Position numbers and translations under genes: made by a program
The notes under the pieces: generated by a model
What the model saw: the letters and a program-made list of their open reading frames with translations, nothing else
The model's database searches: none
What the model was told of the DNA's origin: nothing
Shown: positions 1-44,552 of the stretch, one piece after another
How the letters are laid out: each line of letters begins with the position of its first letter
How positions within the stretch are numbered: the stretch's first letter is position 1
DNA from: Actinomycetota bacterium
Lineage (GTDB): Bacteria; Actinomycetota; Acidimicrobiia; Acidimicrobiales; CAIXPF01
Assembly: GCA_016870475.1 (NCBI GenBank)
Contig: VGBO01000014.1
Location: 1-44,552 of the forward strand
Length of the DNA stretch: 44,552 bases
Reading direction: 5' to 3'

Positions 1-2249
1 ACCAGCTCGACCTGCCCGACGATTTCGACCCGACGGAGGCCGACGTCGACGCCCTCGTGCGGGTGACCGACGCGCTCGGCGAGGCAGCGACCACCGCCGA
101 AGCCCTTGCGACCGCCGTCGAGGGAGCGGCGACCACGGCCCGAACCCTTCGAGCCGAGGCCGAGGAGGCCGCTCGACGGTTCGCCGCCGCAGGGACGGCC
201 CGTTCCGAGCTCGCCGCCCTCGACGATCGCCGCTCGGCGGTCGGCGCCGCGGCGGATGCCGCTCGCCTCGCCGTTGCAGCGGCCCGGGTCATCGACGCAC
301 GAGACACCGCCGTGGAACGCCGCCGTGCCGCCGGCGCACGCGCGATCGGGCGAGACGCTCTCGTCGCGGAGGTCCGCACGCTGCTCGCAGCCGCCGGAGC
401 CGACCCCGAGGCCCGGCCCGAGCAGCTCGCCGTCGTCGCCGCCCGCCGGAGCGCCGTGCTGACGGAGCAGGGTCGGATCCTCGAGGCGCTCCACGACGCA
501 GCGGCTCGGCGGCGCGCCGCCGCCGAGGCGGTCGAGGCCGCCCTCGCCGCCCGCGACGCGGCCGCTGCCACCCACGATGCGCTCCGGACCGAGCGGGACG
601 ACCTCGCCGCCGACCTCCCGTCCTCCGAAGCCCTCGATGCACTCCTCGAGCAGGCCGAGGCGGCGCTCGGACTCGCCACATCGGCAGCGGATGCCGGTGC
701 GGAGCTCATCGGGGTGACGGCGGCCGCAGCGAAGGCGCACGAACTCGTGCGCGCGGCGAGATCCGCGTACGACGACGCACTCCACCGCTTCACCGCCACG
801 CAGGCGCCGGCCCTCGCCCGGCTCCTCACCCCCGGGGCACCGTGTCCGGTCTGCGGATCCGCCGAACACCCGGCACCTGCGACCGACTCGGCGGGACCGT
901 TCGTGGAACGCTCCGAGCTCGACGACCTCGGCGAACGGCTCGATCGAGCCCGCGCCACCGCCCAACGGCTCGCCGTCGACGCGGCGACCCTTCACGAACG
1001 CCTCGGGGCCGACGCCACCACCTCGGTCGAGGAGCTCCGCTCCCGGCAGCGCTCGGCCGCTACCGCGCTCGACGACGCCCGCTCGATGCGGACCGCAGCA
1101 CTGGCCCGCCACCGACGACTCGCCGATGTCGAGGCGGAGCTCTCGACCGCTGCGGCGCGTCTTGCGGCGGCCGACGGCGCCGTCCCGACGACCGAGGCCC
1201 TCCGACGAGATGCCTCGGGCGCCGAGGCGGTGGCCGAGGCCGCAGCCGCCGGTATCGACGCTGCGCGCCTCGATGGCCAGGTCGCTGCCCTCACCCGGGC
1301 CGACCGGCTCCTCGACGACCTGAGCGAGCGGATCGCCGCTGCGGCGACGGCGCAGAGCGAGGCGGCCGCAGCCGAAGGAAGGCTCGCCGAGCTCCTCGAC
1401 CACAGTCCGTTCGAGGACGTCGCTGCGGCATCCTCCGCGCAGCTCGACGATCTCGTCATCCGTGACGCCCTCGCCGAGGAACGCGCCGTGGGCGACCGCG
1501 CGGTCGCCCTCGCCGCCGCACTCCGGGAGCTCGAGACACTCGGCGTCCCCGACCACGCGCCGGCGCTCGAGGAGGCGGAGCAGGCTGCGACGGCCGCAGA
1601 GGAACGTGCCGTGACCGCACGCGCACGAGCCGCATCCCTGCAGACGCTGCACGCCACCGCCGTCCGCCATAGCGCCGCCCATGCGGCGTTCGTCGAGTCG
1701 ACCGTCACGGCGCTCGCCACGAGCGAACGAACGGCATGGGCTGCGAAGGTTTTCGCCTCGGGTGGCGCGACGGGCCTCAGCTTCCGTCAGTGGGTCCTCG
1801 GGTCGGTACTCGACGAGGTCCTCGACGCCGCAGCGGTTCACCTCATGCGCATGTCGAGCGGCCGCTACGGGCTCCGCCGCCGAGCCGGGAGTCTCGATCT
1901 CGAGGTCACCGACGCGCACACCGGGCGCCCTCGTCCGGTGGCATCGCTGTCGGGTGGCGAGCAGTTCCAAGCGTCGCTGGGCCTCGCACTCGGACTTGCG
2001 GACGTGATCGGTCGTGGTGGCACCGCAAGCGGTCACCGCTACGACGCGCTCTTCGTCGACGAGGGCTTCGGCTCGCTCGACCCCCACGCACTCGGTCAGG
2101 CCGTCGAGGCCCTCTACGACCTCCAGGCCGGCGGTCGGACGGTCGCCGTCATCACCCACGTCGAGGCGATGAAGCAGGAACTCCACGTCGGCATCGACGT
2201 GCGGCGTCGCCCCGACGGACGGGGCTCGATCCTCACCGTCCACCCCTGA
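1..2249 (+). CDS. sbcC: SbcC-type exonuclease subunit, 3' part (5' end outside window)
   Basis: This is the C-terminal part of an SbcC/Rad50-like ATPase, which works with the nuclease SbcD on DNA hairpins and blocked double-strand ends. The reading frame is already open at base 3 with no start codon, so the N-terminal Walker A half lies outside the window. A long Ala/Glu/Arg-rich coiled coil surrounds a CPVCG zinc-hook motif (bases 843-857), where two molecules would join through zinc. The C-terminal half has the ABC signature LSGGEQF (1947-1967), a Walker B stretch ending in VDEGFGSLD and an ITHVE switch region. All are intact, so the protein looks functional. It lies 67 bases upstream of recC on the same strand, which groups two double-strand-end processing systems. 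Confidence 0.93.
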   Translation, partial: QLDLPDDFDPTEADVDALVRVTDALGEAATTAEALATAVEGAATTARTLRAEAEEAARRFAAAGTARSELAALDDRRSAVGAAADAARLAVAAARVIDARDTAVERRRAAGARAIGRDALVAEVRTLLAAAGADPEARPEQLAVVAARRSAVLTEQGRILEALHDAAARRRAAAEAVEAALAARDAAAATHDALRTERDDLAADLPSSEALDALLEQAEAALGLATSAADAGAELIGVTAAAAKAHELVRAARSAYDDALHRFTATQAPALARLLTPGAPCPVCGSAEHPAPATDSAGPFVERSELDDLGERLDRARATAQRLAVDAATLHERLGADATTSVEELRSRQRSAATALDDARSMRTAALARHRRLADVEAELSTAAARLAAADGAVPTTEALRRDASGAEAVAEAAAAGIDAARLDGQVAALTRADRLLDDLSERIAAAATAQSEAAAAEGRLAELLDHSPFEDVAAASSAQLDDLVIRDALAEERAVGDRAVALAAALRELETLGVPDHAPALEEAEQAATAAEERAVTARARAASLQTLHATAVRHSAAHAAFVESTVTALATSERTAWAAKVFASGGATGLSFRQWVLGSVLDEVLDAAAVHLMRMSSGRYGLRRRAGSLDLEVTDAHTGRPRPVASLSGGEQFQASLGLALGLADVIGRGGTASGHRYDALFVDEGFGSLDPHALGQAVEALYDLQAGGRTVAVITHVEAMKQELHVGIDVRRRPDGRGSILTVHP

Positions 2250-2253
2250 CGCA

Positions 2254-2271
2254 GGTGTCCGCGGGTACACC
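2254..2271 (+). terminator. Weak hairpin after sbcC
   Basis: A 5-bp inverted repeat (GGTGT / ACACC, 8-base loop) starts five bases after the sbcC stop. There is no T-run. It could slow or end transcription before recC, but such short repeats are common in DNA this GC-rich. Confidence 0.2.
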
Positions 2272-2303
2272 ACCACGGGACGGCCACGGTCACACCCGGT
2301 CGC

Positions 2304-2309
2304 TACGGT
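2304..2309 (+). promoter_or_regulatory. Putative -10 box of a leaderless recC transcript
   Basis: TACGGT lies exactly 7 bases before the recC GTG, and no Shine-Dalgarno sequence lies between. Transcription would start at or next to the start codon. The same box and spacing recur before many genes in this window. Confidence 0.5.
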
Positions 2310-2316
2310 TCGCCCC

Positions 2317-5300
2317 GTGCTCCACCTGACCGCCGCCGACCGTCTCGACACCCTCGTCGACGCGGCCGCCGCGGTCCTCGTCGAGCCACAGCATGACGTG
2401 TTCGACCCGGAATGGGTCGTGGTCAACACGCAAGGTGTCGACCGCTGGCTGCGCAATCGCCTGGCGCGGCGGCTCGGCGCGACGAACGGCGCCGACGGAA
2501 TCGCGACGAACATCGACACGCTGTTCCCCGGTCAGTTCCGATCCCGGGTACTCGGCCGCCCCGACCCCGCCACCGACCCGTGGGATCTCCGAGCACTGCC
2601 CTGGGCGGTCCTCCAGGTCCTCCACGACGACCCGGACCTGCTGCGTGCCGTACCCGGCGGCGACGGAGGTGCGCCCTGGGCTCGGGCGCGTCGCATCGCC
2701 GATCTGTTCGACCGCTACCTCCTCCACCGACCCGAGATGATCGCCGCCTGGGCAGCGAACGATCACGGGGCTGCCGACATCGACGCGAGCGGCAACGCGC
2801 TGCCGCCCGGTCACCGGCACGCCTGGCAGCCCGAGGTCTTCCGAGCGGTGCGTCGGCACATCGGGAGCCCGAGCGCCGCGGAGACCCTGCACGCCCGCAT
2901 CGATGCGATCCGAGCGGGCGACATCCCCGACGAGGTACCCGAACGGATCGTCATCTTCGGCATCGCGACCCTCACCGGAGGGCGCACCTGGTTCGACCTC
3001 GTCGATGCGATCGCCGTGCACCGCGACGTCCACGTCCTGCTCCATCGCAGCTCCCCCGGTCTCGGCGACACCGTGCGGACGCAACTCCCCGACGACGGGC
3101 GTCCCACGTCCCGCCGCGGGCTCCGCGACGCCGTAACGGGCCGACACCCGCTGCTGCGATCATGGGCGAGGCCGGCACTCGAGACCGAGGCCCTCCTCTG
3201 CGATCGGGACATCCGCCACGTGCCCGAGGAGCGCAGCGCCTCCGGAACGCTGCTCGGCCAGGTCCAGGCCGATCTGCGGGCCGATCGGCCACCCCGACCC
3301 TGCGCCGAGGCCGCCGAGGACGGAACGCTCGTCGTCCATGCCGCGCACGGTCGCCGACGGCAGGTGGAGGTGCTGCGCGACGAACTTCTCCGGCTGCTGC
3401 GGGACCGACCGGACCTCACCGAGGACGAGATCGTCGTGCTCTGCCCCGATCTCGGCTCGTTCGCGCCACTCGTCCGCGCGGTCTTCGGCCCGCCCGCACC
3501 GTCCGGCGCCGACGTACCGACCGACCCCGTCGGTCCGGGAGGTGCACCCGCGCTGGCGTATCGCATCAGCGACCGGTCCCTCACCGAGACCGTCCCCACC
3601 TACGCGGCCTTCGACGCGGTGGTCGCCCTCCTCGGCACACGCTTCGGCGTCGGGGCGCTGCGTGACCTCCTCCAGTCGGCCCCCGTCGCCCGGCGTCTGT
3701 CCCTCGGCCCGAGCGAACTCGGAACGATCGACGACTGGCTCGCCGAAGCGGACGTCCGCTGGGGGCTCGACGCCTCCCATCGCACGGCTTGGTCGGCGCC
3801 GGCCGACTACGACGCCGGAACCTGGCAACACCTGCTCGACCGGCTCCTCGTCGGGGCCGTCGTCCTCGATCGACCCGACGCGCCGTCGACCCCTCGTGGC
3901 GTCGTCCCGCTCCACGTGGAGGGGTCCGACATCGACCTCGCCGGCCGAGTCGCCGACGTCCTCGCCCGACTGGCCGCACTCGACGAGTTCGCCCGCGCCG
4001 AGCACCCCATCGACGACTGGGTCGCACGGCTGACCACCGAGGTCGACGCCCTCCTCGCGACCTCGGGGGACGAGCGCTGGCAACTCGATCGCCTCCGCGA
4101 GGACCTCCGCGCACTCGCGCCGAAGGGCGCTGCCGGCGGGGCAGGCACCGAGATCCCGCTCGGGCTCGCCGACGTGCGCCGGATCCTCCGCTCGGGCGTG
4201 GGACGGCGGACCACGGGGCGGACCGACTTCTTCCGCGGCGGCGTGACGGTGACGTCCCTCGTGCCGCTTCGCGGCGTGCCCTTCCGCGTCGTCGCGCTGC
4301 TCGGCCTCGACGACCAGGTGTTCGCCGGCGGCGCCGACGCAGACGGCGACGACCTCACCTCCGTCGCGCCACTCGTCGGCGATCCCGATCGCCGGGCCGA
4401 CGTGCGGCACAGCCTGCTCGATGCGCTCCTCGCCGCCGACGACGCCGTGGTCGTCCTGCGTACCGGTCACGATCTCGTCACCGATCGAGAGGTTCCGCCC
4501 TCCGTCGTCGTCGCCGAGCTCCTCGGCACGCTCGGTGCACACCTCGAGACGACCGATCGCACCCGACTCGAGGTCCATCACCCTCGCCAGTCCTTCGACC
4601 CGACCAACTTCGATGTCGCCGACCCACGGAGCTTCGACCGCACTGCGCTCGCCGCAGCAGAGGCCCTGCGTGACCGTGCGCCAACCATGCCACGCCCCGC
4701 AGGCGTCGCCACCTTGCGGCGCACGGCGACCGAACCGCGCCACGACGAGGTCGAGGTGGTCGACCTCGCCGAGCTGCTGGACTTCTTCCGTCATCCGATG
4801 CGCCACCACCTTCGTCGGGTCGCCGGGCTCTCCCTTCCTCCCGACACCGCATCGGCCTGGTCGTCCTCCGCCTCGGCGGTCGACGGTCGCGACCTGCAGC
4901 TCGACCTCGACGACCTCCAGCAGTGGAAGCTCGTCGATGGGCTCCTCCTCCCGACCCTGCACGGGATCGGCGGCGCCGCGGCGCTCGACCGCGCCCGCCG
5001 GGCCGGCGAGCTGCCCCCGGGCCGCTACGGCGAACGGTCCGCCGAGCAGATCGAACGGATCCTCGACCTGCTCGCGCAGAGGGCGAACGACCTCGGCCTC
5101 GACGGATCCACCGTCCGGACCCCGGTCGACATCCCGCTCGCCGGTGGCCGCCGGCGCCTCACCGGGGTGATCACCGAATCCGCAGGCGACGAGCGGGGCC
5201 CGTACCGAGTCCGCGCGTCCAAGGCCAAGTGGGCGACGCATCTCTGCGGGTACTTCGCGGACGCCATCGACGTCGCCGTCGAGCTCTGCGCCTTGACCGT

Positions 5301-5766
5301 CAGCGACCTGACGGCGACCCGTCGCGGGGCTCTCGTCGGCCCGCCGCCCAAGCCCGACCAGAAGTCGGCGCAGTCCCTCGTCGTCGAGTGCCCCGACGCC
5401 GAAGCAGCGCTCGAGGCGCTCGAGCGGGCGACCGAGCTGTTTCTCCGGGGCAGGGCCGAACCTCTTCCGATCTTCGCTCGCACGAGCGCGCGGATCGTCT
5501 ACCACCAGCAGAAGAACCAGGCGGTCACGGCGGAGGACTGGAAACGAGACCGGACGGATCGCTGGAACCGTCACGTCCTCGGCGACCTCGCGGTCGAGGA
5601 TCTGCTGCGACGACCCGTCGAACCGCACGATCCGTCGCCCGACCGCGATCAGCCCCCCTCCTCCGGAGGACGGGTCGAACACTACGGATGGCTCCTGTGG
5701 GGTCCGCTGCTGCGGGCGCTCCGCAAGGCGGCGAAGCCCTCGGCACGAGGGAAGGTGCACTCATGA
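2317..5766 (+). CDS. recC: RecBCD subunit RecC (exodeoxyribonuclease V gamma)
   Basis: RecC is the subunit of the RecBCD helicase-nuclease that holds the complex together and recognises Chi. The protein is 1149 residues, close to the size of the E. coli subunit. The N-terminus has the family pattern: an early HLTAADRLD segment, then VNTQGVDRWLRNRLA and the NIDTLFPGQ region. As expected for RecC, the helicase fold lacks a working Walker A motif. A GTG start at 2317 fits the family N-terminus and sits 7 bases after a TACGGT box. The stop overlaps the recB ATG by 4 bases (ATGA), so recB is likely translationally coupled. Assignment rests on the N-terminal sequence, length and gene order. Confidence 0.93.
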   Translation: MLHLTAADRLDTLVDAAAAVLVEPQHDVFDPEWVVVNTQGVDRWLRNRLARRLGATNGADGIATNIDTLFPGQFRSRVLGRPDPATDPWDLRALPWAVLQVLHDDPDLLRAVPGGDGGAPWARARRIADLFDRYLLHRPEMIAAWAANDHGAADIDASGNALPPGHRHAWQPEVFRAVRRHIGSPSAAETLHARIDAIRAGDIPDEVPERIVIFGIATLTGGRTWFDLVDAIAVHRDVHVLLHRSSPGLGDTVRTQLPDDGRPTSRRGLRDAVTGRHPLLRSWARPALETEALLCDRDIRHVPEERSASGTLLGQVQADLRADRPPRPCAEAAEDGTLVVHAAHGRRRQVEVLRDELLRLLRDRPDLTEDEIVVLCPDLGSFAPLVRAVFGPPAPSGADVPTDPVGPGGAPALAYRISDRSLTETVPTYAAFDAVVALLGTRFGVGALRDLLQSAPVARRLSLGPSELGTIDDWLAEADVRWGLDASHRTAWSAPADYDAGTWQHLLDRLLVGAVVLDRPDAPSTPRGVVPLHVEGSDIDLAGRVADVLARLAALDEFARAEHPIDDWVARLTTEVDALLATSGDERWQLDRLREDLRALAPKGAAGGAGTEIPLGLADVRRILRSGVGRRTTGRTDFFRGGVTVTSLVPLRGVPFRVVALLGLDDQVFAGGADADGDDLTSVAPLVGDPDRRADVRHSLLDALLAADDAVVVLRTGHDLVTDREVPPSVVVAELLGTLGAHLETTDRTRLEVHHPRQSFDPTNFDVADPRSFDRTALAAAEALRDRAPTMPRPAGVATLRRTATEPRHDEVEVVDLAELLDFFRHPMRHHLRRVAGLSLPPDTASAWSSSASAVDGRDLQLDLDDLQQWKLVDGLLLPTLHGIGGAAALDRARRAGELPPGRYGERSAEQIERILDLLAQRANDLGLDGSTVRTPVDIPLAGGRRRLTGVITESAGDERGPYRVRASKAKWATHLCGYFADAIDVAVELCALTVSDLTATRRGALVGPPPKPDQKSAQSLVVECPDAEAALEALERATELFLRGRAEPLPIFARTSARIVYHQQKNQAVTAEDWKRDRTDRWNRHVLGDLAVEDLLRRPVEPHDPSPDRDQPPSSGGRVEHYGWLLWGPLLRALRKAAKPSARGKVHS

Positions 5767-8700
5767 CGACGTTCGATCTCACCGGGCCGCTGCCCATGGG
5801 CCGGGTCGCCATCGAAGCGAGTGCCGGCACCGGGAAGACCCACACGCTCGCCACGCTGGTCGCCCGGTACGTCGAGGAGACCGACACCACCATCGACGAG
5901 ATCCTCGTCGTCACCTACACCCGCGCCGCAGCTGCCGAGCTCCGTGACCGGATCCGCGAGCACCTCAGTGCCCGCATCACGACAGCGGACCGCGCCCCGA
6001 CGGAAGCCGGTCGGCGCCGGCTCGAACAGGCCGTCGCCGATTTCGACACGGCGACGATCTCGACCATCCACGGCTTCGCCCAGCGGATGATCGAGCGGCT
6101 GGGCGCTCTCGCCGGTGGCGAGACCGACCGCGTCCTGCAGGGTGATCCCTCCGGTCTCATCAGCCAGGTCGTGACCGATCACCTCGCACGGGTCGCTTCC
6201 CTCCCCGATGGCCCACCCGTCGACGAGCTGCCCAAGCCGAAGGACCTTGCGGCGACGATCAGCCGCATCCTGAACAACCCCGCCGCCCGACTCGTCCCCG
6301 ACCCGGACGACGACGCGGTCGATGCCTCCACGCGCCGCACGCGTCAGCTCGTCGACACCATCGCCGCCGACGTCGCCCGACGACGTCGGGCTGCCGGAAC
6401 CCTCGGATACGACGACCTGCTCACGGTCCTCCGTTCCGCCCTCGCCCACCCCGTCACGGGACGCGCCTCCCGCGAGCTGCTCCGCCAGCGGTTCCGGGTC
6501 GCGATGATCGACGAGTTCCAGGACACCGATCCCGTCCAGTGGGACATCTTCGATGCCGCCTTCCCGCGCTCGGAGGAGCACACCGACAGCCGTCATCCCC
6601 ACACCCTCATCGTCGTCGGCGACCCGAAGCAGGCGATCTACGGGTTCCGAGGTGCCGACGTGCACACGTACCTGCGCGCGACCGCCACGGCGGATCGTTT
6701 CGGGCTGACGACCAACTGGCGATCGGGCACCGCGGTGCTCTCGGCGCTCGAGGCGCTCCTGTCGGGGGTGACGTTCGGCGACGAGCGCATCGCCTTCTCG
6801 AGGGTGGAACCCAGCAGGGAACGCGGTGGTCGACACCTGCGCCGCAGCGACGGCGGACCGTGGAGCCCCCTCGTGGTCCGATGCACGGAGTCGAGCGGCG
6901 ACACGACCGACGACCTCGTCGCCTACGTCGCTGCGACCCTCGCGAGTGGGGAGCTCGTCGACGGCGACACAGCCCGGCCCGTCCGAGCCAGCGACATCGC
7001 CGTGCTCACATCGAGCAGGGACAAGGCCGGACAGCTGCGAGACGCACTCGCGCGCGGTGGTGTTCCGGCCGTCGTGCAGCGCGGCACCTCGGTGCTCGAT
7101 TCCGAGGCGGTGGACCACTGGCGTCTCCTGCTCTTCGCGCTCGCACGCCCCGCAGATGCCGGCCGTGTCCGGGCCGTCGCCGGAACCTGGTTCTTCCGGC
7201 GCGACACCACGCCGGATCTCGACGACGCGGGAGTCGAGCTTCTGCAGGAGGAGTTGGTCGACCTCGTCGCCGTGCTCGACCGTGACGGGATCCCGGCCCT
7301 GCTCGGCGAGCTCGAACGACGTCACGGCGGCACGGCGCACCTGCTCGGTGGCGCCGACGGCGAACGACACGTCACCGACGTCGAGCACATCGGCGACCTC
7401 CTCGTCGAGGGCGCCGAAGGCCGCCGTGGTGCGTCGACCCTCCTCGCCCTGCTCGACGACCTCGTGGCCCGACCTCGCGACGACTCGGGTGCCCTCGACG
7501 ACCCGGCGGCGCGGCGCATCGAATCGGATGCCGCGTGCGTGCAGGTCATGACCATGCACGCTTCGAAGGGGCTCGAGTTCCCCATCGTCTGCTGTCCGGA
7601 CCTCGCCTCGAACTGGTACCTCAGACTCGGCAACGTGCAACCCGTCCACCGCGCGGGCGACGACCGGGTCATCGACGTGTGCCCCGGCGTGCCGTGGCCC
7701 GATGCGGTCGGCCGCGAGGCGCGGCGTCGCGCCGCGCAGGACGAGGCACTCGGCGAGCGACTCCGCCTGCTCTACGTCGCGATGACGCGCGCCGAGCACC
7801 ACGTCGCCGTGTGGTGGACACCGCAGGCGACCGACGACCCCTCGCCCCTCGGCCTCGTGCTCGGTCATCGGCACCGCAACGACGTCGACGCTGGCCTCGA
7901 GAACCTCGCAGGCGCCACGAACATCGAGGTCGTCCGAGCAGGCCCGCCCGAATCCGTCGCGCGACCGAGCGGTCGCCGACGGGACGCGACCGCGCCCACG
8001 GACCTCGCCGTCGCCCGCCTCGACCGGGACCTCCGGCCCACGCGCACGACGGGGCGCTGGTCTTTCACCGTCCTGCACGGCCGACTCGACGCGCACGCAG
8101 ACGGTCGCACCCCGCACGACCCGGTCGGCACGGCGCGAGGGGCCGACGACGAGTTCGACCCTGACGGTCCCGACGTGCCTCTGACCGGACGTCCGGTCGG
8201 TGACCTCGCCGGGGCGCGAGGCGGGACGCACTTCGGCAACGCCGTCCACACCATCCTCGAGCACGCCGACTTCGCCGCCGCCGATCTCGACGTCGAACTC
8301 CGACGCGTCATCGACGTGCACGACATCGTCCCCGCCGACTTCGCCCTCGACCATGCGACGCTCGTCCGCGGCCTGCGGGACGCGCTCGAGACGCCCTGCG
8401 GGGCGCTGCTCGGAGACCGCCCGCTCGCATCGTTCGGCCGCGCCGACCGGCGCGACGAACTGCACTTCGACCTCGGCCTCGCGGAAGGGTCGCAACCGGT
8501 CGCCGTGCGTGCCGTGGGCGACCTCCTCCTCGACCACCTCCCCACCGCGGACCCCAACCGTGTCCTCGGCGAGCGTCTCCGGGCGAGCACGCTGCACCTC
8601 GCCGGACAGCTCACCGGCTCGATCGACCTCGTCACCCGGCTCGGCGATCCCCACCGCTTCGTGATCGTCGACTACAAGACGAACGACCTGACGCGCACCG

Positions 8701-9017
8701 GCCCGACTCCGGTGGGCGCCGACCGCCCCTACGCCTCGCACCGCCTCCCGGCCGCCATGGCCGAACGCGACTACCAGCTCCAGGCGCTCCTCTACGCCGT
8801 GGCCCTGCACCGATTCCTCCGCCTGCGCCTCGCCGGGTACCGCCCCGAGACGCACCTCGGTGGCATCGCCTACCTGTTCGTCCGCGGCATGGTCGGATCG
8901 AGCACCCCGGCCGAGGACGGCGCGCCCGACGGCGTCTTCAGCTGGAAGCCACCCGCAGCGCTGATCACCGACCTGAGCGACCTCCTCGCGGGCACTCCCG
9001 AGGGGGCCCGGCGATGA
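5763..9017 (+). CDS. recB: RecBCD subunit RecB (helicase-nuclease)
   Basis: RecB is the 3'-5' SF1 helicase and only nuclease of RecBCD. The 1084-residue protein has every helicase motif: Walker A ASAGTGKT (19-26), VTYTRAAAAELRDRI, DEFQDTDP (250-257), VGDPKQAIYGFRGAD, TNWRSG, MHASKGLEFP (about 598-607) and LYVAMTRAEHH. The C-terminal nuclease domain has GTHFGNAVHTILEH and the catalytic DYKTN (D970, K972), followed by DYQLQALLYAVAL. Nothing essential is missing. The reading frame is open far upstream inside recC, but the ATG at 5763 overlaps the recC stop and immediately precedes the family N-terminus, so I place the start there. It overlaps recD by 4 bases. Confidence 0.97.
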   Translation: MTTFDLTGPLPMGRVAIEASAGTGKTHTLATLVARYVEETDTTIDEILVVTYTRAAAAELRDRIREHLSARITTADRAPTEAGRRRLEQAVADFDTATISTIHGFAQRMIERLGALAGGETDRVLQGDPSGLISQVVTDHLARVASLPDGPPVDELPKPKDLAATISRILNNPAARLVPDPDDDAVDASTRRTRQLVDTIAADVARRRRAAGTLGYDDLLTVLRSALAHPVTGRASRELLRQRFRVAMIDEFQDTDPVQWDIFDAAFPRSEEHTDSRHPHTLIVVGDPKQAIYGFRGADVHTYLRATATADRFGLTTNWRSGTAVLSALEALLSGVTFGDERIAFSRVEPSRERGGRHLRRSDGGPWSPLVVRCTESSGDTTDDLVAYVAATLASGELVDGDTARPVRASDIAVLTSSRDKAGQLRDALARGGVPAVVQRGTSVLDSEAVDHWRLLLFALARPADAGRVRAVAGTWFFRRDTTPDLDDAGVELLQEELVDLVAVLDRDGIPALLGELERRHGGTAHLLGGADGERHVTDVEHIGDLLVEGAEGRRGASTLLALLDDLVARPRDDSGALDDPAARRIESDAACVQVMTMHASKGLEFPIVCCPDLASNWYLRLGNVQPVHRAGDDRVIDVCPGVPWPDAVGREARRRAAQDEALGERLRLLYVAMTRAEHHVAVWWTPQATDDPSPLGLVLGHRHRNDVDAGLENLAGATNIEVVRAGPPESVARPSGRRRDATAPTDLAVARLDRDLRPTRTTGRWSFTVLHGRLDAHADGRTPHDPVGTARGADDEFDPDGPDVPLTGRPVGDLAGARGGTHFGNAVHTILEHADFAAADLDVELRRVIDVHDIVPADFALDHATLVRGLRDALETPCGALLGDRPLASFGRADRRDELHFDLGLAEGSQPVAVRAVGDLLLDHLPTADPNRVLGERLRASTLHLAGQLTGSIDLVTRLGDPHRFVIVDYKTNDLTRTGPTPVGADRPYASHRLPAAMAERDYQLQALLYAVALHRFLRLRLAGYRPETHLGGIAYLFVRGMVGSSTPAEDGAPDGVFSWKPPAALITDLSDLLAGTPEGARR

Positions 9018-10849
9018 CCGGCGCGACCCCGGTGGTGCCGATCACGGTCGAGGGACTGCGACCGTTCGTCGACGCGGGCCATGTCGACACCGCCGGGGTC
9101 CACCTCGCCGCGAGCCTCGCCCGGCTCGCCCCGGAGACACCGCACTCCGTCCTCCTCGCTGCGGCCCTCCTGCTCCGAGCAGTGCGGCGCGGTCACTCCT
9201 GCATGACCCTCCGGGAGGCGACACGACTCGCCCCACTGCCCGAAGACACCGACGACACCGCCATCGGCGCACCACCCGTCGGAGTCGACTGGCCGGACCT
9301 CCCCACCTGGGAGGCCGAACTGCGCGCATCGGACCTCGTCACCGTGCTCCCGACGAACGACCCGACATTCGCGCCGCGGGCAACGATGCGTCCCATCGTC
9401 TTCGAGCACGGCCGCCTCAGTCTCCATCGCTACTGGTGCCACGAGACCACCGTCGCCGAACGGCTCGGCGCCGCTGCGACGGAGCTCGCACCCGTCGCCG
9501 ACGAGCAGACCATCTCCGCCACGCTCCTGCGACTCTTCCCCGATGGTGGCGCACAGTCCGACGCCGTCGGCACTGCGCTGCGTCGACGTCTCACCGTGCT
9601 CGCCGGCGGTCCCGGAACCGGCAAGACCTACACCGTCGCACGCATCCTCGCGGCCCTGTTCGAGCTCGACGCCGCACTCCTCCCCCAGACCGTCGCGATC
9701 GCCGCGCCGACGGGGAAGGCCGCGGCGCGGCTGACGGAGTCGGTCCGCCAGGCCGTGGCAGGCCTCGGCGACGCCGTGCAGCCCTCCACCGTCGGGGCGC
9801 TCGCGTCGCTCGGCGGGACCACGATCCACCGCCTGCTCGGCAGCCGCGGCGGGACGTCGGTCACCTTCGACGACCAACACCCCCTCCCCCAACGCGTCGT
9901 GGTCGTCGACGAGACCTCCATGGTCGACCTGCCCCTCATGGCCCGCCTGCTCGATGCCCTCCGCCCCGATGCCCGGCTTGTGCTCGTCGGCGACCCCGAC
10001 CAGCTCGCGAGCGTCGAGGTGGGGACGGTCCTCGCCGACATCGTCGCGGTGGGACCCGATGCCCGTGTCGACGACGCGCCGATGCGGTCTGCGGTCCGAC
10101 GACTCGAACGCGGCCACCGCTTCAGCGCCGACTCCGCCATCGCGGCACTCGCCGACGCCATCCGGGCCGGCGACGCCGAGCAGGTCACCCGGGTCCTCGC
10201 CGGAGGAGGCGACGTCCGCTTCGTCGACCTCCGCGACACCGAGGCACGCGCCGAACTCCACGACGAGGTCGTCGCGTCGGCACGCGCAGTGCTCGACGCG
10301 GCTCGGGGCGGCTCGTCCGCCGACCGGGAGACGGCGCAGCGAGCACTCAGGGTGCTGTCCGCCACACACCACGGAGAGGTCGGCGTCGACGCATGGCGCG
10401 ACCGCGTCGAGACCGCCCTGCGGATTTCCCGGCGCGACCCGTGGTACGTCGGCCGTCCGGTGATGATCACGCGGAACGACAGCGGCACGGGCCTGTTCAA
10501 CGGCGACACCGGGGTCACCGTCGAGGTCGACGGCCGACGACTCGTGGCGATCGACGACCCGTCTGCGGAGCGGTTCGTCCGCACGGTCAACCTGCCCGAC
10601 GTGGCGACCTGGTGGTCGATGACGATCCACAAGTCGCAAGGGTCGGAGTTCGACCACGCCGTCGTCTGCTTCGACGCTGCCCGCGAGGAGCTGCTCACCC
10701 GCGAACTGCTCTACACGGCGGTCACCCGTGCGCGGCGGCGACTCACCCTCGTCGGCGACCCGGGCAGGGTCGCACGCGCGGTCGAGCGTCCGGTTGCACG
10801 AGCGTCGGGACTCGCTGCGCGCCTCTTGGTCACCGACCCGCCACGGTGA
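9014..10849 (+). CDS. recD: RecBCD subunit RecD (5'-3' helicase)
   Basis: RecD is the 5'-3' motor of RecBCD. The protein is 611 residues, the normal size. It shows Walker A GGPGTGKT (198-205), APTGKAAARL, the DETSM Walker B (299-303), VGDPDQLASVEVG, MTIHKSQGSEFDHAVV and LLYTAVTRARRRL. The ATG overlaps the recB stop, so recC-recB-recD form one translationally coupled unit. The last 20 bases overlap the 3' end of the monooxygenase gene on the other strand, so the two genes converge with no room for a terminator between them. Confidence 0.96.
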   Translation: MTGATPVVPITVEGLRPFVDAGHVDTAGVHLAASLARLAPETPHSVLLAAALLLRAVRRGHSCMTLREATRLAPLPEDTDDTAIGAPPVGVDWPDLPTWEAELRASDLVTVLPTNDPTFAPRATMRPIVFEHGRLSLHRYWCHETTVAERLGAAATELAPVADEQTISATLLRLFPDGGAQSDAVGTALRRRLTVLAGGPGTGKTYTVARILAALFELDAALLPQTVAIAAPTGKAAARLTESVRQAVAGLGDAVQPSTVGALASLGGTTIHRLLGSRGGTSVTFDDQHPLPQRVVVVDETSMVDLPLMARLLDALRPDARLVLVGDPDQLASVEVGTVLADIVAVGPDARVDDAPMRSAVRRLERGHRFSADSAIAALADAIRAGDAEQVTRVLAGGGDVRFVDLRDTEARAELHDEVVASARAVLDAARGGSSADRETAQRALRVLSATHHGEVGVDAWRDRVETALRISRRDPWYVGRPVMITRNDSGTGLFNGDTGVTVEVDGRRLVAIDDPSAERFVRTVNLPDVATWWSMTIHKSQGSEFDHAVVCFDAAREELLTRELLYTAVTRARRRLTLVGDPGRVARAVERPVARASGLAARLLVTDPPR

Positions 10850-12293
10850 CGACGAAGTCGTCGGCGGGTGCGGTCCGGCAGCGCCGCCGCAGTTCACCGA
10901 ACGTGCCCGGGAAGAACGACACGATCCGCCCGGTCGCGTCCCGGTAGAAGTTCGGGCAGTCCCCTGTCCAGCTCATGCGCCCGAGCCGTCGTTGGATCTC
11001 GACGTTGTACCGCTCCGTCACATCGGGTCGGACCTCGAGGGTGCGCAGCCCCTCGGTCACGACCCGGACCGTCTGGCGGGCGATGAGCTCCGCTGCGATC
11101 TCCGCCGTGAGGAAGAACGGCCCGTAGCCGCTCGATCCGTTCACCCCGCCGACGACGAAATAGTTAGGGAACCCGGGCACGGCCACCCCGAGGTACGCCT
11201 CCTGCCGGGCCGCCATCGCCGAGCGGAACGACCGTCCGTCGGGTGCGACCACGTCGACGTTCGGTCGACCGTCATCCCGAGCACCGAGGCGGTATCCGGT
11301 GCAGAACACCACGACGTCGGCGGGCGTCTCCCCACCGGAGGCGTCGACGACCCCGGAACCGGTGAGCGCGGTCACCTCGTGCGGCACCAGCCGAACGTGG
11401 GGCCGAGCGAGCGCCGGGTAGTAGTCGTCGGAGACGAGAATCCGCTTGCAGCCCGGGTCGAAGTCCGGGGTGAGCGCGGCGCAGAGCAGCGGGTCGTCGA
11501 TGTGCCGGTGCATGTTGCCCAGCGCGATCCTCCGCAACTCCTCCACCGCATCGGGACGGCGGTCGAACACCCGGTGCCACAGCAGCGACTCCCGGTACAG
11601 CGTCCGCCAGTGCCGGCGTCGCTCGGCGTCGTCACCGAACGCTTCCCGGGTGGTCTCGTCGTAGGCGGCGTCGTCACGCGGCACGACCCAGTTCGGCGTC
11701 CGGGCGTAGACCGTCACGGCGGCGGCGACCTCCGCCACGGCGGGGACCACCTGCACGGCACTCGCCGCGCTGCCGACGACGGCGACGGACCGACCCTCGA
11801 GGGCCACGTCGTGCCGCCACCTCGACGCGTGCCACCAGGGTCCCTCGAAGACGTCGAGGCCGCTCACCCGGGGGATCGACGGTGCGGTCAGCCCGCCGGT
11901 CGCCGAAACGAGCACCCGGTGCCGGGCCGTCGTGCCGTCGGCGAGTTCCAGTTCCCACATCCCGGCCGACTCGTCGAAGCGGGCGCGTTCCACGGTCGTA
12001 GCGAACCGCGTCCGCTCGCGCAGACCCCACCGGTCGGCGCACTCGCGCAGGTAGGCGGCGATCTCCTCACCGGTCGCGTACCGGTGGGACCACGCAGCGT
12101 TCGGGTCGGCGGTGTAGCTGAAGAGGTGCGACGGGATGTCGCAGCGCAGGCCCGGGTAGTCCGTCGTGTGCCACAGCCCGCCGACGTCGTCGTTGCGGTC
12201 GTAGAGCACGACGTCGTCGACCCCGGCCGACCGCATGGCCATGCCGACGGCGATGCCGGCGACCCCAGCCCCGAGCACCCCGACGGTGGTCAC
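10830..12293 (-). CDS. Flavin-containing monooxygenase with altered Baeyer-Villiger signature
   Basis: This 487-residue FAD/NADPH oxidase of the FMO/BVMO superfamily would insert or transfer one oxygen from O2 to a soft nucleophile or ketone. It has an FAD Rossmann motif GAGVAG (8-13), the GLWHTTDYPGLRCD segment typical of the superfamily, and an NADPH motif GSAASA. The Baeyer-Villiger fingerprint F-x-G-x3-H-x3-W-(P/D) is present at 149-160 but ends in Arg, where Pro or Asp is usual. The type of oxygenation is therefore open. The frame stays open upstream on the same strand, but that part is the shadow of the MFS gene. The GTG at 12293 gives a GTGA overlap with the MFS stop and starts just before the FAD motif. 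It is probably co-transcribed with the exporter. Confidence 0.85.
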   Translation of the reverse strand: MTTVGVLGAGVAGIAVGMAMRSAGVDDVVLYDRNDDVGGLWHTTDYPGLRCDIPSHLFSYTADPNAAWSHRYATGEEIAAYLRECADRWGLRERTRFATTVERARFDESAGMWELELADGTTARHRVLVSATGGLTAPSIPRVSGLDVFEGPWWHASRWRHDVALEGRSVAVVGSAASAVQVVPAVAEVAAAVTVYARTPNWVVPRDDAAYDETTREAFGDDAERRRHWRTLYRESLLWHRVFDRRPDAVEELRRIALGNMHRHIDDPLLCAALTPDFDPGCKRILVSDDYYPALARPHVRLVPHEVTALTGSGVVDASGGETPADVVVFCTGYRLGARDDGRPNVDVVAPDGRSFRSAMAARQEAYLGVAVPGFPNYFVVGGVNGSSGYGPFFLTAEIAAELIARQTVRVVTEGLRTLEVRPDVTERYNVEIQRRLGRMSWTGDCPNFYRDATGRIVSFFPGTFGELRRRCRTAPADDFVVTVAGR

Positions 12294-13723
12294 GTCGTCG
12301 GCGCCTCGCTGACGGGCCGCCCGCCCCGGGGGTAGAGCACGTAGACCACGGCAACGAGCACCAGGGCCACGACGAAGAACGTCCACCACACCCGCTCGTA
12401 GGCGGCGAGCACGTCGAGTCGGTCCTCGTCGCCGATGATCGCGATCGCGATCGCTACGCCGAGTGCTCCCGACACGTTCCGGATGGTGTTGAAGGAGGCG
12501 TTCACCTCGGCGTAGTAGTCGGCGCCGACCCGGCTCAGCACCCCCGAGTTCAGCGGCGGCTGCGTCATGGCCCAACCGCCACCGGCGAGCGCGCACGCCG
12601 CGAACGCCCCGGTCAGGTAGTTCGGCACGGCCGACAGCGTGACGATCGGCAACCCCATGGCGACGACCGTGACGAGCGCGCCGACTCGGACGATGACCTC
12701 GTGCCCGTGACGCTCGGCGAACCGCCCGCCGAGGGTCGTGAGCACCCCCGAGAGCATCGGGCCCGGTAGGAGGGCGAAACCGGTCTGCACGGCGTTGTAG
12801 TCCCACACCCTGGCGAACCACAGGGGCCATACGAGCCAGGTGCCCATGCCGGCGAGGTTGAGCACGAAGTTCGCGAGGTTCGCCACCCACACCGGCCGCA
12901 GTCGGAACACCCCGAGGTTGAGGAGCGGCTCGGGATGCCGGAGGCACCGGAGGAGGAACAGCGGCGTGAGGACCACCATCCCGACGTAGGCGACGAGCAC
13001 CGCCGGGGCGGACCACCCGAGCGCGGGACCCTGCCCCGCCGCAAACACCATCGATGCGATCGCTGCGGTTCCGATGACCACACCCGCCCAGTCGAGACGA
13101 CCGTGGGGCCCCTCGGCACTCGACTCGCCGATCGCCCGCCATCCGGCCAGCAGAGCGCCCAGAGCGATCGGGGTCGAGAGCGCGAAGAGGACACGCCAAC
13201 TCGTCACGGCGAGCACGAACGCGGACAGCGCCGGAGCCGCCGCCGAGGCGATCGGCCCGCACGCCGCCCACACCGACACCGCCGTGTAGTGCCGGTCCTT
13301 CGGGAACTCGGGGAGCACCGCGGCGAGGGACGACGGGAGGATCAGCGCCCCACCGATCGCGGTCACGAACCGCGCACCGATGAGGAACGCCGCGAACGGC
13401 GCGAACGCGGAGAGCAGCGACCCGACAGCGAAGATCCCGAGGCCGATGCGGAACACCCGTCGCCGTCCGACGCGGTCGGCGAGGCGTCCGGAGACGGGGA
13501 GCAGGCTCGCCAACCCGATGAAGAACACCGACGCCACCCAGGACAGGGTCGTCGCCCGCGACGAGGAGAACGTGTCGGAGATCCTCCCGAACGCGAGGTT
13601 CGTGGCGGTCGTGTTGAACGACATCAGCGAGTAGCCAAGCCCGCTGACGGCGAGCGCCTTCCACGCGCGTCGCGGGATCGGTGTCCGTGTCACCCGTGCG
13701 GCGTCCGCTGTCGTCATCGTCAC
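12290..13723 (-). CDS. MFS transporter, DHA2 (drug:H+ antiporter) type
   Basis: This 477-residue, strongly hydrophobic protein has many membrane segments. After the second helix it carries the major-facilitator motif A (GRLADRVGRRRVFRIG), and later SWRVLFALSTPIALG, a pattern of the DHA2/EmrB-QacA group. It would export small hydrophobic molecules using the proton gradient. Two starts are possible: GTG at 13723, or ATG two codons later at 13717, preceded by a purine-rich GGGGGTGA. The gene overlaps the monooxygenase by 4 bases. A natural reading is oxidation and export of the same or related compounds, but the substrate is unknown. Confidence 0.88.
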   Translation of the reverse strand: MTMTTADAARVTRTPIPRRAWKALAVSGLGYSLMSFNTTATNLAFGRISDTFSSSRATTLSWVASVFFIGLASLLPVSGRLADRVGRRRVFRIGLGIFAVGSLLSAFAPFAAFLIGARFVTAIGGALILPSSLAAVLPEFPKDRHYTAVSVWAACGPIASAAAPALSAFVLAVTSWRVLFALSTPIALGALLAGWRAIGESSAEGPHGRLDWAGVVIGTAAIASMVFAAGQGPALGWSAPAVLVAYVGMVVLTPLFLLRCLRHPEPLLNLGVFRLRPVWVANLANFVLNLAGMGTWLVWPLWFARVWDYNAVQTGFALLPGPMLSGVLTTLGGRFAERHGHEVIVRVGALVTVVAMGLPIVTLSAVPNYLTGAFAACALAGGGWAMTQPPLNSGVLSRVGADYYAEVNASFNTIRNVSGALGVAIAIAIIGDEDRLDVLAAYERVWWTFFVVALVLVAVVYVLYPRGGRPVSEAPTT

Positions 13724-13757
13724 CCCCGACCCCGGGGAACGGTAGCGGTCGTGGCGC

Positions 13758-13776
13758 CTCGGCGGTGACCGCCGGG
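13758..13776 (-). terminator. Stem-loop between ABC permease and MFS gene
   Basis: A GC-rich inverted repeat (core CGGCGG-TGA-CCGCCG, extendable to about 8 bp with one wobble pair) lies 15 bases past the permease stop, in the only gap of this minus-strand run. There is no T-run, so it may be a weak terminator or an mRNA-stabilising hairpin. A TACCGT box (13739-13744, minus strand) follows and could be the MFS promoter. Confidence 0.35.
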
Positions 13777-13790
13777 CAACCAGGCGTCGT

Positions 13791-14582
13791 TCAGCCGATC
13801 CCGATGTCGCGCCGGGCGAACCGGACTGCGCCTCCGACGGTCACGGCAAGCGCTGTTGCGGTGAGCGTCACGAAGCCGAACGGCACGTCCGTCGAGATCG
13901 GTCCGTTGACGATCGCCTGCGTGAACGGTGACAGCGGCCGCCAGGGCTCGACCGCGTCGACGAGAGCTCCGACGACATGGAGCACGTAGCCGGCCACGGC
14001 GACCGTGCCGGCGACGACGAGCGCCCTGGTCCGGCGCCCGGTCGCTGCACCGACGGCGAGCGCCACGAGGCCGTGCACGACACCGAGCAGCACCATCGCC
14101 GTCGATCCGACGGTCAGCGCCCAGAGGTCGACGTCGAGCCCGACGATCGGGCCGAGCACCGCGATCGAACACCACAGTGCGCCGCCGAGCGCGACGACGC
14201 CGACGGTGAGACCGGCGGCCTTCTCGACGAGAACCCGTACCCGGGACGGTCGTCCGAGCAGCATGACGTCGAGCAACCCGTCCTGTTCCGCCCCTGCGAC
14301 CGCCCGCGCGCCACGTCCGACGGCGGCGAGCAGGAACATCGCGGGCAGCACGATGCTGAACAGTTCCACGTCGAGGTAGCCGGTCCCGCTCGTCATGGCG
14401 TCGATGTCGAACAGCTCGCGCATCGCCTCCGGGTACGCCTCGAGGAGTTCGGTGTCGTAGACGTCGCGCACCGACGGCCACAGCGCCGCCATGATCCCGA
14501 CGAGGAGGATGATCCCGCTCCCCCAGCCGAGGAGACCGCGTCGACTGTCCCGCAGGGTCGATCGGAGGATCGTCGCACCCAT
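13791..14582 (-). CDS. ABC-2-type transporter permease
   Basis: This 263-residue membrane protein is the partner of the ATPase directly upstream. It starts with a short charged N-terminus and a first helix (LLGWGSGIILLVGIMAALWPS). A long loop follows, then about five hydrophobic segments, as in permeases of ABC-2 exporters. The ATG lies one base after the ATPase stop, so the two are surely co-expressed. The substrate cannot be told from sequence. Related pairs export drugs, lipids or polyketides. Confidence 0.85.
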   Translation of the reverse strand: MGATILRSTLRDSRRGLLGWGSGIILLVGIMAALWPSVRDVYDTELLEAYPEAMRELFDIDAMTSGTGYLDVELFSIVLPAMFLLAAVGRGARAVAGAEQDGLLDVMLLGRPSRVRVLVEKAAGLTVGVVALGGALWCSIAVLGPIVGLDVDLWALTVGSTAMVLLGVVHGLVALAVGAATGRRTRALVVAGTVAVAGYVLHVVGALVDAVEPWRPLSPFTQAIVNGPISTDVPFGFVTLTATALAVTVGGAVRFARRDIGIG

Positions 14583-14583
14583 C

Positions 14584-15480
14584 TCAGCTCGCCCCTTGGT
14601 AGTGCTCGAGGAAGATCTCGCCGAGGTCGACCTCGTGGGACACCAGGTCGACGACGTCGTGCCGGCCGAGCACCCGGACGAGCTCGACGGTCGACCCTTC
14701 GACGGTGACGCGCACGGTCCCGTCCATCTCGCTGACCTCGACCACCCCCGGCGTCCCCCGGAGCTCTGCGAGTGGCGGTGGACCGTCGAAGCGCAGGTCG
14801 ATGTTGCGACGGGTCCGCGCCTCCAGCCGGTCGACGGTGTCGACGATCACGAGTCGGCCGGCCCGCACGATCGCGACGATGTCGGCGACGGCATCGACCT
14901 CGGAGAGGACGTGGGACGACAGCACGACCGTCCGCCCCGCAGCGGCCGCCTCCCGCAGCATCCCGAGAAACGTCCGCTGCATGATCGGGTCGAGGCCGGT
15001 CGTCGGCTCGTCGAGGATCAGGACGTCCGGGTCGTGCTGGAACGCTTGGATGATGCCGATCTTCTGCCGGTTGCCGTGGGACAGCGATCCGATCCGCCGG
15101 TCGAGGTCGATGGCGAGCCGCTCCGCGAGCCGGTCGGTGGCTGTCGTCCCCCGGCAGCCACGGAGCGCTGCGAGGTCGTCGAGGTAGCGCCGGCCGGTGA
15201 GCGCTGCCGGTGCGCGGAAGTCTCCGGCGAGATAGCCGAGCCGCGTGCGGATCCGTGCGTGTGCGCGGCTCACGTCGTGGCCGAGGACCTGTGCCGAACC
15301 GGCGCTCGGCCGCAGCAACCCGACGAGGAGCCGCAAGGTCGTCGACTTCCCGGCGCCGTTCGGTCCGAGGTAGCCGAAGATCGACCCTACGGGGATGTCG
15401 AGGTCGAGTTCGGCGAGCGCTGTCGTCCGGCCGAACCGTTTGGTCAGCCCGCGGGTGCGGATCGCAACGTCGGCGTTCAC
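14584..15480 (-). CDS. ABC transporter ATP-binding protein (exporter type)
   Basis: This 298-residue ATPase would energise the ABC-2 permease encoded downstream. It has Walker A GPNGAGKST, a signature in the variant form LSHGNRQK, Walker B LILDEPTTGLDP and the switch histidine in LSSHVL. The order and variants fit the CcmA/DrrA-like exporter ATPases. The C-terminal 80 residues form the extra domain common in this group. The GTG start at 15480 is chosen because it precedes the AIRTRGLTKRFG strand. The gene is divergent from the flavin reductase, 50 bases away. Confidence 0.93.
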   Translation of the reverse strand: MNADVAIRTRGLTKRFGRTTALAELDLDIPVGSIFGYLGPNGAGKSTTLRLLVGLLRPSAGSAQVLGHDVSRAHARIRTRLGYLAGDFRAPAALTGRRYLDDLAALRGCRGTTATDRLAERLAIDLDRRIGSLSHGNRQKIGIIQAFQHDPDVLILDEPTTGLDPIMQRTFLGMLREAAAAGRTVVLSSHVLSEVDAVADIVAIVRAGRLVIVDTVDRLEARTRRNIDLRFDGPPPLAELRGTPGVVEVSEMDGTVRVTVEGSTVELVRVLGRHDVVDLVSHEVDLGEIFLEHYQGAS

Positions 15481-15530
15481 CGACCCGCACCGACGTGACG
15501 AGTCGGGCCACCGCCCGACAGACTGCGCCC

Positions 15531-16115
15531 ATGATCGACCCTGTCCTCAAGCGCTGTCTCGGTCAGATGATGAAGGGCGTCGAGGTCGTCGGCGCCCACC
15601 ACGACGGGGTGACCCGGGCGTTCTGCAGCCACTGGGTCTCCCAGGTCGCGTTCGAGGAACCGATCGTGATGGCGAGCGTCTCGCCCCGCCACGACACGTA
15701 CCCGCTGATGGTGGCGAGCGGGGAGTTCGCCGTGTCGATCCTCGCGGGCGACCAGGTGGATGTCGGGCAGTACTTCAGCTACCCGGGTCGGAAGTTCCGC
15801 CACATCGCGGACGAGTACCTCGAGACGATCCCGGGCACGTCGTTGCCGGTCGTGCGGAACTGCATCGCATGGCTCCGCTGCGCGACGTTCGAGATCAAGA
15901 CAGTCGCCGACCACGACCTCTTTTTCGCCCGGGTGACCGAGGTCGGAAACGGCCGATTGCGCGAAGCACCGCTGCTCTACTCGAGTCGTCTCGGCTGGCG
16001 CATCGCGGGCGACAAGGCGCGTGAGCCCGGGCGAAGCGTGCGCGACGAGCTCCTCGCCCGTCTCGCCGAGGCGGGATTCGACGCGTCGGACGACGACGGA
16101 GATGACGACGCGTGA
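15531..16115 (+). CDS. Flavin reductase-like protein (FMN-binding split barrel)
   Basis: The 194-residue protein resembles flavin reductases of two-component oxygenases: an early MMKGVEVVGAHHDGVTRAFCSHWVSQVAFEEP segment corresponds to the family's first strands, followed by PIVMASVSPRH and SGEFAVSIL. Such proteins pass hydride from NAD(P)H to FMN or FAD. The C-terminus is an acidic tail rich in Asp. The frame is open upstream, but the ATG at 15531 fits the family N-terminus. It overlaps the P450 gene by 4 bases (GTGA), implying joint expression. It might feed reduced flavin to an oxygenase or help P450 electron transfer; neither is shown by the sequence. Confidence 0.75.
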   Translation: MIDPVLKRCLGQMMKGVEVVGAHHDGVTRAFCSHWVSQVAFEEPIVMASVSPRHDTYPLMVASGEFAVSILAGDQVDVGQYFSYPGRKFRHIADEYLETIPGTSLPVVRNCIAWLRCATFEIKTVADHDLFFARVTEVGNGRLREAPLLYSSRLGWRIAGDKAREPGRSVRDELLARLAEAGFDASDDDGDDDA

Positions 16116-17317
16116 GCGGGACCGAGCGCCGCAATCCGCCGGTGACCGACTGGTCGACGGAGTACGACCTGCGTGACCCCGCGTATGTCGCCGATCCCTA
16201 CGACATCTGGCGTGACCTGCGTTCCCGGTGTCCGGTCGCTACCACCGACCGTCTCGGCGGCTCGGTGCTCCCCACGCGGTACGACGACGTTGTCGCCGTC
16301 GCGCACGACACGGCGACCTTCTCCTCCGTCGACACGGCGGTCTTCCCCCGTCCTGCGGGTGCGTCGCCGTTCGTGGCGCCGCCGATCACGAGCGACCCGC
16401 CCTTCCACGCCGAGGCACGCCGCATCTTGTTGCCGCACTTCGGTCTGGCTGCGGTCACTCGTCTCGAGGCCCGGACCCGGGAGATCGTCACCGAGCTCCT
16501 CGATGGTCTCGAGGGCCGTGCCGAGGCCGACGCCGCGGCCGACTTCGCCGAGCACGTCCCCGTACGGGTCATCGCACATCTGTTGGGCATCCCCGCCGAC
16601 GACGAGCCACGGTTCACCGACTGGGTGGTGCGGGTCCTGCAGGACACCGGACCCGACACCGAACGCACCAGGGCGACGGCCACGCGCGAGCTGCTGGCCT
16701 ACTTCGGCGACGTGGTCGCTGCCCGGCGCGTCGAACGGGGCGACGACCTCGTGAGCGCCCTGCTCGACGCCGAGCTCGACGGCGCACCACTCACCGACAA
16801 GCACCTGCAAGGCACATGCGCTCTCCTGCTCCTCGCCGGGATCGACACGACCTGGAGCATGATCGCTTCGAGCCTTGCGCACCTGGCCCGTACCCCCGCC
16901 GATCGGGATCGTCTGGTCACCGACCCGTCGCTGCTGCCACAGGCCTGCGAGGAGTTCCTGCGGGCGTTCGCCCCGGTCACGCAGGCTCGCATCGCGACGG
17001 ATGACACCGAGATCGCCGGCTGTCCGGTGACGGCGGGCAGTCGAGTGCTGTTGGTCTTCGGCGCCGCGAACCGCGACCCGTCGCACTTCGATCGTCCCGA
17101 TGTGGTCGACATCGACCGCACCGAGAACCGCCACCTGGCGTTCGGGGTCGGCATCCACCGCTGCATCGGCTCGAACCTGGCGCGCATGGAGCTCCAGGTC
17201 GCGATCGGCGGCTGGCTCGAACGCTTCCCCGGGTTCCATCTGCGACCCGATGCGACCGTCACCTGGACGGGTGAGCAGATCCGCAGCCCGCACCGGGTCC
17301 CGGTGCGGCTGCGGTGA
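16112..17317 (+). CDS. Cytochrome P450
   Basis: This 401-residue soluble P450 would hydroxylate an organic substrate using O2 and two electrons. The I-helix oxygen-binding motif AGIDTT is at 242-247, the K-helix ExxR at 281-284, and the heme loop FGVGIHRCIG at 344-353 with C351 as the iron ligand. All core residues are present. The GTG start overlaps the flavin reductase stop; a start a few codons later, at a GTG near 16142, is also possible. No ferredoxin or ferredoxin reductase lies next to it, so electron partners are either encoded elsewhere or include the flavin reductase. Confidence 0.95.
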   Translation: MSGTERRNPPVTDWSTEYDLRDPAYVADPYDIWRDLRSRCPVATTDRLGGSVLPTRYDDVVAVAHDTATFSSVDTAVFPRPAGASPFVAPPITSDPPFHAEARRILLPHFGLAAVTRLEARTREIVTELLDGLEGRAEADAAADFAEHVPVRVIAHLLGIPADDEPRFTDWVVRVLQDTGPDTERTRATATRELLAYFGDVVAARRVERGDDLVSALLDAELDGAPLTDKHLQGTCALLLLAGIDTTWSMIASSLAHLARTPADRDRLVTDPSLLPQACEEFLRAFAPVTQARIATDDTEIAGCPVTAGSRVLLVFGAANRDPSHFDRPDVVDIDRTENRHLAFGVGIHRCIGSNLARMELQVAIGGWLERFPGFHLRPDATVTWTGEQIRSPHRVPVRLR

Positions 17318-17329
17318 TCTGCGTCAGGT

Positions 17330-19186
17330 TCAGACGCGGCTGAACTCGTAGGGCGCCAGGCTCTCCTGCGCGTCGCGGCGGAACCGGTGCCAGCGCCCAC
17401 CGCCGTAGTAGGCGAGCGATCCGGGCTCGGCGTCGCCGTGGCCGTTGTAGTACGAGAGGCAGTCCCGCAGCGGTGCGGTGGCGATGTCGGCCTGCTTGCA
17501 GTGCTCCGCGTACTCCCGCTCCGATTCGACGGTGATGTCGATGATGTCGGCGCCGCGTTCCCGCATCGTCTGCAACATCCACACGGCGTAGTCGCCGTGG
17601 GAGTCGATGGCGTCGGTGAAGTTGAAGCTCCCGCCGCCGCCCTGGGGGCCCGTCATGATGAACAGGTTCGGGAAGCCCTGGGAGTGGATGCCGAGGAACG
17701 TCTTGGTGCCTTCCGTGGTCCACTTGTCGCTCAGCCCGCGCCCACCGCGACCGACGATCATGTTGAAGGTCGAGGTCGCCATCCACTGGAACCCGGTCGC
17801 GTAGATGAGCACGTCGAGGGGGTACTCGACGCCGTCGTGGACGACGCCCCGCTCGTTGATCTCGCTCACGCCGACGGGTGCCGTGTCGACGAGGTGCACG
17901 TGGGGCAGGTTGAACGTCGGCAGGAACTCGTCGTGGAACGTGGGGCGCTTGCAGCCGTAGGGGTAGTAGGGCTTCAGCGCTGCGGCGGTCGTCGGGTCGG
18001 TGACGATCGCGTCGACGCGGGCGCGGATCTGCTCCATGATCCGGAAGTTGGTGTCGAGCTGGCGCTGCACGAGTTCCTCCATGGAGAGGTCACCTTCGTG
18101 CTTCTTGCGCTCCTTGTAGTCGTCGACCTTGCCCGACAGGTAGTCGTCGTTCGCCTTGATGGCGGTTCGCCCTTCCGCGATCCGGGCGAAGCGTTCCCGG
18201 CGCTTGCGGGCCCAGTTCTCCTCCGTGCTCCACGTGGCGATCTCCTCCTCGGAGGTGGCCCGCTGGTCGCGCACGTCGATGGTGGAGGGTGTGCGCTGGA
18301 ACACGTAGAGCTCGCCGGCGACCTTGGCGAGCTCGGGGATGACCTGCACGGCGGTCGCGCCGGTGCCGATGATCCCGACCCGCTTGCCCTTGAGGTCGAC
18401 GTCGTAGTCCCACCGTGAGGTGTGGAAGGACTGCCCGGCGAAGCGCTCCATGCCGTTGATCCGGGCGAGCTTCGGCGTGGTGAGGATGCCGTTCGCGAGA
18501 ATGACGACTCGGGCGCGCATGGCGTCGCCGCGGTCGGTGTACACCGTCCACCGGGCGGCGCTCTCGTCCCACTCGGTGCGTTCGACGGTGGTGTGGAACA
18601 GGCACTGGTCGTAGAAGCGGAACTTCTCCGCCATCTTCTGGCAGTACTCGAAGATCTCGAAGCCCGACGCGAACTTCATCGTCGGGAAGTACCCCATCTC
18701 CTCGAGGAGCGGGAAGTAGCTGTAGGACTCGACGTCGCACGCGATGCCCGGGTAGCGGTTCCAGTACCAGGTGCCGCCGACGTCGCCGCCCTTCTCGCAG
18801 AAGCGCACGTCGTCGAACCCGGCCTCGGACAGCTTGTGCCACAGCAGCAGGCCGGCAAAGCCGGCGCCGACGACGAGGATGTCGCACTCGTCGGTGAGCG
18901 CCTCACGGTCGATGGGGGGTGCGGAGTGCACGTCCTTGAGGTATCGGGCGAACTCGCCCTCCATCGGCATGTAGTCCGCGGCGCCCCGACGGGCTTCTTT
19001 GAAGGCGAGGTAGCGCTGCTGTTCCTCGGCGTTGAAGACCGCGCCGACCGGCTGGGGCGGCAGCGTCTTCAGGGTCTCGTCCGCGGTGACGCCGTAGCCG
19101 CCACCGACGATGCGTTCCGACGCCTTCGCGGCGCGGGTGTCGAAGATCTTGCGACCGGACTTCGGGTCGACGGTGATCGCTGCCAT
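17330..19186 (-). CDS. Baeyer-Villiger-type flavin monooxygenase, long N-terminus
   Basis: A 618-residue class B flavin monooxygenase that should convert a ketone to an ester or lactone using NADPH and O2. It has the FAD motif GAGFAG (107-112), GGTWYWNRYPG (137-147), a perfect Baeyer-Villiger fingerprint FAGQSFHTSRWD (249-260) and the NADPH motif GTGATA (274-279). About 100 residues precede the FAD domain, as in phenylacetone and cyclododecanone monooxygenase relatives that have N-terminal extensions. The ATG at 19186 is well supported by GGGGAGGA six bases upstream. It ends 12 bases from the convergent P450 gene. The natural substrate is unknown. Confidence 0.93.
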   Translation of the reverse strand: MAAITVDPKSGRKIFDTRAAKASERIVGGGYGVTADETLKTLPPQPVGAVFNAEEQQRYLAFKEARRGAADYMPMEGEFARYLKDVHSAPPIDREALTDECDILVVGAGFAGLLLWHKLSEAGFDDVRFCEKGGDVGGTWYWNRYPGIACDVESYSYFPLLEEMGYFPTMKFASGFEIFEYCQKMAEKFRFYDQCLFHTTVERTEWDESAARWTVYTDRGDAMRARVVILANGILTTPKLARINGMERFAGQSFHTSRWDYDVDLKGKRVGIIGTGATAVQVIPELAKVAGELYVFQRTPSTIDVRDQRATSEEEIATWSTEENWARKRRERFARIAEGRTAIKANDDYLSGKVDDYKERKKHEGDLSMEELVQRQLDTNFRIMEQIRARVDAIVTDPTTAAALKPYYPYGCKRPTFHDEFLPTFNLPHVHLVDTAPVGVSEINERGVVHDGVEYPLDVLIYATGFQWMATSTFNMIVGRGGRGLSDKWTTEGTKTFLGIHSQGFPNLFIMTGPQGGGGSFNFTDAIDSHGDYAVWMLQTMRERGADIIDITVESEREYAEHCKQADIATAPLRDCLSYYNGHGDAEPGSLAYYGGGRWHRFRRDAQESLAPYEFSRV

Positions 19187-19232
19187 TGCTGGTCCTCCCC
19201 CGGCTCCCGGCCCCCGACCGGTGCGTGCGCCG

Positions 19233-19238
19233 ACCTTA
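19233..19238 (-). promoter_or_regulatory. Putative -10 box for the monooxygenase at 17330-19186
   Basis: TAAGGT on the minus strand lies 46 bases before the ATG. This gives a leader of roughly 40 bases that carries a strong Shine-Dalgarno sequence, unlike the leaderless genes elsewhere in the window. Confidence 0.35.
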
Positions 19239-19281
19239 CCGCGGACGCGCCGGTCCCCGGGAAGCTGTACCAGGCGGCCGG

Positions 19282-19287
19282 TACGAT
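19282..19287 (+). promoter_or_regulatory. Putative -10 box for the phosphoesterase gene
   Basis: TACGAT lies 19 bases before the ATG at 19307. The short leader contains GGAGGT at good spacing. The box is divergent from the monooxygenase promoter about 45 bases away. Confidence 0.35.
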
Positions 19288-19306
19288 CCGGCGTGGAGGT
19301 GGTGTC

Positions 19307-20317
19307 ATGTCCGCCACGGTGTCCCCTGACGGCTACGACGTGATCGGTGACGTGCACGGGAATGCTCCCCGGCTCGATGCCCTGCTTCGCAAGCTCGGGT
19401 ACGACGACGCTACGGGCGTGTTCCGCCACCCGCGTGGGCGGCGCGTGGTCTTCGTCGGCGACCTCATCGACCGAAAGGCCGAGCAGGTTCGAACGGTCAC
19501 CATCGCCCGGTCCATGGTCGAGGCCGGCACCGCTCTCATGGTCCTCGGGAACCACGAGGTCAACGCCATCGCGTTCGCCACGCCGACGAGCGATGAGCGC
19601 GAGTTCCTCCGCCCGCACAGCGAGAAGCACGAGGAGCAGCACCGGGCCTTCCTCGACGAGTTCGGGTTCGGGACCGCTGCGCACCGCGAGGTCCTCGACT
19701 GGTTCCGCAAGCAGCCGCTGTGGCGGGAACTCGACGGTGCGCTGCGTGTCGTCCACGCCTGCTGGGACCCGGCCGCGATCGCCGGTCTCGGCAGCCCGGT
19801 CCTCGACAAGGGCACGTTCGTCGAGGCCCACCCGCTCGACAAGAACTCCCCCGCGTACTGGTGGGTCGAACACCTCTGCAAGGGCCCGGAGATCAAGCTC
19901 CCGGATGACCAGTCCTTCCTCGACAAGAGCGATCACCGGCGCCACCACGCTCGAACCCGTTGGTGGCTGCCGGAAGCCCGCACGCACGCCCAGCTCTGCG
20001 AACTGCCCGAGGCAGACGCCAACCGCCTCGCTACGGAGTGGTGGTGGCACGAAGCACCCGTGCGGGACCCGAGGAACCCGAGGCCGCTCGTGCCGGCGTA
20101 CACCGATCCGATCCCGGTGATCTTCGGGCACTACTGGCGGCACCCCGACAGCACGCCCGAGTCCCTCGTGCACGGCCGGCCGGTGTGCGTCGACCTCAGC
20201 GCCGGGAAGTGTGGTCCGCTCGTCGCCTACCGCTGGTCGGGCGAGTCGATCGCCGATCCGGCGAACCTCGTGGGCGCCGGCGGTCGTTGGGACGGGGTCA
20301 CGGCCGACCGAGCATGA
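19307..20317 (+). CDS. Calcineurin-like metallophosphoesterase
   Basis: This 336-residue protein starts with the two-metal phosphoesterase pattern: DVHGN (about residues 15-19), GDLIDR and GNHEVNAIAF, with later histidines in VVHACWD and IFGHYWR. It is most like the bis(5'-nucleosyl)-tetraphosphatase and PrpE group within the calcineurin superfamily, so the substrate may be a dinucleoside polyphosphate or a phosphoprotein. GGAGGT ahead of the ATG at 19307 fixes the start. The frame is open far upstream but that is the shadow of the monooxygenase. The 3' end overlaps the PadR-TOBE gene on the other strand by 20 bases. Confidence 0.87.
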   Translation: MSATVSPDGYDVIGDVHGNAPRLDALLRKLGYDDATGVFRHPRGRRVVFVGDLIDRKAEQVRTVTIARSMVEAGTALMVLGNHEVNAIAFATPTSDEREFLRPHSEKHEEQHRAFLDEFGFGTAAHREVLDWFRKQPLWRELDGALRVVHACWDPAAIAGLGSPVLDKGTFVEAHPLDKNSPAYWWVEHLCKGPEIKLPDDQSFLDKSDHRRHHARTRWWLPEARTHAQLCELPEADANRLATEWWWHEAPVRDPRNPRPLVPAYTDPIPVIFGHYWRHPDSTPESLVHGRPVCVDLSAGKCGPLVAYRWSGESIADPANLVGAGGRWDGVTADRA

Positions 20318-21056
20318 CCTCGGTCGACTTCACGATCACGAGCACCTCGTCGTCGACGACGACGTCGAGGTCGGCAACGCTCTCACGAGTCACGACCGCC
20401 GTGAGGAACTGACCGTCGGGCAGCACGGTCCGCACGGTGGCGAGGACGTCGCCGAGTTGCACCGACACCACCCGGGCGCGCACCTGGTTGCGGGCACTGA
20501 GCCGCAACGGTGTCGGCGGCCGGGCCACCGCGGCGGACGGCTCCTCGAGGAGCAGGTCGAGGAAGCGCCGCACCGCACGCGCCTGCTCGCGACGCCACAG
20601 GTCGACGGGGCCGGCTGCCGGTCCGGCATCGGCGAGACGGGCGAATCGTTCGGCGAACTGTGCTCGCTGCGCGTCGACGAGGCCGTGGATGTCGAGGTCA
20701 CGGCGTCGGAGCAGTTCGACCTTGAGGAGCAGCTCGGTGCGAACGTCGCGCAGGTGCTCGACCGGAGCGGCGAGCCACGCCCGGGCCGCCGTGCGCCCCT
20801 TCGCCGACACGCGGAGGGCGACCCGCTCCCGGGTCCGACGCTCCCCACCGGCGGCACGCGTCAGCAGACCACGCTCGGCGAGCGTCTCGATCGAGCGGTA
20901 GACGAGTGGCCGGGACAGGTGCCAGATCCGCCCGAGCTCGCCGTCCTCGGCGAGCAGGGTCCCGACCGCCCATCCGTGGCCGACACCTTCGTCGACGAGG
21001 GCGAGGCAGACGCGATCCGCAAGCGTGAGGGGCGTCGGCTCGGCCACGGCGCGCAT
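20298..21056 (-). CDS. PadR-like regulator fused to a TOBE (molybdate-binding) domain
   Basis: The 252-residue protein has an N-terminal winged helix of PadR type (LTLADRVCLALVDEG, then WHLSRPLVYRSIETLAERGLL), a helical PadR C-terminal segment up to about residue 180, and a TOBE/Mop domain from about 186 to 252. The domain begins with SARNQ, the characteristic opening of Mop-type domains that bind molybdate or tungstate, and ends in VIVKSTEVML. In E. coli the molybdate sensor ModE joins a LysR-type helix-turn-helix to such domains; here a PadR domain takes that place. I infer an oxyanion-responsive regulator, possibly of modABC at 30149-32807. It starts one base after the Fur-family gene, so both are co-transcribed. 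Confidence 0.82.
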   Translation of the reverse strand: MRAVAEPTPLTLADRVCLALVDEGVGHGWAVGTLLAEDGELGRIWHLSRPLVYRSIETLAERGLLTRAAGGERRTRERVALRVSAKGRTAARAWLAAPVEHLRDVRTELLLKVELLRRRDLDIHGLVDAQRAQFAERFARLADAGPAAGPVDLWRREQARAVRRFLDLLLEEPSAAVARPPTPLRLSARNQVRARVVSVQLGDVLATVRTVLPDGQFLTAVVTRESVADLDVVVDDEVLVIVKSTEVMLGRP

Positions 21057-21057
21057 G

Positions 21058-21531
21058 CTACCGGTGGTGCCCGGGAGCGGTTCCCGGGCTGTCGACCCCT
21101 CGACCGACGCAGCGGCGGCAGCGTCCGGAGACCGTGAGGTGCTCAGGGTCGGCGGCGAACCCGTGTCGGTCTGCGAGCCGGTCGCGCAGGTCGTCGAGAT
21201 CGGTGTCGGGAAACTCCACCGTTGCACCGCAGCTCCGGCACACAGCGTGGTGGTGGGCGTCACCGGCGAGGTGGTAGGCGACCGGCTGGTCACCGAGACG
21301 AGCAGCGCGGAGGATGCCCGACTCCCGCAGCGCGTCGACGGTCCGGTAGACGGTCGACAGGTGGATCGTCGGGGTGCGACGACGCACCCGGGCTGCGAGC
21401 TCCTCCACACCGATGTGGTCGTGGCCCGCGTCGAGGAGCTCGGCAAGCACGGCGCGTCGCGCCGCGGTCACCCTGACCCCGCGGTCCCGCAGCTGGTCGA
21501 GGAGGGCATCGAGACGGCGGGCTGACGGCAC
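21058..21531 (-). CDS. Fur-family metal-responsive regulator
   Basis: This 157-residue repressor has the Fur fold: an N-terminal winged helix with VTAARRAVLAELLDA and the recognition helix LSTVYRTVDAL, then AYHLAGDAHHHAVCRSCG carrying the HHH metal site and first CxxC. A second CxxC (CRRC) follows near the C-terminus for structural zinc. Placement divergent from a cobalt/nickel ECF transporter suggests a Nur- or Zur-like role controlling that transporter. The metal cannot be read from sequence. The GTG at 21531 lies 6 bases after a GATACT box with no Shine-Dalgarno sequence, so the mRNA is probably leaderless. Confidence 0.88.
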   Translation of the reverse strand: MPSARRLDALLDQLRDRGVRVTAARRAVLAELLDAGHDHIGVEELAARVRRRTPTIHLSTVYRTVDALRESGILRAARLGDQPVAYHLAGDAHHHAVCRSCGATVEFPDTDLDDLRDRLADRHGFAADPEHLTVSGRCRRCVGRGVDSPGTAPGHHR

Positions 21532-21537
21532 GCCCGA

Positions 21538-21545
21538 AGTATCGC
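21538..21545 (-). promoter_or_regulatory. -10 region of the Fur-family gene
   Basis: On the minus strand this reads GCGATACT, with GATACT as the likely -10 box, 6 bases before the GTG. The identical eight bases occur on the plus strand at 21575-21582, so the divergent promoters mirror one another with 29 bases between. Confidence 0.45.
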
Positions 21546-21574
21546 GTCGACGACGCGGGCACGGCGCCCCCTGT

Positions 21575-21582
21575 GCGATACT
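21575..21582 (+). promoter_or_regulatory. -10 region of the cbiM operon
   Basis: GCGATACT on the plus strand, mirrored by the Fur-gene box. The transcript would begin near 21589, leaving a leader of about 27 bases with an AAAGGA ribosome binding site before the cbiM GTG. Confidence 0.4.
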
Positions 21583-21587
21583 CCAAC

Positions 21588-21604
21588 CTGCGATTAGTTC
21601 GCAG
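21588..21604 (+). promoter_or_regulatory. Palindromic operator candidate at the cbiM transcription start
   Basis: CTGCGA-TTAGT-TCGCAG is a perfect 6-bp inverted repeat with a 5-base centre, an arrangement like a Fur/Nur/Zur half-site pair. It covers the predicted transcription start of cbiM and lies just before the ribosome binding site, so a bound repressor would block the operon. The adjacent Fur-family protein is the obvious candidate ligand. This is inference. Confidence 0.5.
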
Positions 21605-21615
21605 AAAGGACCGCC

Positions 21616-22272
21616 GTGCATCTCCCCGACGGGTTCGTCGACGCCCCCACCTCGCTCGCTGCGGCGACGGTCGCCGCTGCAGCAGTGGCGGTGACGCTTC
21701 GGCGATCCCCCGGCGTCGAACCGCTGACCGGGCTCCTCGCCGCGTTCGTCCTCGCTGCGCAGATGCTCAACGTTCCGATCGCAGCGGGGACCTCCGGCCA
21801 CGTCCTCGGCGCGGTCCTCGCCGTGGTCCTCGTCGGGCCGGGTCCGGCGTTGCTGGCCACGACCACGGTGATCATCGTGCAGGCGCTGCTCCTCGCCGAT
21901 GGTGGGGTGAGCGCCCTCGGCCTCAACGTCGTGAACCTTGCGGTCGTCCCGGTCGTCGTCGGTTGGCTGGTCTTCGAAGGGATCCGCCGGGCCACCCCGT
22001 CCGGTCGGACCACCCTGCTGGCGGCGACGGCCCTCGCCGCCTGGGCCTCGGTCGTCGCGGCCGCGGCGGCGTTGGCCCTCGAATACGCCGTCGGGGGTTC
22101 GGGTGCCGTGCCCGCCGGCCGCCTCGCCCTTGCGATGGTCGGCGTCCACACGCTGATCGGCGTCCTCGAAGCGGTCGTCACGGTCGCCATCGTCGGCGCA
22201 GTGCTCTCGAGTCGGCCCGATCTCGTCCACGGTGCGCGACACCTCCGCCGGGCCACGGCGGTGGCGCGGTGA
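21616..22272 (+). CDS. cbiM: Cobalt/nickel ECF transporter S-component CbiM
   Basis: This 218-residue membrane protein opens with MHLPDGF. In this family the N-terminal Met-His pair helps coordinate Co2+ or Ni2+. A second family motif, GTSGH, follows at about residue 58, and six to seven hydrophobic segments fill the rest. It is the substrate-binding component of an energy-coupling-factor transporter whose other parts are the next three genes. The GTG at 21616 must be the start because the second residue is the metal-binding histidine. It overlaps the next gene by 4 bases. Cobalt and nickel cannot be separated from sequence alone. Confidence 0.93.
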   Translation: MHLPDGFVDAPTSLAAATVAAAAVAVTLRRSPGVEPLTGLLAAFVLAAQMLNVPIAAGTSGHVLGAVLAVVLVGPGPALLATTTVIIVQALLLADGGVSALGLNVVNLAVVPVVVGWLVFEGIRRATPSGRTTLLAATALAAWASVVAAAAALALEYAVGGSGAVPAGRLALAMVGVHTLIGVLEAVVTVAIVGAVLSSRPDLVHGARHLRRATAVAR

Positions 22273-22547
22273 CGACCTCACGGCGTGCTGCGCTGCTCGC
22301 CGTCGCGCTCGTCGCCGTGCTCGTCCTCGCTCTCGGGGCGGACCGCTGGGCGAGCGAGTCCCCCGACGGCTTCGAACGCGTCGCTATCGACAACGCCCTG
22401 CTCGTCGAGGAACCCGAGGCCACCGAGCCCACCGACGACGGTCTCGACGTCGGCACCGTCGCCCGGACCGCGGCTGGCGTGGTAGCGGTCGCACTCACCA
22501 TGCTCGCCCTCCCGCGCATCGTCCGGCGCGCCGCCGAGGAGCGGTGA
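22269..22547 (+). CDS. PDGLE-domain protein, CbiN-like component
   Basis: A 92-residue protein with two membrane helices (LLAVALVAVLVLALGA and VVAVALTMLALP) around an extracellular segment carrying SPDGFERVA, the PDGLE-domain motif. Such proteins replace or join CbiN/NikN as the small auxiliary subunit of CbiM transporters. The GTG start overlaps the cbiM stop, and its stop overlaps the cbiQ start. Confidence 0.87.
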   Translation: MTTSRRAALLAVALVAVLVLALGADRWASESPDGFERVAIDNALLVEEPEATEPTDDGLDVGTVARTAAGVVAVALTMLALPRIVRRAAEER

Positions 22548-23320
22548 GGCCGGCGCCCCCCGTCCCGGGTGGCGCACAGCCCCTACCGGTCGGTGCGACG
22601 GTGGCTGCAGCCAGGGTCGCCGCGCTGCTCGTCTTCCTCGGCGCGGTCGTTGCGACCCCGACCCGGAGTCTCGGCACCTTCGCCGTGCACGCCGGCGGAC
22701 TGTCGCTGCTGGCGCTCCTCGTGCGCGTTCCCGCCGCCCGCCTGCGAAACGCCCTGCTGCTCGAGGTGCCCGTCGTCGCCTTCGCGGCGCTGCTGCCGCT
22801 CCTCGGTGTCGGTCCACATGTTGCGGTGGGACCGCTCGATCTCTCCGTACCGGGCCTGTGGGAGGCCTGGTCGATCCTCGCCCGCGCAACACTCGGCCTG
22901 CTGGCGACCACGATCCTGCTCGCGACGATGCCGGTGGCCGACGTGCTGGCCGGTTGCGGCCGGCTGCGGTTGCCATCCCAACTCGTCGCTGTTGCCGGGT
23001 TCGCGCTGCGGTACGGGGTCGTGGTGCAGGACGACGCCCGGCGGATGCGGCTCGCCAGGGCGGCCCGGGGTGACGACCCACGGTGGATCTGGCAGGCACG
23101 CGGACTCATGGCGTCCACCGGGGCGCTCTTCGTGCGGAGCTTCGAGCGCGGTGAGCGCGTGCACCGGGCGATGCTCGCCCGGGGATACGACGGGCGAACG
23201 GCGCTCCACATCCTCGACCCGACGGCCGAGCGCCCCCTCCGCCCCACCCACGCACTGCTGCTCAGCGTGGTCCCGATCGCCTCGTGGACCGCTACCGGCG
23301 CAGCGTTGGTGCTCCGATGA
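22544..23320 (+). CDS. cbiQ: ECF transporter T-component CbiQ
   Basis: This 258-residue membrane protein links the ATPase to CbiM. After several hydrophobic helices it has MRLARAARGDD and, near the end, RSFERGERVHRAMLARGYDGR. The second segment matches the conserved C-terminal coupling helix (E-R-(A/S)-x-R-G pattern) of ECF T-components. The GTG at 22544 overlaps the upstream stop, and the stop overlaps the cbiO ATG, so all four genes form one translationally coupled operon. Confidence 0.9.
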   Translation: MRPAPPVPGGAQPLPVGATVAAARVAALLVFLGAVVATPTRSLGTFAVHAGGLSLLALLVRVPAARLRNALLLEVPVVAFAALLPLLGVGPHVAVGPLDLSVPGLWEAWSILARATLGLLATTILLATMPVADVLAGCGRLRLPSQLVAVAGFALRYGVVVQDDARRMRLARAARGDDPRWIWQARGLMASTGALFVRSFERGERVHRAMLARGYDGRTALHILDPTAERPLRPTHALLLSVVPIASWTATGAALVLR

Positions 23321-24087
23321 CCGCCGGCCCAGACCGGGCGGATCACCCGGCGAGCATCGAGGTCGTCGGGCTCGGGCACGTCCATCCCGAGGGACGGCGG
23401 GCCCTCGAGGACGTTTCCTTCCGCATCGGGCCGGGTGAACGGGTCGCCCTGCTCGGCGCGAACGGGTCGGGGAAGACCACCCTTCTGCTCCACCTCAACG
23501 GGCTGCTTCGGGCGACCGAGGGGTTGGTGCGCATCGATGACCTCACCGTCGACGACGGCCACGTCTCCACGGTTCGCCGGCGCGTCGGGTTCGTGTTCCA
23601 GGACGCCGACGACCAGCTGTTCTTGCCGACCATCGGTCGGGATGTCGCGTTCGGACCCGCGAAGGAGGGCCTCCGTGGTGCAGCCCTCGATGAACGCGTC
23701 GCTGCCGCACTCGATGCCGTCGGGCTCGCCGGGTTCGCCGATCGTGCCCCGCATCAGCTGAGCGCCGGCGAACGACGGCGGGCCGCGCTCGCAACCGTGC
23801 TCGCGATGCGCCCGGGCGCGCTCGTCCTCGACGAACCGACCGCCGACCTCGACGCACGGGGTCGAGTCGATCTCGGCCGCGCGCTCGACGCGATGAGCTG
23901 CACCCTCGTGCTCGTCACCCACGATCTCGTCGTCGCTGCGGAGCACGGTGACCGGGTGCTGATCCTCGACGAGGGCCGGCTGGTGGCCGACGGGCCCGCC
24001 GCCGATCTCCTCGACGATGTCGACCTCCTCGTACGCCACGGCGTCGCCACCCCACCACGGCGCCGACGGACCCGGCCCGGGCCATGA
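23317..24087 (+). CDS. cbiO: ECF transporter ATPase CbiO
   Basis: A 256-residue ATPase that powers the cobalt/nickel importer. It has Walker A GANGSGKTT, the Q-loop stretch VFQDADDQLF typical of ECF ATPases, signature LSAGERRRAAL, Walker B LVLDEPTADLD and switch VTHDL. Only one ATPase is encoded, so a homodimer is expected. It converges on the acyl-CoA dehydrogenase gene with a gap of 6 bases. Confidence 0.95.
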   Translation: MTAGPDRADHPASIEVVGLGHVHPEGRRALEDVSFRIGPGERVALLGANGSGKTTLLLHLNGLLRATEGLVRIDDLTVDDGHVSTVRRRVGFVFQDADDQLFLPTIGRDVAFGPAKEGLRGAALDERVAAALDAVGLAGFADRAPHQLSAGERRRAALATVLAMRPGALVLDEPTADLDARGRVDLGRALDAMSCTLVLVTHDLVVAAEHGDRVLILDEGRLVADGPAADLLDDVDLLVRHGVATPPRRRRTRPGP

Positions 24088-24093
24088 GGTAGG

Positions 24094-25308
24094 TCAGCGC
24101 GACGTCGTGTCGGGCTTCGGTTCGCCGGGCAGACCGAGCACCCGTTCGCCGAGCGCGTTGCGCTGGATCTCGTCCGTGCCCCCGGCGATCGACAACGCAG
24201 GGGTCGACAGCGCGTAGTGCTGGAACTCGGACGACGGGGCGTCATCGCCGACGAGCATCCCGTGTGGGCCTTGCACGGCGAGGCCGAGGTCGCGCTGCCC
24301 GCGTCCGAGATCGGAGACAGTGATCTTGCTGATCGGGCCGACCGCGCCGGCCCGTGGCGCCGCCTCGCCGGGTGATCGGGTGCGCTGGTTCGTGTAGGTC
24401 ATGAGCCTGCGCCGGGTCTGCAGCGCGACGAACCGTTGCCGCACGATCGGGTCCGTAACGGACCCGCCGTCGCGCACGAGACCGTCGAGCACCTGCGCGA
24501 TCCCCCGGCCGGCGATCGCGGCACCGCGTGGCGTACGCAGCCGTTCGGCGATGACGCCGGCGGGGGCGTCGAGGGGGACCTTCCCGAACGGGCCGCCCTC
24601 GTGTGACGCCGGGTTGAAGGAGTTCCGTTCGTGGGCGAGGAACGTCCGAGTGACCGCCCATCCCCCACCGAGGTCGCCGAGCACGTCTCGGGCGGCGACC
24701 CGGGCGCCGTCGATGACGACCTCGTTGAAGGTTGCGTCGCCCGTCATCTGCCGGAGCGGTCGGACGTCGACCCCGGGCTGGTCGCGCCACAGCAGCAGGA
24801 ACGTGAGCCCACCGTGCGCCCGCACGGTCGGGTCGGTGCGTGCGAGCAGCATCCCGATGTCGACGATGTCGGCGTTCGACGTCCAGACCTTCGTCCCGGT
24901 GACCACCCACTCGTCGCCGTCCCGCACCGCCGCGCATCTCGCCGACGCAAGGTCGGAGCCGGCGTCTGGTTCGGACAGCATCTGGCACGCCGTCCAGTTC
25001 TGCGTCGCCATCCCCCACAGGTAGCGCTTGCACTGCTCGTCGGTCCCGTGCGCGATGAGCATCGGCGCGAGGAGCGACGGGCCGATCCCCGACGGCGGTC
25101 CGAGCGCGCCGACCCGACGACGTTCCTCCCGGACGACTCGTGCGAGCCCGGTGGGGAGGTCACGCCCCCACCAGCGTTGCGGCCAGGTCGGGTATGCCCA
25201 GCGGTCCACCATCATGCGGTGGAACCAGGCGCCGACGCTGAGGTCCGGATCCCAGTTCGCCTCGTACCAGGCGCGTGCCTCGGTGCGGAGTGCGTCCTCG
25301 TCGTGCAT
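24094..25308 (-). CDS. Acyl-CoA dehydrogenase family protein
   Basis: The 404-residue flavoenzyme would dehydrogenate an acyl-CoA at the alpha-beta bond. It has the mid-domain CQMLSEPDAGSDLAS, VVTGTKVWTSNAD and the C-terminal ALSIAGGTDEIQRNALGERVLGLP block. The form resembles actinobacterial FadE-type enzymes of branched, aromatic or steroid substrate breakdown. It sits 26 bases downstream of a Baeyer-Villiger-type monooxygenase on the same strand, which suggests ring-opened products pass into beta-oxidation. That link is inference. Confidence 0.92.
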   Translation of the reverse strand: MHDEDALRTEARAWYEANWDPDLSVGAWFHRMMVDRWAYPTWPQRWWGRDLPTGLARVVREERRRVGALGPPSGIGPSLLAPMLIAHGTDEQCKRYLWGMATQNWTACQMLSEPDAGSDLASARCAAVRDGDEWVVTGTKVWTSNADIVDIGMLLARTDPTVRAHGGLTFLLLWRDQPGVDVRPLRQMTGDATFNEVVIDGARVAARDVLGDLGGGWAVTRTFLAHERNSFNPASHEGGPFGKVPLDAPAGVIAERLRTPRGAAIAGRGIAQVLDGLVRDGGSVTDPIVRQRFVALQTRRRLMTYTNQRTRSPGEAAPRAGAVGPISKITVSDLGRGQRDLGLAVQGPHGMLVGDDAPSSEFQHYALSTPALSIAGGTDEIQRNALGERVLGLPGEPKPDTTSR

Positions 25309-25334
25309 CGCGCCGGCCCCCGTCGAGCGTCGAC

Positions 25335-27137
25335 CTAGGTGAACTCGAGGCCGGGGAGTTCGCCGGTGGCGCGCCAATCCTCGAGGAGCTGGTTGAAGGC
25401 GGCCGGTCCGGGGCTGTACGCACCGAAGAAGCCGCTCCCCTCCTGCGTGTCGCCCTCGTTGTTGTAGTAGCCGGGAGTGCAGGCCTCGAGGAACTCGCGT
25501 CCACCGATGTAGAAGCTGGCGATCAGGTCGACCCACTCGTGGACCGCGGCCTCGGTCGGTTCGACCGTCCGGGCCCCCCGGTTGAGGGTCTCGGCGATGA
25601 TGTAGCTGATGTGGCGGGCCTGTTCGTCGAACATCGAGGTCATGTTGAGGTCGAAGGCGTTCTGGGAGACGCCGACGTAGAACCAGTTCGGGAACCCGTG
25701 CGCAGTGAACCCGTGGAGGGTGCGCAACCCTGCTGACCACTGGTCGAACAGCGACTCGCCGTCACGCCCGTCGATCTCGAGACCGAGCCGACGGCGGAAC
25801 TCTGCGGAGATCTCGAACCCGGTCGAGTAGATGATGCAGTCGACCTCGTACTCCTGGCCGTTCGCCACGACACCGGTCGGCGTGATGCGTTCGACGCCCT
25901 GGCTCCCGCTCACGTCGACGAGGGTCACGTTGGGCCGGTTGAAGCACTCGAGGAACTCGTCGTTGAACGTGGGCCGCTTGCACATGACCCGGTACCAGGG
26001 CTTGAGCGCCTCGGCGGTCGCCGGATCCTCCACGACCGCCTCCACCCGCTCGCGGAGCTCTTCCATCTTCGCCATGTCGGTCAACTCGACGAAGGTGTTG
26101 CGCTCCTCGCGCGTGCGGGGTCGGTTCTCACCCTTCGGCGCGCTGATCGCCCGGAAGATGCGGGTCCAGCCGTCATCGATCAGGTCGGCTTCGACCGGCC
26201 GGCCGGCCGCCTGTTGGGTGAAGTTCTCCCGTCGCTGCCGCTGCCACCCTGGTTCGAGTCCCGCGAACCATTCGGGGTCGGTCGGGCGGTTCCGCCGGAA
26301 GTCAACCGTCGACGGTGTGCGCTGGAAGACGTAGAGGTGGCCGGCGTCGCGGGCGACTCGTGGCACGCACTGGATCGCCGTGGCGCCGGTACCGATGATC
26401 GCGACGCGCTTGTCGGCGAGCCCGGTCATGCCGCCCGTGGTGTCGCCGCCGGTGTAGCCGTAGTCCCAACGACTCGTGTGGAAGGAGTGACCTTCGAAGT
26501 CGTTGATGCCGGGGATCCCGGGCAGCTTCGCCCGGGTGGTGGTGCCGAGCGCCATGACGACGAACCGGGCGCGGAGGTCGTCACCGCGATTGGTGGTGAT
26601 CCGCCAACGGCTGATCTCGTCGTCCCACCGGATGGCCCGCACGCGGGTCTGCCGGATCGACCGCTCGTAGAGCCGGTAGTGCTCTGCGATCCGCTGGGAG
26701 TGCTCGAAGATCTCGCCGACGTAGGAGTACTTCTCCTTCGGCATGTAGCCGAGCTCCTCGAGGAGCGGGAGGTAGCAGTACGACTCGGTGTCGCACTGCG
26801 CACCCGGGTACCGGTTCCAGTACCAGGTGCCTCCGAAGTCGCCGCCGGCCTCGATGATGCGGAACGTGTCGACACCCGCCTCGCTGAGCCGGGCCGCGGT
26901 CAGCAACCCGCTGAACCCACCGCCGATGATGGCGATGTCGAGGTCCTCGTCGATCGGCTCGCGGTCGAACGTCGGGTCGGCGTACGGGTCGTCTTCTGCG
27001 AAGCGCGAGAACTCGCCGGTCATCTCGTGGTACTGCGACGGTCCGTCACGACGGATCCGCTTGTCGCGCTCCTGGCGGTACCTGGCCCGGATGGCGTCCG
27101 GGTCGAATCCGGGGTTCGTGATCGTCGCGTCGGTCAT
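25335..27137 (-). CDS. Baeyer-Villiger-type flavin monooxygenase
   Basis: This 600-residue class B flavin monooxygenase has GGGFSG (72-77) for FAD, GGTWYWNRYPG (102-112), the complete fingerprint FEGHSFHTSRWD (214-225) and GTGATA for NADPH. Its N-terminal extension of about 65 residues resembles that of the 618-residue paralogue at 17330-19186. It lies 4 bases after the next monooxygenase gene and before the acyl-CoA dehydrogenase, a likely operon. A cyclic, aryl or long-chain ketone is plausible; the exact substrate is unknown. Confidence 0.93.
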   Translation of the reverse strand: MTDATITNPGFDPDAIRARYRQERDKRIRRDGPSQYHEMTGEFSRFAEDDPYADPTFDREPIDEDLDIAIIGGGFSGLLTAARLSEAGVDTFRIIEAGGDFGGTWYWNRYPGAQCDTESYCYLPLLEELGYMPKEKYSYVGEIFEHSQRIAEHYRLYERSIRQTRVRAIRWDDEISRWRITTNRGDDLRARFVVMALGTTTRAKLPGIPGINDFEGHSFHTSRWDYGYTGGDTTGGMTGLADKRVAIIGTGATAIQCVPRVARDAGHLYVFQRTPSTVDFRRNRPTDPEWFAGLEPGWQRQRRENFTQQAAGRPVEADLIDDGWTRIFRAISAPKGENRPRTREERNTFVELTDMAKMEELRERVEAVVEDPATAEALKPWYRVMCKRPTFNDEFLECFNRPNVTLVDVSGSQGVERITPTGVVANGQEYEVDCIIYSTGFEISAEFRRRLGLEIDGRDGESLFDQWSAGLRTLHGFTAHGFPNWFYVGVSQNAFDLNMTSMFDEQARHISYIIAETLNRGARTVEPTEAAVHEWVDLIASFYIGGREFLEACTPGYYNNEGDTQEGSGFFGAYSPGPAAFNQLLEDWRATGELPGLEFT

Positions 27138-27141
27138 GGCG

Positions 27142-28767
27142 TCAGCTCATCACCATCGAGGCGTAACCCGTCTCGGTCTCGTGCTGGATCGCTGCGACGT
27201 ACCGGGGCGATCCGCCGAAGTACGCCTGGTAGCGGATCTTGCCCTCCTGGTGCCCGGCGACGTTGGAGTTGTAGCCGGTGAACCAACCCTTCGAGCGGCG
27301 GAACAGCATGCGTTCATGGGCCCGTTCCACCTCGGCGACCCATTCCGACTCCGCGTCGGGTCGGGCTTCGATCCGGCTGATCCCGTTCGCCCGGGCGTGC
27401 TCGAGCAGGCCGGTGACCCAGTCGACACCGACCTCGATCGCCCGCGGGAAGTTGGTGGAGCCGGACACGCTCTGCGGACCGGCGACCATGAGCAGGTTCG
27501 GGAAGCCGTGCGAGAGCACACCGAGGAACGTGGAGGGGCTCTCCTTCCACTTGTCGGCGAGGCGGACCCCGTCGACACCGGTGATGTCGATCCGGTCGTA
27601 GGCCCCGGTGATGGCGTCGAAGCCGGTGGCGTAGACGATCACGTCGAACTCGTGGTGCCCGGCCGTGGTCTGGATGCCGGTCTCGGTGAACCGTTCGATC
27701 GGCGTCTCGGAGAGGTCGACGAGGTGGACGTTGTCCTGGTTGTACGCCTCGAAGTAGCGGGTCTCGAGCGGCAGGCGCTGCAGACCGAAGCCGTGATCCT
27801 TCGGGATCAGCTTCTCGGCGGTGGCCGGGTCGTGCACCCGACCACGGATCCGGTCGGCGATGTAGTTCGAGAGCTCCTGGTTCGCCGCCTCGTCGAAGAA
27901 GATCTCGGCGAAGTTGCCGGCGAGGATCGCGAAACCGGGCTGCGTGTACAGCTCGTCCCACAACGCCTTGCGCTCCTCGGGCGTCTTGTCCCAGAAACCC
28001 CAGCGCGGCACGTGCTCGAACCCGCCCGGCGACTTGGCGCAGTTGTCGAAGATCTCGTCGTAGCGCGCCCGGATGCGGGCCATCTCCTCGTCGGAGATCG
28101 GCGAGTTGTTGAGCGGCGAGCTCCAGTTGGGACGCCGCTGGAAGACCGTGAGCTCGCCGACGATCGGGGCGATCGCACCGACGACCTGGATGCCGGTCGC
28201 CCCGGTGCCGATGACGGCGACTCGGCGGCCGTCGAGTGCGACCGGCTCCTTCGGCCAGTGGAACGTGTGGAACGCCTTACCCTTGAAGTCCGCCATGCCC
28301 GGGTACTTCGGCAGGGTCGGCGCCGAGAGCGGGCCGAGGCTCGTGATCACGAAGCGCGCCGTGTAGACGTCACCCGACTCGAGCTGCAGCGTCCACTGGG
28401 TCGCTGCGTCGTCCCACGTCATGGTGGCGACGCGGGCACCGAAGGTCATGTGGCGGCGCAGGTCGAACTTGTCGGCCACGAAGTGCAGGTAGCGGAGGTT
28501 CTCGGGCTGGGCCGAGAACATCTCCTTCCAGTGCCACTCGTCGAGCACCTCCTGGGAGAAGGAGTAGCCGTAGGTGTAGCTCTCGGAGTCGAACCGGCAG
28601 CCCGGGTACCGGTTGCGGTTCCACGTGCCACCGAGGTCGTCGTCCCCTTCGAGGACGATCGCGTCGACGCCCATGTCGACGAGGCGCTTGATCTGGTAGA
28701 TGCCGGACACGCCGGCGCCGAGGACGATGACCTCGTGATGGCGGCGGTCGGTGGTCGTGGTGTTCAT
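27142..28767 (-). CDS. Cyclohexanone monooxygenase-like Baeyer-Villiger monooxygenase
   Basis: This 541-residue protein has the compact layout of cyclohexanone monooxygenase: GAGVSG at 17-22, GGTWNRNRYPG (46-56), fingerprint FKGKAFHTFHWP (161-172) and NADPH motif GTGATG. It would insert oxygen next to a ketone carbonyl, making lactones or esters. It is a different subgroup from its downstream neighbour, so the two may act on different ketones. The ATG at 28767 is preceded by a GAGGGA-like site. Confidence 0.94.
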   Translation of the reverse strand: MNTTTTDRRHHEVIVLGAGVSGIYQIKRLVDMGVDAIVLEGDDDLGGTWNRNRYPGCRFDSESYTYGYSFSQEVLDEWHWKEMFSAQPENLRYLHFVADKFDLRRHMTFGARVATMTWDDAATQWTLQLESGDVYTARFVITSLGPLSAPTLPKYPGMADFKGKAFHTFHWPKEPVALDGRRVAVIGTGATGIQVVGAIAPIVGELTVFQRRPNWSSPLNNSPISDEEMARIRARYDEIFDNCAKSPGGFEHVPRWGFWDKTPEERKALWDELYTQPGFAILAGNFAEIFFDEAANQELSNYIADRIRGRVHDPATAEKLIPKDHGFGLQRLPLETRYFEAYNQDNVHLVDLSETPIERFTETGIQTTAGHHEFDVIVYATGFDAITGAYDRIDITGVDGVRLADKWKESPSTFLGVLSHGFPNLLMVAGPQSVSGSTNFPRAIEVGVDWVTGLLEHARANGISRIEARPDAESEWVAEVERAHERMLFRRSKGWFTGYNSNVAGHQEGKIRYQAYFGGSPRYVAAIQHETETGYASMVMS

Positions 28768-28817
28768 GGCGTCCCTCAGGGGTCGATGGTCTGGTTCGTA
28801 GGGTAGGCGCGGCGGGT

Positions 28818-29645
28818 TCAGCTGGGGAACGCGCCGACGGTGATGCGGGCCCCGAACACGTTCAGGTCACCCGTGCCGTCGTTCTGGACGGCGACGCCGC
28901 GTTCCCGCAGGGTGGCGATCGCTGCGGCGGGGTCGTCGGCCCCGAGGACGAGCGCGTGCAGGCCCGGGCCGCGGGCCTCGAGTGTTGCGGCGACCGCTGC
29001 GGCCTCGGGTCGGGTGGGGTCGGTCACCTCGGCGAGCTCGATCACCCCGCCCTTCGGCGGTGTGCAGATCACCGTTCGGAGCCCGCGTGCGGCGTCGTCC
29101 ACGGCCGGCGCCGTCCCGAGCCCGAATCCGGTCCCGTAGGCGCGCACGGCTGCGTCGAGGTCGCTCGTTGCGATGACGGAGCGCAGGATGCCGCTGAGCC
29201 CGGGTGCCGAGGACACGAGCCCGCCCGGGTCGACCACGGAGTCGTTCGGGTAGACGCGGACGAGTACGCCGGAGGTCGATCGGGGGTGCACATCGCGCCC
29301 GCCGGCACCGGCCATGAGCGGGAGCACGTCGAGTCCGCGGGCGGCGAGCTCGACCGCCTCGTCGTTCGGGACCGGGGCCTCGAGCATGAGGGCGTAGAAG
29401 CCCTCGCCGCGCCGGTCGAGGGTCCGCTGGATCGCCTGGCTGAGCGGGAGTTCCGGGTTGCCCGGGGCCATCAGCTCGATGTTGCTCCCGCGGGGCGGCA
29501 TGCACATGCCGACGTGCGCGCCGAGCCCGGGCACGGTCTCTCCGGAGAAGTCGACCACCGGCATGCCGAAGACGTCGCGGAAGGTCGCGACCGCCGCGTC
29601 GTAGTCCGCCACCGCGATGGCGACACGTGGGAGCGCCGTGATCAT
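28818..29645 (-). CDS. Two-domain VOC (glyoxalase/dioxygenase) superfamily protein
   Basis: The 275-residue protein consists of two VOC repeats, each opening with a beta strand (PRVAIAVADYDAAVATFRDVFG, then LRSVIATSDLDAAVRAYGTGFG) and closing with an acidic strand (SNIELMAP; GGVIELAEV). Members include glyoxalases, epimerases and ring-cleaving dioxygenases. The closing strands hold the usual Glu ligand but I cannot identify a full metal site. The ATG at 29645 precedes the first repeat; the frame is open upstream, but that part looks like low-complexity shadow. It follows the RidA gene by 13 bases. Confidence 0.75.
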   Translation of the reverse strand: MITALPRVAIAVADYDAAVATFRDVFGMPVVDFSGETVPGLGAHVGMCMPPRGSNIELMAPGNPELPLSQAIQRTLDRRGEGFYALMLEAPVPNDEAVELAARGLDVLPLMAGAGGRDVHPRSTSGVLVRVYPNDSVVDPGGLVSSAPGLSGILRSVIATSDLDAAVRAYGTGFGLGTAPAVDDAARGLRTVICTPPKGGVIELAEVTDPTRPEAAAVAATLEARGPGLHALVLGADDPAAAIATLRERGVAVQNDGTGDLNVFGARITVGAFPS

Positions 29646-29658
29646 CGTGGGAACCCGC

Positions 29659-30057
29659 TCACCGTCGGGGCTCGATGGAGGCGATGATCTCGAGCTCGAT
29701 GTCGCCGACGACGAGCGGGGCACCGGTCGTGGTGCGGCACGGGTAGGGGCCGTCGAACACGTCGAGGTAGATCTCGTTCCAGGTCGCGAAGTCCTCGATG
29801 TTCCGGAGCTGGCACGTCACCTTGATCACGTTGTCGAGGCTGAGCCCGAGGTCGGCGAGGATGTCGGCGAAGATCTGCAGCGTGTGACGAGCCTGCGGCT
29901 CGAACCCTCCGGGCACGACCGCACCGGTCTCGAGATCGAGGCCCGTCATGCCGCTGAAGAAGATCAGGTTGTCGACGCGGATGGCGGTGGCGTTCCGGAT
30001 GCCGTAGCGGGCCATCGCCGCTTCGAGCCGCGGGGTCGTGGAGTGCACTTCGATCAT
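29659..30057 (-). CDS. RidA/YjgF/UK114-family protein
   Basis: A 132-residue single-domain protein with the family layout: FFSGMTGLDLETGAVVPGG early, FADILADLGLSLDNVIKVTCQL in the middle and PCRTTTGAPLVVGDIELEI at the end. The catalytic-type arginine is present (R108), so deamination of reactive enamine or imine intermediates is plausible; members also act in aromatic pathways. Its ATG follows a TAAGGT box by 6 bases, so the mRNA of this VOC-RidA unit looks leaderless. Confidence 0.88.
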   Translation of the reverse strand: MIEVHSTTPRLEAAMARYGIRNATAIRVDNLIFFSGMTGLDLETGAVVPGGFEPQARHTLQIFADILADLGLSLDNVIKVTCQLRNIEDFATWNEIYLDVFDGPYPCRTTTGAPLVVGDIELEIIASIEPRR

Positions 30058-30063
30058 GGCGGC

Positions 30064-30069
30064 ACCTTA
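30064..30069 (-). promoter_or_regulatory. Leaderless -10 box of the RidA gene
   Basis: TAAGGT on the minus strand, 6 bases before the RidA ATG and without a Shine-Dalgarno sequence. It is divergent from the modA promoter. Confidence 0.5.
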
Positions 30070-30114
30070 CGGGTTCCCTCGTGCCGCCGCGTGCCCGCCG
30101 AGCCCCGACAGCAG

Positions 30115-30133
30115 ATAGTCAGGTTCTGATTGT
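30115..30133 (+). promoter_or_regulatory. Operator candidate upstream of modA
   Basis: ATAGTCAG-GTT-CTGATTGT is an imperfect inverted repeat (6 of 8 positions paired) ending two bases before the modA -10 box. It therefore occupies the region from about -34 to -16. Its position suits a repressor. The PadR-TOBE protein at 20298-21056 is a candidate binder. Confidence 0.35.
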
Positions 30134-30135
30134 TG

Positions 30136-30141
30136 TACAGT
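30136..30141 (+). promoter_or_regulatory. Leaderless -10 box of modA
   Basis: TACAGT, exactly 7 bases before the modA ATG, in an AT-richer patch than its surroundings. No ribosome binding site is visible. Confidence 0.5.
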
Positions 30142-30148
30142 CTCATCT

Positions 30149-30919
30149 ATGGCTCATCGCAAGCACGCACGAACGCTCCTCGCCGTCGCGCTGCTCGTCG
30201 GTGCACTGACCGCTGCCGGTTGCGGTCGAAGGTCGACGCAGGCCTCGAGCACGGTGACGGTGTTCGCCGCGGCCTCGCTCACCGAGGTGTTCACGAGCAT
30301 CGGCGAGGGGTTCGAAGCCGACAACCCCGGCGTGGAGATCACCTTCAACTTCGCTTCGTCGTCTGCGCTCGCGGGTCAGATCACGAGCGGGGCACCAGTC
30401 GACGTCTTCGCGTCGGCGGACGCGGCAACCATGTCGAGGCTCACCGACGCCGGTGGGACCACTGGCGCGCCGATGACCTTCGCACGGAACGAGCTCGTCA
30501 TCGTCGTGGGCGCGGGCAACCCGAGGAAGATCACCTCGATCCGTGACCTCGCAGACCCGGACCTGATCGTCGTCCTCGCTGCGCCGCAGGTCCCCGCCGG
30601 CCGGTACGCCGCGCAGATCCTCGAGCAGGCCGGTGTCACCGTGACCCCGAAGAGCCTCGAAGCCGACGTCAAGGCGGTGCTCACGAAGGTCACGAGCGGC
30701 GAGGCGGACGCCGGGATCGTGTACGCCACCGACGTCCGCGCCGCGGGCGACGAGGCGGTCGGCATTGCGATCCCCGAAGCGGCGAACGTCGTCGCCACCT
30801 ATCCCGTGGCCATCGTGGAGGGCGCCCCGAACCCCGCGGGAGCGAGCGCGTTCCTCGCCTACCTCACCGGACCGAAGGGTCAGGCGACGCTCGCCTCGTT
30901 CGGGTTCGGTCGGCCATGA
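30149..30919 (+). CDS. modA: Molybdate ABC transporter substrate-binding lipoprotein
   Basis: The 256-residue protein captures molybdate (or tungstate) outside the membrane. It has a lipoprotein signal with the lipobox TAAGC (Cys25), then VTVFAAASLTEVF, the classic ModA opening. PVDVFASAD, GAGNPRKI, APQVPAGRYA and GEADAGIVYATD follow. The next genes overlap it and encode the permease and ATPase. The ATG lies 7 bases after a -10-like box. Confidence 0.95.
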   Translation: MAHRKHARTLLAVALLVGALTAAGCGRRSTQASSTVTVFAAASLTEVFTSIGEGFEADNPGVEITFNFASSSALAGQITSGAPVDVFASADAATMSRLTDAGGTTGAPMTFARNELVIVVGAGNPRKITSIRDLADPDLIVVLAAPQVPAGRYAAQILEQAGVTVTPKSLEADVKAVLTKVTSGEADAGIVYATDVRAAGDEAVGIAIPEAANVVATYPVAIVEGAPNPAGASAFLAYLTGPKGQATLASFGFGRP

Positions 30920-31746
30920 GCTCGCGGACCACGCGCGACCGGCTGCCGCTTGCCGTAATGGGCCTCGCAGCCCTCGCCGTAGGGTTCTTCGCGCTCCCGC
31001 TCCTCGGGCTGCTGTGGCGGGCACCGTGGTCGTCGGCGTGGGACGTCGTCACCGACCCGATCACACGAGCTGCCCTGTGGCTCTCGATCTCCTGTTCGTT
31101 GTGGTCGACGGCGGCCTCGGTGCTCTTCGGCGTGCCGCTCGCCTGGGTGCTCGCCCGCGTCGAGTTCCCCGGTCGTGGCGTGGTTCGGGCGCTGTGCACC
31201 CTGTCGATGGTCGTTCCCCCCGTCGTCGGGGGTGTCGCTCTCTTCGCCGCGCTCGGGAGGCGCGGCCTGCTCGGGCAGTACCTCGACCTGTGGTTCGGCC
31301 TGCGACTGCCGTTCAGTACCGCCGGGGTCGTGGTGGCGCAGACCTTCGTCGCCATGCCGTTCCTCGTGATCACCGTGGAGGGGGCGCTCCGTCAGCAGGA
31401 TCGGCGGCTCGAGGAGGCGGCCAGGACCCTCGGTGCCACGAGCTGGTACGCCTTCCGTCGGGTGACGCTTCCCTCGATCCGCCCCGCGCTCATCGCCGGC
31501 ACCGTGCTCGCGTGGGCACGGGCACTCGGGGAGTTCGGGGCAACGATCACCTTCGCCGGGAATTTCCCTGGTCGCACCCAGACCCTTCCGCTCGCCGCCT
31601 ACCTCGCGCTCGAGACGGACCCCGACGACGCGATCGTGTTGTCGCTGCTCCTCATCTCGACGTCCTTTGTCGTGCTCGTCGGACTCCGGGACCGATGGTT
31701 GGGGGCGGCCGCCTCGGGCACCGGACGATCGGTTGCGGAGCGGTGA
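30916..31746 (+). CDS. modB: Molybdate ABC transporter permease
   Basis: The 276-residue membrane protein has about six hydrophobic helices and the permease coupling motif EEAARTLGATSWYAFRRVTLP, where the ATPase docks. The following ARALGEFGATITFAGNFPGRTQTLP segment is strongly conserved in ModB. It overlaps modA and modC by 4 bases each. Confidence 0.95.
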   Translation: MSSRTTRDRLPLAVMGLAALAVGFFALPLLGLLWRAPWSSAWDVVTDPITRAALWLSISCSLWSTAASVLFGVPLAWVLARVEFPGRGVVRALCTLSMVVPPVVGGVALFAALGRRGLLGQYLDLWFGLRLPFSTAGVVVAQTFVAMPFLVITVEGALRQQDRRLEEAARTLGATSWYAFRRVTLPSIRPALIAGTVLAWARALGEFGATITFAGNFPGRTQTLPLAAYLALETDPDDAIVLSLLLISTSFVVLVGLRDRWLGAAASGTGRSVAER

Positions 31747-32807
31747 GCGACGCACTCGAGATCGAGGCGCAGGTCCGCCTCGGCGGACTCGATCTCGCCG
31801 TCGAGCTGCGCGTGGCCGCCGACGAGACGGTCGCTCTCCTCGGCCCGAACGGCTCGGGCAAGACGACCCTCCTGCGCGCCGTCGCAGGTCTGCAGCCCCT
31901 CGACGCCGGATCGATCCGTCTCGATGGCGTCACCCTCGACGCCCCGGCGACCCACACCCTGGTCCCCGCCGAACGACGACCTGTCGGCGTGGTGTTCCAG
32001 GACTATCTGTTGTTCCCACACCTGAGCGCGCGGGAGAACGTGGCGTTCGGGTTGCGGGCACGGAAGGTCGGTCGCAGGGAGGCCGGGGAGCGGGCCGACC
32101 GCTGGCTCGAACGGGTCGGCCTCGGCACGGTCGGCGCACTCCGTGCGGGCCAGCTCTCCGGTGGCCAGCAGCAACGGGTCGCCCTCGCCCGGGCGCTGGC
32201 CACCGAGCCGCGCCTCCTGCTGCTCGACGAGCCGCTCGCCGCACTCGACGTCGGCACCCGGGCGGAGGTGCGCAGGGAGCTCCGCCGGCACCTCGATGGC
32301 CACGACGGTCCGAGGATCCTCGTGACGCACGACCCACTCGACGCGTACGCACTCGCCGACCGGGTCGTCGTGTTGGAGCGCGGGAACGTCACCCACCGTG
32401 GGACCCTCACCGAGATCACCGCCCACCCCCGAAGCGACTACGTCGGCCGACTGGTCGGCACCAACCTTCTCGACGGCGTACTCGAGGGGACCGTGCTGCG
32501 TCTCTCCGGTGGTGGCGTGCTCGTGGTCCCGAACGGCGAGGCGGTCGACGGGCCGTGCCTGGCCACCGTGGCGCCATCGGCGATCGCCCTGCATCGGGAT
32601 GCCCCGACCGGCAGCCCGCGCAACGCCTGGTCGGCGACCGTGGCCGAACTCGACCGATTCGGTGACCGGGTGCGCGTGCGCCTCGACGGACCGGTTCCGC
32701 TCGCCGCCGAGGTGACCGCGGCGGCCGCTGCGGAACTCGACATCCGCTCGGGCGACACGGTCTGGGCGAGCGTGAAGGCGACCGAGGTGAAGGTCTACCC
32801 GGCCTGA
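31743..32807 (+). CDS. modC: Molybdate ABC transporter ATPase with TOBE domain
   Basis: This 354-residue ATPase drives ModB. It has Walker A GPNGSGKTT, Q-loop VFQDYLLFPH, signature LSGGQQQRVALARAL, Walker B LLLLDEPLAALD and switch VTHDP. A C-terminal TOBE domain (about 290-354, ending WASVKATEVKVYPA) can bind oxyanion and inhibit transport when molybdate is plentiful. The GTG start overlaps modB; the frame is open far upstream but only as shadow of modB. Confidence 0.95.
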   Translation: MSDALEIEAQVRLGGLDLAVELRVAADETVALLGPNGSGKTTLLRAVAGLQPLDAGSIRLDGVTLDAPATHTLVPAERRPVGVVFQDYLLFPHLSARENVAFGLRARKVGRREAGERADRWLERVGLGTVGALRAGQLSGGQQQRVALARALATEPRLLLLDEPLAALDVGTRAEVRRELRRHLDGHDGPRILVTHDPLDAYALADRVVVLERGNVTHRGTLTEITAHPRSDYVGRLVGTNLLDGVLEGTVLRLSGGGVLVVPNGEAVDGPCLATVAPSAIALHRDAPTGSPRNAWSATVAELDRFGDRVRVRLDGPVPLAAEVTAAAAAELDIRSGDTVWASVKATEVKVYPA

Positions 32808-32830
32808 ATCGTGCGGCGGACGCGCCCAGC

Positions 32831-32836
32831 TAGGGT
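32831..32836 (+). promoter_or_regulatory. Putative -10 box of the cyclase gene
   Basis: TAGGGT lies 36 bases before the ATG at 32873. The leader of about 30 bases carries a G-rich stretch that may serve as ribosome binding site. Confidence 0.35.
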
Positions 32837-32872
32837 TCGGGGCCGTCGTCGACGAGCCAGCGGGGGGCCGAC

Positions 32873-33787
32873 ATGACCGATTGCGTGCACGACCACTCGG
32901 CGTTCGTGGGCCCGTGGGGCCCCGATGACCGGATAGGGGCGGCGAACCACCTGACGGACGAGCGACGCCTCGCCGCGCTCGCGCTCGCTCGCACGGGGGC
33001 GGTCGTCGACCTTGGCCACACCATCGCGGATGGCGCGCCACGGATCCCGCCGAGCCAGACCCCCTACGTGATGACGCTTGCGACACGGTCGGCGACGGTG
33101 GTGCGCGACCTCGACGCCCACAAGGTCGAGAACCGCTTCGGTGCGAACCTCGAGCGAATCGACATGACGACCCACGTGGGCACCCACATCGACGCTCTCG
33201 GCCACGTCACCGTCGGGGACCGCATGTACAACGGTCGTTCGGCGCACCACACCGTCGGCGACCACGGTCTCGCGGATCTCGGTGTGGAGCACATCCCGCC
33301 GATCGTCACCCGGGGGGTGCTCCTCGACGTGTCGGGCCTCGACGGTGGTCCGATGCTCGAGTCCGGCCGGCCCGTCAGCCGGGACGAACTGCTGCGGGCC
33401 CGTGATGCTGCCGGCGTCGACGTCGGCCCGGGCGACGTGGTCTGCATCCACACCGGCTGGGGCGGGCTGTTCATGGTCGACAACAACCGCTACGTGCGGG
33501 GTGAACCCGGGATCGACGTCGACGCGGCGGAGTGGCTGACCGAGCAGGGTGTCGTCGCGATCGCCGCCGACAACATGGCGGTCGAGGTCATCCCGAACCC
33601 GCGTCACCCGAAGCTGATCATGCCGGTGCACCAGCACGCGCTCGTCGAGTCGGGCGTGTACCTCGTGGAGAACCTGAAGCTCGACGAGCTCGTGACCGCC
33701 GGTCGGAGCGAGTTCTGCTTCGTCCTGCTCGCCACGAAGCTGAAGGGGGCGACCGGTTCCCCGGTGCGCCCCGTCGCCCTGCTCTGA
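32873..33787 (+). CDS. Cyclase family protein (kynurenine formamidase-like fold)
   Basis: The 304-residue protein carries the metal site of the cyclase/formamidase superfamily, H-x-G-T-H-x-D-x3-H (H101, H105, D107, H111), followed by VSGLDGGPML, a long middle segment with GDVVCIHTGW and the late AADNMAVEVIP. Known members hydrolyse formylkynurenine, isatin or lactone-like bonds. A lactone or amide hydrolase would fit alongside Baeyer-Villiger enzymes, but the substrate is not known. Confidence 0.88.
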   Translation: MTDCVHDHSAFVGPWGPDDRIGAANHLTDERRLAALALARTGAVVDLGHTIADGAPRIPPSQTPYVMTLATRSATVVRDLDAHKVENRFGANLERIDMTTHVGTHIDALGHVTVGDRMYNGRSAHHTVGDHGLADLGVEHIPPIVTRGVLLDVSGLDGGPMLESGRPVSRDELLRARDAAGVDVGPGDVVCIHTGWGGLFMVDNNRYVRGEPGIDVDAAEWLTEQGVVAIAADNMAVEVIPNPRHPKLIMPVHQHALVESGVYLVENLKLDELVTAGRSEFCFVLLATKLKGATGSPVRPVALL

Positions 33788-33834
33788 GCAGCGCCTGCTT
33801 CGCAACCCACGTGCCACCGATTGTTTACTCAGTG

Positions 33835-33868
33835 CTGGTTGAGTCAATCTTCACTGGTTGACTAGGGT
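33835..33868 (+). promoter_or_regulatory. ars operon promoter and ArsR operator candidate
   Basis: A -35-like TTGAGT (33839-33844) and a -10-like TAGGGT (33863-33868) are 18 bases apart, and the ATG follows the -10 box by 7 bases, so a leaderless transcript is likely. The same stretch contains an inverted repeat AGTCAA (33842-33847) / TTGACT (33858-33863) and two copies of CTGGTTGA 19 bases apart, overlapping the promoter. That is what an ArsR self-repression site would look like. Confidence 0.5.
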
Positions 33869-33875
33869 CGGCCGC

Positions 33876-34532
33876 ATGGACGACATCGCTCGACGGGCCG
33901 CACGACACGCGGCGCTCGGCGACCCCGTTCGCCTCGGCATCGTGGACGAGCTCTCACGGTCCGACCGGGCACCGGTCGAGCTCCGTCGCCGGTTCGGACT
34001 CGAGTCGAACCTGCTCGCCCACCACCTCGACGTGCTCGAAGGCGTCGGCCTGATCACGAGGTCGCAGTCGAGCGGCGATGGACGACGCCGCTACGTGCAC
34101 CTGCTCCGGGACACGCTCGACGCCGTCGGGTCCCATCCGCCGCTCGAACCGCAGGAGGCGTTGTTCGTGTGCACGGCGAACTCCGCCCGCAGCCAGCTCG
34201 CTGCGGCCCTCTGGCGCGCCCGCACCGGTGCCCCGGCGACGTCCGCCGGCACCCAACCCGCCGAACGAGTCCACCCGGGCGCCGTTGCCGCCGCCCGGCG
34301 CGCCGGGCTCGATCTCAGCGCTGCCCGCCCTCGTGCGGTTGCCTCGCTCCGCCGGATCCCGGCGCTCCGGATCACCGTGTGCGACCGCGCCTACGAGGAT
34401 CTCGACGCCACGGACAACTGGTTGCACTGGTCGATCACCGATCCCGTCCCGGCTGCGGACAGGGCTGCGTTCGATGCCGCGGTTCGCCAGATCGACGACC
34501 GCATCCGGACGATCACGAGGTCTGCGGCATGA
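33876..34532 (+). CDS. ArsR regulator fused to low-molecular-weight phosphatase/arsenate reductase domain
   Basis: This 218-residue fusion joins an ArsR-type winged helix (about 1-85, with LESNLLAHHLDVLEGVGLITRS) to a low-molecular-weight phosphatase fold (about 94-218). The second domain keeps the CX5R loop CTANSAR (C99-R105) and a late DP pair (D189-P190) for a general acid. It could sense arsenite and also reduce arsenate, or use the second domain as a sensor. I see no obvious arsenite-binding Cys cluster in the winged-helix half, so how it senses is unclear. The ATG at 33876 follows a TAGGGT box. It overlaps the aquaporin gene by 4 bases. Confidence 0.9.
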   Translation: MDDIARRAARHAALGDPVRLGIVDELSRSDRAPVELRRRFGLESNLLAHHLDVLEGVGLITRSQSSGDGRRRYVHLLRDTLDAVGSHPPLEPQEALFVCTANSARSQLAAALWRARTGAPATSAGTQPAERVHPGAVAAARRAGLDLSAARPRAVASLRRIPALRITVCDRAYEDLDATDNWLHWSITDPVPAADRAAFDAAVRQIDDRIRTITRSAA

Positions 34533-35221
34533 CGACCACGACCGATCACCGCGACCTCGCCCGTCGACTCCTCGCCGAAGCGCTCGGCACCTGTCTGCTG
34601 ATCGTCGCCGTCGTCGGATCGGGGATCATGGCGAGCCGCCTCTCCCCCGCCGACGTCGGCCTGCAGCTCCTCGAGAACGCTGCGGCGACGGCCGGCGCGC
34701 TGGTCGGACTCATCCTCATGTTCGGCGCCGTGTCCGGGGCGCACTTCAATCCCGTCGTCACGCTCGTCGACCGCCTGAGCGGGGCGATCTCCTGGCGGGA
34801 CGCCGGGGCGTACATGGTCGCCCAGACCCTCGGCGGCTGTGTCGGGACGGTGGTCGCGAACGTGATGTTCGAACTCGACGCCGTCACCTTGTCGACGAAG
34901 GAGCGGTCGTCAGCCGCCCTGTGGCTCTCCGAGGTCGTGGCGACGATCGGCCTGCTCCTCGTGATCAACGGCTGCGTTCGGACCGGCCGGGCGTCGGTCG
35001 TGCCGTTCGCGGTCGGGGCCTGGATCGGTGGTGCCTACTGGTTCACGTCGTCCACGAGCTTCGCGAACCCCGCTGTCACCGTCGCCCGGACCCTCACCGA
35101 CACCTTCGCGGGCATCGCACCCGCATCGGCGCCGGCTTTCGTCGCCATGCAGTTCCTCGGGGCGGTCATTGCCTTCTCCCTGATCCGAACCCTCTACCCG
35201 AACGAGGCCTCCGATGTCTGA
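34529..35221 (+). CDS. MIP-family aquaglyceroporin in an ars operon
   Basis: The 230-residue channel has six hydrophobic helices and two half-helix motifs, one variant (GAHFNPVV) and one normal (SFANPAV). The arginine that usually follows the second NPA directly is shifted (NPAVTVAR), which would alter the selectivity filter. In Sinorhizobium meliloti an aquaglyceroporin, AqpS, replaces an arsenite pump, letting arsenite made by ArsC flow out. The position between the ArsR fusion and arsC argues for the same job here. It overlaps both neighbours. Confidence 0.9.
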   Translation: MTTTTDHRDLARRLLAEALGTCLLIVAVVGSGIMASRLSPADVGLQLLENAAATAGALVGLILMFGAVSGAHFNPVVTLVDRLSGAISWRDAGAYMVAQTLGGCVGTVVANVMFELDAVTLSTKERSSAALWLSEVVATIGLLLVINGCVRTGRASVVPFAVGAWIGGAYWFTSSTSFANPAVTVARTLTDTFAGIAPASAPAFVAMQFLGAVIAFSLIRTLYPNEASDV

Positions 35222-35630
35222 CGACCGCCCGAGCGTGCTGTTCCTGTGCGTCCACAACGCCGGACGTTCACAGATGGCAGCCGGTTGGCTGCGCCATCTC
35301 GCCGGTGACCGGATCAGCGTGTACTCCGGTGGGTCGGCGCCGGCGTCGGAGATCAACCCGGCCGCAGTCGCTGCGATGGCGGAGGTCGGCGTCGACATCA
35401 CCGCGGAGTTCCCCAAGCCGTGGACCGACGAGATCGTCCGTGCCGCCGACGTCGTCGTGACCATGGGGTGCGGCGACGCGTGCCCGCTCTTCCCCGGCAA
35501 GCGCTACGAGGACTGGGTCCTCGAGGACCCCGCCGGCCAGGGCATCGATGCGGTGCGTCCCATCCGCGACGACATCCGGGAGCGAGTCGTCGGTCTCATG
35601 GCCTCGCTCGGCGTGGCGCCCGTCGTCTGA
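35214..35630 (+). CDS. arsC: Arsenate reductase ArsC, low-molecular-weight phosphatase type
   Basis: The 138-residue enzyme reduces arsenate to arsenite. It has the nucleophile loop CVHNAGRS (C12 to R18) and the pair C86/C90 in MGCGDACP, followed by FPGKRYEDW and LEDPAGQG. This closely spaced Cys pair is typical of actinobacterial ArsC proteins, some of which use mycothiol and mycoredoxin. The ATG lies inside the end of the aquaporin gene (8-base overlap). Substrate arsenate enters by phosphate transporters encoded elsewhere; arsenite would leave through the channel. Confidence 0.93.
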   Translation: MSDDRPSVLFLCVHNAGRSQMAAGWLRHLAGDRISVYSGGSAPASEINPAAVAAMAEVGVDITAEFPKPWTDEIVRAADVVVTMGCGDACPLFPGKRYEDWVLEDPAGQGIDAVRPIRDDIRERVVGLMASLGVAPVV

Positions 35631-35647
35631 TCCAGCTGGGGCCGCAC

Positions 35648-35653
35648 TACCGT
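35648..35653 (+). promoter_or_regulatory. Putative -10 box of the SDR gene
   Basis: TACCGT lies 47 bases before the GTG. The leader includes a strong GGGAGGAG ribosome binding site, so this gene is not leaderless. Confidence 0.3.
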
Positions 35654-35700
35654 CGCCGCTGCCGGGTCGGCTCCGACCGGCAGGGCGGGAGGAGACGGAC

Positions 35701-36459
35701 GTGCAGGACAGCGGAATCGCCGTGGTCACCGGCGCCGGGACCGGGATCGGGGCGGCGACAGCGGTCCGGCTCGCCCGGCGCGGGTTGCACGTGTGTTGCG
35801 TCGGTCGACGCCACGGTCCGCTCGCGGACGTCGTCGGTGCGGTCCAGCAGGCGGGCGGGAGTGCTGAAGCGATCTCCGCCGACTGCGGGACACCTGACGG
35901 CATCGCGTCGGTTGTCGCTGCGGTCGCCGAGCGGCCGGTCGCCGCGCTCGTGCATGCGGCCGGCGGGGGCCTCCCCGCGCCATTCCCCACGACGAGTTGG
36001 GACGACCTGTCGACGGCGCTCGCGACGAACCTCTATGGGCCGTTCTTCCTCACACAAGGCCTGCTCGACCGTCTGGTGCCGGGCGCCGGCATCGTGTTCG
36101 TCGGGTCGGTGTCGGCGGTGCGGGGGCGTAGCCGCTCGGTCGCGTACGGAGCGTCGAAAGCGGCGCTCATCGGACTGACCCGCAACCTCGCCGTGGAGCT
36201 CGGCCCGCGCGCTCGGGTGAACTGTGTGAGCCCTGGTCCGGTCGACACCGACATGCTCGAACGGTTCAACGAGGCGTCCACTGCGGGGATGTCGGAATGG
36301 CGACTCGACATGCTCGCCGCACACGACCGCACGCGCATCGTGCTCGGACGCATCGCAACCCCCGACGAGGTCGCCGCGACGATCGAACACCTCGCCCTCG
36401 ACGCCACGGCGATGACCGGGGTCGACGTGCCGAGCGACGTCGGCTACACGGGGAGCTGA
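35701..36459 (+). CDS. Short-chain dehydrogenase/reductase
   Basis: The 252-residue NAD(P)-dependent oxidoreductase has the cofactor loop TGAGTGIG (10-17), HAAGG, N110, and the catalytic set S136, Y149 and K153 (YGASK). After it, PGPVDTDM is typical of classical SDRs. The GTG at 35701 is preceded by GGGAGGAG at good distance. It may interconvert an alcohol and a ketone. It converges on the methyltransferase gene with only 4 bases between stops. Confidence 0.92.
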   Translation: MQDSGIAVVTGAGTGIGAATAVRLARRGLHVCCVGRRHGPLADVVGAVQQAGGSAEAISADCGTPDGIASVVAAVAERPVAALVHAAGGGLPAPFPTTSWDDLSTALATNLYGPFFLTQGLLDRLVPGAGIVFVGSVSAVRGRSRSVAYGASKAALIGLTRNLAVELGPRARVNCVSPGPVDTDMLERFNEASTAGMSEWRLDMLAAHDRTRIVLGRIATPDEVAATIEHLALDATAMTGVDVPSDVGYTGS

Positions 36460-36468
36460 GCGCTCAGC
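36455..36468. terminator. Perfect 14-bp palindrome holding both stop codons
   Basis: GCTGAGCGCTCAGC is a perfect palindrome. Its left half contains the TGA of the SDR gene, and its right half the TGA of the convergent methyltransferase gene. As RNA it forms a 5-bp hairpin on either strand. It has no T-run, so a bidirectional terminator role is only possible. Confidence 0.3.
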
Positions 36469-37321
36469 CTCTCGGGCGAAGTGCCCGCCGGACCCGGCGA
36501 GCGACCGACTCGGCGGCGCGCACCGGGTCGCTCATCGTGCGGCGGACCCGCCCGCCGAGGGTGCGGGCACGGTCCATCTGCGCTCGGTGTTCGGCGTCGA
36601 TCACCTTGTCGGCTTTCAAGCCCTCGAGCTCCTCGAAGGTCGGCCGGCCCGTCATGCGGTCGACCGGGCGCGAGCGGGTCCGCTTCTCGAGCACCACCAT
36701 GCTGTCGTGCACGTGCACGGCGTCGACGGTCCGGGTCCAGTCGTTCACATCGTGGCCCGGCACACGCCCGTGGAACGCGTGCATGTCGTCGATCCGCTCG
36801 GCGAGCCATGCCATGAACGTGTCCGGTCGACCGGGCCCGCCGTCGAAGGACGGCCAGTAGTTCGTGTGCAGGTCCTCGACGATGTACGTACCACCCTCGG
36901 CGAGCGCGGACCACAGGTGGGTGATCGAGGCGATCTGGTGCGCGGGCAGGTGGCTGCCGTCGTCGAGGATCACGTCGAACGGCCCGTGTCGGTCGATGAG
37001 GCGCTGCAGGAACGCCCGGTCCGACTGGTCACCGACCTCGAGGGGGATGCCCCGCTCGGCGAGCGATGCGACCCTCGGGTTGATGTCGGCCCCGACGATC
37101 CGTGCCCGCGGCCCGAAGTAGGCGCGCCACATCTGCAACGACCCGCCGTGCGCGACACCGATCTCGAGCATCGTGAGCCGCTTCCAGCGGTAGCGGCCGA
37201 GGTAGCGCTCGTAGACGGGGAAGTAGTGCAGCCACTTGTGGATCATGCGCCCACCGTTGCGGTCGACATAGCGACGCGACCACCCTGGGTCCTGATCCCC
37301 TGGGACCGCACGATCGAACAC
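36464..37321 (-). CDS. Class I SAM-dependent methyltransferase, MycE/TylF-like
   Basis: This 285-residue protein has the SAM loop EIGVAHGGS (53-61), VGADINPR, and the metal-binding-type motif DDGSH (120-124) followed by a VEDLHTNYW stretch. The DDGSH and ED...YW features are shared with MycE/TylF sugar O-methyltransferases that methylate macrolide sugars. Here no macrolide genes lie nearby, so the acceptor could be another sugar or polyol. The C-terminal tail is rich in Arg. The GTG start at 37321 lies 10 bases after the selenoprotein stop; a start at the ATG of MIHKW is also possible. Confidence 0.8.
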   Translation of the reverse strand: MFDRAVPGDQDPGWSRRYVDRNGGRMIHKWLHYFPVYERYLGRYRWKRLTMLEIGVAHGGSLQMWRAYFGPRARIVGADINPRVASLAERGIPLEVGDQSDRAFLQRLIDRHGPFDVILDDGSHLPAHQIASITHLWSALAEGGTYIVEDLHTNYWPSFDGGPGRPDTFMAWLAERIDDMHAFHGRVPGHDVNDWTRTVDAVHVHDSMVVLEKRTRSRPVDRMTGRPTFEELEGLKADKVIDAEHRAQMDRARTLGGRVRRTMSDPVRAAESVARRVRRALRPRG

Positions 37322-37330
37322 GTCGGGAGG

Positions 37331-39034
37331 TTACGACACCACCGGCGAGGGGCGAACGACCTTCGCCGTCGGGAAGCCGAGCATGCCGTTGTGCGCGAAG
37401 ACGTAGGCGTTCGTGCGCAGCGGGTCGCCGGTCACGGCGATCTGGATGTGCGATGGGTCCGTGACGATGGGGACGAGCCGGTCGGGTGACGTCCCCTGGC
37501 CGAAGACCGGTGCGGCAACCCGCAGGTTGACGAGATCGTTCAGTGTGCGCCGCCCCGGCACGAGGTTCGTCCATTCGCCGAGGTACTGCTCGAAACGCCG
37601 GGCCGGGATGCGGGCCCGTTCCCACAACGCCTCACGGAGGCGGTCCTTCGACCAACCGGCAGCTGCGATCGTGCGGGCGAGCACCGGGCTCAACAGCAAC
37701 AACGGCCGGTAGGTGTTCGACGCGACGCCGACGGTGAACACGTACTCCCACCCGCCGATCTTCACGAGTGCGTCGGCGAGGTAGTCGAGCATCTGCTCGG
37801 GTGTCTGCCCGTACACCGAGGTGACGACACCGCCGCCCGTGAAGCGCGCGATCGTCACGGCGTCGACGCCCGCGGCGATCCCGTGGTCGGCTGCGAGCGG
37901 CGGCCAACCGATCTCGGTGAGCACCGCTTCGTTCTCCGCCATCGCAACACGCCAGGTGTTGCCGTACGTCGCCTTGTCCGTCTCCCAGGGGAGAAACCCT
38001 GCGACGTTGCGCAGGTAGATCCGCACGAACCGGCCGACGGAGGTGTTCGCCTGGAACCCGTCGCGTAGCGCACCCTGCTCGTCGTTGAAGCCGAGCCGTC
38101 GAGCGATCGGGCCGTTCACCGTCACGAGCGTCTCCGCCCCGGGCGTGTTGCCGGAGTGTTCGATGCCGTATGCCGGGTCGGCGAGCGCTTCGGCGATGGC
38201 GAGGAGCACGGGCATGTACTCGGGTCGGCAGCCCGCCATCACACCGTTCACAGCGACGGACTGCACCGTTGCGGCCCGACGATCCGGCAGCAGGGGGCCG
38301 AAGCTGTGGCCGGGGTCGAGGTCGCTGTGCGCGAGGAACGCATCGATCGCGCCGACGGTCGGCGGCACGACAGGTAGCCCGTCGCTCCAGCGTCGTTCGA
38401 GGAAGTGGCGGTTCACCTCCTCGAAACTGCCGCGGAAGACGACCTCGGTCGGCCCCGGGTCGGCCGTGTCGATGCCGATGTCGAACTGCGTGCAGAGATT
38501 CGCTATCACCTGCTCGAGCGTGTGCTCGGCGATGTTGCGTTCGAGTTCGTCGACGGTCTGCGTGTCGACGTGCCCGGGGACGACGGCAACGGGGAGGTTC
38601 GGCATGCCGAGCCCGCCCGCCGTGGCGGAAGCCTGGCCGACGAACCCTTCGCAGACGAGCGATGAGGTCGGGACCCCGGCGAGTTCAGCAGCGGCGGATG
38701 CCCGCAACACGGCGGGCGTGCAGCTGCCTCAACAACCCATCCCGGAGATGACGGCGTCGACCCCGAGTTCACCCAGGCGACGCCCGAGCCCTTCGAGCAC
38801 CTCATGTTCGCCGGCGCCGTGCGTCGTGCCGAACGCCTCATAGGACACGAAGGAGAGGCCGGGGATCCGCGCCTGCAGCTCGCGCTCGAGGATCGGGAAG
38901 ATTTCCTCGCCCCGGAACATGTAGTCCCACAGGAACGCGATCCGACGACCTTCGAGCGACGTCGGACGCGGGGCGAGCGCGACCGGTTCGGCGGTGCGTG
39001 GGCTACGTGGCCAGACGACGGCGTAGTCGTTCAT
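37331..39034 (-). CDS. UGSC-family selenoprotein with C-terminal domain (in-frame TGA = Sec102)
   Basis: One open frame runs from the ATG at 39034 to 37331, interrupted only by TGA at 38729-38731. Read as selenocysteine it gives 567 residues with ISGMGC-U-GSCTPAV at the switch; both halves are needed for the fold. The N-terminal part (about 1-205: RRIAFLWDYMFRGEE, ELGVDAVISGMGC) matches what I recall of the UGSC (seleno)protein family, where U or Cys precedes GSC, so a thiol/selenol redox role is likely. From about 210 a second domain follows, with DGLPVVPPT (218-226), GCRPEYMP and TVNGPIARRLGFN; I do not recognise a function for it. A SECIS-like hairpin lies right after the TGA. An alternative is a nonsense-mutated pseudogene, but the conserved sequence and hairpin argue against that. 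Confidence 0.85.
38700..38717 (-). promoter_or_regulatory. Bacterial SECIS element after the UGSC TGA
   Basis: On the minus strand, 11 bases after the TGA, GCCCGC pairs perfectly with GCGGGC around the loop CGTGTT. Known bacterial SECIS hairpins sit just downstream of the UGA with the apical loop about 16-37 bases away and a G among its first two bases. Here the loop starts 18 bases after the TGA and its second base is G. Confidence 0.75.
38729..38731 (-). other. Selenocysteine codon (TGA) of the UGSC protein
   Basis: TGA in the frame of the gene, flanked by TGT (Cys) before and GGC AGC TGC (Gly-Ser-Cys) after. In family members lacking selenocysteine this place is a Cys. The selenosulfide pair U102/C105 would be the active site. 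Confidence 0.8.
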
Positions 39035-39040
39035 GGCCTT

Positions 39041-39046
39041 TACCTA
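39041..39046 (-). promoter_or_regulatory. Imperfect -10 box of the UGSC gene
   Basis: TAGGTA on the minus strand ends 6 bases before the ATG. The last base differs from the usual T. The spacer AAGGCC may also act as a weak ribosome binding site, so leaderless or very short leadered translation are both possible. Confidence 0.3.
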
Positions 39047-39076
39047 GCAGGTCGGGCGGGCATTGCGTCGCCGCCG

Positions 39077-39082
39077 TAAGGT
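39077..39082 (+). promoter_or_regulatory. Leaderless -10 box of the LLM oxidoreductase
   Basis: TAAGGT, 6 bases before the ATG at 39089. It is divergent from the UGSC gene promoter about 30 bases away, so the two genes share one control region. Confidence 0.5.
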
Positions 39083-39088
39083 GCGCGC

Positions 39089-40318
39089 ATGGCCCGCCTC
39101 CGCTTCGGCGCATTCCTGGCACCGCACCACCCGGTCGGCGAACACCCGATGCTGTTGTTCCGCCGGGACATCGACTTCGCTGCGCACCTCGACCGTTTGG
39201 GCTTCGACGAGTTCTGGTGCGGGGAGCACCACTCCTCAGGTTGGGAGACGATCGGATCGCCCGAACTGCTGCTCGCCGCGGCGGCGGAACGAACGAGTCG
39301 GATCCGCCTCGGTACCGGCGTCATCTCCCTCCCCTACCACCACCCCTTCAACGTCGCGCAACGCATCGTGCAGCTCGATCACATGTCGGGTGGCCGGATC
39401 ATCTTCGGATCCGGGCCCGGGGCGTTGCCGTCGGATGCGCACACGCTCGGTATCGACCCGATGACGCAGCGAGATCGCCAGGACGAGGCGATCGGGGTCA
39501 TCACCCGTCTCCTCGCCGGCGAGCCGCGTTTCAGCCACGAATCGGATTGGTTCACGCTGCGCGACGCCCAGTTGCAGCTGCTGCCGCTGCAGGAGACGGT
39601 TCCCCAAGCGGTCGCGTCGATGATCAGTCCGTCGGGGATGACGCTCGCCGGGAAGTACGGGATCGGCGCGCTGTCGATCGGCTCGATGGCGGGTGACGGA
39701 ATCCTCGCGTTGCCCACCCAGTGGGGGTTCGCCGAGTCCGCCGCCGCAGAGCACGGCCGCACGGTCGACCGGGGTTCGTGGCGGGTGCTGATGTCCTGGC
39801 ACATCGCCGAGACGAGGGAACGGGCGCGAGCGGAGGCTCGCCACGGCCTGCAGCGTTGGCACAACGAGTACATCGTCGACACGCTCGCCCGCCCTGGTGC
39901 CGTGCGCTACGACGACCCCGACGAGGCGCTCGAGGCGGTCTGTCGGGGGACGATCACCTCCGCCACCACCCAAGCGGCCGTCGTGGGCACCCCCGACGAC
40001 CTGGTCGAGTTCATCCGGACCATGCAGCGTGTCACCGGCGGTTTCGGTGTCGCGGTGGGGTTCGCGCACGACTGGGCCGACCGGGAGGCGACGTTGCGGA
40101 GCTGGGAGCTCGTCGCCCGTTACGTGGTCCCCGAACTCAACGGCTACATCAACCCGCTCCGGGAGAGCATGGCGTTCGTTCGTTCGAACCGCGCGGCGTT
40201 CGAACGCGCCCAACAGGCGGTGCTTGCGAAGATCGCCGCCGATCCGGCCGCCGCCGCAGCGTTCGAGCGCACGAAGGCCGGCTCGCAGACGGACGATCCG
40301 AACACGCACGCCGACTGA
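39089..40318 (+). CDS. LLM-class (luciferase-like) flavin-dependent oxidoreductase
   Basis: The 409-residue protein has the bacterial luciferase-like TIM barrel: LRFGAFLAPHHP at the start, FDEFWCGEHHSSGWE with the EHH motif, IRLGTGVISLPYHHPFNVAQRIVQLDHMSGGR and GSGPGALPSDA. Such enzymes are flavin-dependent monooxygenases using reduced flavin from a partner, or F420-dependent dehydrogenases. The HHPF and LDHMSGGR strings are common to the FMNH2 group. The flavin reductase at 15531-16115 is one possible supplier. The C-terminal 60 residues (about 350-409) form a helical tail. Confidence 0.9.
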   Translation: MARLRFGAFLAPHHPVGEHPMLLFRRDIDFAAHLDRLGFDEFWCGEHHSSGWETIGSPELLLAAAAERTSRIRLGTGVISLPYHHPFNVAQRIVQLDHMSGGRIIFGSGPGALPSDAHTLGIDPMTQRDRQDEAIGVITRLLAGEPRFSHESDWFTLRDAQLQLLPLQETVPQAVASMISPSGMTLAGKYGIGALSIGSMAGDGILALPTQWGFAESAAAEHGRTVDRGSWRVLMSWHIAETRERARAEARHGLQRWHNEYIVDTLARPGAVRYDDPDEALEAVCRGTITSATTQAAVVGTPDDLVEFIRTMQRVTGGFGVAVGFAHDWADREATLRSWELVARYVVPELNGYINPLRESMAFVRSNRAAFERAQQAVLAKIAADPAAAAAFERTKAGSQTDDPNTHAD

Positions 40319-40392
40319 CCGGGTCGTTCGCCGCAGTGCGGCGTCGTAGCGGCCGTCATTGCGGATCGGACACGGGTCCACGCGCCGGCCGA

Positions 40393-40398
40393 TACGGT
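40393..40398 (+). promoter_or_regulatory. Leaderless -10 box of the deacetylase gene
   Basis: TACGGT, 8 bases before the GTG at 40407. The spacer is GCAGGGCG; a GGG in it is too close to the start to be an efficient ribosome binding site. Confidence 0.4.
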
Positions 40399-40406
40399 GC
40401 AGGGCG

Positions 40407-41054
40407 GTGGACGCTCCGGTCGTAACCCTCAGCTTCGACAACGGGCCGACGGTCGGCGTCACCGACGTGGTGCTCGACGAGCTCGCTCGGCGCGGGATCA
40501 CCGCCTACTTCTTCGTGGTGGGACGTCCGCTGCAGCGACCGGGTGCGCGGGACCTCCTCGTGCGAGCCCGCGCCGAGGGCCATCTCGTCGGCAACCACAG
40601 CGCCACGCACCGCATCGCTCTCGGCGAGCTCGCCGACCCGGTAGCGGTCGACGCCGAGATCGACGGCTGCGAAGCACTTCTCGACGGGCTCCGTTCGGAT
40701 CCGCCGCTGTTCCGGCCGTTCGGCAACGGTGGCGTGCTCGACGGCCGCCTGCTCGGCGACCGAGCCGTCGAACGCCTCGTCGGAGGCGGGTATACGACGG
40801 TGCTGTGGAACTCGGTGCCGCACGACTGGGACGACCCGGACGGCTGGGTGACGACCGCGCTCACTGATGTCGAGGCGCACGCCCACACCGTGATGGTCCT
40901 CCACGACACGCCGGGCGCATGCGTCGCACGCCTGCCCGAGCTCCTCGACCGCCTCGAGGCTCGCGGTGCCCGCTTCACGCTCGATCTCCCCGGCGACTGC
41001 CTCGCGACCGTCGCCGGGCGGCTGACGCCCGTGCTCGAGACGCTCACCGTCTGA
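40407..41054 (+). CDS. Polysaccharide deacetylase (NodB-type) with D-to-N change
   Basis: A 215-residue carbohydrate esterase family 4-like protein. Motif 1 reads SFDNGPT, with D11 kept but the second Asp, which normally binds the metal, replaced by N12. Motif 2 HSATH (H64, H68) and motif 3 RPFG (R103-G106) are normal, as are LWNSVPHDW and VLHDTPG. It may deacetylate cell-wall or other N-acetylated sugars, or act with altered metal use. No signal peptide is visible, which is unusual for a cell-wall enzyme and suggests a cytoplasmic or unconventional substrate. Confidence 0.85.
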   Translation: MDAPVVTLSFDNGPTVGVTDVVLDELARRGITAYFFVVGRPLQRPGARDLLVRARAEGHLVGNHSATHRIALGELADPVAVDAEIDGCEALLDGLRSDPPLFRPFGNGGVLDGRLLGDRAVERLVGGGYTTVLWNSVPHDWDDPDGWVTTALTDVEAHAHTVMVLHDTPGACVARLPELLDRLEARGARFTLDLPGDCLATVAGRLTPVLETLTV

Positions 41055-41078
41055 CGGTGACCCCGGTCGGACGGCCGG

Positions 41079-41492
41079 TCAGCGGTGATCGGGGTGTCGC
41101 ACCGCAATGACGTCGAGGCCGTCAATGCCCTCGAAGTCACCCGGGTTGCACGTGTGTACGGGGAGCCCGTTCGCAATCGCGGTCGCGGCGATCATTGCGT
41201 CGTAGGAGCGTGCGGCGGACTTCCGCCCATCACGAAGGAGCGACGCCGAGACTGCGCCGAATGCCCGCGCCGCTGCGGCGTCGAAGGGCAAGGGGTCGAA
41301 GTCGGATTCGGCAGCCTGGAGGTGAGCCTGCCGTGCGGCCCGCTCCGAGGTCGACGTTGCGACGAGCGATCCGACCGACAGCTCTGCGAGTGTGACCGTC
41401 GTTTTCCGGGGAACATCCGGCAAGGCCGCGACGTCATCGATCCGCCCGAGCAGGAGCAGGGTGCTGGTGTCGAGTACGCCGCGGTCGGTCAC
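41079..41492 (-). CDS. PIN-domain toxin (VapC-like)
   Basis: The 137-residue protein is a PIN-fold ribonuclease. Acidic residues that build the metal site are visible: D8 in VLDTSTLLLL, E37 in TLAELSVG, D98 in SYDAMIAATAIANG and D119 near PGDF. It overlaps the upstream antitoxin gene by 4 bases, the usual arrangement that makes antitoxin first. Targets of related VapC toxins are tRNAs or rRNA. Confidence 0.92.
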   Translation of the reverse strand: MTDRGVLDTSTLLLLGRIDDVAALPDVPRKTTVTLAELSVGSLVATSTSERAARQAHLQAAESDFDPLPFDAAAARAFGAVSASLLRDGRKSAARSYDAMIAATAIANGLPVHTCNPGDFEGIDGLDVIAVRHPDHR

Positions 41493-41725
41493 AACGCTGC
41501 GTCGACGACGGCGTCGATGTCGCGCTGCAACGCCGACGGATCAACGACAGGAAGGGTTCGTCGGCGGCGGATCAGCTCGGCACGCGTCACGCCGGGGCCG
41601 GGGAGCGGAACGAGTTCGGCGACCGGGCGCCCATCGCGTGTGACGACGAGTCGTTCGCCTCGCTCGATTCGAGCGACCACGTCACCGCCGTGGTTGCTGA
41701 GATCTCGGATCGTGACTGCGTCCAC
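41489..41725 (-). CDS. Phd/YefM-type antitoxin
   Basis: The 78-residue protein starts with VDAVTIRDLSNHGGDVVARIERGERLVVTRDGRPVAELVPL, the type II antitoxin pattern with an N-terminal DNA-binding fold. The basic RRRR-LPVVDPSALQRDI tail should wrap the PIN toxin. The frame is open upstream, but the GTG at 41725, 6 bases after TACGAT, gives the family N-terminus. It probably represses its own promoter together with the toxin. Confidence 0.9.
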   Translation of the reverse strand: MDAVTIRDLSNHGGDVVARIERGERLVVTRDGRPVAELVPLPGPGVTRAELIRRRRTLPVVDPSALQRDIDAVVDAAL

Positions 41726-41731
41726 GCACCG

Positions 41732-41737
41732 ATCGTA
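41732..41737 (-). promoter_or_regulatory. Leaderless -10 box of the toxin-antitoxin pair
   Basis: TACGAT on the minus strand, 6 bases before the antitoxin GTG. The 162 bases between this box and the DUF3179 promoter are the largest space without a gene in the window; I see no RNA gene or repeat in it. Confidence 0.4.
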
Positions 41738-41899
41738 TGACCCGTGATACGCCAGCGCCTCAGACGAGGACGCCGGGTGGGCCGTCGATCCTGTCGCCGC
41801 TGCCCTGTCGGATCGCGTCGACGAGCTCCCGCAGGGGACCAGGGCCGGACGCTGCCTGGCGCACGAGCGAATCTCGCTGCGTCCGAGCACGGCGACCGA

Positions 41900-41905
41900 T
41901 ACGGT
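41900..41905 (+). promoter_or_regulatory. Leaderless -10 box of the DUF3179 gene
   Basis: TACGGT, 8 bases before the ATG at 41914. The ten bases GATACGGTGC also precede the deacetylase GTG with nearly the same spacing. Confidence 0.4.
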
Positions 41906-41913
41906 GCGGGCGG

Positions 41914-43260
41914 ATGCACGCCGTGACCGCCGCGCGACGCCCCCGCCGGACCACCCGACTGGTGGGCATCGCCGTCGTCGTCTGCGCCGTCCTCGCAGGG
42001 TGTACGTCGGGCGGCGACAGTTCCGCCACAGGCACACCGCCGGAACTGCCAGCGGATGCCGCCGCCCGGTTCGCGTCGACGCGCAATTCCGATGACGCCA
42101 TCGCCTTCGCCCGGTCGGTCCGGTTCCATCGCGACCCGCGGTTCGCCGCCCATCTCGTCGACCTCATCCGCATCGGCTACTCGAGCACGGCTGCGGACGA
42201 AGCAGTTGCGGGACTCGCCGAGCTGAGCGGCATTCCCGCGACCGGGCGGTACATCGACGACTACCTGGTGTACGGCCAGTGGGCGTTCGAGGAAGGTCCG
42301 GAACCGCCGGACGGGTACGCCGAGTTCAAGGCTGGCCTGTACACCCAGGTCGACGACGAGTTCGTGCCACTGCTGCTGCAGGTGACCGATCGGCGACTGT
42401 TGGGCGCGTTGCAGTGGGGCGGTGTCGGCGTCGGGGCGATCCGCGAGCTGAACGAACCGGCTCGCATCGGCGCAACGGAAGCACCCTGGGCGGAGCCCGA
42501 CGAGATCCTGTTCGGCACGGTCGGTCCGAACGGCACCCCGCTCGCCTACCCCGAACGGATCATCGGCCGGCACGAGCTGGCGAACGACGTGCTCGATGGC
42601 GTGCCGATCACGGTCGCCTACTGCACGTTGTGCCGGGCCGTGCGCACCTACGACCGCAGGGTCGACGGTCGCACGCTCACGTTCCGCACGTCGGGCCTGC
42701 TGCTGTATTCGAACAAGGTGATGGTCGACAACGAGACGTCTTCACTGTGGCAGCAGCTCACCGGTGAGGCGATCGCCGGCCCCCTCGCCGGCAAGCAACT
42801 GCGGGAACTCCCCGTCGAGACCACCACGTGGGCGGACTGGACGGCTCGTCATCCAAGCGCCGTGATGGTCGACCGCCCGCCGCCGTTCATCATCGATCCC
42901 GAGACGGGCGTGCCGATCACCTACGACTACCGACCCGGCGCAGCGCTCGCGTCGTACTTCGCATCGCAGGAGCTGTGGTTCCCGGTGCTCGCGACGCCCG
43001 ACCACTTCCCGCTCAAGGAGCCGATGGCGACGATCGCTCTCGGCGGGCGACATTTCGCCGTTTCGGTCGCTGCGCTCGAACGGGCGGGTGAGGTCACCGT
43101 TCGGGTCGGAGACCGGTCGGTGCGGGCGGTCGCCATCGACCGTGGCGCCCGCTTCCTCGACGTCACGACCGGCGCAGAGCTCGTGTCTGGTCAGGCGTTC
43201 TGGTTCGCGTGGTACGGGCTGCACCCCGATACCGACTGGTGGCCGCGCACGGCGAAGTGA
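41914..43260 (+). CDS. DUF3179-domain lipoprotein
   Basis: A 448-residue secreted protein with a lipoprotein signal (two Arg-rich patches, hydrophobic core, lipobox LAGC). A helical N-terminal domain of about 130 residues is followed by the DUF3179 core. The core carries DEILFGTVGPNGTPLAYPERIIGRHELAND and PITVAYCTLCRAVRTYDR with the CxxC pair C237/C240, then SGLLLYSNKVMVDNETSSLWQQLTGEAIAGPLAGKQL. The Cys pair could bind metal or be redox-active. The function of the family is not known to me. An upstream in-frame start (41737) was not used because it would place the signal peptide inside the protein. Confidence 0.85.
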   Translation: MHAVTAARRPRRTTRLVGIAVVVCAVLAGCTSGGDSSATGTPPELPADAAARFASTRNSDDAIAFARSVRFHRDPRFAAHLVDLIRIGYSSTAADEAVAGLAELSGIPATGRYIDDYLVYGQWAFEEGPEPPDGYAEFKAGLYTQVDDEFVPLLLQVTDRRLLGALQWGGVGVGAIRELNEPARIGATEAPWAEPDEILFGTVGPNGTPLAYPERIIGRHELANDVLDGVPITVAYCTLCRAVRTYDRRVDGRTLTFRTSGLLLYSNKVMVDNETSSLWQQLTGEAIAGPLAGKQLRELPVETTTWADWTARHPSAVMVDRPPPFIIDPETGVPITYDYRPGAALASYFASQELWFPVLATPDHFPLKEPMATIALGGRHFAVSVAALERAGEVTVRVGDRSVRAVAIDRGARFLDVTTGAELVSGQAFWFAWYGLHPDTDWWPRTAK

Positions 43261-43277
43261 CCGGAGCCGGGGAGCAC

Positions 43278-43283
43278 TACGGT
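43278..43283 (+). promoter_or_regulatory. Leaderless -10 box of the GrdB/PrdB-like selenoprotein gene
   Basis: TACGGT, 6 bases before the ATG at 43290, with no Shine-Dalgarno sequence. It lies 17 bases after the DUF3179 stop, so the selenoprotein has its own promoter. Confidence 0.5.
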
Positions 43284-43289
43284 GCCGGA

Positions 43290-44459
43290 ATGAGCGCCGA
43301 TGGATCGATCCGGGACCGGGTAGGCGACATCCCCGTCCCCGAGTTCACGTCCACCCCTGCGACCACGGCGCCCCCTCTGTCACAGGCGCGGGTCGCGATC
43401 GTGACGACCGCCGGCCTCCGGGCATCGGGCGACGTGCAGTTGTGGCAGCCGACCGACGGTTCGTTCACCGTGCTGCCCGGCGATGCACGCGACGTGCAGC
43501 TCTCGCACTTCTCCCCGAACTTCGACCGCACCGGCTTCGCGGCGGACCTCAACGTCGTCTACCCGCTCGACCGCCTCGCCGAGATGGCGGCCAGCGGCGA
43601 GATCGGCAGCGTCGCGCCACGGCACCTGTCCTTCATGGGCGCCCAGTTCGATGCGACGTTCTCGACGATGCTCCTCGACAGCGGCCCGGCCGCAGCGAAG
43701 TTGCTGCGGGACGACGGCGTCGACGTCGTGCTCCTCACCCCCGTTTGACCGTTCTGCACGCGCACCGTGGGTGTGCTGGCACGAGTGTTCGAATCGGCGG
43801 GGTTGGGGACGGTCGGGTTGTCGCTCGTGCGGCGGCAGGCCAAGAACATCAAGGCGCCGCGGTTCCTGCACTGTGAGTTCCCGCTCGGCCGCCCGCTCGG
43901 CCGCCCGGGTGACGCTGCGTTCCAGACCGACGTGCTCCGTCGTGCGTTCGCGCTGCTCGACCGGTCCGACGTGCCCGTGCTCGAGGACCACCCCGAGGTC
44001 ATCGAGGACGAGGCCGACGACGCCGCCACCTGCACGCTCCCGCCGCGTCTCGACCCGAACGCCCACCCCGCCGTCGACGAGGCGGCGGGCCTGCGACCGG
44101 CGTACAACCGCCAGCTCGCTGCGGCCGACGGGCGCACCGCCGTCGGGCGGGTCGTCGGGGCGGACGGCATCGGTGACCTCGTGCGCCGGTTCGTCACCCT
44201 CGCGGAGAGCGCCGACCTCGACGCCGCCGGCTTCGACGCCGACACGGTCCGCGCCGCCGGCCAGGACCTGCGGGCGTACTACGAGGAGGCCGGGTTGGCG
44301 CTCGCCGACCACGTGCCCGCCGCCCGTCAGCTCGAGACCTGGTTCTACCGCCACACCCGCACCGGCGAGGTGGTGCGGGCGGCGTCAGCAGCGCTCGAAG
44401 CCGCAGGCGTCGACCGGAACGTCTGGTACTACCTGCTGCCGGGCAACCAACAGGGCTGA
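43290..44459 (+). CDS. GrdB/PrdB-like reductase selenoprotein (in-frame TGA = Sec153)
   Basis: A single frame from 43290 to 44459 is broken only by TGA at 43746-43748. Read as selenocysteine it gives 389 residues with DGVDVVLLTPV-U-PFCTRTVGVLARVFESAGL. The motif TP(V/T)-(U/C)-P-x-C-x-x-TVG-x-x-AR is the active site of the short selenoprotein B-like proteins related to GrdB and PrdB, and Sec153 sits almost where PrdB has it (about 152). Before it, LSHFSPNFDRTGFAAD and LSFMGAQFDATFS, and after it APRFLHCEFPLGRPLGRPGD, are also family segments. The C-terminal 150 residues are a helical domain with YYEEAGLALADHVPAARQLE. The product probably reduces a C-N or similar bond with the U153/C156 pair, but no partner subunits are nearby. 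Confidence 0.88.
43746..43748 (+). other. Selenocysteine codon (TGA) of the GrdB/PrdB-like protein
   Basis: TGA between GTT (Val) and CCG TTC TGC (Pro-Phe-Cys). The protein sequence carries on without frame change through conserved family sequence for 236 further residues. Cys-containing homologues have Cys at this place. Confidence 0.85.
43760..43776 (+). promoter_or_regulatory. Bacterial SECIS element after the GrdB/PrdB-like TGA
   Basis: Eleven bases after the TGA, GCGCAC pairs with GTGTGC (five Watson-Crick pairs and one G-U) around a loop CGTGG; a further C-G pair is possible at the top. The distance and the G at the second loop base match the UGSC hairpin, and the flanking TGCACGC is shared by both. 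Confidence 0.72.
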
Positions 44460-44512
44460 CCGGACCTGCCCTACCGGCCGCCGACACGCCGATCGGCGCA
44501 GGACGGGCGCGG

Positions 44513-44518
44513 TAGGGT
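44513..44518 (+). promoter_or_regulatory. Putative -10 box of the last gene
   Basis: TAGGGT, 9 bases before the ATG at 44528, without a ribosome binding site. Confidence 0.35.
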
Positions 44519-44527
44519 GACCGCCCG

Positions 44528-44552
44528 ATGACAACACGTCGCACCACGGGGA
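44528..44552 (+). CDS. Start of a gene cut by the window end
   Basis: An ATG at 44528 opens eight codons (MTTRRTTG) before the window ends. The only support is the promoter-like box upstream and the free space after the selenoprotein gene. No family can be assigned. Confidence 0.4.

Follow-up and report, generated by a model that had tools for sequence, protein, structure and literature searches.

How molybdate uptake might be regulated in a bacterium that lacks ModE is the question raised by a gene in the window analysed here, a stretch of 44,552 nucleotides from an actinomycetotal genome of the order Acidimicrobiales (contig VGBO01000014.1). In the open-access literature searched, no publication on a molybdate regulator of the PadR type was found. 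The gene, padR-mop (20298-21056, minus strand, read from 21056 down to 20298), encodes a protein of 252 residues made of a PadR winged helix, a helical PadR C-terminal part and a Mop domain. Judged from its sequence and from that of its relatives, the protein is probably a transcriptional repressor of modABC that is built on a PadR scaffold and depends on molybdate, perhaps also on tungstate. The first-pass annotation had placed modABC about 9 kb away in the same window, and the genes are indeed located at 30149-32807 on the plus strand, where modA (30149-30919; TIGR01256, 158.6 bits, cut-off 62.5) is followed by modB (30916-31746; TIGR02141, 221 bits, cut-off 182.6) and by modC (31743-32807), which combines ABC_tran with a C-terminal TOBE domain and whose best NCBIfam matches are under their cut-offs. 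A Moco riboswitch at modA was considered and rejected, as no Rfam match is present between positions 20000 and 34000 of the window.

The same annotation had read the protein as a PadR-like half joined to a C-terminal TOBE/Mop domain, and this architecture holds. The C-terminal part carries a single Mop/TOBE domain (residues 184-251; 20304-20507, minus strand) that is recognized above cut-off both by TIGR00638 over residues 184-251 (64 bits, cut-off 55) and, as TOBE, by PF03459 over residues 187-249 (48.2 bits, cut-off 22.3), so that the annotation withstands its own criterion for refutation, a missing TOBE match in a profile search. The domain includes SARN and KST motifs with the oxyanion-site residues S187, R189, T223, K243 and S244. 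A profile of the fused proteins aligns without gaps to the solved Mop protein 9bem, and these five residues align with S4, R6, S40, K60 and A61 of that chain. According to the excerpted text of PMC11980592, the type-2 tungstate site of Tub is formed by Ser4, Arg6, Lys60 and Ala61 together with Ser40 of a neighbour, a residue numbering from which the 9bem chain appears to be this Tub. S187, R189, T223 and K243 are invariant across the three fused proteins known, and the Mop domain is predicted to bind molybdate.

The domain search was less direct for the other half. The PadR-like winged-helix part (residues 18-91; 20784-21005, minus strand) matches PF03551, but by itself it reaches 15.8 bits in a Pfam scan, below the cut-off of 27, although PF03551 is matched at E≤0.01 by 25 of 28 aligned family members (best 1e-10). 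In addition, a profile built from all three fused proteins reached AphA and a PadR regulator among the solved structures (PDB sequences). Through the matches of its relatives to PF03551 and the profile matches to AphA and PadR, the window protein can be placed in the PadR family at the level of sequence. NCBIfam holds no model that names this particular family, the commonest match being a general PadR model (10 of the 28 members). The winged helix is followed by a family-specific helical part (residues 92-170; 20547-20783, minus strand), which the alignment marks by the signatures WLxxPVxHxRDxR and WRxExAxAxRFL. A structure prediction from two sequences gave a mean pLDDT of 48 and was unusable.

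A search with the window protein in 298 genomes of the order returned 48 genomes with a match, and the removal of six that were weak or matched only Mop left 42 family genomes. The fused form was found in these 298 genomes only in the window, in G311 (55% over residues 6-252) and in G543 (36% over residues 3-249); since the same two-domain protein occurs in two other genomes, a chance observation can be excluded. With the family profile, 26 of 148 class genomes contain a member at 172-229 bits, while the next score is 77, so that the distribution is bimodal; other PadR paralogues reach at most this value. Eleven of 396 phylum genomes have a member, all of them in the order or class of the window, and the next score is 76. 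These profile scores set the PadR half apart as a family of its own, confined among the 396 phylum genomes to the class of the window, which is probably Acidimicrobiia; a further member, L003, was found in a MAG whose title reads Acidobacteria.

The family is closely associated with mod genes. Besides the window, 56 non-redundant members were counted, with L011, a short locus that ends at a contig edge beside a modC, left out of both the count and the tree. A ModA/ModB gene lies within 1.5 kb of the family padR in 50 of these 56 members and within 5 kb in 51; padR is divergent from it in 30, on the same strand in 19 and convergent in two, and in five none is present in the stretch examined. 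The linkage is repeated in members first found by the class search, which belong to other families of the class, whereas a ModA/ModB match is absent from all 27 loci (24 + 3) of generic PadR paralogues. Counted per genome, a close ModB is present in 192 of the 298 order genomes, with 36 of the 42 family genomes against 156 of the 256 others. Co-occurrence of the fused architecture with modABC had been proposed as a check, and both fused relatives, in G311 and G543, are directly divergent from modABC. Among the exceptions, a more distant SBP_bac_11/ModB-type transporter is the neighbour at L058 (3.4 kb) and at related loci from a single family, and in the unlinked locus L108 padR is divergent from a Peripla_BP_2/FecCD-type ABC importer, with an operator-like palindrome (score 17.0) between the two at 4567-4585 of that locus; this importer is possibly a molybdate importer.

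The Mop domain is present in three of 57 family rows and absent from 54, so the association with mod genes does not depend on it. In the 57-row tree the window and G311 proteins group together (96/94) inside Mop-less relatives while G543 stands elsewhere, and the presence of Mop needs at least two changes on well-supported branches. The Mop domain of G543 is equally like a solo Mop (53%) and the Mop of G311 (53%). On the tree, Mop would either have been added to PadR proteins that were already associated with mod genes or have been lost in most members. This distribution bears on what senses the oxyanion. It may be the PadR core that senses molybdate, tungstate or a transporter-derived signal, with Mop in an accessory role, buffering or storing molybdate or tuning the sensitivity. 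In favour of this, linkage and operator are kept in most of the family even though nearly all of its rows lack Mop; a separate Mop protein as partner for the Mop-less PadRs was looked for and rejected, being present in one of the 39 Mop-less PadR genomes examined (G673); and V99, R106, K112 and R155 of the core are invariant in the 28-row alignment, with H101 and R103 nearly so. Yet these residues may be structural, and the fusion arose or was kept at two places of the tree with its oxyanion residues intact, as would be expected if Mop senses; sensing by the core is rather unlikely. In G673, the solo Mop protein is encoded directly behind modC (169-387 of locus L151).

The padR-modA intergenic regions have in common a 17-bp palindrome, TAGTCA-N5-TGACTA. 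Palindromic EM on 27 divergent regions, with the window left out, yielded nTAGTCACAnTGTGACTAn (21.3 bits) at a score of 289, against 31.7-39.4 in ten dinucleotide-shuffled sets. On leave-one-out scoring, 26 of the 27 training regions reach 13.2-28.8, and the remaining one, from G311, reaches 3.5 with one good half-site. With this matrix, the best of all window positions lies just upstream of modA, at 30115-30133 (score 12.4), which is the very stretch singled out by the first-pass annotation; the predicted operator, ATAGTCAGGTTCTGATTGT, is not assigned to a strand and has two mismatches to the palindrome. It is its place that makes this site count and not the rarity of such sites, as the 2.45-Mb genome of the window contains three sites with at most two mismatches against 11 for a reversed control pattern. 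A point against Mop-dependent repression is that the weakest operators belong to the window and G311, which carry the two most closely related of the fused proteins. The second-best site of the window (12.2; 33847-33865) lies directly ahead of a gene that joins an HTH of the ArsR type to an LMWPc (arsenate-reductase-like) domain, behind which are encoded a MIP channel and another LMWPc protein; it may be an ArsR site or a chance match.

Outside the training set, 15 of 29 family loci have a site of at least 12 in front of a mod gene or padR, and 21 do once further mod DNA of six loci is read. The tandem modABC-padR loci (L157, L158, L159 and L161) have the site upstream of modA. The eight loci without such a site are L025, where modA is off the contig, L035 (7.0), L059 (11.5), L043, L044, L058, L056 and L057; the mod loci of the L056 and L057 genomes show no operator site either. 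Unlinked relatives whose mod loci lack the site are G296, in whose locus no modA was found, and G542, which weighs against the proposed regulation. As a negative control, 20 mod loci were taken from genomes without the PadR, none of which has a PadR profile match; the operator is absent at their 19 modA genes (scores -10.8 to 3.2).

The position of the operator also suggests how it may work. A candidate -10 box, TACAGT (30136-30141, plus strand), follows the 19-mer after 2 nt and is itself followed, after 7 nt, by the modA ATG. In 8 of 28 regions the last TA of the operator is also the beginning of a TANNNT box that lies 6-7 nt ahead of the modA start. Overlap with the -10 box is the usual position for a repressor, and this promoter layout suggests a leaderless modA mRNA and repression by occlusion. 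In the proposed mechanism, a PadR dimer would bind the palindrome at the modA promoter, in or beside the -10 box. With molybdate in ample supply, the Mop domains would bind the oxyanion at sites between Mop protomers, and this would stabilize the DNA-binding oligomer, so that uptake is shut off; when molybdate is scarce, PadR-Mop would leave the DNA and modABC would be expressed. We infer the binding to this operator, the sign of regulation and the oligomeric switch from sequence. The sign could be the opposite, with PadR-Mop activating modABC under molybdate shortage, as in L014, L038 and L040 the operator lies further upstream, 16-22 nt from the -10 box; however, the overlap with that box in the eight regions noted above is what a repressor would show, and activation is improbable.

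In the window, modA would retain its operator even though padR-mop lies some 9 kb away, behind a gene of the Fur family (21058-21531, minus strand; PF01475, 88.8 bits; start codon tentative). As the Fur-family gene ends 1 nt before the padR-mop ATG, the two probably form one operon. The Fur-family gene, in tandem with padR-mop, is divergent from a cbiMNQO-type cobalt/nickel importer (21058-24087 in all), and a CbiM-like gene also follows modABC in locus L104. That the displaced padR-mop now regulates these new neighbours, the Fur-like gene and cbiMNQO cobalt/nickel uptake, instead of modABC is suggested by this close arrangement alongside a gene divergent from cbiM, but it is very unlikely, since no operator site above 0.8 bits occurs in the Fur/cbiM gap (21400-21700), the best site of the window is at modA and both relatives with the fusion have their gene divergent from modABC.

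Repression of modABC by PadR-Mop would fill a role for which ModE was not found in the order: TIGR00637 matches above cut-off in none of 198 order genomes, including that of the window. A MerR/HTH_17-Mop gene lies beside modA in 12 of the 20 PadR-less mod loci (three of them Pfam-scanned; L123, L124, L125, L126, L128, L129, L131, L132, L135, L136, L138 and L139) and also in L055, but in none of 97 PadR-family loci (a redundant set). These proteins of about 135 residues are an apparent alternative regulator in genomes without the PadR. The domain profiles, the linkage to mod genes, the operator at the modA promoter and the absence of ModE from the order sample support the suggestion of the first-pass annotation that the protein is equivalent to ModE but uses another DNA-binding scaffold. 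The PadR family is a candidate regulator of molybdate uptake with a defined predicted operator and target, and the Mop sensor is seen combined with DNA-binding scaffolds that are unrelated to one another (ModE, MerR-type and PadR), apparently for the same task. A wider proposal, still tentative, would place the PadR subfamily, spread across the class, alongside ModE and MerR-Mop as a third line of repressors of molybdate/tungstate uptake, in which the core would sense molybdate status without Mop, Mop would have been captured at least two times as an add-on sensor, and the three fused genes would be a regulator caught changing its sensor.

Comparison with known systems defines what is new. Like ModE of the E. 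coli type, PadR-Mop has a winged-helix half, a C-terminal Mop/TOBE part and a predicted operator at the mod promoter. ModE has two Mop domains per chain, whereas PadR-Mop has one Mop stretch (residues 184-251); its N-terminal domain is of the PadR type, without a TIGR00637 match, the NF007957 match is limited to residues 173-248, around the Mop region, and its predicted operator is TAGTCA-N5-TGACTA. By these defining features PadR-Mop is not a ModE, though it is predicted to work like one. The MerR/HTH_17-Mop regulators of the same order share the combination of an HTH with one Mop and the place beside modA, but they are shorter, have a MerR-type HTH and never occur in one locus with the PadR family. 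As far as the excerpted text of PMC11980592 describes them, some ModE-like proteins have one TOBE, and TaoR-like regulators consist of HTH, PBP-like and TOBE domains; the latter resemble PadR-Mop in joining a DNA-binding domain to TOBE and differ in their PBP-like domain, which PadR-Mop lacks. Finally, the PadR family (PF03551; AphA, PadR) provides the N-terminal winged helix and helical C-terminal part, within which the present proteins form a subfamily of their own, with the WRxExAxAxRFL signature, linkage to mod genes and a predicted operator, set apart from generic paralogues at no more than 77 bits. What is new, at the level of sequence, is a probable PadR-scaffold mod regulator of which three known members carry a Mop sensor.

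What the first reader, a model, noticed from the sequence alone, without database searches (positions are those of the whole stretch)
43290..44459. Second selenoprotein: GrdB/PrdB-like reductase with U153-P-F-C
The frame reads through one TGA from LLTPV to PFCTRTVGVLAR. The residues on both sides are those conserved in the short reductase selenoprotein B-like family, and Sec lies at almost the same residue number as in proline reductase PrdB. A conventional caller would give two genes (43290-43748 and a later start on the same frame), losing the active site. In an aerobic-looking actinobacterium full of oxygenases the role is unlikely to be Stickland fermentation, so the function of this short form is open.
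Basis: partly seen in the sequence, partly recalled or inferred. Interest (0 to 1): 0.9.

Follow-up and report, generated by a model that had tools for sequence, protein, structure and literature searches.

The report
Long PrdB-like selenoprotein in aerobic bacteria
The gene really does use an in-frame stop codon (UGA) to insert selenocysteine, and it makes a stand-alone, enlarged cousin of the proline-reductase subunit PrdB that is common in water-dwelling Acidimicrobiia and scattered other bacteria but whose substrate nobody knows.

Summary
Confirmed. The frame 43290-44459 reads through one UGA (43746-43748, U153). Homology to PrdB runs unbroken across it. In 74 distinct relatives the position is UGA 69 times, Cys 3 times, Ala twice; in 80 long-form relatives from several phyla it is UGA in all 80 (the sets overlap partly). 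A SECIS-type hairpin right after the UGA keeps all six core pairs in 78 of those 80, with a compensatory change, and decays in the Ala and Cys relatives. The genome carries tRNA-Sec, selA, selB and selD. Purifying selection acts on both sides of the UGA.

It is not PrdB or GrdB: the PrdB equivalog score is 110 bits against a cut-off of 300, and no PrdA/GrdE partner (PF09338) is found in the 98.7% complete genome, while the same search finds it in two control records. It belongs to a well-supported clade (100/99) with an extra ~150-residue helical C-terminal domain, unmatched in Pfam or PDB, and an invariant third thiol, C248. PrdB-like UxxC selenoproteins were already reported from ocean metagenomes in 2005 and 2008, so this is a new variant of a known kind. 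Most likely it is a stand-alone Sec/thiol reductase; the substrate is unknown.

The parts
43290..44456 (+). Coding sequence of a long-form PrdB-like selenoprotein, 389 aa with Sec153 (stop codon 44457-44459)
   Evidence: Read-through translation; 30-row alignment with the start and end conserved; dN/dS low on both sides of the UGA
43746..43748 (+). In-frame UGA encoding Sec153
   Evidence: UGA in 69/74 distinct relatives and 80/80 long forms; aligned with the UGA of annotated PrdB of Peptoclostridium and Ligilactobacillus
43756..43780 (+). SECIS-type hairpin: stem 43760-43765 with 43771-43776, 5-nt loop CGTGG 43766-43770, outer pairs 43756-43757 with 43779-43780
   Evidence: Covariation C-G to U-A and G-U to G-C in 30 sequences, 99.6% of cells paired, 0/500 shuffles as high on pairing and covariation score; same fold predicted by RNAalifold; six core pairs kept in 78/80 UGA relatives but only 3/6 in Ala relatives
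43755..43757 (+). Cys156 codon, partner of Sec in the U-P-F-C (UxxC) motif
   Evidence: Cys in 30/30 long forms, the two Ala forms included
43365..43958 (+). PrdB/GrdB-homologous domain (residues 26-223), Rossmann-like alpha/beta
   Evidence: TIGR04483 residues 26-223, 110 bits; PF07355 residues 13-150, 27.3 bits over cut-off 22; AlphaFold2 pLDDT 92.3
44031..44033 (+). Cys248 codon, invariant third thiol of the long form, candidate resolving Cys
   Evidence: Cys in 30/30 long forms; absent from canonical PrdB, which ends before it
44007..44456 (+). C-terminal helical domain specific to the long form (residues 240-389)
   Evidence: No Pfam match; AlphaFold2 alone pLDDT 94.7; no PDB match at Foldseek E<=0.001 or VIA Z>=5; 59% mean column identity over 30 rows

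Best explanation
The gene encodes a true selenoprotein. SelB and tRNA-Sec decode the UGA at 43746 with the hairpin at 43756-43780 to give Sec153 (strongly supported by sequence; not shown at protein level). The product is a long-form relative of PrdB that works without the pyruvoyl subunit PrdA. The Sec153 selenolate is the attacking nucleophile. Cys156 of the UxxC motif resolves the resulting intermediate as a selenenylsulfide. The invariant Cys248 or a cellular thioredoxin then returns the enzyme to the reduced state (inferred from PrdB/GrdB chemistry and from which residues are invariant). The net reaction is a thiol-dependent reduction, most plausibly the reductive cleavage of a C-X bond next to a carbonyl in a small catabolic substrate (a guess from the GrdB/PrdB reaction type). 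The helical C-terminal domain probably covers the active site or binds substrate in place of PrdA (guess).
For: UGA conserved with a covarying SECIS stem that decays where the codon is not UGA. The own genome has tRNA-Sec, selA, selB and selD, itself with a UGA. Across 395 genomes of the class the family goes with selA (118 of 133 carriers have it; Fisher p 3e-13). The three tested carriers without UGA lack selA, tRNA-Sec, and selB/selD over cut-off. Purifying selection downstream of the UGA. Homology to PrdB across the UGA. No PF09338 subunit in the genome while the same search finds it in two control records. U153, C156 and C248 invariant in the UGA long forms. Single clade, support 100/99. 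No gene was found to be a constant neighbour in 80 loci, in line with a stand-alone enzyme.
Against: No protein-level evidence of selenium. Two Ala-for-Sec relatives are still under purifying selection, so part of the function may not need Sec. The helical domain and the lack of neighbours give no substrate hint. Of the 15 PrdB-like carriers without a selA hit only three are known non-UGA; most of the rest are incomplete, but G296 is listed as 96% complete. G025, a UGA carrier with selA, selB and selD, gave no tRNA-Sec hit at E<=1e-9, where only 150 of 700 candidates were scored.
Confidence: 0.8

Rival explanations
1. Thiol-disulfide oxidoreductase or peroxide-type antioxidant enzyme: UxxC shuttles electrons to disulfides or peroxides and never bonds to carbon. 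(It shares the Sec part of the main explanation and differs only in the reaction.)
For: UxxC is the redox motif of many marine selenoproteins (PMC2398784, PMC1088965); an aerobic setting; no conserved catabolic operon.
Against: The core is homologous to GrdB/PrdB, whose Sec acts in reductive cleavage, and is Rossmann-like in the model; no thioredoxin-type match stands out among the PDB rows, though these matches are weak.
Confidence: 0.35
2. True D-proline (or glycine/betaine/sarcosine) reductase component serving Stickland-type energy metabolism.
For: Best family match is PrdB, 110 bits; Sec in the same alignment column.
Against: Below every curated cut-off of the equivalogs; no PF09338 subunit (PrdA/GrdE) in the 98.7% complete genome, control positive; extra C-terminal domain; separate clade from PrdB.
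Confidence: 0.03
3. The UGA is an ordinary stop: two genes, a pseudogene, or an assembly error.
For: A conventional ORF caller gives two genes; the open frame alone has about an 8% chance.
Against: UGA kept in 80/80 long-form loci from several phyla; dN/dS well below 1 downstream; covarying SECIS; complete Sec machinery.
Confidence: 0.02
4. The UGA is read through with a standard amino acid (near-cognate Trp/Cys tRNA) instead of Sec.
For: Two relatives use Ala and three use Cys, so a standard residue is tolerated.
Against: SECIS-type hairpin conserved only where UGA is present; association with selA across 395 genomes.
Confidence: 0.03

Closest known systems
PrdB, selenocysteine subunit of D-proline reductase (TIGR04483)
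   Same: Homologous over residues 26-223 (34.5% identity to Peptoclostridium PrdB over residues 30-229); Sec in the same column; UxxC motif
   Different: 110 bits against cut-off 300; 389 aa against about 240; no PrdA in the genome; PFC[TS]RT after the Sec in place of the GTCHR of PrdB; own clade
GrdB, GrdF, GrdH (glycine/sarcosine/betaine reductase selenoprotein B; PF07355, TIGR01918)
   Same: PF07355 over its cut-off (27.3 against 22); UxxC motif
   Different: Matches only the C-terminal part of the family (profile 205-345); the N-terminal ~200 residues are missing and a new C-terminal domain is present; no PF09338 partner
'Proline reductase PrdB' UxxC selenoproteins of marine metagenomes (PMC1088965, PMC2398784)
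   Same: Same pfam07355/UxxC description; 42 Sec genes in the Sargasso Sea and 235 in GOS, so this kind of selenoprotein is already known
   Different: Those counts do not separate the long form; the passages read in those papers do not mention a C-terminal helical domain, a lack of PrdA, or Ala replacements
UGSC-family selenoprotein (PF24696)
   Same: Another selenoprotein of unknown function in the same window (37334-39031, minus strand)
   Different: Different family: the window protein does not match it

Membership tests
Bacterial selenoprotein | In-frame UGA conserved among homologues, with coding sequence on both sides | tested here: met
   69/74 and 80/80 UGA; low dN/dS on both sides
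Bacterial selenoprotein | SECIS hairpin directly downstream of the UGA with a small apical loop containing G | tested here: met
   Stem with 5-nt loop CGTGN or GGTCN, covarying; [quoted passage not shown]
Bacterial selenoprotein | selA, selB, selD and tRNA-Sec in the genome | tested here: met
Bacterial selenoprotein | Cys homologues at the Sec position | tested here: met
   Cys in short relatives L059, L082, L083 and in plasmid homologues L187, L188; none found among long forms, which show Ala instead
Bacterial selenoprotein | Selenium shown in the protein | not testable with these tools
   Needs 75Se labelling or mass spectrometry
PrdB (D-proline reductase, TIGR04483) | Score over the curated equivalog cut-off | tested here: not met
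   110.3 bits against 300
PrdB (D-proline reductase, TIGR04483) | Sec in the PrdB column, UxxC motif | tested here: met
   Alignment with L186 and L189; UGA in both
PrdB (D-proline reductase, TIGR04483) | PrdA (PF09338) partner | tested here: not met
   0 hits in the own genome, 3 hits in each of two control records
PrdB (D-proline reductase, TIGR04483) | D-proline reductase activity | not testable with these tools
   Needs an enzyme assay
GrdB family (PF07355 / TIGR01918) | Pfam gathering score | tested here: met
   27.3 bits against 22
GrdB family (PF07355 / TIGR01918) | NCBIfam subfamily cut-off and full-length architecture | tested here: not met
   38 bits against 65.45; only profile positions 203-411 of 431 matched
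UGSC family (PF24696) | Match to the family model | tested here: not met
   Only PF07355 found for this protein at E<=10

The most novel reading that the evidence does not exclude
A single-subunit, PrdA-independent, almost exclusively Sec-using enzyme family of aerobic bacteria that uses a U-C-C triad (U153, C156, C248) under a new helical domain to reduce a substrate outside amino-acid fermentation, for example reductive C-X cleavage or detoxification. In a lineage that lost Sec it survives with Ala in place of Sec, in a role that does not need the selenolate.
Probability: 0.3. Interest if true: 0.7.

Novelty: new variant of a known kind. Interest (0 to 1): 0.45.

Why it matters
Standard gene calling splits this protein at its active site, so a common selenoprotein of Acidimicrobiia, also present in MAGs labelled Chloroflexi, Proteobacteria, Hydrogenedentota and Marinimicrobia, is easily missed or filed as PrdB. 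The PrdB label points to proline fermentation, which this genome cannot perform by the known two-subunit route. The long form has its own domain and an invariant third thiol, which gives a clear target for finding out what PrdB-like selenoproteins do where Stickland fermentation is not possible. The Ala-for-Sec relatives are an unusual natural experiment on Sec loss.

Tried and rejected
Chance read-through and pseudogene: rejected by conservation, dN/dS and SECIS covariation. Single-sequence SECIS folding was uninformative (z -0.51 to 0.51); only the alignment decided it. Operon partner: all-against-all comparison of neighbour ORFs in 32 and 80 loci gave no constant neighbour, only scattered genes whose translations look like acyl-CoA, sulfatase and monooxygenase functions (not family-searched). 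The upstream DUF3179 gene is not among the conserved neighbours. Solved homologue: none by sequence at a meaningful E-value; Foldseek gave at best E 0.001 for the whole model and VIA Z of at most 7.6 to assorted Rossmann-like folds, a level common for unmatched models; for the C-terminal domain alone Z was at most 4.5. No fold family is thereby excluded. Viral relatives: none confirmed. The C-terminal domain as a separate or fused protein: in a 396-genome phylum sample its hits lie in open frames of 222-236 aa, the length expected downstream of the UGA, except G421 with 429 aa, not examined. The first PF09338 search lacked a positive control and was repeated with one.

Full report
Observation. 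The frame at 43290-44459 (+) reads from ATG to a single in-frame TGA at 43746-43748 and then 236 codons to a terminal TGA. A normal caller sees two ORFs. The open frame by itself is not striking: 8% of random sequences of the same dinucleotide make-up stay open that long.

Is it selenocysteine? Several independent lines say yes. Homology to PrdB runs in one stretch across the codon (residues 26-223, E 9e-32), and U153 aligns with the UGA of annotated PrdB of Peptoclostridium and Ligilactobacillus. Among 74 distinct relatives the position is UGA in 69, Cys in 3 and Ala in 2. Among 80 long-form relatives in public genomes, labelled Acidimicrobiia, Proteobacteria, Chloroflexi, Hydrogenedentota, Binatia, Dormiibacter and Marinimicrobia, it is UGA in all 80. 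These are metagenome-assembled genomes and a few taxon labels look wrong (for instance Klebsiella). The two sets overlap in part.

SECIS. A hairpin directly after the UGA (43756-43780) pairs in 99.6% of cells in 30 sequences, with a C-G to U-A compensatory change in ten; no shuffle of 500 reached the observed pairing or covariation score, and RNAalifold predicts the same structure. The short-form relatives have a hairpin in the same place with a different sequence. All six core pairs form in 78 of 80 UGA loci, but only 3 of 6 in the Ala relatives and 2 to 5 in the Cys relatives. Folding single sequences was not informative.

Machinery. The own genome (98.7% complete) has tRNA-Sec, selA, selB and selD, itself with an in-frame UGA. 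Three carriers without UGA (G397 Cys; G163 and G199 Ala) have no selA, no tRNA-Sec at E<=1e-9, and no selB or selD over cut-off. Across 395 genomes of the class, 118 of 133 carriers have selA against 140 of 262 non-carriers (Fisher p 3e-13; genomes are related, so the p-value is indicative only). Of the 15 exceptions three are the non-UGA genomes; most others are incomplete, but G296 is listed at 96%.

Selection. In five UGA-UGA pairs dN/dS stays well below 1 (0.05 to 0.28) both before and after the UGA; between the window and its two closest relatives it is about 0.12-0.13 before and 0.20-0.23 after. The Ala pair also stays low, about 0.2.

What family? It passes the Pfam GRDB cut-off but fails the PrdB equivalog (110 against 300 bits) and the GrdB subfamily cut-off (38 against 65). 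All 30 aligned long forms match the PrdB model. PrdA/GrdE (PF09338) is not found in the genome, while the same search finds three matches in each of two prd/grd-carrying records (an earlier search without a control was). D-proline reduction by the known two-subunit enzyme is therefore not expected. A maximum-likelihood tree of 96 rows puts the long forms on one side of a branch with support 100/99, apart from the short Sec relatives and from PrdB (long branches join PrdB and the long forms, so that sister relation is unsafe).

What is distinctive? The long form has about 235 residues after Sec, against about 85-90 in PrdB and 100-160 in the short forms. The extra part is a confidently predicted helical domain (pLDDT 94.7) with no Pfam match and no PDB match at Foldseek E<=0.001 or VIA Z>=5. 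C156 and C248 are invariant in 30 of 30. The whole model is confident (pLDDT 92.3) with a Rossmann-like core and no clear solved relative.

How it may work (inferred). By analogy with PrdB/GrdB, the Sec selenolate attacks the substrate, C156 resolves the intermediate, and C248 or thioredoxin resets it. Substrate plasticity of GrdB-type enzymes is suggested by a GrdB-like operon linked to fluoroacetate defluorination in Synergistota (PMC10838667), which is a lead and not evidence for this protein. No constant neighbour was found in 80 loci, so no substrate can be named.

Known or new. PrdB-like UxxC selenoproteins were counted in the Sargasso Sea (42 Sec genes, PMC1088965) and in GOS (235 Sec, 110 Cys, PMC2398784), and a 2026 review lists D-proline reductase under TIGR04483 (PMC13188914). 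None of the passages read describes the long form. Verdict: new variant of a known kind, with a real open question about function.

Noticed in passing
   Followed up: partly
G000:C19:26421-27344, C49:14078-14902, C6:11089-11901: Three more PrdB-like UGA genes in the same genome; the C49 copy has U-P-L-D in place of the UxxC motif.
   Followed up: partly
L057:4001-5152 (+) and L058:3698-4861 (-): Long forms with Ala (GCT, GCG) at the Sec position in genomes without detected Sec machinery, still with low dN/dS.
   Followed up: partly
G000:C59:11095-12048: selD of the window's genome itself contains an in-frame TGA.
   Followed up: no
L189:2914-3639: PrdB on a Ligilactobacillus salivarius plasmid carries an in-frame UGA (Sec151) beside prdA and prdD.
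   Followed up: no
window 35184-35627 (+) and 33843-34529 (+): An ArsC-like arsenate reductase and a protein combining an ArsR-type regulator with an ArsC-like domain.
   Followed up: no
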